Under the pieces are notes generated by a model. That model saw nothing but the letters and a program-made list of their open reading frames with translations, had not been told where the DNA came from and ran no database searches. The translations under genes were made by a program, and so were the position numbers. A stretch of DNA of 64,000 bases from Candidatus Accumulibacter sp. ACC003 (GTDB lineage Bacteria > Pseudomonadota > Gammaproteobacteria > Burkholderiales > Rhodocyclaceae): positions 496,001-560,000 of the forward strand of contig NZ_CAJQTX010000005.1 in the NCBI RefSeq assembly GCF_907163085.1, in the 5' to 3' direction. Positions 1 to 64,000 of the stretch are shown here, one piece after another. Positions within the stretch are counted from its first letter, which is position 1. Each line of letters begins with the position of its first letter.

Positions 1-40
1 ACCAGAAAATGGAAAACAGCGTGCGTAGGCTATAGGCCAG

Positions 41-58
41 CGCTTACAAGCCGCTTAC
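41..58 (+). promoter_or_regulatory. Direct repeat upstream of the response regulator (possible autoregulatory site)
   Basis: The heptamer CGCTTAC occurs at 41-47 and again at 52-58, an 11-bp period, about 27 bp before the response regulator start. OmpR/PhoB-class regulators bind tandem half-sites spaced about one helical turn apart, so this could be an autoregulatory site. Binding is inference. Confidence 0.35.
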
Positions 59-84
59 GCAAGTCGGGCAGGGAACGAAGATCG

Positions 85-765
85 ATGCGTATTCTCCTCG
101 CTGAAGACGACCAAATCATCGCCGACGGCCTCTGTCGCTCGCTGCGCAAGGCGGGCTACGCGGTCGATTGCGCGGCTAACGGGATTGATGCCGATACCGC
201 GCTGATGACCAATCTCTACGATCTGGTGATCCTCGACCTGGGCCTGCCCAGACTGCCCGGGCTCGACGTTTTGCGCCGCCTGCGCGCGCGCAAGACGTCG
301 ACGCCGGTGTTGATCCTGACCGCGCTCGACGGCATCGACGATCGCGTCAAGGGGCTTGACCTGGGCGCTGACGACTACATGGCCAAGCCCTTCGAGTTGC
401 CAGAACTCGAGGCGCGGGTGCGGGCGCTGAGCCGCCGTTCGTCGGGTACGGCGCGACTGATCGAGTGCGGTTCACTGACCTTCGATCAGACCGATCGCTG
501 TGCGCTGGTCAATGGCCAAATGCTCGACCTGTCGGCACGCGAGCTCGGCCTGCTCGAAATTCTTCTGTCGCGAAGCAAGCGGCTGGTCAGCAAGGACCAG
601 CTGGTCGATCACCTCTGCGGTTGGGGCGAAGAAGTCAGCCACAACGCCATTGAGGTCTATATCCACCGCTTGCGCAAGAAACTCGAAGCGACCGGCGTCA
701 ATATCACCACCGTCCGTGGGCTCGGATACTATCTTGAGAAACCTGCGGAAGAAACAAGACCCTGA
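85..765 (+). CDS. OmpR/PhoB-family response regulator (TctD/QseB-like)
   Basis: DNA-binding response regulator of 226 aa, the usual length for the family. The receiver domain covers about residues 1-115, with acidic residues D8/D9, phospho-acceptor D51 in VILDLGLP, T79 and K101 in MAKPFELP. A winged-helix output domain covers about 125-220 and ends in TTVRGLGYYL, typical of OmpR-type regulators. It overlaps the downstream sensor kinase gene, so the two are co-translated partners. The sequence resembles TctD/QseB regulators, but no tricarboxylate transporter genes lie nearby, so the signal is unknown. Confidence 0.93.
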   Translation: MRILLAEDDQIIADGLCRSLRKAGYAVDCAANGIDADTALMTNLYDLVILDLGLPRLPGLDVLRRLRARKTSTPVLILTALDGIDDRVKGLDLGADDYMAKPFELPELEARVRALSRRSSGTARLIECGSLTFDQTDRCALVNGQMLDLSARELGLLEILLSRSKRLVSKDQLVDHLCGWGEEVSHNAIEVYIHRLRKKLEATGVNITTVRGLGYYLEKPAEETRP

Positions 766-2221
766 CGCCCAGCGCTCGCTGTTTGGCGAGATTCTCGACT
801 GGATGCTCGCGCCGCTGCTGTTCGTGTGGCCGATCAGCATCGCCTTCACCCACTATTTCGCCAACAGCGTCGCCGGCTTTCCCTACGATCAGTCGTTGCG
901 CGAACACGTTTCGGCGATCGCGCGCCAGATCGATTTCGACCGTGGCTATCCGCAGTTCGCGCTGCCTGGGACGGCACAGCTCTACCTGCGATCCGACGAG
1001 ATCGACAACGTCTATTTTCACCTCCTCGACGGCGACGGCGTACTCGTCGCCGGCGACCCGGAACTGCCGTCGCCAGTGGCCGGCAGCCTGCTGAATAGCG
1101 AGCACGGCGAGGTTCATTTCCGCGATGACGAGTTCAGCGGGCAAACGCTGCGCGTCGCCTACATGTACCTGTCGGCGCCGGGCGAGTCGAGCGAGCGCCG
1201 GGTGCTGATCGAAGTCGGCGAAACGACCGAGAAACGATCGCAGCTGGCCAACAAGATCATCGCCAGCGTCATCCTGCCGCAGTTCGTGATCATTCCGCTG
1301 GCCGTCGTGTTGGTGTGGTTCGGCCTGTCGCAGGGCTTGCGCCCACTGACGCGCTTGCGCAACCGTATCGAGGCGCGTCGCGAAGCCGACCTCTCGCCGA
1401 TCTCGCTCGGCCGCGTCCCCGAAGAGTTGCGGCCCTTGACCGAAGCCTTCAATTCGATGCTGGCGCGCATGCAGCACAATGTCGACGCGCAGCGGCGCTT
1501 CATCGCCAACGCCGCGCATCAGATGCGCACGCCGCTTACCGGCTTGAAGACGCAGGCGCAGCTGGCGATGCGCGAAAGCGATCCGGCCGAGGTGCGGCAT
1601 GCGCTCAGACAAATCCTGAGCGGCGTAGACCGTGCTGCGCATCTCGTTGATCAGTTGCTCGCGCTGGCGCGCGCCGAGGCCAGCGGGCTGTCACCGCAGA
1701 CGCTGCAGCCGCTCGATCTCGATCAGCTGCTGCACGAAATTGTCGAGACCTGGGTGATGCAGGCGCTCGAAAAGCGCATCGACCTCGGTTATGAGCCGGC
1801 CGGTGCGGTGCCCATTCTCGGCAATACCTTCCTGTTGCGCGAGATGATCAACAATCTGCTCGACAACGCACTGCGCTACACGCCGGCTGGCGGGCGCGTC
1901 ACCGCGCGCGTGGTCAAGCAAGGCGATTTCGCGCTGCTGGAAATCGAGGATAACGGTAGCGGCATCGCTGACGACGACTCGCAGAAGGTCTTTGACCGTT
2001 TCTACCGGGCCGAAGGCCGGGACGGCGAAGGCAGTGGCCTGGGGCTGGCTATCGTTCGCGAAATCGCCGAAGTCCATCAGGCCGCTGCCAGCTTGCGGCC
2101 GCTGACGATCAACGCCAGTGGCGAAGAGCAGCACGGCTGTATCGCGCGCATCGTCTTTCCGCTGCACCGCCCGCCGCCACGTCTGGCACTCCCCGAAGCG
2201 GTGCGCAGCGGTTATGCCTGA
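734..2221 (+). CDS. Sensor histidine kinase (TctE-like)
   Basis: Membrane sensor kinase, partner of the preceding response regulator. An N-terminal membrane segment (LAPLLFVWPISIAFTHYF) precedes a periplasmic sensor region of about 150 residues, a second membrane segment (ILPQFVIIPLAVVLVWFGL), a HAMP linker, and the H-box with phosphorylated His262 in AAHQMRTPL. The N-box (NNLLDNALRYTP) and G-boxes (EDNGSGI, GSGLGLAI) complete the kinase core. I chose the TTG at 734, overlapping the regulator by 32 bp, because homologues keep the RSLFGEILDWML segment that would be lost with the first in-frame ATG at 803. The length is then 495 aa. The start is uncertain; the identity is firm. Confidence 0.88.
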   Translation: MRNLRKKQDPDAQRSLFGEILDWMLAPLLFVWPISIAFTHYFANSVAGFPYDQSLREHVSAIARQIDFDRGYPQFALPGTAQLYLRSDEIDNVYFHLLDGDGVLVAGDPELPSPVAGSLLNSEHGEVHFRDDEFSGQTLRVAYMYLSAPGESSERRVLIEVGETTEKRSQLANKIIASVILPQFVIIPLAVVLVWFGLSQGLRPLTRLRNRIEARREADLSPISLGRVPEELRPLTEAFNSMLARMQHNVDAQRRFIANAAHQMRTPLTGLKTQAQLAMRESDPAEVRHALRQILSGVDRAAHLVDQLLALARAEASGLSPQTLQPLDLDQLLHEIVETWVMQALEKRIDLGYEPAGAVPILGNTFLLREMINNLLDNALRYTPAGGRVTARVVKQGDFALLEIEDNGSGIADDDSQKVFDRFYRAEGRDGEGSGLGLAIVREIAEVHQAAASLRPLTINASGEEQHGCIARIVFPLHRPPPRLALPEAVRSGYA

Positions 2222-2232
2222 GCGGCGCCGCT

Positions 2233-3144
2233 TCAGACCAGCTGGCGCAGGTAGGCGGGCGCAAATTCGACGACGAAATCCCAGAAAGCGGCCAGCGCCG
2301 GAGTCATGTGCTTGCTCCGGTGGCGCACCATGTGCCAGCGGCGCATCACCGGCGTCCCTTCGACCTTGAGGATGCTCAGACGTCCGGCGCTCAGTTCGAG
2401 TCCGAGCGTGTGCTGGGAAATGAAGCTGATCCCGAGGCCGGCGACGACGGCCTGCTTGATCGCTTCGTTGCTGGCCATTTCCATGCCGATCCGCGGCTTG
2501 ATCGAACGCTCCTGAAAGAACTCCGCCATCGCCGAACGCGTTCCCGATCCGCTTTCGCGAACGATCAGGGTTTCGCCGGTGAGGTCTTCGACGGCGATAT
2601 TCTTCCGTCTGCTCAAGGGGTGGTCGGCGCTGGCGACGATCACCAGCGGGTGCGGCGCGAAGGCCCTGGCGGTGGCGTCGAGCGTCGCCGGCGGCCGGCC
2701 CATGATCGCCAGATCGACCTCGTTGCCGGCCAGCAGACGGCTGACCGTATCGCGGTTGTCGATCAGCAGTCGAATCCGGACATCGGCGTGCTTCTTGCAA
2801 AACTCCGCCAGCAGTCCGGGCGCGAAATACTCGGCGGTACTGGCGACGGCGACGGCGATTCGCCCGCCCTGCACGCCCTTCAAGGCGAGCAGTGCCTCGT
2901 CGGCATCTTTCAGCGACTGCAGGATCTGACGCGCATGTTCGAGCAGGACCTCGCCCGCCTCGGTGAGAAAGACGCGCTTGCCGATGCGCTCAAACAGCAA
3001 GGTGCCACAAACCTCTTCGAGTTGTTTGACCTGCAGCGAGATCGCCGCGTGCGTCAGATGCAATTGCTCGGCGGCACGCGCGAACGAAAGGTGGCTGGCG
3101 GCCACCGAAAATATCTGCAACTGACGGATCGTCGCATTTCTCAT
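2233..3144 (-). CDS. cbbR: LysR-type regulator CbbR
   Basis: LysR-family transcription factor of 303 aa. The N-terminal helix-turn-helix is around residues 16-36 (FARAAEQLHLTHAAIS), followed by a substrate-binding domain with the conserved RESGSGTR segment. It is divergent from the fructose-bisphosphatase/phosphoribulokinase/transketolase genes, the classic position of CbbR, which activates Calvin-cycle operons in response to metabolites such as NADPH or RuBP. The CbbR assignment rests on both the sequence type and this context. Confidence 0.88.
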   Translation of the reverse strand: MRNATIRQLQIFSVAASHLSFARAAEQLHLTHAAISLQVKQLEEVCGTLLFERIGKRVFLTEAGEVLLEHARQILQSLKDADEALLALKGVQGGRIAVAVASTAEYFAPGLLAEFCKKHADVRIRLLIDNRDTVSRLLAGNEVDLAIMGRPPATLDATARAFAPHPLVIVASADHPLSRRKNIAVEDLTGETLIVRESGSGTRSAMAEFFQERSIKPRIGMEMASNEAIKQAVVAGLGISFISQHTLGLELSAGRLSILKVEGTPVMRRWHMVRHRSKHMTPALAAFWDFVVEFAPAYLRQLV

Positions 3145-3262
3145 TCGTTATGGTTTCTTAATCAAAACAGACAATATGTTTAACTAGAGTTTTTCGATCA
3201 GGTCGCTAGAATCAGCTCTATTCTGCGACGAACGCCAATGCTCATCTTCTGGAGTACCGCCC
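3145..3262 (+). promoter_or_regulatory. cbbR-cbbF divergent promoter region with possible CbbR site
   Basis: This AT-rich 118-bp gap separates cbbR from the divergent fructose-bisphosphatase gene. It contains TTA-N7-TTA at 3148-3160, which fits the TNA-N7/8-TNA core described for CbbR sites, and further AT-rich sequence to about 3190. A GGAG Shine-Dalgarno lies at 3252-3255 before the downstream ATG. Operator function is inferred. Confidence 0.45.
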
Positions 3263-4345
3263 ATGCTATGCGGCCGCACCAACGTCAACAAATTCCTGGT
3301 CGAGGAGCAGCGCCGCAATCCGGCGCTGGCCGGCGACTTCTCGATGCTGATCAGCGACATTGTGCGCTCGTGCAAGGCGATTGCGCAGGGCGTATCACGC
3401 GGCTCGCTGGCCGACGTGCTGGGCGACGCCGGCCAGGAAAACGTCCAGGGCGAGGCGCAGAAGAAGCTCGACGTGCTGGCCAACGGGGCCTTCATACGGC
3501 ATTGCGAGTGGGGCGGCCACCTGGCGGCGATGGCTTCGGAGGAAATGGAGGACATTTATCCGATCCCGGCCGAGAACCCGCACGGTCAATACCTGCTGGT
3601 CTTCGACCCGCTCGACGGTTCGTCGAACATCGACGTCAACCTTTCGGTCGGCAGCATCTTTTCGGTCCTGCGCTGCCCCGAGACGTGTCGTGACGACGCG
3701 CCGACGGCAGCCGATTTTCTGCAGCCCGGTGCCGCGCAGGTCGCCGCCGGCTACGCCTTGTACGGCCCGTCGACGATGCTGGTGTTGACCGTCGGCAACG
3801 GCACGCATGGTTTCACGCTCGATCGCAATATTGGCGAGTTCTTGCTGACGCACCCGAATCTGCTGATTGCGCCGGAAACGCGCGAGTTTGCGATCAACGC
3901 CTCCAACGAGCGCTTCTGGGAGCCGCCGATCAGGCGCTACGTCAGCGAGTGCCTGGCTGGCAAGAGCGGCGTCCGTGGCCAGGATTTCAACATGCGCTGG
4001 GTGGCATCGATGGTCGCCGAAGTGCACCGCATCCTGATGCGCGGTGGCGTTTTCATGTACCCGCGCGACAGCAAGGACCTGTCGAAGCCTGGCCGACTGC
4101 GGCTGCTGTACGAAGCCAACCCGATGGCGATGATCGTTGCCCAGGCCGGTGGTCTGGCGTCGACGGGTCGCGAGCGCATCCTGGACGTGCAGCCGACGGG
4201 TCTGCACGAACGCGTGCCGGTGGTTCTCGGCTCGCGTGATGAAGTCGAGCGCATCGAACGCTATCACCGCGAGCACGCGAGCGGTGAGGACCAGCCATTC
4301 AGCTCGCCGCTGTTTTCGACGCGAACGCTGTTTCGTGACGACTGA
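3263..4345 (+). CDS. cbbF: Fructose-1,6-bisphosphatase class I
   Basis: Hydrolyses fructose-1,6-bisphosphate (and, in Calvin-cycle versions, often sedoheptulose-1,7-bisphosphate) in the cytosol. The 360-aa protein has the metal/substrate motif [10 protein letters not shown] at residues 115-124 and the upstream acidic pair in SEEMEDIYP (about 93-100). It is the first gene of a cbbF-cbbP-cbbT run divergent from cbbR, so it likely serves the Calvin cycle as well as gluconeogenesis. A GGAG sits 8 bp before the ATG. Confidence 0.93.
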
Positions 4346-4476
4346 CTGGGCAGCGCGCCGGCCGACGGCCAACGTCGGTCAGCGTCGTTGCCACCAACCC
4401 AGACGCCTCTGCCGCAGGCCGCACAGCGGCTATTCGTCAGTCGCGGACGCGACTCTCACAGTAAGGAGCTAATCTC

Positions 4477-5352
4477 ATGTCGATCAAGAACCCGGTCATT
4501 GCCATTACCGGCTCGTCAGGCGCCGGCACGACGTCGGTCACGCGAGCGTTTCAGCACATCTTCCGGCGCGAGAAACTCAACGCGGCGATCATCGAAGGCG
4601 ACAGCTTTCATCGGTATGATCGCCTGGAAATGCGTGCCAAGATGGCCGAGACCGGTCTCGCGGGCGACCACCATTTCAGCCATTTCGGCCCCGAGGCCAA
4701 TTTGCTCGCCGAACTCGCCGGTCTGTTTCGCGAGTACGGCGAGAGCGGCCTCGGTCGCACGCGGCATTACGTTCACGACGATGTCGAAGCCGAGCTCTAT
4801 GGCTCACCGCCGGGCACCTTCACCGAGTGGACCGATCTCCCCGAAAACACCGATCTGCTGTTCTACGAGGGTCTGCATGCCGCCGCCACGACCGACGGCG
4901 TCGACGTCGGCCGGCACGTCGACCTGTGTATCGGCGTCGTCCCGATCATCAATCTGGAATGGATCCAGAAGCTGCATCGCGACAAGGCGCAGCGGGGCTA
5001 CTCGACCGAAGCGGTGGTCGATACCATCCTGCGGCGGATGCCCGACTACATTAATTACATCTGCCCGCAGTTCTCGCGGACGCACGTCAATTTCCAGCGC
5101 GTCCCGACCGTCGACACCTCGAACCCGTTCATCGCCCAGGACATCCCCCAGCCCGACGAGAGCCTGTTGGTGATTCGTTTCGCCAACCCGCACGGGATCG
5201 ACTTCCCCTATCTGCTGAGCATGCTCGACAACTCGTTCATGTCGCGCCCGAACATCATCGTTTGCCCGGGCGGCAAGATGGGGCTGGCGATGCAGATCAT
5301 CTTCACGCCGATGATCATGCAACTGATCGACAAGAAGCGCCGTGCGCGCTGA
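4477..5352 (+). CDS. cbbP: Phosphoribulokinase
   Basis: Phosphorylates ribulose-5-phosphate to ribulose-1,5-bisphosphate, the Calvin-cycle committing step. The 291-aa protein begins with a P-loop, GSSGAGTTS, at residues 12-20 and matches the short proteobacterial PRK class in length. It contains the family segments EGDSFHRYDR and YEGLHAAA. AAGGAG precedes the ATG. It is flanked by fructose-bisphosphatase and transketolase. RuBisCO is not in the window, so its substrate user must lie elsewhere. Confidence 0.94.
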   Translation: MSIKNPVIAITGSSGAGTTSVTRAFQHIFRREKLNAAIIEGDSFHRYDRLEMRAKMAETGLAGDHHFSHFGPEANLLAELAGLFREYGESGLGRTRHYVHDDVEAELYGSPPGTFTEWTDLPENTDLLFYEGLHAAATTDGVDVGRHVDLCIGVVPIINLEWIQKLHRDKAQRGYSTEAVVDTILRRMPDYINYICPQFSRTHVNFQRVPTVDTSNPFIAQDIPQPDESLLVIRFANPHGIDFPYLLSMLDNSFMSRPNIIVCPGGKMGLAMQIIFTPMIMQLIDKKRRAR

Positions 5353-5413
5353 AGCCTGGCCCGCGGCGGCTGCGCCAGGCCTGCTCGCGTGCTCTGATTG
5401 AAGGAGATTCGCC

Positions 5414-7489
5414 GTGCCCACCGAAACCCGCAAGCTACGCCGCCGCTGCGCCAACGCGCTGCGCTTCCTGGCCATCGACGCCGTCCAGCAGGCCAACTCG
5501 GGTCACCCGGGGATGCCGATGGGAATGGCCGACATCGCCGAAGTCCTCTGGCGCTACCATCTCAAACACAATCCGGCCAACCCTAGCTGGGCCGACCGTG
5601 ACCGCTTCGTGCTCTCCAACGGACACGGCTCGATGTTGCTCTACGGCCTCTTGCATCTCAGTGGCTACGATCTGCCGATCGACGAGCTCAAGCGCTTTCG
5701 GCAGCTGCATTCAAGAACCCCGGGACACCCCGAGGTCGCTCTGACGCCCGGCGTCGAAACCACCACCGGACCGCTCGGCCAGGGCCTCGCCGGCGCCGTC
5801 GGAATGGCCCTGGCCGAGCGTCTGCTGGCCGAGACCTTCAACCGCGACGGCCACCAGGTCGTCGACCATTTCACCTACGCCTTCATCGGCGACGGTTGTT
5901 TGATGGAAGGCGTTTCGCACGAGGCGTGCTCGCTGGCCGGCAGGTTGTCGCTGGCCAAGTTGATCGTCTTCTACGACGACAACGACATTTCGATCGACGG
6001 GCACGTGCAGCCGTGGTTTGCCGACGACACGCCGAAGCGATTCGAGGCCTACGGCTGGCGCGTCGTCGCCAACTGCGACGGTCACGACGCCGACGCCATC
6101 GAGGCCGCCATCCGTATCGCCAGGACGCAGACCGGGCGGCCGACGCTGATCTGCTGCAAGACCATGATCGGCTTCGGTTCGCCCAACAAGGGTGGTACGC
6201 ACGAGGTGCACGGCGCCCCCCTCGGCGACAGCGAAATCGCCAATACGCGGCGCCAGCTCGACTGGCCGTTCGCGCCTTTCGAAATCCCTGCCGACGTTCG
6301 CGCCGGCTGGGACGCGCGCGCCACGGGGGCCGCCGCCGAGAAGCGCTGGGCGGCGAGGTTCGCTGCCTATCGCGTCGCCTACCCCGAACTGGCCGCCGAC
6401 TTCGAGCGGCGGCTGCGCGGTGAGCTGCCCGCCGACTGGTCGCAGCGCGTCAACGCGCTGCTTGCGCAGCTGGCGACGCAGAGCGCTGCCGTGGCCACCC
6501 GCAAGGCTTCGCAGAACGTCATCGAAGCGCTCGCCCCGGCGCTACCCGAGCTACTCGGCGGCTCGGCCGACCTGACCGGCTCCAATCTCACCAACTGGAG
6601 CGGCACGCGGCCGGCCAACCGCGAAGCCGGCGGTAACTACGTCAATTACGGCGTCCGTGAGTTCGGCATGACGGCGATCGCCAACGGCATCGCGCTGCAC
6701 GGCGGCTTCATTCCCTATACCGCGACTTTCCTGGTCTTCTCCGACTACGCGCGCAACGCCATCCGCCTCGCCGCGCTGATGAAGCTGCGGCAGTTACTGG
6801 TCTATACGCACGATTCGATCGGCCTCGGTGAAGACGGCCCGACGCACCAGCCGATCGAGCACGCGGCTTCCCTGCGCCTGATCCCCGGGCTGGATGTATG
6901 GCGTCCGGCCGACGCACTCGAGACCGCCGTCGCCTGGAGCGAAGCGCTCGAACGCCACGACGGCCCCTCGTGCTTCCTGCTGTCGCGGCAGAACCTGCCG
7001 GCGCTGGCGCGTAGCGCCGAGCAGATCGCGGCAATCAAGCGCGGCGGCTACGTCTTGCGCGAGCCGGCTGGCGGCAAAGCCAGCGCGCAACTCGTGCTGC
7101 TCGCGACCGGCTCCGAACTGAGCCTGGCGGTCGACGCGCAGGCCGCTCTCGCCAGCGAAGGCATCGCCGCCCGCGTCGTCTCGATGCCGTGCACGCGCCG
7201 CTTCGACTTACAGCCGCTCGCCTATCGACACGCCGTGCTGCCGCCGGGTGTACCGCTGGTCGCTGTCGAAGCCGCGCATCCCGACCTGTGGTGGAAGTAC
7301 GTCGGCGGCACCGGCGCGGTCGTCGGCATCGACCGCTTTGGCGAATCGGCACCGGCGCCGGTGCTCTACGAGTTCTTCGCGATCAACGTCGCGGCCATTG
7401 TCGCCGCGGCGCGTCGGCTGCTCGGCTCGTCAGCGCCGCCGCCGGCGAAGAAGCGCCCACCGGCCGGCGCGGCCAAGGCCGCCGGCTGA
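5414..7489 (+). CDS. cbbT: Transketolase
   Basis: Thiamine-diphosphate enzyme that transfers two-carbon ketol units in the Calvin cycle and pentose phosphate pathway. At 691 aa it is full length. The N-terminal TPP domain includes [17 protein letters not shown] and [13 protein letters not shown]; the pyrimidine domain includes [17 protein letters not shown]; a C-terminal domain follows. The tail is Lys/Pro/Ala-rich ([14 protein letters not shown]), a harmless extension. AAGGAG lies upstream of the start. It follows phosphoribulokinase by about 60 bp and is probably co-transcribed. Confidence 0.95.
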
Positions 7490-7537
7490 TCGCAACCGCC
7501 GCGCTGCCGCGGGTGTCGCAGCGGCGCTCGCCGAGGG

Positions 7538-8227
7538 CTAGCGGGCGCTGCGCGAGCCGCTCAGCGCGGTCAGCACGCCGAGCCCGATCAGCACCGCTGC
7601 GCTGAGATAGCGGCCGGCGCCGCGCGCGCCCTTGCGGTGTTTCAGTAGCGGCCAGAGCGCGCTCGCGGAGAGCACGTAAAGGCTGTCGGTAATCACCGCG
7701 ATCAGTACGAACAGCGAGCCGAACAGCGCGCTCTGCGCCAGCGGCGAAGCCGCGGCGTCGATGAACTGCGGCAGAAACGCGGCAAAAAACAACGCCGTCT
7801 TGGGATTGAGCAGCGCAACGACAAAACCGTCGCGAAAGATCGGCAACAACTCGGCTTTGCCAAAAGCGCTCTCCGCCAGCGGCGATCGGCCGCCGCCCAG
7901 CGCCCGGATTCCCAGATACACGAGGTAAGCGGCGCCCGCGTATTTGACGATCGTGAACGCCAGCGAAGAGAGAGCCAGCAGCGCCGCCAGACCGATCGCG
8001 GCAGCGAGCGCGTTGGCCAGGTTGCCGATAGCCACGCCGGCGACCGACGCAAGACCGGCGAGCCGACCCTGCGCCAGTGTCCGCGCCAGAATATAGAGCA
8101 CCCCCGGCCCCGGCGTCGCCGCCAGTACCAGACTGGCCACCAGAAAGGCGGCTAGCGAGGGGTCGCTGAACAGGGTTTGGTCCACTGCACCTCCGGAAAT
8201 CACTACAGGCGTGTCGCTTGTCGACAA
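7538..8227 (-). CDS. LysE/RhtB-family amino-acid exporter
   Basis: Inner-membrane exporter of 229 aa with about six hydrophobic segments. It carries the family signature near the N-terminus (AATPGPGVLYILARTLAQG) and the NPKTALFFAAFLPQF segment in the middle. Relatives export lysine, threonine, homoserine lactone or similar compounds; the substrate cannot be read from the sequence. It converges on transketolase with only a 48-bp gap. No regulator is adjacent. Confidence 0.88.
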   Translation of the reverse strand: MSTSDTPVVISGGAVDQTLFSDPSLAAFLVASLVLAATPGPGVLYILARTLAQGRLAGLASVAGVAIGNLANALAAAIGLAALLALSSLAFTIVKYAGAAYLVYLGIRALGGGRSPLAESAFGKAELLPIFRDGFVVALLNPKTALFFAAFLPQFIDAAASPLAQSALFGSLFVLIAVITDSLYVLSASALWPLLKHRKGARGAGRYLSAAVLIGLGVLTALSGSRSAR

Positions 8228-8459
8228 TCAACCGGAATTATGGAGCAGCCATCCAGCTTCTGCGGCCAATCTCGACCTGGTTCGCGCCGGTCTACTCGAC
8301 GACTGGCGGTGGCTGCTCGACGTCGGCGTGCAGCTCAATCGTCACTAGCTGCTGTACCCCAAGCCACGGCCGAAAGTCGGCTACCAGCGCTGCGGCTGGC
8401 ATGGGCACCCGGTTTTCCCGGCGCGGCTCGCTCTCGACCGCGTTTCCCCCGCGCCAGGT

Positions 8460-8489
8460 CGTCATTGCGAACGGAGTGAAGCAATCCAG
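8460..8489 (+). repeat. REP-like interspersed repeat, left-arm copy
   Basis: Starts CGTCATTGCGAACGGAGTG and ends GAAGCAATCCAG. The reverse complement matches the arm at 8533-8569, giving a head-to-head pair able to form a long hairpin. Further copies occur at 8646, 24855, 26688 and 53039. Confidence 0.8.
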
Positions 8490-8532
8490 GGGTTTGCAGC
8501 GGCGGAGCCAGTGCGGTCATTGGAGCGGACTG

Positions 8533-8569
8533 CTGGACTGCCGCGTCGCTACGCTCCTCGCAGTGACGG
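8533..8569 (-). repeat. REP-like interspersed repeat, right-arm copy
   Basis: Contains CTGGACTGCCGCGTCGC and CTCCTCGCAGTGACGG. It is the inverted partner of 8460-8489. Nearly the same sequence is found at 24855-24891 and 53039-53075. Confidence 0.8.
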
Positions 8570-8645
8570 TGCTCAACGGTGTGTCGGGAAGCATTGGCCA
8601 GGCGGCTTTTGCGAACGCGGTGAAAATCAGTCGACGCCACCGGGT

Positions 8646-8675
8646 CGTCGTAGCGAACGGAGTGAAGCAATCCAG
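8646..8675 (+). repeat. REP-like interspersed repeat, third local copy
   Basis: Ends in GCGAACGGAGTGAAGCAATC CAG, matching 8460-8489 except for a few bases near its 5' end. Three copies in about 220 bp mark this gap as a repeat cluster just outside the cas locus. Confidence 0.75.
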
Positions 8676-8719
8676 TGGAGCAACTGTCCATCACCCGGGG
8701 GCAAAACGTGTTTTCTTGT

Positions 8720-9080
8720 GAGCCTCCCAACCGCGCGCGCGGGCCAGGCGCTCTCAAAAAAACAAGGACTTACATTTCTGTTTCTTAGGAGCAAACAACC
8801 GCGACCGTAATAAACAGGACAGCACGAGCCTTATCTCGTGAGGGCCATCCGATATTTTTATATACAAATATATTGGCAAGAGACAGTAGCCTCACTACGA
8901 TACGTAACACTCGTTGCGTAAGTGGTTAATCGTCTCACTTCACGCCACGGTTTTTGCTGTTTGAATGTTTACGCAAGTTGATGGCGCCAGTGCGGGTCGG
9001 GCCAGAATCTGCAAACTGAGACGAAAGATTTTTCGCGCCTCGACTACAGTTGAACGCGCTGGATCGTGCCGGGGATAGAT
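8720..9080 (+). promoter_or_regulatory. AT-rich region upstream of the cas operon
   Basis: No gene is visible. Base composition falls sharply around 8845-8880 (runs of TATA/AAATATA) compared with the GC-rich flanks. It holds two inverted repeats: CACGAG-N6-CTCGTG (8823-8840) and TACGTAAC-N4-GTTGCGTA (8901-8920). This is the likely promoter/operator region for cas3 and the following cas genes; exact promoter elements cannot be assigned. Confidence 0.5.
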
Positions 9081-11696
9081 ATGAGTGGGGAGCATGTATT
9101 GAACGACACCGACGCATTCGGAAAGCTCGAACACGAAGACGATGGAAGCGTGCGTCAGTGGCATTTGCTGATTGATCACATGATCGACGTGGCGGCCTGC
9201 TTTCATCGTCTGGCACACTGTCGTTCGATTCGGCGCGCCATGGAAAAGACTTCCGGACGCCAACTTACCGAGCAGGATATTGCACGCCTCAGCGTGCTGG
9301 CTTTTCTGCACGACATCGGCAAGGCGAATAGCGGATTCCAGGCCAAGCGCTGGAAGACGGGGATACCGGTGGCTTGGCCGGTGAGAATCGTTGCGGGGCA
9401 CGGCCGCGAGGCATGCAAGCTCTTCGAAGTGCCGACGGCTGCGGCAGCGATAGAGCCGCTGATCGAGCAAATCTGCAGCTGGGGCGCGGCCTGTGATTCA
9501 CTACTGAGTGCCAGCATCAGCCACCACGGGCGACCGATAAAGGACACTCTCTGCAGCAGCGTGACGATCTGGAAAACACAAGCCGGAGCATACGATCCTG
9601 CGGCAGTGTTGAAAACCATAGCCGACTGCGGCTTGACTCTTTATCCTCCGGCCTTCCAGCCTGGCGGTGAGTGCTTGCCGGAAAAACCAGAATTTGGCCA
9701 TTTGTTCGCCGGTCTCGTCCAACTGGCTGACTGGCTGGGATCGGACACCCGCTTCTTTGAGTTTTCCGATCCCGGCGAGGCCAGGGCGGCAAGAGCTCCT
9801 GGACTCGCCGATCGGGCCATTGCCACCCTCGGCCTGGACGCCGAAGACTGGCGCGACCGACTCATCGCGACCGAGCCGGACTTTGCCAGCACCTTTGGCG
9901 GATTCCCACCACACCCCATCCAGGCCGCCATGGCCGCCGACAGCCTCGGGCCGCTGGTGATCCTTGAATCGGAAACCGGCAGCGGCAAGACCGAGGCCGC
10001 TCTCTGGCGCTATCTGCAGCTTTTTCGCGCCGGAGAAGTCGATAGCCTCTACTTTGCCTTGCCGACACGAGTCGCCGCTAGCCAACTCTACCAGCGGGTG
10101 CAGGACACGCTGAAGCGCCTGTGGCCGGAGAATCCGCCCATGGCCCTGCGCGCCTTGCCTGGCTACGTCGCTGCCGATGGCGAAGAAGCTCAGGCGCTGC
10201 CCAATTTCAAGGTTCTGTGGTCCGACAACCCGGACGATCAGGCGGCCCCGCAACGTTGGGCGGGCGAAAACGCCAAGCGTTTTCTCGCTGCCCCAATCGC
10301 CGTCGGCACCATCGACCAGGCACTACTCGGCGCCCTGCAAGTACCCCACGCCCACCTGCGCCACGCCACCCTCGCCCGCAGCCTCTTGGTGGTCGACGAA
10401 GTGCACGCTTCCGATGCCTACATGACTGTCCTGCTCCGACAGTTGCTGAAGGCGCACCTGAACTGCGGCGGCCATGCCGTGTTGCTCTCCGCGACGCTGG
10501 GCTCCAGCGCTCGCAGCCGTTACCTGGCGCTGACGCCGCAAGGCCGAAGCTCTTCGCCGCCCCCAGCGATGCCCTTCGACATCGCCTGCCAGGTGCCCTA
10601 TCCGGCGATTTCCGACAGGAGCAGCCTGCGCGCGGTAGCGGGAACGGGCCAGTCCAAGCGTGTGCTCTGGAGCACGCGCGACATCATCGATTCCCCCGAG
10701 CAAATTGCTGACCTGGCGTTGGCGGCTGCCGTTCAGGGAGCCAAGGTGCTGATCGTTCGCAACACCGTACCCGCCGCGATCGCCACCCTCGCGGCGCTCG
10801 AAGCCAGGGTGCCCGAGCGGGCGTGGCTGTTTCAGGTGAAAGGGGTGGTCACGCTACATCACAGTCGCTTCAGCCGCCAGGACAGGCCGTTGCTCGACGC
10901 CGCCATCGAAGAACGCCTGGGCAAGAAGCGGTCAAGCGGCGCCTTGATCGTCGTCGGCACCCAGACGCTCGAACAGAGCCTCGATATCGACGCCGATTTC
11001 CTGATCACCGACCTGTGCCCGATGGACGTGCTATTGCAGCGCGTCGGTCGCCTGCATCGCCACGCCAACGAGCGTCCGGAGGCTTACCGGATCGCGCAGG
11101 TCTCGGTCCTGACGCCGCTTGGGGATGACCTGACGCCACTCTTGATCCGCGCGAAAAATGGACTCGGGCGCCATCGGAACGGCGGCGGCGTCTATGACGA
11201 CCTGCGCATCGTCGAAGCGACGCGTCGCCTGCTCGCCGAGACGCCGGAAGCGCGCATACCCGACGACAACCGCTTCCTCGTGGAAGCGGCGACACATCCA
11301 GCGCGACTTGAAGCCTTGCAGACCGAACTCGGTGAGGCGTGGCAAAGCCTGGCCGCGAAGCTCGAAGGAGATGTCAGCGCGGAAAAAACGATCGGTCATC
11401 TGCATATGCTGGACGTGGAACAAGAATTTGGCGAACAGGAGTTCCCCACTGGCGTTCAAGTGGGTACCCGGCTCGGCGCGCAGGACAGAGTGGTGCACTT
11501 CGACCCGGAACAAACCGGCCCCTTTGGCGAACCGCTCAAGACCCTTCCCATCCGATACCACCTGCTGCCCAGGGACTTGTCACCCGATGCCGAACCCACC
11601 GCAGTCACGCACCCGGAAGAGGGCACCAGTTTTCGCTTGGGCGAAGCACTCTTTCGCTATAGCCGCCTGGGGCTGGAACGTCTCAAGGACCAATAA
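9081..11696 (+). CDS. cas3: CRISPR-associated nuclease/helicase Cas3 (type I-E)
   Basis: Effector nuclease-helicase recruited by Cascade to unwind and degrade target DNA. The 871-aa protein has an N-terminal HD nuclease domain (H33 region; HD at residues 77-78 in FLHDIGKANSG), a Walker A motif ETGSGKTEA near residue 297, a DEVH box (VVDEVHASD) near 438, and an SAT motif (SATLGSSAR). A C-terminal helicase half carries QRVGRLHRH. I chose the ATG at 9081 with GGGGAT just upstream rather than the GTG at 9066. It is first in the cas operon, 20 bp before cse1. All catalytic motifs look intact. Confidence 0.95.
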   Translation: MSGEHVLNDTDAFGKLEHEDDGSVRQWHLLIDHMIDVAACFHRLAHCRSIRRAMEKTSGRQLTEQDIARLSVLAFLHDIGKANSGFQAKRWKTGIPVAWPVRIVAGHGREACKLFEVPTAAAAIEPLIEQICSWGAACDSLLSASISHHGRPIKDTLCSSVTIWKTQAGAYDPAAVLKTIADCGLTLYPPAFQPGGECLPEKPEFGHLFAGLVQLADWLGSDTRFFEFSDPGEARAARAPGLADRAIATLGLDAEDWRDRLIATEPDFASTFGGFPPHPIQAAMAADSLGPLVILESETGSGKTEAALWRYLQLFRAGEVDSLYFALPTRVAASQLYQRVQDTLKRLWPENPPMALRALPGYVAADGEEAQALPNFKVLWSDNPDDQAAPQRWAGENAKRFLAAPIAVGTIDQALLGALQVPHAHLRHATLARSLLVVDEVHASDAYMTVLLRQLLKAHLNCGGHAVLLSATLGSSARSRYLALTPQGRSSSPPPAMPFDIACQVPYPAISDRSSLRAVAGTGQSKRVLWSTRDIIDSPEQIADLALAAAVQGAKVLIVRNTVPAAIATLAALEARVPERAWLFQVKGVVTLHHSRFSRQDRPLLDAAIEERLGKKRSSGALIVVGTQTLEQSLDIDADFLITDLCPMDVLLQRVGRLHRHANERPEAYRIAQVSVLTPLGDDLTPLLIRAKNGLGRHRNGGGVYDDLRIVEATRRLLAETPEARIPDDNRFLVEAATHPARLEALQTELGEAWQSLAAKLEGDVSAEKTIGHLHMLDVEQEFGEQEFPTGVQVGTRLGAQDRVVHFDPEQTGPFGEPLKTLPIRYHLLPRDLSPDAEPTAVTHPEEGTSFRLGEALFRYSRLGLERLKDQ

Positions 11697-11716
11697 CCCG
11701 TTGCCGGAGATTCGCC

Positions 11717-13318
11717 GTGACGCTGCTCTACAACCTGCTCGATGAACCCCTGATCCGAACCCGGCTGGTTGCTGACGGCAAGCCCCGGTCTTTCAGCCTG
11801 CCCGGCTTGTTCGTTGCGCTGGGGCACGACGCCGTAAGAGACTTCCCCGCTCTGCGCCCTCATCAACGCCATCCTTGGCATGCCTTTCTCGTGCAACTGG
11901 CGGCGATCGCCCTGCATCGTGCTGGACGAAGCGAGTTTTTCGATAGCGAGGCGACCTGGAAACAGGCTCTCCTGGATCTCACGCCCGAACACCCGGATGG
12001 TGCGGCCTGGTGCCTGATTGCGCCGCACGACCGACCGGCGTTCATGCAGGCGCCGGTGCCGGGCGGGCGAATCGATGGCTGGAGAACCGCCTTTCGCGCC
12101 GCTGACGAGCTGGACATGCTGGTGACCTCGAAGAATCACGATCTGAAGGCGGCTCGAATGCGTTGCGCCGAAGCGGACGATTGGATAATGGCCTTGATCA
12201 GTTTGCAAACTCAGGAAGGCTATGGCGGTCGAGACAACTGGGGAATTTCTCGGATGGCTGGTGGTTTTGGATGCCGTATTGCGCTGGGCGCCGTGGCCAA
12301 GGGGAATGCAGGGCGTCGCTGGCGACGGGATCTGTCGATAGTCAGGGATGCACGCGACTCGATTGTCGAAACACTCAGTTTGCGTGAAGCGGGTGGCCAT
12401 GAACTGTTGTGGCTTCCTCCCTGGGATGGGACACGATCACTGGCATTTTCAAGCCTTGATCCCTTCTATATTGAGATCTGTAGACTCGTGAGGCTGGTCT
12501 TGTCTGGTACAGGCGAGCTATTAGCCAGAGCAAATTCGAGCAAGCAAAGCCGAATCGGTGAACACCTACCGAGGGGAGCAACAGGCGACGCCTGGACGCC
12601 GATCAATGCCGTGAGTGGAGAGGCGCTCAGAATTCGTGGAAACGGATTCCACTACCAATTGGCATCGGCACTTCTTTTTGGTGTGCCATATCGCAAGGAG
12701 GTGTACAAGCAGCCATTGGCAATGACATTGCACGAGTCCGATGGGGCCACAGGGGTTTCTGCCTTAATGCAGGCAATATCTCGCGGTGGGCCCATGGGAA
12801 ACAAGAGCGTCACCGAGGGGTATCACGAGCGCCATGTTCCGCTATCTCGAACTGTTCGGAATCTTATTTTGCGCAGGCAGACTGATGTGTTGGCCAAGGT
12901 TGCAGGTGAACGGATCGCCGCTATTGCGGAGTTGCGTCGTGTGCTATGGATTGCAATCAGCACTCTCTTTAACCAAGGGGCGGATAAGGATTTTGCAGAT
13001 GGGGTTAAGGACAAGGCAAGCCAACGGGCGCACCTGTTTGAGCAAGCCGAAGACGCCCGTTTTTTCATCGCCCTGAACGAAGAAATAGAGTCCGAACAAC
13101 CCGATGACGAGCGCTTGCAATGGCTGTTGTCGATGAAGGACGCTGCCGAAGCCGTGCTGAGGCATGCATTTACCGCCGGGCCGCAATGCGGCGAGCAGCG
13201 TTACCGCGCTCAGGCCGCGGCTCTATCCCGATTCCACAGTGATTTGCGAAACTCCAAGACGCTACCAGACCTGGCCAACCACCTTCGCCAACGATCCATT
13301 GACAAGGAACTCCCATGA
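11717..13318 (+). CDS. casA: Type I-E Cascade large subunit Cse1 (CasA/Cas8e)
   Basis: Large subunit of the type I-E Cascade complex, which recognises the PAM and recruits Cas3. The 533-aa protein starts LLYNLLDEPLIRTR, a typical Cse1 N-terminus, and carries the family segment around GGRDNWGISRMAGG. A GGAG Shine-Dalgarno lies upstream. Its stop overlaps the cse2 start (ATGA). The part from about 12380 to 13090 is visibly richer in A/T than the 5' part of the gene, which may reflect recombination between cas alleles. Confidence 0.92.
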   Translation: MTLLYNLLDEPLIRTRLVADGKPRSFSLPGLFVALGHDAVRDFPALRPHQRHPWHAFLVQLAAIALHRAGRSEFFDSEATWKQALLDLTPEHPDGAAWCLIAPHDRPAFMQAPVPGGRIDGWRTAFRAADELDMLVTSKNHDLKAARMRCAEADDWIMALISLQTQEGYGGRDNWGISRMAGGFGCRIALGAVAKGNAGRRWRRDLSIVRDARDSIVETLSLREAGGHELLWLPPWDGTRSLAFSSLDPFYIEICRLVRLVLSGTGELLARANSSKQSRIGEHLPRGATGDAWTPINAVSGEALRIRGNGFHYQLASALLFGVPYRKEVYKQPLAMTLHESDGATGVSALMQAISRGGPMGNKSVTEGYHERHVPLSRTVRNLILRRQTDVLAKVAGERIAAIAELRRVLWIAISTLFNQGADKDFADGVKDKASQRAHLFEQAEDARFFIALNEEIESEQPDDERLQWLLSMKDAAEAVLRHAFTAGPQCGEQRYRAQAAALSRFHSDLRNSKTLPDLANHLRQRSIDKELP

Positions 13319-13902
13319 GCGCCCATGATGCCGACCCGGCGGACCAGCCACCGCCTGCTGAAAACCTATCAGTAAAGCGGGAAAGTCCGATTTTCAGGCT
13401 GGCGAGAATCATCACCCAAGCGGCCCGCTTCAAGGGCGATGTGCATGGTCTGGACAACGGCGAGCACGCCGCCTTGGCGCGCCTCGACCCGGACTCCGAG
13501 TTTCGCCCGCATCAAATTGCCGCGCTGTCGCGAGCCCTGGTCTATGCCGACCTCGCACCAGAAAACTGGCAAGTGGACACATGGCGGCGTTGGGCAATGA
13601 TTGCCCATGGCATGGCATTGGCTGGCCACGATAGCAGTCGGCGCTTGGGCCAGCAACTCAGCGCGGCGGGTGTTTCCGAGTCGCGAGTGACCAAGTTGCT
13701 GACCGCTCGTGGCGATGCTTTCAGGCAACTCGTTCCGCGTTTGCTGCGACTGCTGGCCAGCAAGGAAGGGCAGGCACCCAACTGGTTTGATCTCGGTGGT
13801 CTGATCCTCAACCAGGGCCGCGATGAGCAAGCTGCCGAAACCATACGCCTGCGAATCGCCGGCAGTTTCTTCTCTGCTGAAGCCAAGAAACCAAAACACT
13901 GA
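13315..13902 (+). CDS. casB: Type I-E Cascade small subunit Cse2 (CasB)
   Basis: Small subunit, present as a dimer along the Cascade backbone where it stabilises the R-loop. The 195-aa helical protein has the Cse2-like core LDNGEHAALARLDP (residues about 45-58) and a C-terminal region with DLGGLILNQGRDE. The start overlaps the cse1 stop by 4 bp, indicating translational coupling. The identity comes from position between cse1 and cas7e plus this core. Confidence 0.9.
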   Translation: MSAHDADPADQPPPAENLSVKRESPIFRLARIITQAARFKGDVHGLDNGEHAALARLDPDSEFRPHQIAALSRALVYADLAPENWQVDTWRRWAMIAHGMALAGHDSSRRLGQQLSAAGVSESRVTKLLTARGDAFRQLVPRLLRLLASKEGQAPNWFDLGGLILNQGRDEQAAETIRLRIAGSFFSAEAKKPKH

Positions 13903-13923
13903 TTCACTCACTGGAGCCTGACG

Positions 13924-15189
13924 ATGTCCATCCCGCGTTTCATACAGATTCACACTCTGCACACTTACCCGGCCGCATTGCTCAATCGTGACGATGCAGG
14001 GCTTGCCAAGCGATTGCCATTGGGTAACGCCGTCCGTACCCGGATCTCCTCGCAGTGCCTGAAGCGGCACTGGCGGGTCACGGAAGACCAATTTTCCCTA
14101 AAGCACCTTGGTGTGCCTATGGCAGCTCGTTCCAGGATCTTTGTCGATAAGATCCAAGAAATGCTAGTGGCGAGCGGAATAGCGCTGCCTGTTGCTGAAA
14201 TGCTTTCGTCCTCACTGAAAAATGCTTTTAGCAAGGGTGTCGACAAACTGATAAAAGAAGCCAAGAAAAAACAAACCACAAGGAAGTCGAAGAAAGCGGG
14301 AAGTGATGATGAGCAAGATGAGATAAGTGACGAAGCCGATGGAACCGGAGAAAATGGCAAGGGGCAAGCCATTCTTCTCGGATTGTCTGAATACGAGTAC
14401 TTGAAATCGTTGTGCCTCGACGTCGGCTCTTCGGCCACTGATGCAACAACCGCCAAACTGCTTCTTCTTGAGCGCCTGAAGTCAGAGAGATCCAATATCG
14501 AAAATATTCCTTTAGGCTGCGGCTTAGAGGCGGCCTTGTTTGGTCGTATGGTAACCTCAGACTTGCTGGCTAGTCGCGACGCTGCGGTCTACGTGGCCCA
14601 CGCCTTCACGGTTCATCAGGCGCAGGTAGAAAGTGACTATTTCACGGTGGTGGACGATCTTCTGCAGATGGGGTCGGCTGGCATCTTCGACACCGAACTC
14701 GCCTCCGGCCTTTACTACGGCTATGTCGTGGTCGATGTGCCGCAGCTTGTCCAGAACCTGGAGGGCGAGGACTTCAAGGATTGCTTTGCATCCGGTACCC
14801 CAGCCGAGCGTCGCGTTCTGGCCGGGCGGGTCGTACAGCACCTGCTGCACTTGATCGCCACCGTCAGCCCGGGCGCCAAACGCGGTTCCACCGCGCCTTT
14901 CGACTGGGCCAAGTTCATGTTGATTGAAGCCGGCGATTGGCAACCTCGCAGCCTGGCCGGCGCCTTCCACGATGCCCTGCCGCTCGATGGCAAGGAGGGC
15001 ACGATTCGCCAGCGGACGGTCAATCGGCTGACCAGGGAAATCGCCGCCATGGACGACGCTTATGGGGCGCCTCTGTCGCGGCGTTTTCTTGCCGTTGACC
15101 CGGAGGTCGAAGTCCCCGGCGCCGAGCGGCTGAACCTTGGCCGTCTGGCGGATTGGGCAAAGGAAATCATCGAAAAAGGGGCGTGCTGA
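13924..15189 (+). CDS. casC: Type I-E Cascade backbone subunit Cas7e (Cse4/CasC) with charged insert
   Basis: Backbone subunit that coats the crRNA spacer in six copies per Cascade. The N-terminus (FIQIHTLHTYPAALLNRDD and RTRISSQCLKRHWR) is diagnostic for the family. The protein is 421 aa, longer than the roughly 350-365 usual for well-studied Cas7e. The excess is mostly a Lys- then Asp/Glu-rich low-complexity stretch at about residues 111-147, encoded at about 14254-14364 in AT-rich DNA, located where the family has a flexible thumb/linker region. The fold on either side is intact and the frame is open, so the gene is probably functional. Confidence 0.93.
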   Translation: MSIPRFIQIHTLHTYPAALLNRDDAGLAKRLPLGNAVRTRISSQCLKRHWRVTEDQFSLKHLGVPMAARSRIFVDKIQEMLVASGIALPVAEMLSSSLKNAFSKGVDKLIKEAKKKQTTRKSKKAGSDDEQDEISDEADGTGENGKGQAILLGLSEYEYLKSLCLDVGSSATDATTAKLLLLERLKSERSNIENIPLGCGLEAALFGRMVTSDLLASRDAAVYVAHAFTVHQAQVESDYFTVVDDLLQMGSAGIFDTELASGLYYGYVVVDVPQLVQNLEGEDFKDCFASGTPAERRVLAGRVVQHLLHLIATVSPGAKRGSTAPFDWAKFMLIEAGDWQPRSLAGAFHDALPLDGKEGTIRQRTVNRLTREIAAMDDAYGAPLSRRFLAVDPEVEVPGAERLNLGRLADWAKEIIEKGAC

Positions 15190-15190
15190 A

Positions 15191-15904
15191 ATGCCTCGCC
15201 ATCTCTTGATGCGACTGGAGGCACCGCTGATGGCCTTTGGCGGCGAGACCATCGACAATTACGGCGTGATTCGCGACTTTCCCGCGCTGTCCATGGTCAC
15301 GGGTCTGTTGGCAAACGCCCTGGGCTACCGGCGGGAAGAAAGCGAATTGCACGATCGTTTGCAGGCCCGTCTGTTGGTGGGCGCGCGGTTGGATGGTGAC
15401 GTGCAGCGGCTAACCGATTTTCAGACCGCGCAACTAAGCAAGGATGACAAGGGCTGGACCACCTGGGGAATTGCCGAGGAACGTCGTGGAGGTGCAGATT
15501 CCTACAAGTCGCCCCATCTGCGTTACCGCGACTACCACGCCAGCCTGAATGTCCTCGTCGCCTTGCGCCTTGAGTCGGCTGCCGAAGCCCCGATGCTTGA
15601 TGATCTGGCGCGGGTCCTCGATCATCCTGCCCGCCCGCTTTTCATTGGTCGCAAGAGCTGCCTGCCTAGTCGACGCCTCTTCGCCGGCTGGCACGAAGCC
15701 GACAGCATCCTCGTCGCCCTGCAGACGGCACAGTTACCCGAAAAGGCCCGGCACCTGCGCGTGCAGTGGCCGGACGGCGAGGGCACGCTGGCAGGAGATC
15801 GTTCTCTGGACCTGTGCGACGAGCGCAACTGGAGGAGTGGCGTGCACGGCGGTTGGCGGCCTGTGCGCGAAGGCCACTTCGTCTTGCCGGGATCGCCAAC
15901 ATGA
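15191..15904 (+). CDS. casD: Type I-E Cascade subunit Cas5e (CasD)
   Basis: Caps the 5' handle of the crRNA in Cascade. The 237-aa protein starts with MPRHLLMRLEAPLMAFG, a standard Cas5 N-terminus, and has the glycine-containing segment RPLFIGRKSCLPSRRL typical of Cas5e. An upstream in-frame ATG at 15137 would place the start inside cas7e, so I chose 15191, two bases after the cas7e stop. Its stop overlaps the cas6e start (ATGA). Confidence 0.93.
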   Translation: MPRHLLMRLEAPLMAFGGETIDNYGVIRDFPALSMVTGLLANALGYRREESELHDRLQARLLVGARLDGDVQRLTDFQTAQLSKDDKGWTTWGIAEERRGGADSYKSPHLRYRDYHASLNVLVALRLESAAEAPMLDDLARVLDHPARPLFIGRKSCLPSRRLFAGWHEADSILVALQTAQLPEKARHLRVQWPDGEGTLAGDRSLDLCDERNWRSGVHGGWRPVREGHFVLPGSPT

Positions 15905-16638
15905 GCTTTCAGCTATTGCGTTTGCAACCGGACCCCATGGCCTTGGCTCCGTGGGCGACTCGCCATCGACTGCTGTCGCCGGATGGCGATTACGGCTACG
16001 CCTTGCATGCCTTGCTCAGTGCCGCGTTTGGCGATCTGGCGCCGAAGCCCTTCCATTATCTGGGGGGACAACAAGGGCTGCTGGCTTATACCTCGGTTGA
16101 CGTCGAGACGCTGCGCCTGAATGCCAGCCTCGCACCGCCGGGCGTGGCTCGGGCTCTTGGCCTGGATTATCTGGACGCCCGCTCGTTTCCGACCGCCTGG
16201 CGGGCAGGGCAGCGTCTGGGTTTCGAGGCGCGGCTGCGTCCGGTGGTGCGCAGCAAGGACGGGCGAGAGCGGGATGCCTATCTGCATGCCGTGGAGGGTA
16301 CGGCCGACACCGGGAAGGCCGCTGAAAACGGCAGCATTGTCCGGCGCACCGCGATTTACGCCGACTGGCTGGCGCAGCAGTTTGCCGTCGATGGTGCGGC
16401 GCAGATTGCCGAAGTGCAGCTCGACTCCTTCCGGCTTACACGCGTTCTGCGCAAAGCGGGTAGTGACGACAACGGCAAGCGGAAGACGACCAACATCGCC
16501 GGGCCGGATGTTGTTTTCAAAGGCCAGTTGCAGGTGGGAGACGCGCCAGCCTTCAACCGTTTACTGGAGCGAGGAATTGGCCGGCACCGGGCTTTCGGCT
16601 TTGGCATGTTGCTGCTCAGGCCGGCCGCGTCATGCTGA
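15901..16638 (+). CDS. casE: crRNA-processing endoribonuclease Cas6e (CasE)
   Basis: Metal-independent RNase that cuts each repeat hairpin in pre-crRNA and stays bound to the 3' handle. The 245-aa protein has H36 in GYALHALLSAAFG, aligning by position with the catalytic histidine region of Cas6e, and ends with the glycine-rich loop GIGRHRAFGFGMLLLRP. It overlaps cas5e by 4 bp and cas1 by 7 bp. Its expected substrate, the repeat stem CCCCCGCGCCAGCGGGG, is present in the adjacent array. Confidence 0.92.
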   Translation: MSFQLLRLQPDPMALAPWATRHRLLSPDGDYGYALHALLSAAFGDLAPKPFHYLGGQQGLLAYTSVDVETLRLNASLAPPGVARALGLDYLDARSFPTAWRAGQRLGFEARLRPVVRSKDGRERDAYLHAVEGTADTGKAAENGSIVRRTAIYADWLAQQFAVDGAAQIAEVQLDSFRLTRVLRKAGSDDNGKRKTTNIAGPDVVFKGQLQVGDAPAFNRLLERGIGRHRAFGFGMLLLRPAASC

Positions 16639-17525
16639 AGGGACGACTCGGGCTGGAAACCGCCCGTGTCCCGCATGCCGACCGGCACGGGCTGATCTGG
16701 CTGGAGCGCGGCGAACTCTGCGTCATCGACGGTTGCCTGCATTTCATGGCCGGCAAGGACTCGCTGACTCCCTACATCCTGCAGGTGCCGCATCAGGCCG
16801 TATCGATGATTCTGCTCGGGCCGGGAAGTAGCGTCACCCACGACGCGCTACGCCTGCTCGCGCGCCATGGAACACTGATGGCCGCAGTCGGACAGGATGG
16901 GGTACGAACCTACACCGCGCCGCCATTGTTGCCTGACCGCTCGGATGTCGCCAGGCGTCAGGCTGAACTCTGGGGAAACCCGCGTCGGCGCATCAGCGTC
17001 GCCCGGCACATGTATGCCCTGCGTCTGGGCGAAGTCCTGCCGCACCGCGACCTGGATACCTTGCGAGGAATCGAAGGCGCCAGGGTCAAGGCGATCTATC
17101 GCCTGATGGCGGAAAAATACGGCATTCCCTGGGAAGGCCGGCGCTACGACCGGAGCAATCCCGGAGCGGCGGACATGCCGAATCAAGGCATCAATCATGC
17201 GGCCACCGCTGTGCAGGGAGCGGCGGCGATCGCCGTACAGGCACTGGCAGCGATTCCGCAACTCGGGTTCATCCATGAGGATTCGGGGCAGGCCTTCGTG
17301 CTCGACATTGCCGACCTCTTCAGGGAGACGGTGACCCTGCAAATCGCCTTTACGGCGGCGAAGAAAGCCATCAATGGTGACGACACCGCCATCGATCGCC
17401 TGGTCCGCCGCGAAGCGTCCACTGTGTTCCGCAAACAGGATGTCATCGCCAGCATGATCGACAAGGTCAAGTTGGTGCTACGGACGGAGGAAAACGATGG
17501 CGCTGGTAGTCATAGTGACGCGTGA
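16632..17525 (+). CDS. cas1: CRISPR adaptation integrase Cas1 (type I-E)
   Basis: Integrase that, with Cas2, inserts new spacers at the leader end. The 297-aa protein retains the catalytic triad expected from E. coli Cas1: E149 in RGIEGARVK, H215 in LGFIHEDSG and D228 in VLDIADLF. It overlaps cas6e by 7 bp and cas2 by 29 bp, consistent with coupled expression. Nothing suggests inactivation. Confidence 0.95.
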   Translation: MLKGRLGLETARVPHADRHGLIWLERGELCVIDGCLHFMAGKDSLTPYILQVPHQAVSMILLGPGSSVTHDALRLLARHGTLMAAVGQDGVRTYTAPPLLPDRSDVARRQAELWGNPRRRISVARHMYALRLGEVLPHRDLDTLRGIEGARVKAIYRLMAEKYGIPWEGRRYDRSNPGAADMPNQGINHAATAVQGAAAIAVQALAAIPQLGFIHEDSGQAFVLDIADLFRETVTLQIAFTAAKKAINGDDTAIDRLVRREASTVFRKQDVIASMIDKVKLVLRTEENDGAGSHSDA

Positions 17526-17793
17526 TGTCGCCTATCGATACCGAGGCTTCCTGGCGTCGGTCATGCTGGAGGTCACGCCAACCGTTTACATCTCGCCGCG
17601 TATGAGTCCAGCAGTCAGGGGACGCGTCTGGGCGACTTTGTCGGACTGGTATTCGGCAGAGCCGCAAGGCAGCGTAGTCGTCGTATGGCGTGATCTGAAT
17701 GAAACCGGCGGCGTTGGCATCAAGACACTCGGGGAGCCGCCAAGGGAGTTGGTCGAGCTTGACGGCCTGTGGCTGGTCAGACGTATGGTATAA
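17497..17793 (+). CDS. cas2: CRISPR adaptation protein Cas2 (type I-E, CT1978 class)
   Basis: Structural partner of Cas1 in the spacer-integration complex. The 98-aa protein starts MALVVIVTRDVAYRYRGFLA and contains the Cas2e segment VYISPRMSPAVRGRVW. Its start lies inside the 3' end of cas1 (29-bp overlap). It ends 67 bp before the first CRISPR repeat, so the leader lies directly behind it. Confidence 0.94.
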   Translation: MALVVIVTRDVAYRYRGFLASVMLEVTPTVYISPRMSPAVRGRVWATLSDWYSAEPQGSVVVVWRDLNETGGVGIKTLGEPPRELVELDGLWLVRRMV

Positions 17794-17860
17794 AGCGCTC
17801 TTTAACAAGATGAATTGGTATTGACGTTTTCTCTTTTGGATCATGGGGCTATCTACAAGA
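17794..17860 (+). promoter_or_regulatory. CRISPR leader
   Basis: Short AT-rich stretch between cas2 and the first repeat. It contains CTCTTTAACAA and TTGACG (17821-17826), which resembles a -35 element, though no good -10 follows at the usual spacing. Being upstream of the best-conserved repeats marks it as the insertion and transcription end of the array. Confidence 0.75.
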
Positions 17861-20800
17861 GTTTCCCCCGCGCCAGCGGGGATAGGCCCGTTGCCGCAGA
17901 AGGCCCGCCAGAGAATGACGAGTTTCCCCCGCGCCAGCGGGGATAGGCCCATGCTCATGCGCTTCATCTCATCGCTCTCGAAGTTTCCCCCGCGCCAGCG
18001 GGGATAGGCCCTCCATCGCGATGGTCAGGATTCGAAGAGACACGTTTCCCCCGCGCCAGCGGGGATAGGCCCCGAGCCGTCTGGCTGCAGTTCTGGCTGA
18101 TTGAGTTTCCCCCGCGCCAGCGGGGATAGGCCCTCGACAGATAGCGGCAGGAACTTCGCCAGTCGGGTTTCCCCCGCGCCAGCGGGGATAGGCCCTTGGA
18201 ACCGATGGCCGCCGCCGCCGCCTTCTGGTTTCCCCCGCGCCAGCGGGGATAGGCCCTCACGCGCCAGCAATGGACCCTGCCCGCATCCGTTTCCCCCGCG
18301 CCAGCGGGGATAGGCCCTTGGCATCGCGTTCGTTGAGGTTGTCGGCGAAGTTTCCCCCGCGCCAGCGGGGATAGGCCCTTGAGTTTGTGATGTCAGGCAG
18401 GACTGCGGGTGTTTCCCCCGCGCCAGCGGGGATAGGCCCGCTTCCCGTCCGCCGCTATAGTCCCATGCGGTGTTTCCCCCGCGCCAGCGGGGATAGGCCC
18501 CCGGTAAGCGCGGCAACAACAGCGCGCCGAGTGTTTCCCCCGCGCCAGCGGGGATAGGCCCGAAGCTCGGCCTTGACCCGCGCCAGGGAAATCGTTTCCC
18601 CCGCGCCAGCGGGGATAGGCCCCAATCGAACATGACTTTCCCTTTCACCAAGGAGTTTCCCCCGCGCCAGCGGGGATAGGCCCGGACTACGGTACATGGG
18701 TGGGACAACAATGGGGTTTCCCCCGCGCCAGCGGGGATAGGCCCACGTTTAGACTTTTCATGACATTACCTCCTGAGTTTCCCCCGCGCCAGCGGGGATA
18801 GGCCCTGCGCTGCGGCTACGACGCAGCGAATTACCTCGTTTCCCCCGCGCCAGCGGGGATAGGCCCTTCTACCGATCCGCGTAGACCTGTTCGCGTAAGT
18901 TTCCCCCGCGCCAGCGGGGATAGGCCCCTGCTGTGTGTAGTGCAGTACCGGACGACCAAGTTTCCCCCGCGCCAGCGGGGATAGGCCCCAGAGACTCCAG
19001 GATGGAAACCAGACCCTGAAGTTTCCCCCGCGCCAGCGGGGATAGGCCTCATGAAGGCGACGCAAAGCAAGGGTGGGTATGGTTTCCCCCGCGCCAGCGG
19101 GGATAGGCCCATCTAGGAACGCAGCGGTGCCAAGGTCCGCTTGTTTCCCCCGCGCCAGCGGGGATAGGCCCGCAATGTCAAGCGCTGCGTGTGCGTCGAG
19201 CAGGTTTCCCCCGCGCCAGCGGGGATAGGCCGTGAACTGAGCGTGATAGAACGCGATGCTGCGGGTTTCCCCCGCGCCAGCGGGGATAGGCCCTGCTTGT
19301 CGCGATGATTATCGAGGATATGGCCGTTTCCCCCGCGCCAGCGGGGATAGGCCCGGTTGCCGAAGTCCGTGACTTCCTCGGCGGTGGTTTCCCCCGCGCC
19401 AGCGGGGATAGGCCCTCCTTGCCCCTTGCAACAAAGAATGGCTATGAGTTTCCCCCGCGCCAGCGGGGATAGGCCCAGGTCTGGAGCAATGGTTTGCGGA
19501 TCAACGAGGTTTCCCCCGCGCCAGCGGGGATAGGCCCAGGTCTGGAGCAATGGTTTGCGGATCAACGAGGTTTCCCCCGCGCCAGCGGGGATAGGCCCGA
19601 CAGGCAGATCGAGCGCATCTCGATTGAGATGTTTCCCCCGCGCCAGCGGGGATAGGCCCGCGGCAGGGCAAAGGTCCGTCGCCGTCTCAGTGTTTCCCCC
19701 GCGCCAGCGGGGATAGGCCCTGCTCGTCATCGCCGACGACGGCGCCGACTGTGTTTCCCCCGCGCCAGCGGGGATAGGCCCCGCCAAAGATCTGATCGAC
19801 GCAGCCAATGACCGTTTCCCCCGCGCCAGCGGGGATAGGCCCTGTTACGCGATGCGTCAGGCATTCCGGATCGAGTTTCCCCCGCGCCAGCGGGGATAGG
19901 CCCGATCTTGACGCCCTGCGCAATCGCTCCCGCACGTTTCCCCCGCGCCAGCGGGGATAGGCCCTACGCGGTAGATGGTGGGCTGGTCGACCGAGCGTTT
20001 CCCCCGCGCCAGCGGGGATAGGCCCTTGGCATCGCGTTCGTTGAGGTTGTCGGCGAAGTTTCCCCCGCGCCAGCGGGGATAGGCCCACAAGAAGCGAGCA
20101 CGCAACAGACGCATACCAGTTTCCCCCGCGCCAGCGGGGATAGGCCCGTAGGCGCCGTACCCTATCGCGCTCACGCCGTGTTTCCCCCGCGCCAGCGGGG
20201 ATAGGCCCGCTCAACTTCCCCGCGCGCCACCCTGGCTCTAGTTTCCCCCGCGCCAGCGGGGATAGGCCCGGGTAGTGCAGCGCGGTGCGAGGGTGCAGGA
20301 CGTTTCCCCCGCGCCAGCGGGGATAGGCCCGGATCGCCGGCAGTAACCGCAATCGCGCACATGTTTCCCCCGCGCCAGCGGGGATAGGCCCGAGCGAAGC
20401 GCCTTCAGCACGCGGTAATAGGTGTTTCCCCCGCGCCAGCGGGGATAGGCCCCAGGGATAACCCGCAGCGCATTCTTGTAGGCCGTTTCCCCCGCGCCAG
20501 CGGGGATAGGCCCGTTATCAAGCAGGTTCGGCACACCCATTGCCCGTTTCCCCCGCGCCAGCGGGGATAGGCCTTTTTTGCACCCACTTCAAAGACCTCG
20601 GATAAGGTTTCCCCCGCGCCAGCGGGGATAGGCCCAGCGACGAGCACATGTTGTGGCTGCTCGCCTCGTTTCCCCCGCGCCAGCGGGGATAGGCCCCGAA
20701 GGAATGGCTGCCTATGCCGTTCCTGAATGTTTCCCCCGCGCCAGCGGGGATAGGCCCGGCTCGGACACGTGGAGCCACCCGGCTATTTTGTTTCCCCCGC

Positions 20801-22189
20801 GCCAGCGGGGATAGGCCGTCGAGCCCGTTGATCCTCGGCCAATGCGCTGGGTTTCCCCCGCGCCAGCGGGGATAGGCCCCTGTCGTTCAGGACAACGGCC
20901 ATTACCGACGCGTTTCCCCCGCGCCAGCGGGGATAGGCCCTTGCCGCTATCACTTGGGGGAAGCATGAAGATGTTTCCCCCGCGCCAGCGGGGATAGGCC
21001 CCTCGTCCGGGGCTCGTTCGGCTACAACTTCTCGTTTCCCCCGCGCCAGCGGGGATAGGCCCAAGCGGTGTTTGTGCGCGAGTACTTGATCGACGTTTCC
21101 CCCGCGCCAGCGGGGATAGGCCGCCACAGTAGGGTCGAACGTGTCGACATCCGGCGTTTCCCCCGCGCCAGCGGGGATCGGCCCAGCTTGGTTGTGCTGC
21201 TCGCCAGCAGTGCGCCGTTTCCCCCGCGCCAGCGGGGATAGGCCCCTGGCCGCTGACCTTGCGGCGATCGGTGTCTAGTTTCCCCCGCGCCAGCGGGGAT
21301 AGGCCTTGACGCTCTCAGGAATTGACCCACTTTTGCTCACGAAACCGGACCCGCCTAGTCGTCATGGCTGTGCGCACGAAAATGCCGCGCACACAGCCAT
21401 TCCCGAGCGTACTCGCCTCTACACGGCGTCAAGGGTACGCTGCGCCGGGCTGCAAAAACCGCAGCCCGCCCTTGACCCCGCTCCGAGGCGAAAACCTGGG
21501 TGTTGGCGCGCGCCAACGGTGGGTCAATTTCCGTGAGCGAAAAAGGGTCAGTTTTCGTGAGCGTTGAGGGGATAGGCCCCTCGACCGCAAGCGCAAGCCC
21601 GCCTGGCCAGTCGAATAGTTTCCCCCGCGCCAGCGGGGATAGGCCCCACTGGCGGCGAACTGATCGACCTGCCACCACGTTTCCCCCGCGCCAGCGGGGA
21701 TAGGCCCTCGCGACCGGCTCGACGGAGACATCCCGAAGCGTTTCCCCCGCGCCAGCGGGGATAGGCCCGTGTCCAGGTCGCGCTGCTTCTCGGGGTCCTT
21801 GTTTCCCCCGCGCCCGCGGGGATAGGCCCTACCGCACCCCCTTTCAAGTGCTCGGTTTAGTGTTTCCCCCGCGCCAGCGGGGATAGGCCCGTTATTCGCG
21901 AAGTACGCCAGCGGGCCATTGTGTTTCCCCCGCGCCAGCGGGGATAGGCCCAGCCTTCAGAACGTCGATTTCATCCTCGCTGAGTTTCCCCCGCGCCAGC
22001 GGGGATAGGCCCCATAGCGGCCACTGCGACAGGGCAGAAGTCGTGTTTCCCCCGCGCCAGCGGGGATAGGCCCGGCTGCCAGACGCGCGGCCAGTTGGTG
22101 GCGTAGTTTCCCCCGCGCCAAGCGGGGATAGGCCCAGGGCGGAAACGCCGAGGCGATCATCCGCGAAGTTTCCCCCGCGCCAGCGGGGA
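17861..22189 (+). CRISPR. Type I-E CRISPR array, 67 repeats and 66 spacers
   Basis: The 29-bp repeat begins GTTTCCCC, contains the hairpin CCCCCGCGCCAGCGGGG and ends GGATAGGCCC. The repeat-spacer period is 61 bp; spacers are 32 nt except one of 33 nt at 18134-18166. There are 57 repeats from 17861 to 21305, then a 262-bp insertion, then 10 more repeats from 21618. The final base of the repeat is variable (T or G instead of C after the repeats at 19021, 19204, 20546, 20790 and 21095). Degenerate repeats lie near the distal end: 21156 (one substitution), 21801 (one substitution), 22106 (one-base insertion) and 22168-22189 (truncated). Two spacers occur twice: 19477-19508 = 19538-19569, and 18318-18349 = 20026-20057. 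The repeat matches the E. coli type I-E repeat in hairpin and orientation, so transcription is on the plus strand. Confidence 0.98.
21306..21567. mobile_element. Non-coding, structured MITE-like insertion in the CRISPR array with IS21-like ends
   Basis: A 262-bp segment splits the array. Its ends are imperfect inverted repeats: left TTGACGCTC..GGAATTGACCCAC..TTGCTCACG, right (reverse complement) TCAACGCTCACG..AACTGACCC..TCGCTCACG, resembling the multiple terminal repeats of IS21-family elements. An 11-bp sequence, GGGGATAGGCC, borders both sides (21295-21305 and 21568-21578), consistent with a target duplication within a repeat. No credible transposase reading frame is present. The interior is built of inverted repeats: ATGGCTGTG..CACAGCCAT (about 21364-21399), nested CGCCTC/GTCAAGG/GGGCTGC arms closing on AAAAACC (21414-21489), and the 14-bp palindrome TTGGCGCGCGCCAA (21503-21516). 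Confidence 0.7.
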
Positions 22190-22457
22190 GCTCGAGGGCT
22201 GGATACTCCAGGCACCCGAGGACGAGCGGAGCGGCACGGAGCTCGAGGACGCGGAGGCCCGGGAAGAACCCGAAGAGCGGCATCAGATCGAGGGGGGCGC
22301 AGCACGAGTCGTTGCGGTCTTCCTCGGTCAGCGGATCGATCAGGCCGATCGAGAGGTGGCGCAAGGAGGGGCGTGGGCCGGCGGCGCGGAGCGCGGCGAT
22401 GAACGGCTCGAGGCACTCCGCGCCGCCCATGTCGAAGCGGCCCGCTTTCCATGACAC
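22190..22457 (-). pseudogene. Truncated leucine-rich-repeat protein gene at the array trailer
   Basis: Reading from 22457, the first 89 residues (MSWKAGRFDMGGAECLEPFI, then FPGLRVLELRAAPLVLGCLE) look like the inside of a leucine-rich-repeat protein of the STM4015-like kind. The frame then runs straight into CRISPR repeats, so the 3' part of the gene is missing. The last CRISPR repeat is itself cut after 22 bases exactly at this junction, so a deletion or recombination fused array and gene. No function is likely. Confidence 0.55.
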
Positions 22458-22533
22458 CTTCGCCGGAGGGCGGTGCGTTGCCGCTGGAAGCGCAAAGGCT
22501 GCTCGCTTGATTCAGGCGAATGCTCGCTGTAAA

Positions 22534-22557
22534 GTAAGAATGTAATGCAATCCTTAC
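22534..22557 (+). promoter_or_regulatory. Palindromic operator candidate upstream of antitoxin gene
   Basis: Imperfect palindrome with arms GTAAGAAT and ATCCTTAC, ending 11 bp before the chosen antitoxin start. Type II antitoxins of the AbrB/MazE class commonly bind such sites to repress their own operon. Function is inferred. Confidence 0.45.
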
Positions 22558-22568
22558 TGGAGAACGAA

Positions 22569-22799
22569 ATGCTCGCTGTTGCCAAGATCACTGCCAAGGG
22601 CCAGACCACCATCCCGCAGGACGTGCGCGTCGCACTGCATGTTGCGCCCGGGGATCTGATCGCCTGGGAAGTCGGCGCCGATGGAACGGCAACCGTCCGC
22701 CGCGTGCAACCGCTGGACATCGAGTACCTGCGCGCCGTCGAAGGGACTCTCTCCGAATGGTCGGGCAGCGCCGACGAGGAAGCCTATCGTGAGCTTTGA
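22569..22799 (+). CDS. AbrB/MazE-family antitoxin
   Basis: Short DNA-binding antitoxin of 76 aa. The swapped-hairpin AbrB motif is clear in VAKITAKGQTTIPQDVRVAL near the N-terminus, followed by an acidic C-terminal tail expected to bind the toxin. I chose the ATG at 22569 because GGAG lies just upstream; an in-frame ATG at 22545 would add eight residues but sits in the operator palindrome. It overlaps the toxin gene by 11 bp. Confidence 0.85.
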   Translation: MLAVAKITAKGQTTIPQDVRVALHVAPGDLIAWEVGADGTATVRRVQPLDIEYLRAVEGTLSEWSGSADEEAYREL

Positions 22800-23133
22800 G
22801 CGTTTCACGGTGCTGCGCGTGCCCTTCCCCTTCACCGAACGCAACGCCAGCAAGAACCGCCCGGCGCTGGTGCTGTCCGACGCCGCCAGCTTCAACGCGC
22901 CGGCTGGTCATTCGGTGATGGCGATGATTACCTCGCAGGGCAACGCCCCGTGGCCACTCGACTGCCCGCTTGCCGATCTGAACGCCGCCGGCTTGCCGGC
23001 TCCCTCGCTGGTGCGCTTCAAGCTCTTTACGCTGGACCATCGCCTGGTGCGCGGCGAACTGGGCCGGCTGGCGCCGGCCGACGCGGCAAATGTGCGCACG
23101 GCCGTAGCGAAATTGCTGGAAGGAACGTCATGA
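22789..23133 (+). CDS. PemK/MazF-family mRNA interferase toxin
   Basis: Predicted endoribonuclease toxin of 114 aa. It starts with a GTG inside the antitoxin gene (frame VSFERFTVLRVPFPF) and shows the MazF-type early segment (VPFPFTERN..KNRPALVLSD) and the later SLVRFKLFTLD strand. The pair has typical type II order, antitoxin first. The longer frame from 22681 reads through the antitoxin in another frame and is not the start. It lies about 600 bp beyond the CRISPR trailer. Confidence 0.82.
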   Translation: MSFERFTVLRVPFPFTERNASKNRPALVLSDAASFNAPAGHSVMAMITSQGNAPWPLDCPLADLNAAGLPAPSLVRFKLFTLDHRLVRGELGRLAPADAANVRTAVAKLLEGTS

Positions 23134-23163
23134 CCCGTGACAGACCATGAAAGGGAGCGCCAA

Positions 23164-23595
23164 GTGAACACAGCATTCATTCGTCGGGTAGCGATCCGCA
23201 ATTACAAGAGTATTGCAGCTTGCCAGCTTGACCTGGAGCCGCTCACCTTTCTGGTCGGTCCCAACGGCGCCGGCAAAAGCAATTTTCTCGACGCCCTGCG
23301 CTTCGTTGCCGACTCCCTGAGAACCTCCCTGGATCATGCCTTGCGTGATCGGGGCACAATCAAGGAGGTGCGACGCCGCTCGGGCGGGCACCCCAAGCAC
23401 TTCGCCCTGCGCCTTGATTTTGCATTGCCGGACGGCGGCGCCGGCCATTACAGCTTTCGCGTCGGCGCCAAGCCATCGAGGGCGCCGAGCCGCGGCACAT
23501 CGATCCGGACGGGTTTGAGCGGCTCGCGGCCCGGACTATCGATTGGGCGGCGGGCAATTTGCAGAGAGATGAGCGAAGAGGGAAGACCTGTTTGA
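23164..23595 (+). pseudogene. Truncated AAA ATPase (OLD/RecF-like)
   Basis: The first about 105 residues are a clean N-terminus of an SMC/OLD-type AAA ATPase: RRVAIRNYKSIAACQLDL followed by Walker A GPNGAGKSNFLDALRFVADS. After about 23470 the frame becomes Arg/Ser/Pro-rich nonsense. Another frame (from about 23472) then reads a plausible protein fragment including HIDPDGFERLAARTIDWAAG, so the gene is broken by a deletion or frameshift. Walker B and signature regions are missing. Intact relatives are several hundred residues and often anti-phage. The start is GTG with GAAAGGGAG upstream. Confidence 0.65.
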
Positions 23596-23625
23596 GCACC
23601 AGTGACGCCGCGAAGGAGCGTTTTC

Positions 23626-23931
23626 ATGAACCAGATATTGAACCGTGAAGAAGAGTGGCTGGCGCGCTTCTGCGAAGCTCATCACATTCGCCGTCTGTCG
23701 CTGTTCGGCTCACAACTGAAGGGCACTGCCCGTCCGGACAGCGACGTCGACCTGCTGGTGGAATTCGACCCGGATCATGTCCCCGGTCTATTGAGTATTG
23801 CCGCAATGGAACTGACCCTATCAGAGATGCTCGGGGGGCGGAGGGTCGATTTACGCACCGCACAGGATCTCTCCCGCTATTTTCGTGACGAGGTGGTGCG
23901 CACGGCAGAGGTGCAGTATGTCGCCGGATGA
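23626..23931 (+). CDS. mntA: MntA-type minimal nucleotidyltransferase (antitoxin)
   Basis: Nucleotidyltransferase of 101 aa with the MNT signature [19 protein letters not shown]40 and D42 are the expected metal ligands, and GRRVDLRT supplies the third acidic position. MntA antitoxins AMPylate the tyrosine of the HEPN toxin HepT. AAGGAG precedes the ATG at 23626. The next gene, hepT, overlaps by 14 bp. Both active sites are intact, so the pair is probably working despite the decayed surroundings. Confidence 0.88.
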
Positions 23932-24256
23932 CCGCTGGCGCTTACAGCACATGATCGAGGCCGCCGAAAGCGCGCAGAACTTCGTTGCCGGTCGCCAGCG
24001 AGCCGATCTGAACCGGGATCGGATGCTTGTCTTCGCCATCGTACGTGCCATTGAAATCGTCGGCGAAGCGGCCAGCAAGATTTCCGAGGAAACGCGAAGC
24101 ACGCATGGAGCGATTCCCTGGAAGGCGATCATCGGCATGCGTAACCGTCTGGTCCACGCCTATTTCGATATCGACGCGAGCGTCGTCTGGGCGACGGTAA
24201 CGGAGGAGATCCCCGCCTTGCTGCGTCAACTGCAAGCGCTGGCCGCAAGCGATTAG
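23918..24256 (+). CDS. hepT: HepT-type HEPN ribonuclease toxin (DUF86)
   Basis: HEPN toxin of 112 aa, predicted to cut RNA. The diagnostic RX4HXY motif is present as R75-NRLV-H80-A-Y82; Y82 is the residue modified by MntA in characterised pairs. It is an all-helical protein of usual length. The start at 23918 lies within the end of mntA, so translation is coupled. An upstream in-frame start at 23885 would overlap more and lacks a ribosome-binding site. Confidence 0.88.
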
Positions 24257-24269
24257 AACAAACGGGAAT

Positions 24270-24809
<540 letters not shown>

Positions 24810-24854
24810 TTGCCCGCTGCGGCGGCCCCAGCGGGGTGATCGGCACAGTGACTA

Positions 24855-24891
24855 CTGGACTGCCGCGTCGCTACGCTCCTCGCAGTGACGG
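24855..24891 (-). repeat. REP-like interspersed repeat
   Basis: Same CTGGACTGCCGCGTCGC..CTCCTCGCAGTGACGG sequence as 8533-8569. It lies right after the truncated DUF499 gene and could mark a recombination boundary. The rest of the gap to 25030 shows no gene. Confidence 0.8.
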
Positions 24892-25030
24892 TGCTCCGGC
24901 CATCAAGGGGAAGATGAGCACGATGCCCTTGCGCTGGCGCCGATAGGTGACGCGGCACTCGCTCGCTACGCGTGCGCCCCGATCGCGAAACCCAGCGCCG
25001 TTGAGCACTGCCGCGCCCGTTTGTTGCCGC

Positions 25031-26416
25031 TCAGTCCGGCTTGATGTTCTGGTTCATCCGGAACAGATTGCTCGGGTCGTACTTCTTCTTGATCTGCTGC
25101 AGCCGTTGGTAGGTCGCGCCGTAGGCGAAGGCGATGCGCTCGCTCTCTTCCTGCGTCAGGAAGTTGATGTACGCACCGGTGCTGGCGAAGGGTTGTGCCT
25201 TGACGAAGAATTCGCGCGCCCAGGCGATGCAGCGCTGGTCGTCGGCGGCCGATTCCCAGCGGCCGTGCACGTTCATCACGTAGTTGGCGTCGCGGCTCGA
25301 ATAGGCCATCGCCTCGGGGGCGACGCGGGTCGTCTGGCCGCCGATCGTGCCGATGAAGATTTCGCACTGCGGCGACGGCAGCGTGCCGGCGTATTCGACG
25401 ATGGTGTCGATCGCGCCGTCGCTGAGTTGCGTGAAGTTGTGCGACTTCCAGTAGTTGCGCGCACCCGGCGTCAGGAGTGGATCGAAAGCCTGCTGCCAGG
25501 CGGCGTACGGCTGCACGCCGACGTGCTCGCCGAGGACCGTGCCGAAGTCGCGCAGCGGCGCGATCAGCTTCTCGCCGTCGGCGGGGTCGCCGGCATGGCA
25601 CAGGGCGAGAACGACGATCTCCGTGCCGTGGACTTCGGCGGGCAGGAATGGCAGCGGCGGCGCCTTGCGGGTGACCATCCAGACGTTGAGTTCGTCGGGC
25701 ATCGTCTCGGTGAAGCGGGCGAAGCGCGTCAGTACCGTCTTCGCTTGCTCGAACGGGAAGGCGATCAGCCCACTCAGCACGTTCGGCCCGACGGGATGGA
25801 GGTGGAACTCGAAGCGGCTGACGACGCCGAAGTTTCCGCCGCCACCACGCAGCCCCCAGAAGAGGTCGGCGTTTTCGCTTTCGCTGGCGTGCACCTGGCT
25901 GCCGTCGGCGGTGACGACGTCCGCGGCGACCAGGTTGTCGATGCTCATGCCGTGCTTGCGACTGAGCCAGCCGAAGCCGCCGCCGAGCGTCAGGCCGGCG
26001 ACGCCGGTGGTTGAATTGATTCCCAGGGGCGTCGCCAGGCCGTGCGCCTGTGCCGCCGCGTCGAAGTCGGCGAGCGTGCAGCCAGGCTCGACAGTCGCCC
26101 GCCGGGTGGTCGCGTTCACCTCGACTTTTTTCATCGGCGAGAGATCGATCATCAGGCCGTCGTCGCAGACGGCGTTGCCGGCGATATTGTGCCCGCCGCC
26201 CCGGATCGAAACCAGCAGCTGCTGCTGGCGAGCGAAGTTGACCGCCTGGACGATCTGTTCAGACGACGTACAGCGGGCGATCAGTGCGGGTTTGCGGTCG
26301 ATCACGGCGTTCCAGATCTGGCGCGCTTCGTCGTAGCCGCGATCACCCGGAAGTAGCACTTCCCCGGTGAACAGTGCTGTGAACTCGTCGATCTGTTTTT
26401 GGGCTAAGTGGCTCAT
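25031..26416 (-). CDS. FAD-linked oxidoreductase (berberine-bridge-enzyme-like)
   Basis: Flavin oxidase/dehydrogenase of 461 aa. The N-terminal FAD-binding (PCMH) domain has VSIRGGGHNIAG, where H76 is the usual covalent flavin attachment point, and the GVAGLTLGGGFGWLSRKHG segment. A BBE domain ends the protein (RLQQIKKKYDPSNLFRMNQN). There is no signal peptide. The substrate is unknown; relatives oxidise sugars or alcohols. GGAG lies before the start. It appears to be a single gene, transcribed away from the defence remnants. Confidence 0.88.
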   Translation of the reverse strand: MSHLAQKQIDEFTALFTGEVLLPGDRGYDEARQIWNAVIDRKPALIARCTSSEQIVQAVNFARQQQLLVSIRGGGHNIAGNAVCDDGLMIDLSPMKKVEVNATTRRATVEPGCTLADFDAAAQAHGLATPLGINSTTGVAGLTLGGGFGWLSRKHGMSIDNLVAADVVTADGSQVHASESENADLFWGLRGGGGNFGVVSRFEFHLHPVGPNVLSGLIAFPFEQAKTVLTRFARFTETMPDELNVWMVTRKAPPLPFLPAEVHGTEIVVLALCHAGDPADGEKLIAPLRDFGTVLGEHVGVQPYAAWQQAFDPLLTPGARNYWKSHNFTQLSDGAIDTIVEYAGTLPSPQCEIFIGTIGGQTTRVAPEAMAYSSRDANYVMNVHGRWESAADDQRCIAWAREFFVKAQPFASTGAYINFLTQEESERIAFAYGATYQRLQQIKKKYDPSNLFRMNQNIKPD

Positions 26417-26770
26417 GCTGGTCTCCTTGGTTTGCGCCTGACCTGGTCATTGGGGAGGCGTCTTGCTGCCCGGCATCGGCAGCATCGTCTTCCTCTCTCG
26501 GCGTCGTTGACTGCAACAGGAAAGCCTGCAGTCTGGCTGATGGACAGCGATACCATGGCGGTGTTCAGCAGCGAGCAAGTTTGATGGGCGGCGCGTGTTG
26601 CACGCGGTAGGGAAAATACGAGGCTACGGAGCGCCATCCTCTGACTTCTTCACGGCTGGCGCATCGCCAACGCCAGGAGAAAGAATTCTCGATTGCCGCG
26701 TCGGCTTTGCCTCCTCGCAATGACGGCTGTGGGGTGGCTGTGTGCCGCGTGTCGACCGAGACGCCCGAGC
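26417..26770. other. Intergenic region without a gene
   Basis: A 354-bp gap between two minus-strand genes. Apart from the REP-like copy at 26688-26726 and the leader of the FAD oxidoreductase gene, I see no coding region or structured RNA. Confidence 0.6.
26688..26726 (-). repeat. Diverged REP-like repeat
   Basis: Reads CTCGATTGCCGCGTCGG..CTCCTCGCAATGACGG, a diverged form of the arm at 8533-8569. Confidence 0.65.
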
Positions 26771-27820
<1,050 letters not shown>

Positions 27821-27935
27821 CTCGGTCTCCTTTTGGGTTGTCAGGGGTGTGCCGCGCCGCTCGCCATCGCTCGTGGCGATGGCGGCGGAACAGTCACGGT
27901 TTTGCGGCTTTGGCTGCTAGCGGACCGGGCGTGGC

Positions 27936-30900
27936 TCAGCCGGCGATCACGGCAATCGTCTTGCGGGGGCGCGGCTGCTTGCTGGCCGCTGGCGCTTCCT
28001 TGTTGCGGAAAGCGCTCAGCAACTGCGCTTCGCGCTGGCTGGCCGCGGCGTGGTAGCGCTCACGAACATGGCCGAAGCCGCGCACGTCTTCGGGCAGGCT
28101 GGCCAGCGCGACGGCGGTCTCGTGGTTGGCCGCCTCGAGACCGGCCATGATTTCGGCGACCGTCGCCTCGTAGCTGGCGATTAGCTGCCGGTCGAGCCGG
28201 CGCTCGGCGCTGCGTGCGAAGGGGTCGAGCAGGCCGCCGCGCAGACGCTTGCAGCGGCCCAAGAGACGCAGCGCTTTGAGCATCCACGGACCGTAGCTAC
28301 GCTTTCGTAGATGGCCGTCGCCGTCCTTGCCGGCGAGCAGCGGCGGCGCCATGTGGAAGACCAGCCGGTAGTCACCCTCGAAGCTTTCTTCGACGCGCTT
28401 GAGGAAGTCGCCATCGGTATACAGCCGCGCCACTTCGTACTCGTCCTTGTAGGCGAGGAGCTTGTAGTAGCCGCGGGCGACGGCTTCGGTAAGTAGCGTG
28501 ATGCCCGGCGCGACGGCATTTTCGGCGTCGCGAACGCGCGCCAGCAGGCGCGTGTAGCGCTCGGCGTAGCGCGCGTTCTGATAGGCGGTGAGTTGCTCGC
28601 TGCGGCGGGCGATCACCTCGTCGACGCTGGTGGACAAGCGGTGGTGCGCCGGCAGACCGTTTTGCGGCCGCGCCGCGTCGATCACCGCCGCCGGTTCGAC
28701 GGCCGCGCGGCGGCCCCACTGGAATGCCGCCTTGTTGCCGGCGACGGCCGTGCCGTTGATCTCGATGGCGCGCATGATCGCCGCCTTGCCGAGCGGCACC
28801 AGCCCCTGCTGCCAGGCGTAACCGAGCATGAACAGGTTGGTGGCGATCGAATCGCCGAGCAAGGCGGTCGCCAGCCTTGAGGCTTCGAGGAACTCGACGC
28901 GATCCTCGCCAACGGCTTCGACGATCTGCTGTTCCATCGAGTCGCCGGGAAAAATCGGGTCCGGGTTGGCCAACACGTTGCCCGAGCGCGCCTGCGCGGC
29001 AAAGCCGCGGACGAACTCGCTGGTATTGGTCTGGTCGCGGTTGATGACCACGCGGGTAAAGCCCTGGCGCATCTTGGCCAGCGATTCGTCGCTGGCGGCG
29101 ACGACCAGGTCGCAGCCGATCACGGCGTTGGCTTCACCGGCGGCGACGCGCGCCGCGTAGAGTTGATCCTGGCGATCGGCGATGCGCACGTGCGACCAGA
29201 CGGCGCCGCCTTTCTGCGCCAGACCGGCCATGTCGAGCACCGACACGCCCTTGCCTTCGAGGTGCGCGGCCATTCCCAGGAGAGCGCCGATGGTGACCAC
29301 GCCGGTGCCGCCGACGCCGGTAACGAGAATCCCCCACGGCGTCGTCGTAGCCGGCAGCGTCGGTGTCGGGAGGCGTTCGAAAGCGCCGTCGTCGGCGTGC
29401 GTCGCCTTGCCTTTGCGCAGCGTGCCGCCCTCGACGGTCACGAAGCTCGGGCAGAAACCCTTGACGCACGAATAATCCTTGTTGCACGACGATTGGTCGA
29501 TCGCCCGCTTGCGGCCGAACTCGGTGTCCACCGCCACCACCGACATGCAGTTGGACTTGTCGCTGCAATCGCCACAGCCTTCGCAGACGCGGTCGTTGAT
29601 GACGACGCGTTTGGCCGGATCGGGAAATGTGCCGCGTTTGCGACGGCGGCGTTTTTCGGCGGCACAGGTCTGGTCGTAGATCAGCGCCGAGACGCCTGGG
29701 ACCTCGCGCAGCTCGCGCTGCACCTGGTCGAGTTCGTCGCGGTGGCGGATCGGCACGCCGGCCGGCAGGCCCGAGCGCTCGTAGGCGCGGCCGCTGCCGT
29801 CGTTGACCACGACGATCTTCTGCACGCCTTCGGCGGCGAGCTGGCGGGCGATGATCGGCACCGACAAATTGCCGTCGTGCGGCTGGCCGCCGGTCATCGC
29901 CACGGCGTCATTGTAGAGAATCTTGTAGGTCAGGTTGACGCGCGCCGCGACCGCCGCGCGAATCGCCAGGATTCCCGAGTGCATGTAGGTGCCGTCACCG
30001 AGGTTGGTGAACACGTGCCGGGTGCCGGTGAACGGCGACTGGCCGATCCACGGCGCGCCTTCGCCGCCCATCTGGCAAAAGGTCGAGGTCGATTCCGGCG
30101 ACAGCCAGGTGGCCATGTAGTGACAGCCGATGCCGGCCAGCGCGCGCGAGCCCAGCGGCACCTTGGTCGAGGTATTGTGCGGGCAACCCGAGCAATAGTG
30201 CGGCACGCGCTGCAGCGTCAGGCGCGGTTTGGCGAGCGCCGCCTCCTTGGCTTCGAGGAAGGCCAGGCGCGCCGCGATGCGCTCGGAGGTGTAGAAGAGC
30301 GCGATGCGTGCGGCGATCACGCGGGCGATCATCGCCGGCGTCAGCTCGCCGGCCGACGGCAGCAGCCACTCGGCGTGCGGCAGCGCCCATTCGCCGGTTT
30401 CGTCGAACTTGCCGATGACACGTGGGCGCACCGATTCGCGCCAGTTGTAGAGTTCTTCCTTGATCTGGTATTCGAGAAACTGACGCTTCTCCTCGACCAC
30501 CAGGATTTCGTCCAGCCCGTCGGCGAAAGCGCGCACGCCTTCGGCTTCGAGCGGCCAGACCATGCCAATCTTGTAGACCCGCAGGCCGATCTCGGCGGCT
30601 ACGCGCTCGTCGATGCCGAGGTCGGCCAGCGCCTGCCGCACGTCGAGATAGCTCTTGCCGCTGCTGATGATCCCGAGCTTGGCTGCCGGACTGTCGATGA
30701 CGATCTTGTTGAGCGCGTTGGCGCGGCAATAGGCGAGCGCGGCGTAGAGCTTGTGATGCAGCAGGCGCTCTTCCTGGACCAGCGGCGGGTCGGGCCAGCG
30801 CAGGTTGAGGCCGGCCGCCGGCAACTTGAAGTCGGTCGGCAGCACGGTGCGTACGGCGAAGGGGTCGACGTTGACCGAAGCCGACGTTTCGACGGTGTCG

Positions 30901-31538
30901 GTGAGCGCCTTGAACGCCACCCAGCAGCCCGAATAGCGCGACAGGGCAAAGCCGTGCAGGCCGTATTCGAGGTAATCCTGGATTCCCGCCGGTGCCAGCA
31001 CCGGCATCATCAGCGCCTTGAAGACGTGCTCGGTCTGATGCGGCAGCGTCGACGACTTGGCCGCGTGGTCGTCGCCGGCGATCGCCAGCACGCCGCCGTG
31101 CCGCGAGGTGCCGGCGGCGTTGGCGTGGCGGAAGACGTCACCGCAGCGGTCGACACCCGGCCCCTTGCCGTACCAGATCGAAAAAACCCCGTCATAGCTG
31201 GCGTTGGCGTCCAGGTTGACCTGCTGCGTCCCCCACACCGCGGTCGCCGCCAGGTCTTCGTTGAGACCGGGCTGAAAGCGGATGTGCTGGGCTTCGAGGT
31301 ATTTGGCGGCTTTCCAGTATTCCAGGTCGACGTTGCCGAGCGGCGAGCCACGGTAGCCGCTGACGAAACCGGCGGTGTTGAGTCCGGCCGCCTGGTCGCG
31401 CATGCGCTGCATCATCGGCAGGCGAACAAGTGCCTGAATGCCGGTCATGTAGGCGTGGCCGCTGGCCAGCGTGTACTTGTCAGCGAGGCTCGCGTCGCGC
31501 AGCGACCTTGCGCCGGAATTATCCTTGGGCTCGTCCAT
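27936..31538 (-). CDS. Indolepyruvate ferredoxin oxidoreductase family protein (fused alpha/beta/gamma)
   Basis: Single-chain oxidoreductase of 1200 aa that oxidatively decarboxylates aryl or branched 2-oxoacids to acyl-CoA with ferredoxin. Order of parts: N-terminal pyrimidine-binding domain (about 1-420), TPP-binding domain with GIGCHYMATWL and the glycine-rich NLGDGTYMHSG, a ferredoxin-like cluster segment (CEGCGDCSDKSNC), and a C-terminal gamma domain starting near ILVTGVGGTGVVTIG. I chose the ATG at 31538, 7 bp after AAGGAG; the frame is open 39 bp further upstream. A divergent LysR gene probably controls it. Confidence 0.92.
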   Translation of the reverse strand: MDEPKDNSGARSLRDASLADKYTLASGHAYMTGIQALVRLPMMQRMRDQAAGLNTAGFVSGYRGSPLGNVDLEYWKAAKYLEAQHIRFQPGLNEDLAATAVWGTQQVNLDANASYDGVFSIWYGKGPGVDRCGDVFRHANAAGTSRHGGVLAIAGDDHAAKSSTLPHQTEHVFKALMMPVLAPAGIQDYLEYGLHGFALSRYSGCWVAFKALTDTVETSASVNVDPFAVRTVLPTDFKLPAAGLNLRWPDPPLVQEERLLHHKLYAALAYCRANALNKIVIDSPAAKLGIISSGKSYLDVRQALADLGIDERVAAEIGLRVYKIGMVWPLEAEGVRAFADGLDEILVVEEKRQFLEYQIKEELYNWRESVRPRVIGKFDETGEWALPHAEWLLPSAGELTPAMIARVIAARIALFYTSERIAARLAFLEAKEAALAKPRLTLQRVPHYCSGCPHNTSTKVPLGSRALAGIGCHYMATWLSPESTSTFCQMGGEGAPWIGQSPFTGTRHVFTNLGDGTYMHSGILAIRAAVAARVNLTYKILYNDAVAMTGGQPHDGNLSVPIIARQLAAEGVQKIVVVNDGSGRAYERSGLPAGVPIRHRDELDQVQRELREVPGVSALIYDQTCAAEKRRRRKRGTFPDPAKRVVINDRVCEGCGDCSDKSNCMSVVAVDTEFGRKRAIDQSSCNKDYSCVKGFCPSFVTVEGGTLRKGKATHADDGAFERLPTPTLPATTTPWGILVTGVGGTGVVTIGALLGMAAHLEGKGVSVLDMAGLAQKGGAVWSHVRIADRQDQLYAARVAAGEANAVIGCDLVVAASDESLAKMRQGFTRVVINRDQTNTSEFVRGFAAQARSGNVLANPDPIFPGDSMEQQIVEAVGEDRVEFLEASRLATALLGDSIATNLFMLGYAWQQGLVPLGKAAIMRAIEINGTAVAGNKAAFQWGRRAAVEPAAVIDAARPQNGLPAHHRLSTSVDEVIARRSEQLTAYQNARYAERYTRLLARVRDAENAVAPGITLLTEAVARGYYKLLAYKDEYEVARLYTDGDFLKRVEESFEGDYRLVFHMAPPLLAGKDGDGHLRKRSYGPWMLKALRLLGRCKRLRGGLLDPFARSAERRLDRQLIASYEATVAEIMAGLEAANHETAVALASLPEDVRGFGHVRERYHAAASQREAQLLSAFRNKEAPAASKQPRPRKTIAVIAG

Positions 31539-31628
31539 ACTCGTCTCCTTGTAGGTTTTTGCGCATGCTACAAACACTATCTGCTATCGTAAATTCACAA
31601 ATACACGGCTCAGGTATTCGAAAAACGG

Positions 31629-32534
31629 ATGGCAAAAGACGTCTCGCTCAGACAGTTGCGCTACTTCGCCGCTGCCGCTGAAACCGGTCAGTTCTCGATG
31701 GCGGCGGCGAAGCTGTTCGTCTCGCAATCGGCGATCACCAACGCGATCCTGCTGTTGGAGGACCGCCTCGGCGTAAAGTTGTTCGAACGTCATCCTTACG
31801 GTGTTTCGCTGACCGCCGAAGGGCACCGTTTTCACCAGCACGCACAGCATATTCTCGATTCGCTTCAGGACGCCTTGCGCGAGCCACGATTTCGCGCCGG
31901 TCAACTCGCCGGCAGCATTCGCATCGCTGCCAGCTATACCGTTCTGGGCTATTTCCTGCCGCCCTTGCTGGCGCGTTTTCGGGCCAATTACCCGGGCGTC
32001 GAACTCGACCTGCGCGACATGGCCAGACGCGACATCGAAGCGGCGGTGGCCAGCGGTGAGCTTGAGCTGGGTGTGGCGATCGTTTCGAACGTCGAGGCTC
32101 CCGAGCGCTTCGGACACCATGTGCTGATCCGCTCGCGACGGCAGTTGTGGGCAGCGACTGGACACCCGGTGCTGCGCACGCCGTATCCATCGCTGGAAAA
32201 CATTGCGACGCATCCCTACATCCTGCTGACGGTCGATGAAGGCGAGGAGTCCAACCGCCGCTACTGGGACGAGCGCGGCCTCGAGCCGGCGATCGCCTTT
32301 CGCACCAACGGCATGGAGGCCTTGCGCGGCCTGGTCGCGCACGGCTTCGGCGTGACCATTCTCTCCGACATGGTCTACCGGCCGTGGTCGCTGGAAGGAA
32401 AGAAGATCGAGGCGCGGCCGATTCTCGACGTCGTTCCCTACATGGAGGTCGGCCTGCTCTGGCAGCGCGACGCCAGCCTGGCCGCGCCCGCCGAGGCGCT
32501 GCGGCAGTTTTTGATCCAGGCCTGCGGCATCTGA
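31629..32534 (+). CDS. LysR-family transcriptional regulator
   Basis: LysR protein of 301 aa with N-terminal helix-turn-helix (FSMAAAKLFVSQSAITNAIL, about residues 21-40) and an effector domain with SYTVLGYFLPPLLARF. It is divergent from the 2-oxoacid ferredoxin oxidoreductase gene, with about 90 AT-rich bp between, so it probably regulates that gene. The ligand is unknown. Confidence 0.88.
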   Translation: MAKDVSLRQLRYFAAAAETGQFSMAAAKLFVSQSAITNAILLLEDRLGVKLFERHPYGVSLTAEGHRFHQHAQHILDSLQDALREPRFRAGQLAGSIRIAASYTVLGYFLPPLLARFRANYPGVELDLRDMARRDIEAAVASGELELGVAIVSNVEAPERFGHHVLIRSRRQLWAATGHPVLRTPYPSLENIATHPYILLTVDEGEESNRRYWDERGLEPAIAFRTNGMEALRGLVAHGFGVTILSDMVYRPWSLEGKKIEARPILDVVPYMEVGLLWQRDASLAAPAEALRQFLIQACGI

Positions 32535-32663
32535 CACGTCGTCAGGCACTGGACGCGCGCCGGGTCAGTCACCGCGGCCGTCCAGAGATTACCGGCGGAC
32601 AGGGAATTGCGCCCGAGCGCGTCTCGCTGCCGCCCTCTGCCAGCGCGACAATCCACGCTTCGC

Positions 32664-32680
32664 TGTCGGAAAAATTTACA
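32664..32680 (+). promoter_or_regulatory. PEP-CTERM upstream box, copy 1
   Basis: The sequence fits TGTCGGRAAWWTTTACA and matches 35174-35190 at 14 of 17 positions. Both copies precede a -24/-12 promoter of a PEP-CTERM gene. It is a plausible binding site for a sigma-54 activator such as PrsR; that link is inferred. Confidence 0.65.
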
Positions 32681-32765
32681 TTCGCCACGACGAGCAGGCG
32701 CGTCATGCAACGGCGCCAATGGCAAGAGAATGATTGTTAGAGACATTCTCATAAACTTCGCGAGA

Positions 32766-32781
32766 TGGTACAGAAGGTGCT
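32766..32781 (+). promoter_or_regulatory. Sigma-54 (-24/-12) promoter, PEP-CTERM gene 1
   Basis: TGGTACAGAAGGTGCT has GG and GC separated by exactly 10 bp and fits TGGYAC-N5-NTGCW. It predicts a start of transcription near 32792 and a leader of about 104 nt before the ATG at 32896. The box at 32664-32680 lies 86 bp upstream, a normal enhancer distance. Confidence 0.6.
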
Positions 32782-32895
32782 TCTCATTTACCGCAGCCGG
32801 CGAAGCCTGCGTCGCCAGGGAACTGGAAGCTCAGGCCTCGTCAGCAGCCGAGCCCGCAGACCTGGCGGAACCGTTTCTTCTTTGAGGGGAACATC

Positions 32896-33699
32896 ATGAA
32901 GCACGTTTTCTCACGTCGCATGATCGTTGCGGTAGCAGGGCTGGCCGCAACGCTGCTCACCGGCGCCGCCCGCGCCGACCTCGTTCTGCTCGGTTCGGAC
33001 TACTTCGCGACCGTCCAGCCGACCTTCTTCACTCCGCTGGGAGCGCTGAATCCGCTCGCCGGCTTGCCGGTCGGCCCGGGCAACACCGACACCATCGTGC
33101 AGCGCCAGGCTAACTGTGCGCTCGATCTGGGAAGCGCCGGATCGAACTGCAGCATACCGATCGAAATGGTCGCGCTGCAACTGGTCAGCACCGTCAACCC
33201 GATGGTCATGGTGCGCGAATCGCCGATTCAGAGCAGCACCGGCGGCATGTTGATCAGCAGCGACGGGTCGGGAACCGGCGGAACATTCGATTCCTTTTTC
33301 GACATCTTTATTGAGTTGAGCACTGACGGCGGCGCCACATTCGTCCCTCAGCCGTCCCCCTTGCACCTCGCGTCGGCCGGTGCGGTGTGGTCTACCCAGG
33401 CGGCGGGCCTGCTGGTTGCCGGCCCGGTCGGCGACCAGGACGCCAATCGGCACACCAACCGCAACACCGCCGCCTGCCCGGTATTCGATGACGGGCAGCT
33501 CTGCGTCGACTTCTTTCTTGTCGGAACCGTCACCGAGCAGCATCCCGGTGTCGGCGTGCACACCGCCGAGCACGCCATCCCGGAGCCCGGCAGCCTGGCG
33601 CTGCTTGGCCTGGCGCTGGTCGCCGCTGTCGCTGTGGGAACTGGCGCTGCACGTCGGCGCGCCCGCTCCGGATGGTCCGGATGCGGCGCCACCGCGTAG
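32896..33699 (+). CDS. PEP-CTERM exported protein, uncharacterised
   Basis: Exported protein of 267 aa. A signal peptide with a hydrophobic core and ARA cleavage site is visible (MIVAVAGLAATLLTGAARAD). The C-terminus is a complete PEP-CTERM sorting tag: PEPGSLALLGLALVAAVAVG then a basic cluster (ARRRAR). Such tags are processed by exosortase (EpsH/XrtA) and linked to the extracellular polysaccharide matrix. The mature part, with repeated Pro/Gly-rich and Thr/Ser-rich stretches, is not recognised. Upstream is a sigma-54 type promoter. GAGGGGAAC precedes the ATG. Confidence 0.82.
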   Translation: MKHVFSRRMIVAVAGLAATLLTGAARADLVLLGSDYFATVQPTFFTPLGALNPLAGLPVGPGNTDTIVQRQANCALDLGSAGSNCSIPIEMVALQLVSTVNPMVMVRESPIQSSTGGMLISSDGSGTGGTFDSFFDIFIELSTDGGATFVPQPSPLHLASAGAVWSTQAAGLLVAGPVGDQDANRHTNRNTAACPVFDDGQLCVDFFLVGTVTEQHPGVGVHTAEHAIPEPGSLALLGLALVAAVAVGTGAARRRARSGWSGCGATA

Positions 33700-33775
33700 C
33701 CAGCCATCGCGGCGGCGACCGGGCGACAAGCGCTCACGAGCGCGTCGCCGCCGCGCTTCACCTTCAGCACGACAT

Positions 33776-33791
33776 TGGCCAAAATTCTGCT
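33776..33791 (+). promoter_or_regulatory. Possible -24/-12 promoter upstream of the secreted His-rich protein
   Basis: TGGCCAAAATTCTGCT keeps the GG-N10-GC spacing but is a weaker consensus match than 35267 or 49004. No TGTCGG-type box was seen upstream. Confidence 0.3.
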
Positions 33792-33923
33792 ATGCGATGA
33801 GGATACGGTGCCGGTTGCCCCGGCACGCAGTTGCCGAGTAGTTCGGTGGGCAAAGAGGGCTCGCGGTCATCGCCGCAAGGGGTCGCCGCGTTACTAAAGG
33901 ATTCCTCCAGGTAAAAGGCCCAC

Positions 33924-34403
33924 ATGAAACGTTTCCTCTTCGCTGCTGCACTGATCGTCGTCACCTCGCCGGTGCTTGCCGCCGACCTTGGTGTCTCGGT
34001 CAGTATTGGCCAACCCGGCTTTTATGGTCGCCTCGACATTGGCGGCTATCCGCCGCCGCAACTGATCTACCGGCAGCCGGTCATCATCGAGCGGGTACCG
34101 GTCATGCGCCAGCCGATCTACCTGAACGTCCCCCCCGGCCACGCCAAGCACTGGAGCAAGAATTGCCACAAGTACCGTGCCTGTGGGGAGCGGGTCTACT
34201 TTGTTCAGAACAACTGGTACAACCGCGAATACGTTCCCCAGTATCAGGAACAGCGCCATCACCGTGAGGACTACCGCGAGGACTATCGCCGCGACGACCG
34301 TCATGACCAGGGTGATGGACGCCGCGATGATCATCATGGCAAGCAGAAGGAAGACAAGGGTCACGGCAACTACGGCAAGCATGGTGGAAATCGCCAGGAC
34401 TAG
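33924..34403 (+). CDS. Secreted protein with His/Asp/Lys-rich tail
   Basis: Protein of 159 aa with a signal peptide (MKRFLFAAALIVVTSPVLAA). The middle (QPGFYGRLDIGGYPPPQLIY, then VPPGHAKHWSKNC) resembles small periplasmic proteins common in Betaproteobacteria. From about residue 105 the tail is almost entirely His, Arg, Asp, Lys and Gly, which could bind metal or polyanions, or be disordered. Two cysteines (about 78 and 84) might form a disulphide. Function unknown. It lies between two PEP-CTERM genes but has no sorting tag. Confidence 0.7.
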   Translation: MKRFLFAAALIVVTSPVLAADLGVSVSIGQPGFYGRLDIGGYPPPQLIYRQPVIIERVPVMRQPIYLNVPPGHAKHWSKNCHKYRACGERVYFVQNNWYNREYVPQYQEQRHHREDYREDYRRDDRHDQGDGRRDDHHGKQKEDKGHGNYGKHGGNRQD

Positions 34404-34625
34404 CGACCGCGGGCACGCGTAAATTCGGCCCGAACGTCGAAACCCAGGCCGCAAGCTTGAAGCTTGTCGCACGAGGTCATGGAGTCAGGATTCTTCCTTC
34501 TCGACGGCGGGCGCAGGCGGCCTCCTGGCAATCACACCAGCGTGCACACCAGCCCTGGCGAGCGCGTCGTCGCCGCGCCGGGACGACGCCGGCAAGAAGC
34601 TCCTCGAGCCAGCCTGGCGCCTTGT

Positions 34626-35033
34626 TCAGGCCAGGACGTTGACCATCCACGGCACGCCAAAGCGGTCGGTGAGCATGCCGAAAGCGGGTGACCAGAAGGT
34701 TTTGCCAAGCGGCATGATCACTCGCCCGCCCTCGGCCAGGGCAGTGAAATACTGCTCTGCTTCGGCGACGTCGGTCGCCGGAATCGACAGCGAAAAGCCC
34801 TGAAAAGTGGGCGATCCCGAGCACCGCCCGTCCGACGCCATGAGCAGGGTCTCGCCAACGCGAAACTCCGCGTGCATCACTTTTTCTGCGTTTTGCGGGG
34901 AATCGCAGCCGGGCGGCGGCTCCGGGCTATCCTTGTAGCGCATCAGCATCTGGACTTCGGCGCCAAGCGCCTGCTTGTAGAACTCGACCGCTTCCTCGCA
35001 ACGGCCCTCGAAAGTCAGGTAGGTCTGGATCAT
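34626..35033 (-). CDS. VOC-family protein (PhnB/glyoxalase-like)
   Basis: Vicinal-oxygen-chelate fold protein of 135 aa, of the PhnB/DUF1338-like group whose enzymatic role is mostly unknown. The start MIQTYLTFEGRCEEAVEFYK and the region FGMLTDRFGVPWMVNV are family hallmarks. A GGAGG lies about 10 bp upstream of the ATG at 35033; an in-frame ATG at 35090 is less likely. It is the only minus-strand gene between the PEP-CTERM genes. Confidence 0.87.
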   Translation of the reverse strand: MIQTYLTFEGRCEEAVEFYKQALGAEVQMLMRYKDSPEPPPGCDSPQNAEKVMHAEFRVGETLLMASDGRCSGSPTFQGFSLSIPATDVAEAEQYFTALAEGGRVIMPLGKTFWSPAFGMLTDRFGVPWMVNVLA

Positions 35034-35173
35034 TATCGTGCCTCCGTGTGGTGGTTTGAAAAGGCGCTCCCGGCTGTGCACCTTCGACAATGCTGGCGCT
35101 CCGCTCGACTGATGTAAAGCGCCGCGCCAGCCGGCGGGTCGAAATGCCAGGTTCAGTGTCGGGAAAGCGGCGT

Positions 35174-35190
35174 TGTCGGGAATTTTTACA
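35174..35190 (+). promoter_or_regulatory. PEP-CTERM upstream box, copy 2
   Basis: Fits TGTCGGRAAWWTTTACA. A half-site TGTCGGGAAA also occurs at about 35157. It sits 77 bp before the -24 GG of the promoter at 35267; in copy 1 the gap is 86 bp, so the two spacings differ by about one helical turn. Confidence 0.65.
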
Positions 35191-35266
35191 CCGGTGACGT
35201 TCAGGGCAGGCGAGGCATGCCTATAAAAACGCCTTACGCCATGATTTATTACAGATCACTAGGGTA

Positions 35267-35282
35267 TGGCACAGGTCTTGCT
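35267..35282 (+). promoter_or_regulatory. Sigma-54 (-24/-12) promoter, PEP-CTERM gene 2
   Basis: TGGCACAGGTCTTGCT is a perfect match to TGGCAC-N5-TTGCW, with GG and GC 10 bp apart. It predicts a start of transcription near 35293 and a leader of about 67 nt before the ATG at 35360. Confidence 0.8.
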
Positions 35283-35359
35283 TAAGTCCACGCATGGCCG
35301 CACGAACTCGGTCCAAACACCCCCCCAACGAATTTCCTGCCAATGTCGGAGCCGACAAC

Positions 35360-35950
35360 ATGAAAAAGACTCTTGCCGTTCTTGCCACTACCCTCAGCCT
35401 GCTGCCCGTCGTCGCCAACGCCTTCCCGATTGCCAGCACCGGCGAGGGCCTCAGCGTCCTGGTCGGCGGCACCGACCCGATCATCGCAACCTACCAGGGC
35501 AACTCGGCTGCGTACAGCAACGACCTCTACCTGATGCTCGACGGGCTTGGCAAGCCCGGCGATGACGGCGACGTGAGCAACGACCTGTTCATTTTCAACA
35601 ACCATGCGTCGCCGGTCGGCAGCACGGTCAATCTCGGTTCATTTGCGATCGGCACCGAGCTGATATTTCGTCTGCATGTCACCAACACCGGTGATCAATT
35701 TTTCACCGGCGCGGCCAGCCGCAACCCCGACAATCATGCGCACGCGCGCGTTCAGGAAAACTGGGCCCCCGACACAACGTTGGTGAGCTTTGAAGACCTG
35801 CTCGGCGGTGGCTACGAGTACAACGACCTGAGCTTCTCATTCACCAATACCGTGACGACGCCACCCAACCCAGGCGTGCCCGAACCGGCCTCGCTGGCGC
35901 TGCTCGGCATCGGCCTCGTGGGTCTGCGCGCGCTACGCCGCAAGGCTTGA
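35360..35950 (+). CDS. PEP-CTERM exported protein (DUF4114-like), uncharacterised
   Basis: Exported protein of 196 aa. Signal peptide MKKTLAVLATTLSLLPVVAN, then a mature part with NDLYLMLDGLG, VSNDLFIFNNHASP and a GGGYEYNDLSFSF segment near the end, as in DUF4114-type surface domains. The C-terminal sorting tag is complete: VPEPASLALLGIGLVGLRAL then RRKA. I chose the ATG at 35360 over an in-frame ATG at 35294 because only the former starts a signal peptide. A near-perfect sigma-54 promoter and a shared upstream box precede it; a strong terminator follows. Confidence 0.88.
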   Translation: MKKTLAVLATTLSLLPVVANAFPIASTGEGLSVLVGGTDPIIATYQGNSAAYSNDLYLMLDGLGKPGDDGDVSNDLFIFNNHASPVGSTVNLGSFAIGTELIFRLHVTNTGDQFFTGAASRNPDNHAHARVQENWAPDTTLVSFEDLLGGGYEYNDLSFSFTNTVTTPPNPGVPEPASLALLGIGLVGLRALRRKA

Positions 35951-35987
35951 GCCACGTCGCCTGGCGAAAAGGCAATTGCACCCACCC

Positions 35988-36010
35988 GGCGGCCGCGAGC
36001 CGCCGTTTTT
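35988..36010 (+). terminator. Rho-independent terminator after PEP-CTERM gene 2
   Basis: Perfect 6-bp stem GGCGGC..GCCGCC with a CGCGA loop, followed by GTTTTT. It lies 38 bp beyond the stop codon. Confidence 0.85.
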
Positions 36011-36125
36011 ATGATGCGGCGAGCGCCCGTGGGCATTGTTGGCGGGCACCGACGATAGACGGATTTCCTGACGACGCGCCGGCACGCGGGCGCTCGACTG
36101 CCCGACGACCGCTACACCGATCTGC

Positions 36126-37550
36126 TCAAAGCACCTTGCCGGGGTTCATCAAGCCCTGCGGATCGAGGGTTCGCTTGATCGCCCGCATCATCTCGATCTC
36201 GACCGGGCTCTTGTAGCGCAGCAGTTCGTCGCGCTTCAACTGGCCGATGCCATGCTCGGCGCTGATGCTGCCGCCGAGTTTGTGCACCAGCTCATAGACG
36301 ATGCGGTTGACCGCCGGCTGGGCGGCAATGAACGCGCCGTTCTCGCCGGCGGCCGCTTTCGACTGGTTGTAGTGCAGATTGCCGTCGCCGATGTGCCCGA
36401 AGGTGACGATGCGGATATCGGGAAAGGCCTGCACGAGTTGCTGGTCGGCGCGCTCGATAAACTCGGGAATACGCGAAATCGGCAGCGAAATGTCGTGCTT
36501 GATGCTCAGCCCTTCGATCTTCTGTGCCTCACCGATGTTCTCGCGCAAGGCCCACAGGCGCTGCGCCTGCTCGCCGCTCTGCGCCAGCACGGCGTCGCTG
36601 ATCGCGCCGCTGTCCAGCGCCTCGGCCAGGAAGACTTCGAGCGCTTGCCGCCGGGCATCGTCGCCGTCGCCACCAGAGACTTCGATCAGCAGGTGCCAGG
36701 GGCTGGCCGAGACGGCCGCTGGCGAAGCCGGGAGATGCTTGCGGACCAGGCCGAGGGCGACGTCCGAGACCAGTTCGCAGGCCGTCAGCAGCGCGCCAAA
36801 AGACGCCTGCAGGTCAGCCAGCAAGCGCACCGCCAGCGCTGGCGAGTCAATCGCCAGCCAGGCGGTCGCCGTCGCCCGCGGCAGGGGGAAGAGCTTGACA
36901 ACGGCCGCGGTGATGATCCCCAGGGTGCCTTCGGCGCCGATGAACAGCTGTTTGAGGTCGTAGCCGGTGTTGTCCTTGCGCAGGCCGCGCAGACCATTCC
37001 AGACGTCGCCATTCGGCAGCACCACTTCCAGGCCGAGCGTCAACTCGCGCGTGTTGCCGTAGCGCAGAACCTGCACGCCACCGGCGTTGGTCGACAGGTT
37101 GCCGCCGATCTGGCAGCTGCCCTCGGCGGCGAGCGACAGCGGGAACAGGCGCCCGGCCTGCGCGGCTGCATCCTGCAAAGTCTGCAGGACGCAGCCGGCG
37201 TCGACGGTCATGGTGTTGTTCGCCGGATCGATGGCGCGCACGCTGTTGAGGCGCGAGACGCTGATCAGCACCGCTTGTCCGTCTGCCGCCGGCGTCGCCG
37301 CGCCGCACAGACTGGTGTTGCCGCCCTGCGGCACCATTGCCACGCCGGCCTCGGCGCAGGCCCGCACGACCGCCGACACCTCGGCGGTGTTGGCTGGACG
37401 GACGACGGCGATCGCCGCACCGCGATAGCGCCCGCGCCAATCCTCGAGGTGCGGTGCCATGGCCTCGCTGGCCGTCAGAAGCTGCTCGGCCCCGACGGCT
37501 TCGGCGAGCGTGCGGAGCAGCTTCGCGTGTTCACTATTCACTGGATTCAC
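36126..37550 (-). CDS. FAD-binding oxidoreductase (D-lactate/glycolate dehydrogenase GlcD-like)
   Basis: Flavin-dependent 2-hydroxyacid dehydrogenase, probably acting on D-2-hydroxyglutarate, D-lactate or glycolate. The N-terminal FAD domain carries MVPQGGNTSLCGAATP and LSTNAGGVQVLRYGNTREL; the C-terminal FAD-oxidase domain has VTFGHIGDGNLHYN and ends with AIKRTLDPQGLMNPGKVL. I chose the GTG at 37550 (length 474 aa); a much longer frame reaching 37763 begins with sequence unlike the family. The exact start is uncertain. There is no adjacent glycolate oxidase partner gene. Confidence 0.88.
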   Translation of the reverse strand: MNPVNSEHAKLLRTLAEAVGAEQLLTASEAMAPHLEDWRGRYRGAAIAVVRPANTAEVSAVVRACAEAGVAMVPQGGNTSLCGAATPAADGQAVLISVSRLNSVRAIDPANNTMTVDAGCVLQTLQDAAAQAGRLFPLSLAAEGSCQIGGNLSTNAGGVQVLRYGNTRELTLGLEVVLPNGDVWNGLRGLRKDNTGYDLKQLFIGAEGTLGIITAAVVKLFPLPRATATAWLAIDSPALAVRLLADLQASFGALLTACELVSDVALGLVRKHLPASPAAVSASPWHLLIEVSGGDGDDARRQALEVFLAEALDSGAISDAVLAQSGEQAQRLWALRENIGEAQKIEGLSIKHDISLPISRIPEFIERADQQLVQAFPDIRIVTFGHIGDGNLHYNQSKAAAGENGAFIAAQPAVNRIVYELVHKLGGSISAEHGIGQLKRDELLRYKSPVEIEMMRAIKRTLDPQGLMNPGKVL

Positions 37551-37917
37551 GGCTGGCCCTCGGACAAGAAAATGACTGCGCTGTAGTGGCTGGCGGCCAT
37601 CGCCACGGGCTTGCATGGCCATTGACCGCAGGGCCGATTGTACGGCTCTGCGGACGCCTTGGCAGTAGTCGGCAGGCACGCCGTGCCAGCACCATCGCGC
37701 CGCAGCTTGACACGAGAAGCGTGTAACAGACAGACTCATGGCGGCTGATCGCCCGGGCGCCAACGCGACTTCGTAGAAGGTCCCTTTGATAAGCGTGGCA
37801 ATTGGTGCGAAGATTCACGCCATTGCCATTTTCACCACCCACCAAGCATGTCCCCGAACCCTGCAGCGCTGCCGCAAAGACGGCCAGCGTCGGCCACAAC
37901 GTGATCCGCCGAAGCCC
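37551..37917. other. Intergenic region between divergent oxidoreductase and glucokinase genes
   Basis: A 367-bp gap. Both flanking genes have open frames extending into it, but those extensions show no family similarity. I see no RNA, repeat or recognisable operator. It must hold promoters for both directions. Confidence 0.5.
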
Positions 37918-38919
37918 ATGGAAATCGCCCAACTGCCGCCCCAGCATCGCCCTTCTACGGCCACCCCGGCGATGCTGGTCGCTGACATCGGCGGTACGCG
38001 CGCGCGCTTCGCGCTGCTCGATGAGCACGGCTCGCCGCAGCTGCTGCGGATCCTTTCGGTGGCCGACTTCGCCGGGCCGGTCGAGGCCATCCAGGCCTAC
38101 CTCGGCGAGGTCGGTTGTACCAGCTTGCGGGCCGCCGCGATCGCGCTGGCGGCGCCGGTTGATGCGCCAGTCGTCCGCCTGACCAACGCCAAATGGTGTT
38201 TTTCGCGCGCGGAAATGAAGTCGCGGCTGGCGATTTCGCGTTTGCTGTTGCTCAACGACTTCACGGCGCTGGCCTTGTCGCTGGCGCGGCTGCCGGCCAG
38301 CGACCTGCGGCAGGTCGGTGGCGGTAGCGGCGTCGCGCTGGCGGCCAGGGCGGTACTCGGCCCGGGCACCGGCCTCGGCGTCTCCGGAGTCATTTTCGAC
38401 CGCGGACGCTGGTTGGCGCTGGCCGGCGAAGGTGGCCACTGCTCGCTGGCGCCGGCCGACGCGCGTGAGTCGGCGATCCTCGCGCTCGCCTGGCGCGAAC
38501 TGCCGCACGTCTCGGCCGAGCGACTGCTGTCGGGTAGCGGCTTGCCGCTGCTGCATCGCCTGGTCGGCGAGGTCGACGGCCGCCGTTGCGAAGCCCTGAC
38601 GCCTGCCGAGATCGTTGCCCAGGCGCTGGCCAATGACGTCCAGTGCCGCGCGGTAATCGACACCTTTTGCGCGATGCTCGGCGCGGTTGCTGGCAACCTG
38701 GCGCTGACCCTCGGCGCGCGCGGAGGCGTCTATATCGGCGGTGGTATTATCCCCCGCCTTGGCGAGCTGTTTGATCGCTCGGCCTTTCGCGCTCGCTTCG
38801 AAGCCAAGGGGCGCTTCGCCGCCTACTTGGCCGCAATTCCCACCTATGTAATGCTCTCGCCGACGCCGGCCCTGCTGGGCGCGGCCGATGCCCTGGCCGA
38901 GAGCGAAGACTGCCCATGA
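37918..38919 (+). CDS. glk: Glucokinase
   Basis: Phosphorylates glucose with ATP. The 333-aa protein has the ATP-binding motif LVADIGGTRARFALLDEHG near the N-terminus, LLLNDFTALA with the catalytic Asp (N-D pair), and the GPGTGLGV and EGGHCSLAP segments typical of the bacterial Glk family. The ATG at 37918 is one option; an ATG at 37972 is also possible, as no strong Shine-Dalgarno is visible. It heads a glk-glgP-glgB-glgX cluster and provides glucose-6-phosphate from glucose released by glycogen debranching. Confidence 0.92.
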   Translation: MEIAQLPPQHRPSTATPAMLVADIGGTRARFALLDEHGSPQLLRILSVADFAGPVEAIQAYLGEVGCTSLRAAAIALAAPVDAPVVRLTNAKWCFSRAEMKSRLAISRLLLLNDFTALALSLARLPASDLRQVGGGSGVALAARAVLGPGTGLGVSGVIFDRGRWLALAGEGGHCSLAPADARESAILALAWRELPHVSAERLLSGSGLPLLHRLVGEVDGRRCEALTPAEIVAQALANDVQCRAVIDTFCAMLGAVAGNLALTLGARGGVYIGGGIIPRLGELFDRSAFRARFEAKGRFAAYLAAIPTYVMLSPTPALLGAADALAESEDCP

Positions 38920-38941
38920 ACCCCACTGGAGTAATTCCCTG

Positions 38942-41395
38942 ATGTCTGATGCTGCTGCAGTCCAACCCGAGAACGAAGCATTGCGCTCACAGATCGACCA
39001 CAAGCTGCTCTGCCAGGTGGCGACAGAGAAATCCGTAGCCGGCAAGGCAGAGTACTACCAGGCGCTGGCACACGTCGCACGCGAGCAACTGGCAAAACGT
39101 TGGGTCGAGACGCAACACGCCGACCGCCAGAACAAGGCCCGGCGTGTCTACTACCTGTCGATGGAATTCCTGATCGGCCGCTCGATGAACAACGCCTTGT
39201 CGGCACTCGATCTGCGCGATCAGGCCGCGGCTGTTTTCACGCCGCCGGGACCGTCGATTGACGAGGTGATGGAATGCGAACCCGACGCGGCGCTCGGTAA
39301 CGGTGGCCTGGGACGGCTGGCGGCGTGTTTTCTCGATTCGATGGCGACGCTCGGACTTCCCTCGTGGGGCTACGGCGTGCGCTACGAGTACGGCATGTTT
39401 GCGCAGTCGATCGTCAACGGACAGCAGGTCGAGCAACCGGAAGCCTGGGTGCACGACCGTTCGCCCTGGGAATTCCCACGCGCCGGCAAGCACTACACGG
39501 TACGCTTTGGCGGGACCGCCGAGCACCACGGCGAATGGGCCGAATGGCACGCCGCCGATTCGGTCGAGGCGAAAGCGTTCGACCACGTGATCCCCGGCTA
39601 CGGTACCGAGCGCGTCAGCACCTTGCGGCTGTGGAAAGCAGCAGCGCCATCGCAGATCGACCTCGGCGCCTTCAATACCGGCGATTACCAGCGCGCCGCC
39701 GAGTTCAAGAATCGCTTCGAGAACATCTCGTGGGTGCTCTACCCGAACGACAGCACCGCCGCCGGCCGCGAACTGCGTCTGCGTCAGGAGTACTTCTTCG
39801 TCTCGGCGTCGATGCAGGACATCCTGCAACGTCACCACGACGAGTACGGCAGTTTCGCCAATCTGGCCGACAAGGTCGCCATCCACCTCAACGACACGCA
39901 CCCGGCGATCGGCGTCGCCGAGTTGATGCGCCTGCTGGTCGACGAACATCAAATGACCTGGAACGTCGCCTGGGATCAGTGCTGTCGCATCTTCTCCTAT
40001 ACCAATCACACGCTGATGCCGGAAGCACTGGAAACCTGGAAGTTGACGCTGATGCAGCGCGTGTTGCCGCGCCACATGCTGATCATTTACCGCATCAACC
40101 AGGAGTTTCTCGACGAGGTGGTTCGCCTCTACCCGGGCGACGTCGATCTGATGCGCCGCGTCTCGCTGATCGACGACGGCAATGGCCACGAGAAGGACAA
40201 GCGCGTGCGCATGGCGCACCTGAGCATCGTCGGCAGTCACCGCGTCAATGGCGTTTCGCAACTGCATTCGGACCTGATGGTGCAGACCATCTTTGCCGAT
40301 TTTGCCCAGCTGTACCCCGAGCGCTTTCACAACAAGACCAACGGTGTGACGCCGCGGCGCTGGCTGGCGCAGGCCAATCCGGGGCTGTCGACGCTGCTCG
40401 ATGAACGGCTCGGCAAGGATTGGCGCCTCAATCTCGACCGCCTCGAGGGTCTGCGCGCGATTGCCGACGATGCCGCTTTCGGCGCCTCATTCGCGGCCGC
40501 CAAGCGCACCAACAAGCTGCGTCTGGCCGACTACGTGACGCGCGAAACCGGCGTCATCCTGAACCCCGACAGCCTCTTCGATGTGCAGGTCAAGCGCATC
40601 CATGAATACAAGCGGCAGCTGCTCAACGTGCTGCACGTGATCACCCGCTACAACGCCCTGCTCGACGGTACGGCTGTTGATTGCGCGCCGCGCAGCGTGA
40701 TCTTCGCCGGCAAGGCGGCGTCGTCGTATCACATGGCCAAACAGGTCATTCGCCTGATCAACGACGTCGCGGCGGTAGTGAACAACGATCCGCGAACGCG
40801 TGACATGCTGCAAGTCGTCTTCATACCCAATTATGGCGTGTCGGTCGCCGAGCTGATCATGCCGGCGGCCAACCTCTCCGAGCAGATTTCGACCGCCGGT
40901 ACCGAAGCGTCGGGCACCGGCAACATGAAGCTCTCGCTCAATGGCGCGCTGACCATCGGCACCGAAGATGGCGCCAACATCGAGATCCGCGACCAGGTCG
41001 GTGCCGACAACATTTTCATCTTCGGCAACAACACCGCGCAGGTCGATGCGATCCGCAAAACGAGCTATCAACCGAACGAAATCTACCAGAACGATCCGGC
41101 GCTCAAGGAAGTGCTCGACAAGATCGACGGTGGCTTCTTCTCGCCCGGCGACCGCTCGCGCTACCACGACGTCTTCAACTGCCTGGTTCACTATGGCGAC
41201 CATTACCTGCTGCTCGCCGACTACGCCGACTACGTGGTGGCCCAGCAGCGCGTCGACGCGCTCTATCTGACGCCCGCCGAGTGGCAGCGCAAGGCGATTC
41301 TCAACGTCGCCGGCATGGGACCGTTCTCGGCCGACCGGACGATTCGCGATTACGCCGAAGACACCTGGAAGCTGACCACGCTTGGCAATATTTGA
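38942..41395 (+). CDS. glgP: Glycogen phosphorylase
   Basis: Releases glucose-1-phosphate from glycogen ends using inorganic phosphate. The 817-aa enzyme carries the PLP-lysine region EASGTGNMKLSLNGALT and the EDGANIEIRDQVG segment near residue 670. The N-terminal part includes YYLSMEFLIGRSMNNAL. I chose the ATG at 38942 (GGAG upstream), 22 bp after glk. It is in the middle of a single-strand glycogen operon. Confidence 0.96.
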   Translation: MSDAAAVQPENEALRSQIDHKLLCQVATEKSVAGKAEYYQALAHVAREQLAKRWVETQHADRQNKARRVYYLSMEFLIGRSMNNALSALDLRDQAAAVFTPPGPSIDEVMECEPDAALGNGGLGRLAACFLDSMATLGLPSWGYGVRYEYGMFAQSIVNGQQVEQPEAWVHDRSPWEFPRAGKHYTVRFGGTAEHHGEWAEWHAADSVEAKAFDHVIPGYGTERVSTLRLWKAAAPSQIDLGAFNTGDYQRAAEFKNRFENISWVLYPNDSTAAGRELRLRQEYFFVSASMQDILQRHHDEYGSFANLADKVAIHLNDTHPAIGVAELMRLLVDEHQMTWNVAWDQCCRIFSYTNHTLMPEALETWKLTLMQRVLPRHMLIIYRINQEFLDEVVRLYPGDVDLMRRVSLIDDGNGHEKDKRVRMAHLSIVGSHRVNGVSQLHSDLMVQTIFADFAQLYPERFHNKTNGVTPRRWLAQANPGLSTLLDERLGKDWRLNLDRLEGLRAIADDAAFGASFAAAKRTNKLRLADYVTRETGVILNPDSLFDVQVKRIHEYKRQLLNVLHVITRYNALLDGTAVDCAPRSVIFAGKAASSYHMAKQVIRLINDVAAVVNNDPRTRDMLQVVFIPNYGVSVAELIMPAANLSEQISTAGTEASGTGNMKLSLNGALTIGTEDGANIEIRDQVGADNIFIFGNNTAQVDAIRKTSYQPNEIYQNDPALKEVLDKIDGGFFSPGDRSRYHDVFNCLVHYGDHYLLLADYADYVVAQQRVDALYLTPAEWQRKAILNVAGMGPFSADRTIRDYAEDTWKLTTLGNI

Positions 41396-41406
41396 GGAAT
41401 GCCCAG

Positions 41407-43590
41407 ATGATCGACAACGCCGAGATTATTTCTCTATGCCGGGCCGAGCACGGCAATCCTTATGCCGTTCTCGGCATGCACACCGATGCCGATGACCGCC
41501 TGTGGGTGCGCAGCCTGCAACCCGGCGCGCGCGCGGTTGCCGTACTCGACGCCAAGACCGGCAAACAGGTCGCCGAACTCGCTCAGCGCGACGTCGAGGG
41601 CGTCGAGGGTTTTTTCGAGGGTGTCATTCCGCGCCGCCGCAAGGATTTTTCGTACCGCCTGCGGATCACCTGGGCCGACGGCGTCCAGGAAACCGACGAC
41701 CCGTATCGCTTCTGGGCGGTGCTCGGCGAAATGGACGCCTGGCTGCTCGCCGAGGGCTCGCACCTGCGGCCATTCGAGCGTCTCGGCGCGCACCTGACCG
41801 AGATCGACGGCGTCGCCGGTACCACTTTCGCGGTCTGGGCGCCTGATGCGCAGCGCGTCAGCGTCGTCGGCGACTTCAATACCTGGGACGGGCGCCGCCA
41901 CCCGATGCGCCTGCGCCAGGACTGCGGCGTCTGGGAGATCTTCCTGCCGGGAGTGACCGCCGGCGCGCGCTACAAGTACGAAATACGCGCGCGCGACGGG
42001 CAGCTGCTGCCGCTCAAATCGGACCCCTATGGCTTCGAAGGTGAGTTGCGGCCGTCAACGGCGTCGGTGGTCTGTGTGCTGCCGCCGCCGGTAGACCCCA
42101 TCCCGGTAGCCGCTGGTGATGCACTCGGTGCGCCGGTGTCGATCTACGAAGTGCATCTGGCTTCGTGGCGGCGCGCTGACGACGGTGGCTTCCCGGACTG
42201 GCAGCGGCTGAGCGAAACGCTGATCCCCTACGTCGTCGATCTTGGCTTTACGCACCTCGAACTGTTGCCGATTTCCGAGCATCCTTTCGACGGCTCGTGG
42301 GGCTACCAGCCGCTCGGCCTGTACGCGCCAACCGCCCGGCACGGCACCCCGGCCGGCTTCTGCCAGTTCGTCAGCGCCTGCCACGCCGCCGGTTTGCGGG
42401 TGATCGTCGACTGGGTGCCGGCGCACTTCCCGACCGACGAACACGGCCTGGGGCGCTTCGACGGCAATCCGCTCTACGAGCATCGTGACCCGCGCGAAGG
42501 CATGCACCAGGACTGGGGAACGCTGATCTACAACTTCGGTCGGCGCGAAGTCAGCAACTTCCTGATTGGCAACGCGCTGTTCTGGATCGAGCGCTACGGC
42601 GTCGATGGTCTGCGCGTCGACGCCGTGGCGTCGATGCTCTACCGCGACTACAGCCGCTCGGAGGGACAGTGGGTGCCGAACGTCCATGGTGGCCGCGAGA
42701 ACATCGAGGCCGTCGCCTTCCTGCGCCGGATGAACGAGGTTCTCGGCCAGGAACACCCCGCGGCCGACACCTATGCCGAGGAATCGACTTCCTGGCCGAT
42801 GGTCAGCCGGCCGCCGTCGATGGGCGGACTGGGCTTCCACTACAAGTGGAACATGGGCTGGATGCACGACGTTCTCTCGTACATGGCGCAGGATCCGATC
42901 TACCGTCGCTATCATCACAACAAGCTCAGCTTCGGGATGATGTACGCCTTTACCGAGAACTTCGTCCTGCCGCTGTCGCACGACGAAGTGGTGCATGGCA
43001 AGGGCTCGCTGATCAACAAGATGCCCGGTGATACCTGGCAGAAATTCGCCAACCTGCGTTCGCTCTACGGGTTCATGTGGGCGCACCCGGGCAAGAAGCT
43101 GCTGTTCATGGGCGGCGAGTTCGGCCAGTGGAGCGAGTGGAACCACGATACCTCGCTCGACTGGGCGCTGCTCGACTTCCCGACGCACGCTGGCGTCCGC
43201 AATCTGATCCGCGACCTCAACAGCCTCTACCGCAGCCGCCCGGCGCTGCACGAGGTCGATTTCGAGCCGGCTGGTTTCGAATGGATCGCCGCCGACGACG
43301 CCGACGCTTCGGTGATCGCCTTCATTCGCTGGACGCGCGACCGTTCGCGGGCCATCGTCTACGTCGGCAACTTCACGCCGGTCGTTCGTCAGGGCTACCG
43401 CATCGGTGTGCCGGTCGCCGGCAAGTTCTACGAGCGGATCAATACCGACTCCGAACACTATGGCGGCAGCAACGTCGGCAACGGCGCGAACGCGATTACC
43501 GCCGAGCAGCGGCCGGCACACGGCCGCGAATGGTCGCTGAACCTGACGCTGCCACCGCTCGCCGCAATTTTCCTGGAGTGGGTACCGTGA
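41407..43590 (+). CDS. glgB: 1,4-alpha-glucan branching enzyme
   Basis: Introduces alpha-1,6 branches in glycogen (GH13). The 727-aa protein has an N-terminal CBM48-like region, then VWAPDAQRVSVVGDFNTWDG, a catalytic Asp in GVDGLRVDAVASMLYRDY and a catalytic Glu in TYAEESTSWPMVS. The C-terminal beta domain ends in LPPLAAIFLEWVP. The start ATG is 11 bp after glgP, and its TGA overlaps the glgX GTG by three bases, so all three glg genes are likely on one transcript. Confidence 0.96.
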   Translation: MIDNAEIISLCRAEHGNPYAVLGMHTDADDRLWVRSLQPGARAVAVLDAKTGKQVAELAQRDVEGVEGFFEGVIPRRRKDFSYRLRITWADGVQETDDPYRFWAVLGEMDAWLLAEGSHLRPFERLGAHLTEIDGVAGTTFAVWAPDAQRVSVVGDFNTWDGRRHPMRLRQDCGVWEIFLPGVTAGARYKYEIRARDGQLLPLKSDPYGFEGELRPSTASVVCVLPPPVDPIPVAAGDALGAPVSIYEVHLASWRRADDGGFPDWQRLSETLIPYVVDLGFTHLELLPISEHPFDGSWGYQPLGLYAPTARHGTPAGFCQFVSACHAAGLRVIVDWVPAHFPTDEHGLGRFDGNPLYEHRDPREGMHQDWGTLIYNFGRREVSNFLIGNALFWIERYGVDGLRVDAVASMLYRDYSRSEGQWVPNVHGGRENIEAVAFLRRMNEVLGQEHPAADTYAEESTSWPMVSRPPSMGGLGFHYKWNMGWMHDVLSYMAQDPIYRRYHHNKLSFGMMYAFTENFVLPLSHDEVVHGKGSLINKMPGDTWQKFANLRSLYGFMWAHPGKKLLFMGGEFGQWSEWNHDTSLDWALLDFPTHAGVRNLIRDLNSLYRSRPALHEVDFEPAGFEWIAADDADASVIAFIRWTRDRSRAIVYVGNFTPVVRQGYRIGVPVAGKFYERINTDSEHYGGSNVGNGANAITAEQRPAHGREWSLNLTLPPLAAIFLEWVP

Positions 43591-45572
43591 GCGGCGGCGC
43601 GACGCTCGCGGCCGGGCGGCCGTGGCCGCTCGGTGCGCACTGGGACGGGCACGGCGTCAACTTCGCGCTGTTCTCGGCGCACGCCGAGGCCGTCGAGCTG
43701 TGCGTTTTCGACGGCCAGCGGCAGCAAACGCTGGCTTTGCGCCACTGCAGCGATCAGGTCTGGCACGGCTATCTCGCCGGCGCCGCACCCGGCTTGCGCT
43801 ACGCTTACCGCGTGCGCGGCCCGGCAGCGCCCGAGCAGGGCCAGCGTTTCGATTCCCGGCGGCTGTTGCTCGACCCTTACGCGCGCGCGGTCGTCGGCCG
43901 CTATCCTCCGGTCAGCCCGGACGACCCGACGCAGGCGCTGCTGGCGACCGTCGTCGACGAAGACTTCGACTGGGGCAGCGACGCGCCGCCAGCGACGCCG
44001 TGGGCCGATAGCGTGTTCCTCGAAGTTCATGTCAAGGGCGTCAGCCGGCAGCACCCCGACGTTCCCGAAGCCTTGCGTGGGACCTACGCCGGGCTCGCCT
44101 CAGCGGCGATGATCGAACACTTCCAGCGGCTCGGCGTCACCGCCGTCAGCCTGCTGCCGGTGCACCACTTCCTCGACGAGCAACGCTTGCTCGAGCAGGG
44201 GCGCGTCAACTACTGGGGCTACAACACGCTCGCCTTCTTCGCTCCCGAGCCGCGCTACGCCGCCGGCGTCGGTGGCCAGTCGGTGATCGACGAATTCAAA
44301 ACGATGGTCCGGACGCTGCACGCCGCCGGCCTCGAGGTGATCCTCGACGTGGTCTTCAACCATACCGCCGAGACCGACGAATTCGGCCCAACGCTGACCT
44401 TTCGCGGCATCGACAACCAGAGTTATTACCTGCTTCCGAAAGGCAATCTCGCCGCCTACGAGAACTACAGCGGCTGTGGCAACACCTTCAACCTCACTCA
44501 GCCGCGCGTTCTGCAACTGGTCATGGATGCCCTGCGCTACTGGGTCGGCGTGATGCACGTCGACGGCTTCCGCTTCGACCTCGCCGCCGCGCTGGCGCGC
44601 AACAGCGCCTTCCTGCCGGCGCTCAGGCAGGACCCCGTACTGCAGCACGTCAAACTGATCGCCGAACCCTGGGACATGGGGCCGTACGGTTACCAGCTGG
44701 GGCGCTTCCTGCCGGGCTGGAGCGAATGGAACGACCGCTTCCGCGACGACGTACGCGCCTTCTGGCTGACCGGCGAAGTCGGCGTCGGCGCGCTGGCGCA
44801 ACGCTTGGCGGGTTCCAGCGAAATATTCGCTGGTGGCGGACGTGCACCGCAGGCCGGCGTCAACTTCATCACCGCCCACGACGGCTTCACCTTGCGCGAC
44901 CTGGTCAGCTACCAGAGCAAGCACAACGAACTCAACGGCGAGGACAATCGCGACGGGCATGGCCACAACCTCTCGTGGAACTGCGGCGAAGAAGGTGAAA
45001 GCAGCGACCCGGCGGTACTCTCCAGACGCCGCCGCTTGCAGCGCGCGCTATTGACGACGCTGTTGATCGCCCAGGGCGTGCCGATGCTGCAGGGCGGCGA
45101 CGAACTCGGCCGGACGCAGGCCGGCAACAACAACGCCTATTGCCAGGACAACGCGATGACCTGGGTCGACTGGCAGGACGCCGACCGCGAGTTGATCGAT
45201 TTCGTTGCCGGGCTGATCGCCTTGCGGCGACGTTTCCCGCAACTGCGGCGCAGCAGCTGGCTGAGCGGCGACGCTGACGCCGTCTGGTGGCACCCGGCCG
45301 GGCGACCGATGGGCGTCAACGATTGGCAGTCGGCGACGCTCGGCACCTTTGCCTTGCAACTCGCTGGCGAGGCGCCCGATGACGGCGCGCTGCTGTGTTT
45401 GATCAATCGTGACGAAATACCGGTCCCGTTCCTGCTGCCGCCGGGCGCCTGGCAACAGCTCTGCGACAGCAGCGCTGCCTCGCCCTTCGCCAGCGTGCAA
45501 CGCGAGACCACCAGCCCGGTCGCCGCGCGTAGCGTCCAGCTACTGACCCGAGTACCCGCCGCGGGGAGGTGA
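43587..45572 (+). CDS. glgX: Glycogen debranching enzyme
   Basis: Hydrolyses alpha-1,6 branches (isoamylase-type GH13). The 661-aa protein starts at GTG 43587, overlapping the glgB stop. Family segments are VNFALFSAHAEAVELCVF, the catalytic Asp in HVDGFRFDLA, the Glu in LIAEPWDMGPYGYQ, and GGDELGRTQAGNNNAYCQDN. It follows glgB directly and completes glycogen turnover. It converges on the Nudix-ThiE gene with a 20-bp gap. Confidence 0.95.
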   Translation: MSGGATLAAGRPWPLGAHWDGHGVNFALFSAHAEAVELCVFDGQRQQTLALRHCSDQVWHGYLAGAAPGLRYAYRVRGPAAPEQGQRFDSRRLLLDPYARAVVGRYPPVSPDDPTQALLATVVDEDFDWGSDAPPATPWADSVFLEVHVKGVSRQHPDVPEALRGTYAGLASAAMIEHFQRLGVTAVSLLPVHHFLDEQRLLEQGRVNYWGYNTLAFFAPEPRYAAGVGGQSVIDEFKTMVRTLHAAGLEVILDVVFNHTAETDEFGPTLTFRGIDNQSYYLLPKGNLAAYENYSGCGNTFNLTQPRVLQLVMDALRYWVGVMHVDGFRFDLAAALARNSAFLPALRQDPVLQHVKLIAEPWDMGPYGYQLGRFLPGWSEWNDRFRDDVRAFWLTGEVGVGALAQRLAGSSEIFAGGGRAPQAGVNFITAHDGFTLRDLVSYQSKHNELNGEDNRDGHGHNLSWNCGEEGESSDPAVLSRRRRLQRALLTTLLIAQGVPMLQGGDELGRTQAGNNNAYCQDNAMTWVDWQDADRELIDFVAGLIALRRRFPQLRRSSWLSGDADAVWWHPAGRPMGVNDWQSATLGTFALQLAGEAPDDGALLCLINRDEIPVPFLLPPGAWQQLCDSSAASPFASVQRETTSPVAARSVQLLTRVPAAGR

Positions 45573-45592
45573 GTTTCTGGTCGGACGGCTGC

Positions 45593-46585
45593 TCAGCGCC
45601 AGCCGCGCAGCAGTGCGATGCCGTGCGCGCCGTGGCTGCAGGCCAGGTCGAGCGTCTCGGGCTGCATGCCGCCGAGTGCGTAGACCGGCAAGGGCGAACG
45701 TTCGACCAGGCGCGCGAACTCGGTCCAGCCGATGCCGTCGGCGCCGGCGTGACTGGGCGTCGGCAGCAGCGGCCCGAGGACAACGAAATCCAGCCCGAGT
45801 TCGGCTGCCCGAGCCAGGTCGGCAGCGCTGTGGCACGAGGCGGCCACGCAGGTGAAATCCGGCCGCCGCTCGAGCTGCCAGAGCTGCGACGACGATAGAT
45901 GCACGCCCTGCGCGGCAACCGCGCGGGCGAGTTGCTGATCGTCGTTGATCAGCACGCAGGCCTTCTCGTAAGGACGCGCCAGCGCCATCACAGCGGCGGC
46001 GAAGCGCTGCCGCTGCGCCGCCGCCAGCGTCTTGTCGCGAACCTGCAGCAGCCGCAGCCCCTGCGCCAGGGCGCGCTCGAGCCGCGCCAGTTCGGCCGCC
46101 ACGCCGTTCTCTTCGGCGTTGCTCAGAGCATACAGTTCGGGCAGCGCGAGCGCCGCCAGGATCGGGCCATTGGCGGGCAGAATCGGCGCCACGCTGGCTG
46201 CCTCGCCGACGGTCAACCAGGCGAAGGCGCTGTGCTCGAGCGGGGCGATCTCGCCGTGCCACGAGTTGACGCGGAAAAAGCGCAGGCGGACGCTCGCATG
46301 CGGGTAGCTGAATTGGCAGCAGACCCACGGCCAGGCCTGCTCAACGGTGATCCCCAGCTCTTCGTGTAGCTCGCGCCGCAAGGCCTGCGGCACGCTCTCG
46401 CCGGGCTCGACCTTGCCGCCGGGAAACTCCCAGTAGCCGGCATAGACCTTCCCGGGCGGGCGTTGCGCGAGGAGAAACTCGGGCGCCGCCGGGTCGCCGC
46501 GCAAGAGAACGGCCGCCGCGACTTCGGTAATCTTGCGGCCGTCGCCGGTGGCGCCGGCTGTGGCCGCTTCGCCAGGCTCGTTCAT
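45593..46585 (-). CDS. Nudix hydrolase fused to thiamine-phosphate synthase-like domain
   Basis: Two-domain protein of 330 aa. N-terminal Nudix domain (about 1-140) with GGKVEPGESV followed by REL and EELGI, as in MutT (8-oxo-dGTPase). C-terminal TIM-barrel domain related to ThiE/TenI (about 145-330), with VLINDD, GVHLSSSQL, FVVLGPLLPTPSHAG and YALGGM. The same fusion is widespread in Proteobacteria, where it is annotated as a Nudix family hydrolase. The ThiE-like half is TenI-type and may not make thiamine phosphate. The start at 46585 is supported by the family; the long upstream extension is not. Confidence 0.88.
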   Translation of the reverse strand: MNEPGEAATAGATGDGRKITEVAAAVLLRGDPAAPEFLLAQRPPGKVYAGYWEFPGGKVEPGESVPQALRRELHEELGITVEQAWPWVCCQFSYPHASVRLRFFRVNSWHGEIAPLEHSAFAWLTVGEAASVAPILPANGPILAALALPELYALSNAEENGVAAELARLERALAQGLRLLQVRDKTLAAAQRQRFAAAVMALARPYEKACVLINDDQQLARAVAAQGVHLSSSQLWQLERRPDFTCVAASCHSAADLARAAELGLDFVVLGPLLPTPSHAGADGIGWTEFARLVERSPLPVYALGGMQPETLDLACSHGAHGIALLRGWR

Positions 46586-46622
46586 CGGCGCGGCTGGCGC
46601 GCAAGGCGCTTGGCGCAGCGCC

Positions 46623-47582
46623 TCACGACGCGCGCGCCGAGCGTTTTCGTGGCGACGCTTTGGCCGCGCGCGCCGTCGCCGTTCGTGCTCCCTTCCGGGC
46701 GGCGGCGTCGGCCAGCTGCCGTCCGGCCCAGTCGCGAGCAAACTGCCAGGCGACACGGCCACTGCGCGAACCACGTTCGAGCGCCCAGTTGAGCGCGTCG
46801 CGCTCGGCGCGGACGATTTCGTCGTCGGCGCAGCCAAACGACCTCAGCCAGTGCGCGACGATGTTGAGATACGCGTCCTGGTCGAACGGGTAGAAGGAGA
46901 TCCACAGACCGAAGCGCTCGGACAGCGAGATTTTCTCCTCGATCGCCTCGCCCGGATGAATCTCCTCGCCGACGCGCTTGCTCTCGAGGTTCTCGGCAAA
47001 ATACTCGGGCATCAGGTGGCGGCGGTTCGAAGTGGCGTAGATCAGGACGTTCTCGGGTGCTGCCGCGATCGATCCGTCGAGGACGACCTTGAGCGCCTTG
47101 TAGCGCGCGTCGCCGGAGTCGAAGGAGAGGTCGTCGCAGAAGATGATGAAGCGCTCCGGGCGTCCGTCGACCAGTTCGACGATCTCCGGCAGGTCGGTCA
47201 GGTCGCCTTTTTCGACCTCGATCAGGCGCAAGCCACTGGCCGCGTAGGCGTTGAGCAGCGCCTTGACCAGCGACGACTTGCCTGACCCCCGCGTGCCCGT
47301 AAGCAGCACGTTGTTGGCCGGCTGGCCGGCGACGAACTGGCGGGTGTTGGCGTCGGCACGCGCTTTCTGCTGATCGACGTCGTGCAGGTCGGCGAGCGTG
47401 ATTTCCGGCAAGCGGCGGAGCGGCTGCAGGTAGCCGGCGCCGTGGCTCTTGCGCCAGCGAAAAGCGCTGGCCGCCTGCCAGTCGGGAAGCGGTGAGGCTG
47501 GCGGCAGCAGCGGTTCGAGTCGATCGAGAAACTGCTCGGCGCGAACCAGAAAGCTGGCAAGTTGCCGGAAGAGGTCGGCCAT
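46623..47582 (-). CDS. DUF815-family P-loop ATPase
   Basis: AAA-like ATPase of 319 aa with Walker A GTRGSGKSSL, a Walker B-like IIFCDDLSFD and a sensor-like TSNRRHLMPEY. The N-terminus (MADLFRQLASFLVRAEQF) is helical, and the C-terminus is Lys/Arg/Ala-rich (about 300-319). Members of this family are conserved in Betaproteobacteria without a known role. Its start is 49 bp from the divergent mltA gene. Confidence 0.87.
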   Translation of the reverse strand: MADLFRQLASFLVRAEQFLDRLEPLLPPASPLPDWQAASAFRWRKSHGAGYLQPLRRLPEITLADLHDVDQQKARADANTRQFVAGQPANNVLLTGTRGSGKSSLVKALLNAYAASGLRLIEVEKGDLTDLPEIVELVDGRPERFIIFCDDLSFDSGDARYKALKVVLDGSIAAAPENVLIYATSNRRHLMPEYFAENLESKRVGEEIHPGEAIEEKISLSERFGLWISFYPFDQDAYLNIVAHWLRSFGCADDEIVRAERDALNWALERGSRSGRVAWQFARDWAGRQLADAAARKGARTATARAAKASPRKRSARAS

Positions 47583-47630
47583 CGGACGGTATACTCGGCG
47601 GGGTGACGAACCCAACACTCTAGCCAAAAC

Positions 47631-48875
47631 ATGCGCAAAAGCCAACCACGGCACTTCCCTGCCCTTGCCTCCACCTTGGCCAGCGTGCTGCTGGCCTTGC
47701 TGCTCACCGCCTGCGGCAGCAAGCGACAAGAGCCGCAGGGCGACTGCCCGGCTTGCCCGGCGTGCCAGCCCTGCGACCCGACGGCCGGAACAAAGGCGCC
47801 GACGCCGCGCTTCAAACCGCTGCAGCCGGCGCGCTGGAGCGATCTGCCGGGCTGGACCGACGACGATTTGCGCGCCGCCTGGCCGGCTTTCCTGCAATCG
47901 TGTCGGACGCTCGCCAAACGCCCGCAGTGGCCGCTCTGGCGGGCCTCCTGCGAGCAGGCGAACGCGCTGTCGGCGCCGTCGAGCGCGGCCATCCGTAGCC
48001 TCTTCGAGGCGCATTTCCAGCCGTGGCTGCTGACCAACCCAGACGGCAGCTCGGAGGGCATGGTCACCGGCTACTACGAGCCGCTGCTACGTGGCTCGCG
48101 GACGCGTGGCGAGCCCTATCTGCAGGCCGTCCTCGGCGTCCCCGCCGACCTGCTCAGCATCGACCTCGGCGAAGTCCAACCCGAGCTCAAGAATCAGCGC
48201 CTGCGCGGCCGCCTGCAGGGCAAGAAGGTCGTCCCCTATTATTCGCGGGCCGAGATCACGGCTCGTCCACAGGCCTACGCCGACCGCGTCCTGCTATGGG
48301 TCGACGACCCGATTGACCTGTTCTTTCTGCAGATCCAGGGTTCCGGACGCGTCAAGTTCGCCGACGGCAGCATGGCGCGCCTGGCATTTGCCGATCAGAA
48401 CGGCCATCCCTATCAGTCGATCGGCAAGCTGCTCGTCGAGCGCGGCGAGTTGACGCTCGATCAGGCGTCGATGCAGGGCATCAAGCAATGGGCACGCGCC
48501 AACCCGACGCGCCTGACCGAGCTGCTGAACGCCAACCCGCGCTACGTCTTTTTCAGCGAAAAAGCGCTCAAGAACGGCGATGCCGAAGGCCCCAGTGGCG
48601 CCCTGGGAGTGCCGCTGACGCCCGAGCGGAGCATTGCCGTTGACCCCGCGCACGTGCCGCTCGGCGCGCCGGTCTTCCTGTCGACGACCCTGCCGGCGAC
48701 GACGACACCGCTGCGCCGGCTGATGCTGGCGCAGGATACCGGCAGCGCGATTCGTGGCGTCGTTCGCGCCGACTTTTTCTGGGGTTTCGGCGCACCGGCC
48801 GGCGCGCAAGCCGGCCGCATGAAACAGCAAGGGCAGATGTGGGTACTGCTGCCGGCGGGTGCTGCACCACAATAG
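47631..48875 (+). CDS. mltA: Membrane-bound lytic murein transglycosylase A
   Basis: Outer-membrane lipoprotein that cleaves peptidoglycan glycan strands. The 414-aa protein has a signal peptide with lipobox LLTAC (C28). The MltA domain contains GMVTGYYEPLLRGS and the C-terminal 3D domain AQDTGSAIRGVVRADFFWG, which supplies the catalytic Asp. A Cys/Pro-rich stretch follows the lipobox, an unusual but harmless linker. Confidence 0.94.
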   Translation: MRKSQPRHFPALASTLASVLLALLLTACGSKRQEPQGDCPACPACQPCDPTAGTKAPTPRFKPLQPARWSDLPGWTDDDLRAAWPAFLQSCRTLAKRPQWPLWRASCEQANALSAPSSAAIRSLFEAHFQPWLLTNPDGSSEGMVTGYYEPLLRGSRTRGEPYLQAVLGVPADLLSIDLGEVQPELKNQRLRGRLQGKKVVPYYSRAEITARPQAYADRVLLWVDDPIDLFFLQIQGSGRVKFADGSMARLAFADQNGHPYQSIGKLLVERGELTLDQASMQGIKQWARANPTRLTELLNANPRYVFFSEKALKNGDAEGPSGALGVPLTPERSIAVDPAHVPLGAPVFLSTTLPATTTPLRRLMLAQDTGSAIRGVVRADFFWGFGAPAGAQAGRMKQQGQMWVLLPAGAAPQ

Positions 48876-48932
48876 GCGGCGCGCGGTACAAGCATGGTGC
48901 ATGCAGCCCCATCGTGGTGCCTGCGCGACCGA

Positions 48933-48957
48933 TTGGCGCACTGTCGAGGTGCGCCAA
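48933..48957 (+). promoter_or_regulatory. NtrC-type enhancer site upstream of amt
   Basis: Perfect 9-bp inverted repeat TTGGCGCAC-N7-GTGCGCCAA; its core GCAC-N7-GTGC has the arm spacing of NtrC sites. Two more GGTGC half-sites lie at about 48896-48920. It lies 47 bp upstream of the -24 element. It could also act as a transcription stop for mltA, but lacks a T-run. Confidence 0.6.
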
Positions 48958-49003
48958 TCCCCGTTTTGGGTCCTGAATCCTTGTAGAACGCACCAATTGA
49001 GCA

Positions 49004-49019
49004 TGGCTCGAAAATTGCT
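49004..49019 (+). promoter_or_regulatory. Sigma-54 promoter of the ammonium transporter gene
   Basis: TGGCTCGAAAATTGCT fits TGGCAC-N5-TTGCW with GG and GC 10 bp apart. It predicts a start of transcription near 49030. With the upstream NtrC-type site it implies nitrogen-starvation control. Confidence 0.78.
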
Positions 49020-49051
49020 TGTAGGCTGCAATGCGATTTTCAGGAGGGGCC

Positions 49052-50254
49052 ATGGAAGCTCTCAAGTCTGGTAGTGACGTTCTCTTCATTCTGCTCGGTG
49101 GCATCATGGTGTTGGCGATGCACGCGGGTTTTGCCTTCCTCGAACTGGGAACGGTGCGCAGGAAGAGCCAGGTCAATGCGCTGGTGAAGATCCTGACCGA
49201 CTTCTCGGTGTCGACGATCGCCTACTTCTTCGTCGGCTACAGCGTCGCCTACGGCGTCAATTTCTTCGCCGGTGCCGAAACGCTGGCGGCCAAGAACGGT
49301 TTTGAGCTGACCAAGTTCTTCTTCCTGCTCACTTTCGCGGCGGCGATCCCGGCGATCGTTTCCGGCGGCATCGCCGAACGCGCCAGGTTCTACCCGCAAC
49401 TGGCGGCGACCTTCCTGATCGTCGGCTTCATCTATCCGTTCTTCGAAGGCATCGCCTGGAATCAGGCTTTCGGCGTGCAGGCCTGGCTGAAGGCGACCTA
49501 CGGCGCAGAATTCCATGATTTCGCCGGCTCGGTCGTCGTGCATGCGATGGGCGGCTGGATCGCGCTGCCCGCCGTGCTCTTGCTCGGCGCGCGCTACGGG
49601 CGCTACACCAAGGAAGGGCGAATTTCGGCGCACCCGCCGTCGTCGATCCCCTTCCTGGCGCTGGGCGCATGGATCCTGACCGTCGGCTGGTTCGGCTTCA
49701 ACGTCATGAGCGCGCAGACCATCGACAAGATCTCCGGCCTGGTGGCCATGAACTCGCTGATGGCGATGGTCGGCGGCACGCTGGTCGCGCTGGTCGCCGG
49801 CAAGAACGACCCGGGTTTCGTGCACAACGGCCCGCTGGCCGGGCTGGTCGCGGTCTGCGCCGGTTCCGACCTGATGCACCCGATTGGTGCGCTGCTCGTC
49901 GGCGGTGTCGCCGGCGGACTCTTCGTCGGGATGTTTACGCTGACGCAGAACCGCTGGAAGATCGACGACGTCCTCGGCGTCTGGCCGCTGCACGGTCTGT
50001 GTGGCGCCTGGGGTGGCATCGCCGCCGGCATCTTCGGCAGCCGGGCGCTGGGCGGCCTCGGCGGCGTCGCCCTGATGCCGCAGCTGCTGATGACCGGACT
50101 GGCGATCGTTGTTGCGCTGCTCGGTAGTGGCATCGTCTATGGCCTTCTGAAAAGCGTCTTCGGCCTGCGCCTCGATCAGGAACAGGAATACAACGGCGCC
50201 GATCTCTCGATCCACAAGATCTCGGCGACCGCCGAACGCGAGAGCAACTGGTAG
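49052..50254 (+). CDS. amt: Ammonium transporter
   Basis: Inner-membrane ammonium channel/transporter of 400 aa with about eleven hydrophobic segments. Family landmarks are VVHAMGGWIALPAVLLLGAR and GALLVGGVAGGLFVGMF. A canonical AGGAGG lies just before the ATG at 49052; the in-frame ATG at 49031 is less likely. No glnK gene is visible next to it, which is unusual because amt is often linked to a PII gene. Upstream sigma-54 and NtrC-type sites predict nitrogen-limitation induction. Confidence 0.94.
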   Translation: MEALKSGSDVLFILLGGIMVLAMHAGFAFLELGTVRRKSQVNALVKILTDFSVSTIAYFFVGYSVAYGVNFFAGAETLAAKNGFELTKFFFLLTFAAAIPAIVSGGIAERARFYPQLAATFLIVGFIYPFFEGIAWNQAFGVQAWLKATYGAEFHDFAGSVVVHAMGGWIALPAVLLLGARYGRYTKEGRISAHPPSSIPFLALGAWILTVGWFGFNVMSAQTIDKISGLVAMNSLMAMVGGTLVALVAGKNDPGFVHNGPLAGLVAVCAGSDLMHPIGALLVGGVAGGLFVGMFTLTQNRWKIDDVLGVWPLHGLCGAWGGIAAGIFGSRALGGLGGVALMPQLLMTGLAIVVALLGSGIVYGLLKSVFGLRLDQEQEYNGADLSIHKISATAERESNW

Positions 50255-50446
50255 GAACGGCTGCCAGGCGCCGCGCCCCTGACTGGCCGGCCTGTGGCCA
50301 TCGGCCGGCGAGCGTATAGTGCCGCTTCGGCAAGCGCCCCACGGCCTCGGCGATTCTCGGGTGGGGGCTGCCCTGGCGCGCTCGGCGCGCGCTGACCGGC
50401 GCGGTCGTGACACGTCGTCGCCGTTGCCAACGGACAGGGGGCAAAG

Positions 50447-51724
50447 ATGAGAGTCATCGTTCTCGGTGCCGGCGTGATCGGTGCCGCCACCGCCTACTAC
50501 CTGGCGCGCGACGGCCATCAGGTGACCCTGGTCGACCGCCACGAAGGCGTCGCACGTGAAGCGAGTTACGCCAACGGTGGGCAATTGAGCTACAGCTACG
50601 TGGCGCCGCTGGCCGACCCCGGCGTCTGGACAAAGCTCGCGCCCTGGCTGCTTTCGCCGACCTCACCAGTGCGTTTCCGCCCCCAACTCGACCCCCTGCA
50701 ATGGCGCTGGTGCCTGCAATTCCTGGCCGCCTGTACGAGCGCACGCAGTGCCGAGACGACGCGCCATCTGTTGCGTCTGGGGCACGCCAGCCGCCGCCTG
50801 ATGGACGACCTGCTGGCGCTCGAGCCAGCGCTCGACTTCGCCTACGTCAAGAGCGGCAAACTGGTCGTCTATCGCGACACGGCGTCGCTGGTCAGCGCAG
50901 GTCGTCAGGTCGATTACCAGAGCCGCTTGCTCGGCGATGGCGATCATCGCCAGCAGGTGCTCGATGCGGCCGCCTGCGTGGCCATCGAACCGGCCCTCGA
51001 GCACATCCGCCGCGAGATCGTCGGCGGCGTCCATACGCCGAGCGAGGATACTGCCGACTGCTATCGCTTCAGCATGGCGCTGGTCGACCGGATGCGCGCC
51101 GTTTCGTCCGAAAACGTGTGTCTTTTCGACACCGTTATCGAGCGGTTGCGTGTCAGCGGTCGCCAAATCGTCGGCGTTGACACCCGCAACGGGCGCCTGC
51201 AAGCCGACGCCTATGTCCTGGCCGGTGGCTGCGACAGCCCACGCCTGGTGCGGCCGCTGCGCATGTCGCTACCGATCTACCCGCTCAAGGGCTACAGCCT
51301 GACGGCGCCGATCGCCGACGCCAACGCCGCGCCGACGCTCAGCGTCACCGACTTCCAGCGCAAGATCGTCTACGCGCGCATCGACGGCCACCTGCGCGCA
51401 GCGGGAATCGCCGACATCGTCGGTTACGACCGTGCGATCAAGCGGCAACGCATGGCGACGCTGATCGCCGAGGCACGCGCCGTTTTCCCCGGTGCGGTTG
51501 ATTATCGTCAGGTCGAAGCCTGGACCGGCCTGCGACCGGCAACGCCGAGCGGCCGGCCGATCCTGGGCCGCACTCCGTACGCCAATCTCTGGCTCAACGT
51601 CGGTCATGGTGCGCTCGGCTTCACCTTGTCGCTGGCCAGCGGCCGTGCGGTCGCCGATCTGATTGGCGGGCAGCCGCCCTTTGTTGCGCTCGATGGGCTT
51701 ACTTTGCCCGGGCTAGCCCGCTGA
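50447..51724 (+). CDS. dadA: D-amino-acid dehydrogenase small subunit
   Basis: Membrane-associated flavoprotein that oxidises D-amino acids to 2-oxoacids and feeds electrons to quinone. The 425-aa protein has the N-terminal FAD motif VIVLGAGVIGAATAYYLARD, the DadA signature REASYANGGQLSYSYVAPLA, and a C-terminal GLRPATPSGRPILG plus NVGHGALGFTLSLASGRAVA. A GGGG-type ribosome site lies upstream. No alanine racemase is adjacent. Confidence 0.93.
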   Translation: MRVIVLGAGVIGAATAYYLARDGHQVTLVDRHEGVAREASYANGGQLSYSYVAPLADPGVWTKLAPWLLSPTSPVRFRPQLDPLQWRWCLQFLAACTSARSAETTRHLLRLGHASRRLMDDLLALEPALDFAYVKSGKLVVYRDTASLVSAGRQVDYQSRLLGDGDHRQQVLDAAACVAIEPALEHIRREIVGGVHTPSEDTADCYRFSMALVDRMRAVSSENVCLFDTVIERLRVSGRQIVGVDTRNGRLQADAYVLAGGCDSPRLVRPLRMSLPIYPLKGYSLTAPIADANAAPTLSVTDFQRKIVYARIDGHLRAAGIADIVGYDRAIKRQRMATLIAEARAVFPGAVDYRQVEAWTGLRPATPSGRPILGRTPYANLWLNVGHGALGFTLSLASGRAVADLIGGQPPFVALDGLTLPGLAR

Positions 51725-52530
51725 CGGTCTGAATCGCCATTCTTTCCGTTGATCCCATCGCAGCGGCCGGTGCTGGGTGAAAGCGGTGTGCAAGAGCGAG
51801 CAGCAAGGACGCCCGTCGAATAGATGCGACGCGATGCCTGGCGTGACCTCGACTGGCTGCTGTCGACGCGCCTATCGGACATCATTCGCCAGAACATCGG
51901 CATCACCAGGCTGCAGAAAAACGTCTTCTTCATGATGCTTCCCGAACCGAATACGGCGCTGCTCGTGCTCCTGGCCGGCGTGGCCGCCATGCGCCGTCGA
52001 CGGCCCGCCGGCAAACGGCAGGGCTGAAGGTCCGGTCGGCCATCGGCAAAGCACGGGCGAGCGCCAAGCACCGCCAAAGCAGCCGCCATTGGCCGGCGCG
52101 AGACGACTCGTGCCGGTGCTCATCCCCGCTGCCAGACCAGCCCGATGGGTGCCTACAGGAGCCGAGCAAGGCGGCGTTGAGAGGGCTGTTCAAACGACAC
52201 TTGCGGGCTTCCGGGGCCGGCTTTGCGATTGACGCCACTTGCTGGGCGCTCCTATACTCTCCCGGCTGCCGTTGAATTTCCTGTCCAACATGCGCGATAA
52301 ATGCGCCGTGACGGCCGCGGAACAGCATCCGGATCTGACACCTGCCGGCGCGCCATGGCGCATCGTGTCACATGGCGACAAGCAGCGTTTATGCACGCCA
52401 ATTCGGCTTGTCTCGGTCGTCAGATCACGCGACAAGCGTTGCCACCCCTGACGTCGGTAGCGGTGCTGCCAGGGCGCGGGGTTGCGTCCGACTGCCTTGG
52501 CAGTCGCAACAACACCGGAGGTCTTACTGC
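51725..52530. other. 806-bp gap with a PEP-CTERM remnant and a 5' hairpin
   Basis: Holds only the sorting-tag fragment at about 51824-52027 and a perfect 8-bp stem with a TT loop (CGACTGCC-TT-GGCAGTCG, 52489-52506) in the leader of the SH3 protein gene. I see no other gene, RNA or repeat. Confidence 0.55.
51824..52027 (+). pseudogene. PEP-CTERM sorting-tag remnant
   Basis: A 67-residue frame whose C-terminus is a complete PEP-CTERM tag (LPEPNTALLVLLAGVAAM then RRRRPAGKRQG). It has no signal peptide and no cargo domain; the first 35 residues (MRRDAWRDLDWLLSTRL..) look unrelated. It therefore seems to be the surviving end of a deleted PEP-CTERM gene. Confidence 0.55.
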
Positions 52531-52989
52531 ATGGCTTTTAAGCACGCCGCGAACCGTTTCTTCATGATCGTCTGCGCTTGCATGGCGTTTGTTCAGTCAC
52601 CCGCACTGGCGCGCGAGATGGTCAGCGTCAAGGGCTCGATCGTGAACATGCGATCGGCGCCAAGCACCCGATCCGAAGTGCTGTGGGAACTCAAGCGCGG
52701 ATACCCGCTGCAGGTACTCAAGCGCCAGGGCCGCTGGCTGCAGGTGCGTGACTTCGAAAACGACAGGGGATGGGTCGCCAAGGCACTCACCAACCGCACG
52801 CCTCACTATATCGTCAAGGCACGGGTGGCCAATCTGCGCAGCGGCCCGGGCACGCGTTACCACGTCGTTGGCAAGGCCGAACGCTACGATCTGCTGCGTA
52901 CCCGTGGCGCCAAGACCGGCTGGGTGCGCGTCGAAAGCTCCAATGGTGTCACGGGCTGGGTGGCCAAACGCCTCCTTTGGGGTTGGTAA
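52531..52989 (+). CDS. Secreted protein with two bacterial SH3 domains
   Basis: Exported protein of 152 aa. A signal peptide (MIVCACMAFVQSPALA after a short charged lead) precedes two SH3b domains: VSVKGSIVNMRSAPSTRSEV to about residue 85, and KARVANLRSGPGTRYHVVGK to the C-terminus. SH3b domains bind peptidoglycan or peptides. A GGAGG lies upstream of the ATG at 52531. A perfect hairpin precedes the gene at 52489-52506. Confidence 0.85.
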   Translation: MAFKHAANRFFMIVCACMAFVQSPALAREMVSVKGSIVNMRSAPSTRSEVLWELKRGYPLQVLKRQGRWLQVRDFENDRGWVAKALTNRTPHYIVKARVANLRSGPGTRYHVVGKAERYDLLRTRGAKTGWVRVESSNGVTGWVAKRLLWGW

Positions 52990-53038
52990 GACCCGGCCCT
53001 TCTGCCTTCGGCCATGGCGCCTTCCGGGCGCAGGTTTT

Positions 53039-53075
53039 CTGGACTGCCGCGTCGCTGCGCTCCTCGCAGTGACGG
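53039..53075 (-). repeat. REP-like interspersed repeat
   Basis: Copy of the CTGGACTGCCGCGTCGC..CTCCTCGCAGTGACGG family (see 8533 and 24855), here between the SH3 gene and argO. Confidence 0.8.
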
Positions 53076-53143
53076 CGTGGTGCGGCCCTCTCGAAGCCTG
53101 TCTGATAAGTAATTGCCAAGAGCCGACAAGCCAGCAGTCACTC

Positions 53144-53743
53144 CTATTCCATTATCAACATGCCAGCGAGGCCAAACATCGTCATGCTGATCAGCGAGTC
53201 GAGGATTCGCCAGGAGATCGGTTTCGCGAACAGCGGCGCCAGAAAACGCGCCCCGTAGCCGAGCGCAAAGAACCAGACAAAGCTCGCGCCAACAGCTCCG
53301 GCGCCGAAAATCCAGTTTCCTTCTCCTCTTTGGCTGGCCATTGAGCCGAGCAGGATTACGGTATCCAGATAGACGTGCGGATTCAGAAAGGTAAAGCCGA
53401 GACACGTCACCAGGGCCAGGCCGAGCGGTAGGCTGCTGCCGGCGTCGAGCACGAGTTGTTCCGGTTTGAGGGCGCGCCGCGCCGATAGCAGTCCGTAGAC
53501 GAGCAAGAACGCTGCACCGCCGTAGCGAGCTAGGCCGAGTAGGGCTGGCTGGGCTTGCATCGCCGCTCCCAGCCCGGCAACGCCGGCCATGATCAGCAGG
53601 GCGTCGGCGCTTGCGCAGATGAGCACCAGTGGCAGGATGTGTTCGCCGCGGACACCCTGGCGAAGCAAGTAGGAATTCTGCCCACCAATGGCGACGATCA
53701 GGACCGCACCGGAAAGAAAGCCTGCAACGAGGTCGGCTGGCAT
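53144..53743 (-). CDS. argO: Arginine/lysine exporter ArgO-like (LysE family)
   Basis: LysE-family membrane exporter of 199 aa, close to ArgO/YggA (about 200-210 aa). Family landmarks are VAIGGQNSYLLRQGVRGEH at the start and GFTFLNPHVYLDTVILLGS in the middle. It is divergent from a LysR regulator that fits ArgP, the known arginine/lysine-responsive activator of argO. The pair forms a regulated basic-amino-acid export module. Confidence 0.9.
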   Translation of the reverse strand: MPADLVAGFLSGAVLIVAIGGQNSYLLRQGVRGEHILPLVLICASADALLIMAGVAGLGAAMQAQPALLGLARYGGAAFLLVYGLLSARRALKPEQLVLDAGSSLPLGLALVTCLGFTFLNPHVYLDTVILLGSMASQRGEGNWIFGAGAVGASFVWFFALGYGARFLAPLFAKPISWRILDSLISMTMFGLAGMLIME

Positions 53744-53838
53744 GATTGGTCAGTGAAGTTGGCAAGGCCGTCAGCTTATGGCGCGCCGCGACACAAAACC
53801 AGTTAAACTTCGTAACCATTAATTAGAATTTCTAACCG

Positions 53839-54735
53839 ATGAAGATCGACAACGGCCAATTGGCTGCCTTTGCCGAAGCCATCCGCGGAGGTAGTTTCGA
53901 GGCGGCGGCGCGGCAGCTGAACGTGACGCCATCGGCGATCAGTCAGCGCATCAAGTTGCTCGAGGAGCGCATGGGGCAGGTTCTGATCCAGCGCGCCACG
54001 CCATGCCAGGCGACTTTGGCCGGACGTCCTCTGCTGCGCTACGCGGAAGAGCTCGCGATGCTGGAAGCTGAGGTTCTAGCGGCGCTGGGCGTGCTTGATG
54101 CCGGCGCCACATCGATCGTGCGCATCCCGATGGTGATCAACGCCGACTCCCTGGATAGCTGGTTCCCCGAGGTCTTCGATACTCTGGGCAGCAGCACGGC
54201 CATTACGCTGGACCTGCGGGTCGAGGATCAGGATCACTCGCTGGTATTGCTGCGCGAAGGCACGGTGATGGCTGGCGTGAGTGCCAATGCGAAGCCCGTT
54301 CAGGGTTGCCAGGTCGAAGCGCTCGGCGTGATGCGCTATCTGGCCCTGGCTTCGCCGTCGTATGTCGAGCGACACTTCGCCGCCGGGGTCAACGCCGAAT
54401 CGCTGAACGCCGCGCCAATGTTGATGTTCAACAAGAAGGACGGTTTGCAGCAGGCTTTTCTGGCCCGGCTCACGGATAGCGTCGTCAAGCCACCGACGCA
54501 CTACCTACCGACGACCCGATCCTTTGCTGAAGCTGTGTTGCGCGGCATGACCTGGGGGATGATCCCGGAACAGCTCGCCGCGACGCACCTGCAAGCGGGG
54601 CAACTCATCGAGCTCGCTTCGCCGCACTGCCTGGACGTTCCACTGTTCTGGCATCGCTGGCGGATTGCTTCGTCGGCGCTGGACTTTCTTGGCCGACTGG
54701 TACATCAGGCCGCCGAAAAAGCGCTGCGCCAATAG
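53839..54735 (+). CDS. argP: LysR-family regulator ArgP
   Basis: LysR protein of 298 aa. It starts MKIDNGQLAAFAEAIRGGSF, close to ArgP/IciA, with a helix-turn-helix at about residues 19-40 (FEAAARQLNVTPSAISQRIK). It is divergent from argO with a 95-bp AT-rich gap. ArgP activates argO in response to arginine, with lysine as antagonist, in E. coli; the same is inferred here. Confidence 0.88.
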   Translation: MKIDNGQLAAFAEAIRGGSFEAAARQLNVTPSAISQRIKLLEERMGQVLIQRATPCQATLAGRPLLRYAEELAMLEAEVLAALGVLDAGATSIVRIPMVINADSLDSWFPEVFDTLGSSTAITLDLRVEDQDHSLVLLREGTVMAGVSANAKPVQGCQVEALGVMRYLALASPSYVERHFAAGVNAESLNAAPMLMFNKKDGLQQAFLARLTDSVVKPPTHYLPTTRSFAEAVLRGMTWGMIPEQLAATHLQAGQLIELASPHCLDVPLFWHRWRIASSALDFLGRLVHQAAEKALRQ

Positions 54736-54933
54736 CAAAGCATCGCGGAATTTGCTCCCAGATAACTTGACGTGACGTTGGACGAGTTGCAGCCGGCCAA
54801 TTATTGAGCAGTAGATAGACGTGAAGAGGGTATTGGCGTGAAAAGCGCATTCGCCTCCTCCGGGACGTTTGCGGTCACCTCCGAGAGCCTCCTGCCGCCC
54901 TCAGCGCGAGGCGTATTTCCCTACCCGATATAC

Positions 54934-55734
54934 TCAAGCCTCCTTCCCGGCAACCGGCGGCGCTGTCGCGAAGCTGACGCCGAGTCGTAGCAGGCCGGCC
55001 TTGCCGCGCACGGTCAGGTCGCTGATGAAGCGAAACTGCTGACGCGCGTCTATCGGATAAGCTTTCAGGCGGTAATGTGTGCCCCAGGGTTTTTCATGGA
55101 CGACGACCATGATCGGATCGTCGAAAAAGAGGTAGGGGCTGGTCAGTGCGACGTCCTGAAGGACGCTCTTGACAGCCGCGGCATCGTGCACGGGGTGCAG
55201 ATAGAAGTCCGCCGCACACTGCAATTGCGGACGGCCGCAGTTGGCGTTGAAAATCGGATCGTTCCACAGCCGCAGGTGCGGGATGCTGACCAGGTTGTCG
55301 TCGGCGGTGAGCACCTGTACCGTGCGCATGCCGATATGCGTCACTTCGCCGTAGATACCGTTGATTTCGATCCAGTCGCCGTTGCGATAGGGCATTTCGC
55401 TGACCGCCACAATGCCGGCGATCAGGCTGCTGGCATAGTCTTTCATCGCGAAACCCAGCGCCAGGCCGACGGTGCCCAACAAGGCCACCATGTTCTGCAG
55501 CGACGGCTCGACGATCAGCGGCACTATCAGTACGAAGGTCACCACCAGGATGCCCAGCCGCAGCAGCGGCACGATCGCCAGCAGGTAGAGTCGGCGCTTG
55601 CCGTGCAACTGGTCGGCAAGCCATGGCAGAAGCTTTTGCGCGGCAACGATCAGCGTCGTCGCAAGGGCGACGATCAGCAACACTTCGAGCAGCGTACCGG
55701 CGCCGAGTGTTTTGAAGAGTTTTGGAGTATCCAT
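54934..55734 (-). CDS. MscS-family mechanosensitive ion channel
   Basis: Small-conductance mechanosensitive channel of 266 aa. Two or three hydrophobic segments precede the pore helix MVALLGTVGLALGFAMKDYA, and the beta domain has GDWIEINGIYGEVTHIGMRT. I chose the ATG at 55734, 11 bp after the upstream gene on the same strand; an ATG at 55755 would overlap it. It is likely co-transcribed with the uncharacterised gene at 55745-57007. Confidence 0.9.
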   Translation of the reverse strand: MDTPKLFKTLGAGTLLEVLLIVALATTLIVAAQKLLPWLADQLHGKRRLYLLAIVPLLRLGILVVTFVLIVPLIVEPSLQNMVALLGTVGLALGFAMKDYASSLIAGIVAVSEMPYRNGDWIEINGIYGEVTHIGMRTVQVLTADDNLVSIPHLRLWNDPIFNANCGRPQLQCAADFYLHPVHDAAAVKSVLQDVALTSPYLFFDDPIMVVVHEKPWGTHYRLKAYPIDARQQFRFISDLTVRGKAGLLRLGVSFATAPPVAGKEA

Positions 55735-55744
55735 GCTCAAGGCC

Positions 55745-57007
55745 TCAGAAGGCATCCTTCAGAAAGCCGCGGCGGCGCAAGAACTCGCGCACTACGGCGT
55801 CGGCCGGCGCGCTGACCTGGCAGCGCCCGTCCGCCAGCGCGACGACGCCCAGTGCCTGCAGCTGCAGCAGGGTGGAGGCGATGCGGTGCGCGGGTTGCGG
55901 TAGCAGCTCGGGCAGCAGCGCTGCCGGCAGGCCATTGTGTAAGAGTAGAGCGTGCAGGATGAAGGCCATGGCTTCGCCTTTTTCGGTGGGCAGAGCGGCT
56001 TCCTGCCGGATCGCCGACACCCACACGATGTCGGCGTCCGCTGCCGCTTTCGCGCCGGGCCGCGTCTCGCCGGCTTTCGCAGTGGCCTCCTGATCTTGTT
56101 CCTGGTCGGGCGCCGCCCGCAACGACCCCCGCCAGGTAGTCCAGGCGCTGCCGATATTGCCGCGGCTGTAAGCGGCGAGATGAGTGATTTCCGGGCTGGC
56201 CTCGGCCTTGCTCGCGTCGAGTTGCAGGCGCACCTCCTTGCCGGTCCTGGCGTTGCAGAAGCGCAGGCCGCCTTGCCCCGGGCACGACACCAGCTCGGCC
56301 AGATAGCGTGACAGACGCCGCGCATCGAAGGCCTGCAGGGTCAGCGCGTCGGGCTGCGCGAGTGGCCAGACTTCCTGCAGGTAGGCCCAGGCCCAACTGT
56401 CGCAAGCAATCACGCCGCGTCCCAAAGCGCCGTTCGCCGCCCGTTCCAGCAGGCGCCGAACGAGCCCAAGACCGTCGGCATGACGCAGGTAGCAATGTTC
56501 GAGCTTCGCCAGCACCCACAGGTTATCGCTCGCCGGCCAGGCTTGCAGCCAGTGCTCGTCACCGCCGAGAATCTGCTCGACGCTCGGCGCCTCGATTGCG
56601 CTGGCACCGTGGTCGGCGGCCCACTGCGCAAGGATTTCCGGATGGCCGCAATGCGGTTGCCCGATCACGAACCTGACCGGCGTGCCGGGATTGTCGGGAC
56701 GCAGCCAATCAGCCAAGGCCGTGTCCAGCGCTGTCGCCGCGCTCCGCCAGTCGATCGGTCGCGCCAGATGCAGGTCCTGCAAGCGCGATTGCGAGAGCAT
56801 CCGCAACTCGTCCTCGGACTTGACCGGTGCCTGTTCATCCCTGTCGTCGCTGCGGAAAAGCTGCTTCAGCGAAGCCCATTTCTCCAGTGCCGCGCTCGCC
56901 CCGGCCGGGCTGGGAACGTGATACTCGGCGAGTCTGACGAACTCCCACAGCGTCGGCTGCGATGCGCTATCCTGTTTCTGCGGCGGCAAGTCGTGTTCCC
57001 TGTTCAT
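55745..57007 (-). CDS. Uncharacterised protein, MscS-linked
   Basis: I do not recognise this 420-aa protein. It has no membrane segment or signal peptide. It begins with a helical, charged N-terminus (WEFVRLAEYHVPSPAGASAA), has a mid-region reminiscent of degenerate P-loop/ATPase folds (RFVIGQPHCGHPEILAQWAA) but no Walker A, and ends in what could be a winged-helix (RIASTLLQLQALGVVALADG). It ends 11 bp from the MscS gene on the same strand, so it may be functionally linked. An upstream open frame to 58444 is antisense to lpd and not real. Confidence 0.6.
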   Translation of the reverse strand: MNREHDLPPQKQDSASQPTLWEFVRLAEYHVPSPAGASAALEKWASLKQLFRSDDRDEQAPVKSEDELRMLSQSRLQDLHLARPIDWRSAATALDTALADWLRPDNPGTPVRFVIGQPHCGHPEILAQWAADHGASAIEAPSVEQILGGDEHWLQAWPASDNLWVLAKLEHCYLRHADGLGLVRRLLERAANGALGRGVIACDSWAWAYLQEVWPLAQPDALTLQAFDARRLSRYLAELVSCPGQGGLRFCNARTGKEVRLQLDASKAEASPEITHLAAYSRGNIGSAWTTWRGSLRAAPDQEQDQEATAKAGETRPGAKAAADADIVWVSAIRQEAALPTEKGEAMAFILHALLLHNGLPAALLPELLPQPAHRIASTLLQLQALGVVALADGRCQVSAPADAVVREFLRRRGFLKDAF

Positions 57008-57145
57008 GCGCTGATGGTACGCGAATGGATTAGGCGCCGCGATACGAACGTCACCGGGCCGCTTGGTTTCGTTTGCTCGCCAGGCCCCGAGAAGCCCGCG
57101 TGCGCAGCGCCAAGCTCCAGAAGCCTTTCTCGCGAGGTACGACAA

Positions 57146-58561
57146 ATGGCAAAGACTCTCGACGTCATCATCATCGGTGCCGGCTCCGCCGGCCTGGCGG
57201 CCTTGCGTGAAGTGCGCAAGCGTACCGAGAGTTTTCTGCTGATCAACGATGGTCACTACGGGACGACCTGCGCACGCGTCGGCTGCATGCCTTCCAAGGC
57301 GCTGATCGAAGCCGCCAGTGCCTTTCATCGCCGGCACAGCTTCGAGGCCTTCGGCATCCGTGGTGGCAGCGGCCTGAGCGTAGACGTGCCGGCAGTGCTC
57401 CGCCGCGTGCGCGCCCTGCGCGACGATTTCGTCGGCGGCACGCTGCAAGCCACCGACGAGCTCGGTGAGCGTAATCTGCCGGGCCGAGCGCGCCTGCTGG
57501 ACCCGCAAACGGTTGAGGTCGATGGTCGTCGCTACCGTGCGCGGCGGATCGTCATCGCCACCGGCAGCCAACCCGTGCTCCCCGCTCCCTGGCGTGCTTT
57601 CGGTGAGCGCATCGTGACCACCGACAGCTTGTTCGAACTGGCCACGCTGCCGCGCCGCATGGCGGTAATCGGTCTCGGCGCGATCGGTGTCGAAATTGCC
57701 CAGGCGCTCTCCCGACTCGGCGTCGAAGTGACCGGCTTTGGCTCCAACCCACTCCTTGCCGGGATCAGCGACGAGGTCGTCGATCAGGAACTCCGGCAGC
57801 TGCTGCAGCGCGAATTTTCGCTGCACACCGGCGCCAGCGCCGAACTGACCGACGCGCCCGATGGCGTCGAAGTCCGCAGTGGCGCCCTGCGGGTCGTCGT
57901 CGACCAGGTCATCGCCGCCATCGGCAGGCGCCCGAACATTGAGGGTATAGGCCTCGAAACGCTCGGCGTCGAACTCGACGCGCGCGGCATGCCGCCGGTC
58001 AACCCGAATACCCAGCAGATCGCCGACCTGCCGGTCTTCCTCGCCGGCGACGCCAACGGCCGTGCCGCCTTGTTGCACGAGGCTGCCGACGAGGGCCACA
58101 TCGCCGGCATCAACGCCATGGCGGCGGAGCGGCGCTGTTTCCGACGCCGCACGCCGCTGGCGATCGTCTTTGCCGACCCCAATGTCGCCGTCGTCGGCCA
58201 GCGCTTCGCCGAGCTCGATCAGGCCAGTACGGTGATCGGGCAAGCCAGCTTCAAGCGACAGGGCCGGGCGCGAACGGCCGAGCGCAACAAGGGCGTGATG
58301 CGCCTCTATGCCGACCAGCGTAGCGGCCGGCTGCTCGGCGGCGAGATGTGCGTGCCTGCGGGCGAGCACATGGCACATGTGTTGGCGCTGGCCGTCGACC
58401 GCGGGCTCAGCGTCCAGGAGCTGCTGCGTCTGCCCTTCTATCACCCGGTACTCGAAGAGGGAATGCGCAGCGCGCTGCGCGAGTTGTCCGCACAGCTTCC
58501 CAGCGGCAGCGACTCCGATCTCGCTTCCTGCGGTGCGTATCAGCTCGAAGCGCTGGACTGA
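57146..58561 (+). CDS. lpd: Dihydrolipoyl dehydrogenase
   Basis: FAD/NAD oxidoreductase of 471 aa. The redox-active disulphide is CARVGCMPSK (C42, C47), and FAD/NAD dinucleotide motifs are VIIIGAGSAGLAALREV and VIGLGAIGVEIAQALSRLG. The C-terminal dimerisation domain has HPVLEEGMRSALREL. It stands alone, divergent from the MscS/unknown pair; no pyruvate or glycine-cleavage subunits are next to it, so its complex partner is unknown. Confidence 0.9.
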   Translation: MAKTLDVIIIGAGSAGLAALREVRKRTESFLLINDGHYGTTCARVGCMPSKALIEAASAFHRRHSFEAFGIRGGSGLSVDVPAVLRRVRALRDDFVGGTLQATDELGERNLPGRARLLDPQTVEVDGRRYRARRIVIATGSQPVLPAPWRAFGERIVTTDSLFELATLPRRMAVIGLGAIGVEIAQALSRLGVEVTGFGSNPLLAGISDEVVDQELRQLLQREFSLHTGASAELTDAPDGVEVRSGALRVVVDQVIAAIGRRPNIEGIGLETLGVELDARGMPPVNPNTQQIADLPVFLAGDANGRAALLHEAADEGHIAGINAMAAERRCFRRRTPLAIVFADPNVAVVGQRFAELDQASTVIGQASFKRQGRARTAERNKGVMRLYADQRSGRLLGGEMCVPAGEHMAHVLALAVDRGLSVQELLRLPFYHPVLEEGMRSALRELSAQLPSGSDSDLASCGAYQLEALD

Positions 58562-59025
58562 GTTGTGGCTGGCGAGGCGGGGCGTGGCCGATCTGGGTGA
58601 TCAGCTCTCGCTCACCCTTCACCTTGAGGCGTAACACCCAGAAAAGCGTTCTGCCCCTGGTGCAAGGACACGCGTTCAACGACGCCGGTGAGGCGCTCGA
58701 GTTCGCCGGCGGCAGCAGGCATGAAAGGGTGTGCTCAGGCTACCGGAAGCGCGACTCCGGTGCGTGGTTTGCGCCCGGTTCGCGCTGGCTGGTAGTTCGG
58801 GCAGAAGCTTCCGAAAGAACGGATTTCGACTCGATTAACCTGAGCCAGGGCGCACCCGATGGCGCCACAGGGGCTTTGATTACCTCTGCCCCGGGGGAAG
58901 GCGGCGCGCACCCCCTGCGCCATGGCCACCGCAGCAGCGATGGCGGACAGGCTGCCCTTGAAGGCGTTCGTCACGATTGGGGATCTCCTCGTGGTTGCTT
59001 AACCGGCAATCTCAAGGGGCACGCG
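58562..59025. other. 464-bp gap with a glycerate-kinase remnant
   Basis: Only the glycerate-kinase-like fragment at about 58735-58974 (minus) is recognisable. No repeat, RNA or complete gene is seen. Confidence 0.5.
58735..58974 (-). pseudogene. Glycerate kinase remnant (N-terminal fragment)
   Basis: The first about 29 residues of the minus-strand frame ([20 protein letters not shown], then VRAAFP) match the N-terminus of bacterial glycerate kinases, and a GAGGAG ribosome site even survives before the GTG. The frame then becomes unrelated after about residue 29. The other 350 or so residues of a glycerate kinase are absent. Confidence 0.5.
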
Positions 59026-59877
59026 TCAGGAATTGATTGACGGTTGTAAAAGCATGCTGCCAGTAAGTGTCGAATCGTCGGCACGGCCTTCGCGGCCGCC
59101 GCTTCCGAAAATAAAGCAGTCCATCGCCAGCACGCCGTGCGTAATGCCGCCTTCGATCACGGTCGCCGGCAAGGAGGAGGCAGCCGCGCCGGCGGCTACC
59201 AGTAGTGGCCAGAAATGTTCGGCGGACGGGTGCGCGCGTTCGGCATGCGGGGCCAACGCGAGGGTCTGGCGCAGCCGCGTGCTGTCGCCGGTGGTGACGG
59301 CGTCGCGCACCCAGGCGGCGAACTCGGCGGCATAAGCTTCTTCGTGGCCGTGGCCGCCGCGGACATCGTAGAGGTTGTGCGTCAGGCTGCCCGAACCGAC
59401 GATCAACACGCCGTCGTCAGCAAGCGGCGCGAGCGCCTGACCGAAGGACCAGGCCGAATCGGCGTCCAGCCGTGACGGCAGTGAGACCTGGAAGACCGGC
59501 ACGTCGACCTCGGGGTAGAGGTACAACATCGGCACCCAGGCGCCGTGGTCCAGGCCGCGGCGCTCGTCCGGCCGCGGCGACCAGCCGTTTTTTTGCAGTA
59601 GATCGAGTGTGCGACGGGCCAGCTGCGGGTGGCCGTGCACCGGGTAGTCGATCTCGTACAAGGCCGGGTCGAAGCCACCGAAGTCGTGGATCGTCCTGGG
59701 CCGTTCCACCATCCCGACCTGCGGCCTGGGCGTCATCCAGTGCGGCGACACGATCAGCACCGCGCGGGGCTTGGCCAGTTCGCGGCCCAGGGTCGTCAGT
59801 TGCGGCCCGGCCAGGCCGGGCTCGATGGCGAAGGTAGGTGCGCCGTGCGAGACGAACACACTGGGTAGGCGGTGCAT
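59026..59877 (-). CDS. DODA-type aromatic ring-opening dioxygenase (LigB family)
   Basis: Extradiol dioxygenase of 283 aa (LigB/YgiD/DODA family). Metal-ligand candidates include the first His of VFVSHGAPTFAIEP and the His in GSGSLTHNLYDV and VSPHWM. It is downstream of doxX on the same strand (41-bp gap). The pair faces a divergent LysR gene, a common arrangement of unknown substrate. The ATG at 59877 is chosen over a longer upstream frame. Confidence 0.9.
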   Translation of the reverse strand: MHRLPSVFVSHGAPTFAIEPGLAGPQLTTLGRELAKPRAVLIVSPHWMTPRPQVGMVERPRTIHDFGGFDPALYEIDYPVHGHPQLARRTLDLLQKNGWSPRPDERRGLDHGAWVPMLYLYPEVDVPVFQVSLPSRLDADSAWSFGQALAPLADDGVLIVGSGSLTHNLYDVRGGHGHEEAYAAEFAAWVRDAVTTGDSTRLRQTLALAPHAERAHPSAEHFWPLLVAAGAAASSLPATVIEGGITHGVLAMDCFIFGSGGREGRADDSTLTGSMLLQPSINS

Positions 59878-59918
59878 GGCGTCGCTCCTGGTCGGGTCAA
59901 TGTTCGGGCGGCGCAGTT

Positions 59919-60380
59919 TCAACGTGCGCCGCGTGTGGCCCACGCGGCATCGACCGACAGTCGACCGGCGCCGCTGATCAACAGTGATAGCGATGCGGCG
60001 AGCAGTGCCAGGGCGAATTCGTAACCGTTGTTGGCCATGAACAGGCCCTTGTCGATATGTACGCTAAAGATCGCCACCAGCATCGCGAACGCCAAGGCTA
60101 TTGCGGCAGGACGGACCAGCAGCCCGACGATCAGCGCCAGACCGCCGAAGAACTCGGCACTGCCTGCCAGCAAGGCCATCAGGTATCCCGGCGTTAGGCC
60201 GAGTGAGGCCATGAACTGGCCTGTTCCCTCGAGGCCGTAGCCACCAAAGGCGCCGAATAGTTTCTGGGCGCCGTGGGCGACGAAGATGACGCCGACGGGA
60301 ATGCGCAGGGCCAGCGCGCCCCAGCCGGCGTCGCTGCCGACGACGCGTTGCAGCATGGAAGTGGTGTTGGCTGTGCTCAT
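59919..60380 (-). CDS. DoxX-family membrane protein
   Basis: Integral membrane protein of 153 aa with four hydrophobic segments. Family landmarks are GVIFVAHGAQKLFGAFGGYG and LAGSAEFFGGLALIVGLLVR. DoxX proteins are often linked to quinone or catechol metabolism, consistent with the adjacent dioxygenase. The first 100-plus codons of a longer frame upstream are antisense to the LysR gene and not real; the ATG at 60380 is the start. Confidence 0.9.
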   Translation of the reverse strand: MSTANTTSMLQRVVGSDAGWGALALRIPVGVIFVAHGAQKLFGAFGGYGLEGTGQFMASLGLTPGYLMALLAGSAEFFGGLALIVGLLVRPAAIALAFAMLVAIFSVHIDKGLFMANNGYEFALALLAASLSLLISGAGRLSVDAAWATRGAR

Positions 60381-60476
60381 GGTGTACTCCGGACGGGGGT
60401 TGTGAATCGATGGGTGCATTCTAGAAGTTGCGTCTGAATAGATAAACATGCTTGAGTTAGACAAACTGTTCCGGAT

Positions 60477-61385
60477 ATGGAGACAATGGATCGATTTGAG
60501 GCCATGCGGGTTTTCGTCGCCGTGATCGACGCCGGTAGCTTTGTTGGCGCGTCCGACGCACTGGCGATGTCCAAGGCGGCGGTATCGCGCCATGTGGCGG
60601 ATCTGGAGTCGCGGCTGGGAGTGCGCTTGATACACCGCACGACCCGCAAGTTGTCGTTGACGGCCGAGGGCGAAGTCTTCCACGCGCGTTGCGCGGAACT
60701 GCTCGCCGGCGTCGAAGAGGCGGAAGCCGAGATCACCTCGGTTAGCGGCGAAGCCACGGGAATCCTGCGCATCAACGTGCCCTTCACCTTCGGCCGCTTG
60801 CATCTGGCGCCGCTGTGGGTCGAGTTCATGGCCCTGCACCCGAAAGTGACGCTGGACGTGACGCTGGCCGACCGTGTGGTGGACCTGGTCGAGGAAGGCT
60901 TCGACATGGCGGTGCGCATCGCCCGCCTGCCCAACTCGACGCTGATCAGCCGTCAGCTGACCACGACGCGCCTGGTGTTGTGTGCATCACCTACCTACTT
61001 GCGCAATCACGGTACGCCAGAACATCCGTCCGAACTGGCGCAGCACGAGGTGTTGGCTTACAGCCTGTTCTCGATGGGCGACGACTGGGCGTTCACGGGG
61101 CCACAAGGCAGCGTGTCGGTGAAGGTGTCACCGCGCCTGCGCACCAACAGTGGCGACACCTGCCGGGTGGCGGCGCTACGCCATCAGGGAATCGTACTGC
61201 AGCCTTCTTTCCTCGTCGGCCGGGATCTGATCGCGGGAAGCCTGGTCGAGCTATTGCCGGCCTACCGTTCGATCGAACTCGGCGTGTACGTGGTTTACCC
61301 CTCGCGCAAGTTCGTCGCGCCCAAGGTTCGCCTACTGATCGACTTTCTTGTCGACGCTTTCCGGATGCCGGCCTGGCCAGCGTAG
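60477..61385 (+). CDS. LysR-family transcriptional regulator
   Basis: LysR protein of 302 aa; helix-turn-helix at about residues 20-42 (FVGASDALAMSKAAVSRHVA). The effector domain resembles the CrgA/AaeR group. It is divergent from doxX-DODA and probably regulates it; the inducer might be a quinone or phenol. The ATG at 60477 or 60486 may be used. Confidence 0.9.
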   Translation: METMDRFEAMRVFVAVIDAGSFVGASDALAMSKAAVSRHVADLESRLGVRLIHRTTRKLSLTAEGEVFHARCAELLAGVEEAEAEITSVSGEATGILRINVPFTFGRLHLAPLWVEFMALHPKVTLDVTLADRVVDLVEEGFDMAVRIARLPNSTLISRQLTTTRLVLCASPTYLRNHGTPEHPSELAQHEVLAYSLFSMGDDWAFTGPQGSVSVKVSPRLRTNSGDTCRVAALRHQGIVLQPSFLVGRDLIAGSLVELLPAYRSIELGVYVVYPSRKFVAPKVRLLIDFLVDAFRMPAWPA

Positions 61386-61562
61386 GGACGGTCAAATTTT
61401 CCGGGTGTGAGGGCGCTGGTACGGGGCAGCTACATCCAGAGTGCTATCCGATCGCGCTGTTGCAGCGCGCAGCAAGAGCCACGTTAGAGCTGTCGTACTC
61501 CTCTGTCGACGGCAGGTTCGCCCGCGAGGCTTGCGGCGCAGGGGGCGTGGCCGAAGACGCGC

Positions 61563-62681
61563 TCAGCGCTGGCCGATCTTGGCGCCAGCAAACAAGTTGC
61601 TCAGGCCGCGCGGCTGCGAGCGCCAGTATTGCCGCGGCGCGTTGATTTCGGCGCCGAGTTCGGCTGCCGCGTGCCACGGCCAGCGCGGGTCGAACAGCAT
61701 GGCGCGCGCCAGCGCGACGAGGTCGGCACGCCCTTCGGCGACGATCGCCTCGGCGTGCGCGGCTTCGGTGATCAGACCGACGCCGATCGTCGGCAGGCCG
61801 GTTTCTCGGCGTATCGTCTCGGCCAGCGCTACCTGATAACCCGGAGCAAGCGGGATCTGCTGCAGCGGCGAGACGCCGCCGCTGGAGACATGGATGAACG
61901 AGCAGCCGCGCTGCTGCAGGGCCTGCCCAAAGACCACGCTCTGTTCGAGATCCCAGCCGCAGCCGGGATCGACCCAGTCGGTCGCCGAAAGGCGAACGCC
62001 GACCGGCATCGCCGCCGGCACGGTGGCGCGCACGGCTTCGAAAACGGCCAGCGGGAAACGCATGCGATTCTCGAGCGAGCCGCCGTAGGCGTCGTCGCGG
62101 CGGTTGGCCAGCGGCGATAGAAACTGATGTAGGAGGTAGCCGTGCGCCGCGTGTAATTCGATGGCGTCGAGTCCCAGCCGGTGCGCGCGTTGCGCGGCGG
62201 CGACGAAGGCCTGCACCACGCCTTGCAAGGCGGCGTTATCGAGCGCCAGCGGCGCGGGCTCGCCAAGGGCGTGCGCGACGGCCGATGGCGCCACGGCTCG
62301 CCAGCCGCCGCTCTCGGGCAAGATCAACTGGCCGCCGTCCCAGGGCACGTGGCTCGACGCCTTGCGGCCGGCGTGCGCCAGCTGGATGGCAATGGGCATC
62401 GGCGAATGCCGGCGCAGCGCGTTCAGCACCTTTTTCAGCGCCGTTTCGTTGTCGGCGGACCACAGTCCGAGGTCGGCCGGCGTGATCCTCCCGGCGGGCT
62501 CGACGGCGGTCGCCTCAATGATCAGCAGGGCGGCTCCCGATAGCGCCAGATGGCCGAGGTGAATCAGATGCCAGTCGCTGGCATTGCCGTTGTCGGCCGA
62601 GTACTGGCACATCGGCGCGATGACGATGCGGTTCTGCAAGCGAAGATCGGCAATGGCAAAGGGCGAAAAGAGCGTGCTCAT
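61563..62681 (-). CDS. NADH:flavin oxidoreductase (old yellow enzyme, YqjM-like)
   Basis: FMN enoate reductase of 372 aa. Landmarks are APMCQYSADNGNASDWHLIH, the histidine-containing HAAHGYLLHQFLSPLANRR (about 178-196) and GVGLITEAAHAEAIVAEGRA. This set is typical of the YqjM/thermophilic-like class. It reduces activated C=C bonds. It stands alone. Confidence 0.93.
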   Translation of the reverse strand: MSTLFSPFAIADLRLQNRIVIAPMCQYSADNGNASDWHLIHLGHLALSGAALLIIEATAVEPAGRITPADLGLWSADNETALKKVLNALRRHSPMPIAIQLAHAGRKASSHVPWDGGQLILPESGGWRAVAPSAVAHALGEPAPLALDNAALQGVVQAFVAAAQRAHRLGLDAIELHAAHGYLLHQFLSPLANRRDDAYGGSLENRMRFPLAVFEAVRATVPAAMPVGVRLSATDWVDPGCGWDLEQSVVFGQALQQRGCSFIHVSSGGVSPLQQIPLAPGYQVALAETIRRETGLPTIGVGLITEAAHAEAIVAEGRADLVALARAMLFDPRWPWHAAAELGAEINAPRQYWRSQPRGLSNLFAGAKIGQR

Positions 62682-62790
62682 GAAGCGTTTCTCGGCGAGT
62701 GGATTGGCGTTTGACGATACGGCAGCCGTGTGTGTTCAGGGAAGCGCCCGCCATCGCGCACTTGTTCCCTGGGTGCCGTGCGGCCGTGGC

Positions 62791-63888
62791 TCACAGGTGC
62801 GCCGGCAAGATCAGTACGGCGCCCTGCTCGGCGTCTTGTGGGAAGAGCGTAGCGTAGCGGTAGTGCTCCTGGAGCTGCGGATCTGCCCAGCGCAGGTTGT
62901 ATTCGGTGGCGTGATTGAAGCACAGCGTTGGTTGCTCGCCACCGTGCAGAATGACTCGCGCCAGCGTTTCGTCGTGCGGATGGCCGAAGCGCGAATTGTC
63001 GGTGCTGACGATGTAGTAGTTGGCGCGCACCGCCTTCAAGAGGTCGAGCACCAGGTTGCCGCGACTGCCGTGGTGGCTGAGCTTGAAGGCGTCGATCGCC
63101 AGCGGCGCGTGCTGATTGCGGTGTTTGGCGACGGCGCGCAGCGCGCTGGCGAGCACGTTCGGGAAGGCATCTGCGGCGAGCAGTACCGACGCGCCCCGGT
63201 GTTCGAGCAGGATGGCGATGCTCGACCCGTTCGGCAGCGCCTGGTCCTTGGTGGTGGTCAGCGCGGCCAGTGTTTCAAGGTCCGGGAAGGTGATGCCGCG
63301 CTGGAACTGTTCCTGCGTGTTCGACTCGCGCTGCTGCAGGCGAGCCAGCTCTTTGTCCCATACCGATGCCAGTCGAGCGAGTCGCGCTGGCGTTGGCGAA
63401 AGCAGCGTCAGCTTCGGGTAGCCGGGCGCCGACGGCAGTTCGACAAAGCCACCCTGGCCGGCGGTCGCCACCCGGCCGCCGCCGAAGGCGCCATTCCACG
63501 GCAGGCTGCGTTCGGGTGCGCCGAGAATGGTCGCCAGCGCCTCGCCCTCGGCGACGCCACGCGCCGCTGCCTGCAGATGTCGCCGGGCATTGAACCAGAC
63601 ATCGCCAAAACTGAGGCCAAGCGCGCTGTCGGCGAACAGCAGGCGCGCCGCGCCGATGTGGTCATGGTCGATATGGCTGATGATCGCCAGGTCGATATGG
63701 CGCCTGCCCTGGCTGTCCGTCGGCAGCGACGCGAGCCGCTTTTGCAGCAAGGGCCAGGTTTCATCGGGACCCATATCCATCAGCAGGCGCCAGCTGCCAT
63801 CGGCTACCGGGCAAGTGAGCAGTAGAGCGTCGCCGTAAGCCGCCGGCAGGGCTTCGATGGTGATCGCCGGTTCAGTCGATACGTTCAT
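62791..63888 (-). CDS. MBL-fold metallo-hydrolase (ComEC C-terminal-like)
   Basis: Soluble metallo-beta-lactamase-fold protein of 365 aa. Metal motif SHIDHDHIG at residues 71-79 (H72, D74, D76, H77) and a second His pair in FKLSHHGSRGNLV. The family resembles the soluble domain of ComEC; here there is no membrane part. The ATG at 63888 has GGAGG directly upstream. The substrate is unknown. After it only about 110 bp remain, with no gene visible. Confidence 0.88.
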   Translation of the reverse strand: MNVSTEPAITIEALPAAYGDALLLTCPVADGSWRLLMDMGPDETWPLLQKRLASLPTDSQGRRHIDLAIISHIDHDHIGAARLLFADSALGLSFGDVWFNARRHLQAAARGVAEGEALATILGAPERSLPWNGAFGGGRVATAGQGGFVELPSAPGYPKLTLLSPTPARLARLASVWDKELARLQQRESNTQEQFQRGITFPDLETLAALTTTKDQALPNGSSIAILLEHRGASVLLAADAFPNVLASALRAVAKHRNQHAPLAIDAFKLSHHGSRGNLVLDLLKAVRANYYIVSTDNSRFGHPHDETLARVILHGGEQPTLCFNHATEYNLRWADPQLQEHYRYATLFPQDAEQGAVLILPAHL

Positions 63889-64000
63889 TTGAGCCTCCAT
63901 CCGCCGTCGCCGACGGCCAGTCAGGGTGCACCGAAAAAGTGCTGTTGATCGCCCGTTTCACAAAACGCCGGGCGGTGTCGTCTTCCCGTCAGACGGGAGG

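What the first reader, a model, noticed from the sequence alone, without database searches (positions are those of the whole stretch)
21295..21578. Structured, transposase-free element inserted inside a CRISPR repeat
A 262-bp segment with IS21-like inverted ends (GACCCAC and GCTCACG blocks) interrupts the array, flanked by an 11-bp duplication GGGGATAGGCC that belongs to the repeat. It is non-coding but packed with inverted repeats, including nested CGCCTC/GTCAAGG/GGGCTGC arms and a perfect 14-bp palindrome. The spacer just after it is longer than normal (38 nt), suggesting extra rearrangement. If transcribed with the array, it would put a large hairpin into pre-crRNA and could block distal crRNAs. 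Could be a MITE, an RNA-active element, or a terminator-like control.
Basis: partly seen in the sequence, partly recalled or inferred. Interest (0 to 1): 0.75.

Follow-up and report, generated by a model that had tools for sequence, protein, structure and literature searches.

The report
Mini-transposon with shared folded module
A 266-base transposase-free jumping element of the IS21 kind has landed inside one repeat of a bacterial CRISPR array, and half of it is a two-hairpin folded segment that also turns up inside unrelated kinds of jumping elements in related bacteria, where its job is unknown.

Summary
Window 21304-21569 is a 266-bp MITE (non-autonomous transposon) in repeat 57 of a 67-repeat type I-E CRISPR array. 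The genome carries 11 full copies (98-100%, this one included), ten with 5-7 bp target duplications; here it is GGATAGG (7 bp). The '11-bp duplication' is inflated because the element's CC/GG tips match repeat bases. The long spacer (39 versus 33 nt) contains a 6-bp tandem duplication that accounts for the excess. Ends and interior resemble a 4.47-kb IS21-type transposon (small ORF, ParB-like gene, istA, istB; seven copies), which probably mobilises the MITE in trans.

The unexpected part is the interior: two hairpins (~140 nt) forming a module with strong compensatory change, no Rfam match found, and a patchy distribution mostly in Betaproteobacteria. It lies inside IS21-, ISL3- and IS110-family elements and at least two MITE types with different ends. 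Wobble pairs favour a single-stranded function on the strand reading inward from the element end. Function is unproven: RNA is my best guess, an ssDNA hairpin the main rival. Terminator, coding and host-exchange readings were tested and not supported; 28 of 115 module copies have no assigned context. Insertion into CRISPR is ordinary; the cross-family module is the lead.

The parts
17861..22195 (+). Type I-E CRISPR array, 67 repeats, leader on the left; last repeat (22168) degenerate
   Evidence: 66 repeats found by one scan plus a 29-nt variant at 22106. cas3, cse1, cse2, cas7, cas5, cas6e, cas1e upstream on +. Leader side inferred from the cas gene side and the degenerate far repeat.
21278..21303 (+). 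Left part of the interrupted repeat (no. 57); stem-loop intact; includes the left TSD copy
21297..21303 (+). Left copy of 7-bp target duplication GGATAGG
21304..21569 (+). MITE, 266 bp, IS21-type ends (CC...GG tips)
   Evidence: 11 full copies in the genome, this one included; 10 of 11 with 5-7 bp TSD, one with 15 bp
21304..21352 (+). Left end, repeated GACCC/GCTCACG blocks; 84-86% identical over 49 nt to left ends of the seven larger elements
21358..21498 (+). Shared two-hairpin module (covariance model R1 match in this copy, 148.3 bits)
   Evidence: C5:517358-517498
21364..21400 (+). Hairpin H1 (ATGGCTG...CAGCCAT); at least two compensatory pair changes versus the larger elements
21406..21411 (+). 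Conserved linker AGCGTA
21414..21490 (+). Hairpin H2: variable outer stem, GTCAAGGG/CCCTTGAC core, one-sided bulge, apical GGGCTGC/GCAGCCC stem
21502..21517 (.). 16-bp perfect palindrome GTTGGCGCGCGCCAAC
21518..21569 (+). Right end, repeated blocks; 90-95% identical over 37-42 nt to right ends of the seven larger elements
21570..21579 (+). Right copy of target duplication GGATAGG (21570-21576), then CCC: right stump of the repeat, without its stem-loop
21579..21617 (+). 39-nt spacer (28-nt repeat convention) with 6-bp tandem duplication GCAAGCGCAAGC

Best explanation
It is a MITE: an internally deleted relative of an IS21-type transposon that inserted, by trans-acting IstA/IstB from a related full-length element, into one CRISPR repeat, giving a 7-bp target duplication (identity and insertion: shown by sequence; mobilisation in trans: inferred). 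The upstream repeat keeps its stem-loop, and the element's own CC tip restores 28 of its 29 bases. The downstream stump has no stem-loop, so at most the crRNA of the following spacer should be lost (inferred). Of its 266 bp about 140 are a conserved two-hairpin module that also sits inside other transposon families. I think the module acts as a single-stranded structured nucleic acid, most likely an RNA read inward from the element end, that serves the transposon (inferred, about 0.45 for RNA). I think it was kept in the MITE because it is useful in cis.
For: 11 full copies, all 98-100% identical, six of them (this one included) the same letter for letter. TSDs of 5-7 bp in 10 of 11, and 6-7 bp in 4 of 7 larger elements. 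Ends match seven larger elements with istA/istB; IstA and IstB exceed NCBIfam cut-offs (164.2 vs 160; 210.1 vs 200). Module: 93.3% of pair cells paired against 81.9% shuffled, and 93 cells changed on both sides against 26.6 (0 of 500 shuffles). No Rfam match to the module in the ten loci scanned. It lies inside ISL3 elements: of six examined, right end found in six, left end in five, 8-bp TSD in two of those five (L219, L249). It co-aligns with IS110 transposase genes as one unit. Two MITE types with different ends (266 bp CC...GG; 235 bp TGT...ACA) consist of little more than ends plus module. On the MITE + strand A.C mismatches outnumber G.T wobbles 47 to 20 among 1833 cells, and the minus strand folds more stably in 50 of 60 sequences.
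Against: No expression or transposition data. The interior is only 77-78% identical to the resident larger elements, so they are not its direct parent; the true donor was not found. Tips are CC...GG, not the IS21 terminal CA. 28 of 115 module copies had no transposase or MITE end that I could assign. A linker-bulge pairing that I tried has wobbles favouring the opposite strand. In one IS21 element (L282) istB runs opposite, relative to the module, to the window's relatives.
Confidence: 0.8

Rival explanations
1. The module is a single-stranded DNA hairpin used during transposition or replication of the element, for example a priming or recognition site on one strand; IS21, ISL3 and IS110 have all been reported to pass through circular forms (recalled).
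For: Strand asymmetry also fits ssDNA; Watson-Crick pairs make up 1684 of 1833 cells with only 20 G.T; position beside one end of the element; kept in MITEs.
Against: Unrelated transposase types would have to use one site; no host protein that would bind it was identified; equally compatible with RNA.
Confidence: 0.25
2. The module is a passive palindromic repeat that hitchhikes in transposons and has no function for them.
For: 28 of 115 copies have no assigned transposon context; it also lies near MobP1-type relaxase genes and a RecD2-like helicase gene.
Against: Compensatory changes in H1 and the outer stem, constant position inside each of the element types aligned, retention in two MITE types.
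Confidence: 0.2
3. The insert is a transcription terminator or insulator that shuts off the distal part of the CRISPR array or protects the transposon from outside transcription.
For: Very stable hairpins; in ISL3 elements the module lies between the terminal repeat and the transposase start.
Against: No T-run after H2; terminator-like sites in 21100-21800: 1 found, 0.7 expected.
Confidence: 0.1
4. Assembly artefact joining a repeated element into the array.
For: The element is a dispersed repeat; three truncated copies in draft relatives break at the H2 start.
Against: 7-bp TSD at this site, different TSDs at the 10 other sites, array continuing on both sides in a 756-kb contig.
Confidence: 0.03

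Closest known systems
IS21 family insertion sequences (IS21, IS5376)
   Same: istA/istB-type genes above NCBIfam cut-offs; ends made of multiple short repeats; TSD of 5-7 bp where 5 bp is reported for IS5376 (PMC10122671, passages seen)
   Different: CC...GG tips instead of terminal CA; two extra genes in front of istA (small Cys-rich ORF, ParB-like); hairpin module after istB
Bacterial MITEs (reviewed in PMC10969869, passages seen)
   Same: Short, no transposase, terminal inverted repeats, TSD, near-identical copies, stable fold of the whole element
   Different: GC-rich; about half of it is a module shared with unrelated transposon families. The review's main text has no occurrence of IS21, ISL3 or CRISPR.
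ISPpu9 (IS110-type, recalled) small RNAs Asr9 and Ssr9 (PMC8450116, passages seen)
   Same: An insertion sequence with structured small RNAs beside tnp; one of them (Ssr9) is also found detached
   Different: Different host group; I did not compare the Asr9/Ssr9 sequences; the passages describe one insertion sequence, not several families
IS110 bridge RNA (listing of PMC11208160 seen)
   Same: Structured noncoding segment in an IS110 element
   Different: The module also occurs in ISL3 and IS21 elements, for which I know of no bridge RNA (recalled)
IS and MITE insertions in CRISPR-Cas loci (PMC10359306, passages seen)
   Same: Mobile element disrupting a CRISPR-Cas locus; MITEs in cas genes are reported there
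   Different: Here one array repeat, not a cas gene

Membership tests
MITE | Short, no transposase gene, terminal inverted repeats | tested here: met
   266 bp; inverted arms 81-89% complementary; longest ATG frame noted 67 codons, no Pfam match
MITE | Multiple dispersed copies with target duplications | tested here: met
   11 copies, all 11 with a TSD (ten of 5-7 bp, one of 15 bp)
MITE | Ends match an autonomous element in the genome | tested here: met
   Seven larger elements, 4.47-7.83 kb; left ends 84-86%, right ends 90-95%
MITE | Moved in trans by that element's transposase | not testable with these tools
   Needs a transposition assay
IS21 family (larger element) | IstA transposase and IstB ATPase, adjacent | tested here: met
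   NF033546 and NF038214 above cut-off; the two ORFs overlap in L026
IS21 family (larger element) | Terminal repeats built of several short repeated blocks | tested here: met
   GACCC/GCTCACG-type blocks at both ends
IS21 family (larger element) | Short TSD (4-8 bp recalled; 5 bp for IS5376 in PMC10122671) | tested here: met
   6-7 bp in 4 of 7 copies; none found in the other 3
IS21 family (larger element) | Terminal CA dinucleotide at the 3' ends | tested here: not met
   Tips read CC...GG in 7 of 7 larger elements and 10 of 11 MITEs, CC...GA in one MITE
Type I-E CRISPR array | cas3-cse1-cse2-cas7-cas5-cas6e-cas1e and 28/29-nt repeats with ~33-nt spacers | tested here: met
   (cas2 not tested)
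Known Rfam RNA family (module) | Covariance-model match | tested here: not met
   No match in the module at E up to 1 in 4 + 6 loci
Intrinsic terminator | GC stem followed by T-run above chance | tested here: not met
   1 found, 0.7 expected
REP/REPIN palindromes | RAYT transposase and conserved tetranucleotide beside the hairpin | not tested
   No RAYT search was made

The most novel reading that the evidence does not exclude
The two-hairpin module is a new class of transposon-borne structured element, probably an RNA read inward from one end. It has spread between unrelated transposon families (IS21, ISL3, IS110) and their MITEs in Betaproteobacteria, and is kept by selection because it helps the element move or persist by a mechanism shared across different transposase chemistries.
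Probability: 0.4. Interest if true: 0.82.

Novelty: new variant of a known kind. Interest (0 to 1): 0.62.

Why it matters
As an insertion, this is one more mobile element in a CRISPR array. What would matter is the module: unrelated transposons are not expected to share noncoding parts. If one folded segment serves DDE (IS21, ISL3) and DEDD (IS110) elements alike, it points to a common host-facing step of transposition or of transposon control that I cannot name from the literature I saw. It can be tested directly by deleting or re-pairing the hairpins in a marked element.

Tried and rejected
Rejected: intrinsic terminator. Extra rearrangement behind the long spacer (a 6-bp tandem duplication suffices). 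Module as a known Rfam RNA. Module exchanged between transposon families inside one host: same host/different family identity 0.578 (95 pairs), different host/different family 0.569 (630), different host/same family 0.617 (158), so modules follow the element family rather than the host (115 copies cut to 62 by removing near-identical ones, then 19 without context dropped). Array spacers against the MITE or its larger relatives: no hit there; apart from the array itself hits were 15-21 nt long (only loci held then, not the whole genome). Empty site in relatives: none of the 27 other genus genomes showed the two neighbouring spacers; best matches were 42 of 100 bases at 93% and 62 bases at 82% in G012, mostly repeat (list truncated). 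Phage source of the 39-nt spacer: one phage (two records), 23 nt, E 0.3. Pseudoknot between linker AGCGTA and the H2 bulge: some pair changes fit, but the strand signal is inconsistent, so not claimed. Coding reading: 67-codon frame without Pfam match and not kept across modules.

Limits: A1 uses 31 of the 60 distinct stretches found (near-duplicates and reverse-strand echoes of the palindrome left out by me); its rows came from BLAST matches cut out with a core pattern allowing one substitution per arm. In A2 the GTCAAGGG/CCCTTGAC core looks invariant partly because searched for it, so claims rest on helices outside that core. One search used the best 101 of 117 rows of A2, reduced to 69 at 88% identity; 60 were long enough to fold. 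In one search contexts were assigned by tblastn within 900 bp with IS110, ISL3, IS21 and MobP1 references only, or by end motifs; other IS families would count as 'none'. Hosts were labelled by hand from titles and genome handles; some genomes enter twice (G050 and MAG-173). Searches with over 40 genomes used stricter Infernal filters.

Full report
What is there. Window 21304-21569 is a 266-bp element inside the repeat that starts at 21278, the 57th of 67 repeats of a type I-E array. cas3, cse1, cse2, cas7, cas5, cas6e and cas1e precede it on the + strand. The element duplicates GGATAGG (7 bp). A 67-codon frame lies in the element, without Pfam match and not kept across modules.

What it is. 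The genome (5.39 Mb, 13 contigs) holds 11 full-length copies at 98-100% identity, this one included. All 11 have a target duplication: 5-7 bp in ten, 15 bp in one. The element's ends, and a diverged (77-78%) version of its interior, occur in seven larger elements (in one of them only part of the interior matches). The two shortest are 4471 and 4483 bp and carry a small Cys-rich ORF without family match, a ParB/KorB-like protein, istA and istB. Three of the seven carry a 3.35-kb insert with a serine recombinase inside istA; an eighth place keeps only the left 1.6 kb. Four of the seven have 6-7 bp target duplications, three have none that I could find. So the window element is a MITE of an IS21-type transposon. 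One IS21 hallmark fails: the tips are CC...GG, not a terminal CA (feature from PMC10122671, passages seen). The interior identity says that the resident transposon is a cousin, not the direct parent. Full-length MITE copies at 89-97% identity occur in four of the 27 other genus genomes searched (G004, G008, G013, G015). The same MITE is seen in three records titled Accumulibacter (L209, L217, L225, 94-97% identical to each other), from which I take the host genus.

The interior is a module of its own. DNA searches found the interior without the ends in relatives: 21 of 28 genus genomes and 32 of 297 family genomes, this genome counted in both, had a match to some part of the element. Alignment A1 (31 sequences) shows hairpin H1, a linker AGCGTA, and hairpin H2 with a variable outer stem, a GTCAAGGG/CCCTTGAC core, a one-sided bulge and an apical stem. 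The pairing is supported by changes on both sides: 93 such cells against 26.6 in shuffles, 93.3% of cells paired against 81.9%, 0 of 500 shuffles as high on either, and no slid version above 46.5%; one of the five measures (further pair types) was reached by 24 of 500 shuffles. MITE and resident element differ by compensatory changes in H1. Rfam scans of ten loci gave no match in it.

Distribution. Covariance model R1 finds it in 29 of 199 family genomes (21 of 68 genera), 21 of 399 order genomes (16 of 159 genera) and 2 of 369 class genomes, this genome counted in each. One viral contig matched. Two plasmid searches found matches in 23 records each, mostly Paraburkholderia, Caballeronia and Cupriavidus. 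I then searched 100 sources with R1: 89 of the 105 loci, six plasmid loci and five others; all 100 had a match. Best matches that do not span both hairpins are cut by a locus end, except in L172 and L240.

Contexts. In ISL3 elements the module lies inside the terminal repeats: six examined, right end found in six, left end in five, 8-bp duplication in two of those five (L219, L249). IS110 elements of Burkholderia, Caballeronia, Cupriavidus and Paraburkholderia records align as one unit from before the transposase gene through the module to the right end; an annotated IS110 transposase sits beside it on a Cupriavidus plasmid, an annotated ISL3 one on a Paraburkholderia plasmid. Weaker, unverified neighbours are an annotated IS4 transposase on an Aeromonas plasmid and a DDE_Tnp_1 protein in L060. 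On a Rhizobium plasmid the match overlaps the end of a DUF3991/toprim gene with no transposase annotated in the 5 kb shown. A second MITE type of 235 bp with TGT...ACA-type ends, with exact 5-bp duplications in three of eight copies listed (L204, L205, L264), has the same architecture: end, module, end. Of 115 module copies with a host label, 22 lie with IS110, 16 with ISL3, 13 with IS21, 7 are this MITE, 23 the second MITE, 4 a third MITE-like type, 2 lie by a MobP1-type relaxase gene and 28 were unassigned. In this genome all seven istB loci of the larger element carry it (one copy split). Beside the seven distant IstB loci there is one weak match (24 bits, C1:387743), apart from MITE copies lying about 1 and 2 kb from two of them. 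One of two ISL3 genes has it.

How it may work. The MITE presumably moves in trans with IstA/IstB, which are both needed for IS21 integration (PMC10122671, passages seen). In the array, the left repeat keeps its stem-loop and the element's CC restores it to 28 of 29 bases, whereas the right stump lacks the stem; I infer loss of one crRNA only. For the module, A.C mismatches exceed G.T wobbles 47 to 20 on the + strand in 69 de-duplicated sequences, and the minus strand is the more stable RNA in 50 of 60 (Wilcoxon p 6e-9, not corrected for relatedness). This points to a single strand that reads inward from the nearby element end. In the five full-length element types whose near end I saw (the IS21-type element, ISL3, three IS110 groups whose ends I took from where copies stop matching) H2 faces that end, although the transposase gene runs the other way in ISL3. 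That ties the module to the end of the element rather than to the transposase mRNA. Against a simple rule, istB runs opposite to the module in L282. RNA is my first choice, an ssDNA hairpin the second.

What is not known. I have no expression or transposition data. I looked for a description of such a module (search listings only) and in passages of four papers and saw none; that is not proof of absence. The nearest precedent that I saw is ISPpu9, an insertion sequence whose transposase is controlled by two small RNAs beside tnp (PMC8450116, passages seen).

Noticed in passing
L026:4697-9167 and L024:4203-8685: The IS21-type element carries a ParB/KorB-like gene and a small Cys-rich ORF in front of istA; such extra genes in an IS21 element are unusual as far as I recall.
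   Followed up: partly
L021:6166-9195: A 3.35-kb insert with a serine recombinase and an HTH protein sits at the same place in istA in three of seven copies; one of the three has its own target duplication (C6), so an interrupted copy may have moved with helper proteins.
   Followed up: partly
L271, L207, L191, L257: The module lies about 110-180 bp after a MobP1-type relaxase gene (family tested by HMM for L271 only), preceded in L271 by a ParB/KorB-like gene.
   Followed up: partly
L201, L196, L203: The module sits 54-65 bp after the end of a RecD2-like helicase gene in L201 and L196 (L201 scores 349.7 bits, below the cut-off of 500); L203 aligns with L201 over that gene.
   Followed up: no
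L065, L066, L067: Truncated MITE copies in draft relatives all stop at the start of hairpin H2 (position 107-112; L067 at a contig end), by deletion or by assembly failure at the hairpin.
   Followed up: no
L187, L259, L212, L216: Janthinobacterium IS110 copies appear to sit in a repeated GTCGGGTTA palindrome, resembling IS110 insertion in REP sequences.
   Followed up: no
window 18317-18349 and 20025-20057; 19476-19569: Two spacers occur twice in the array, one pair 28 units apart and one pair adjacent.
   Followed up: no
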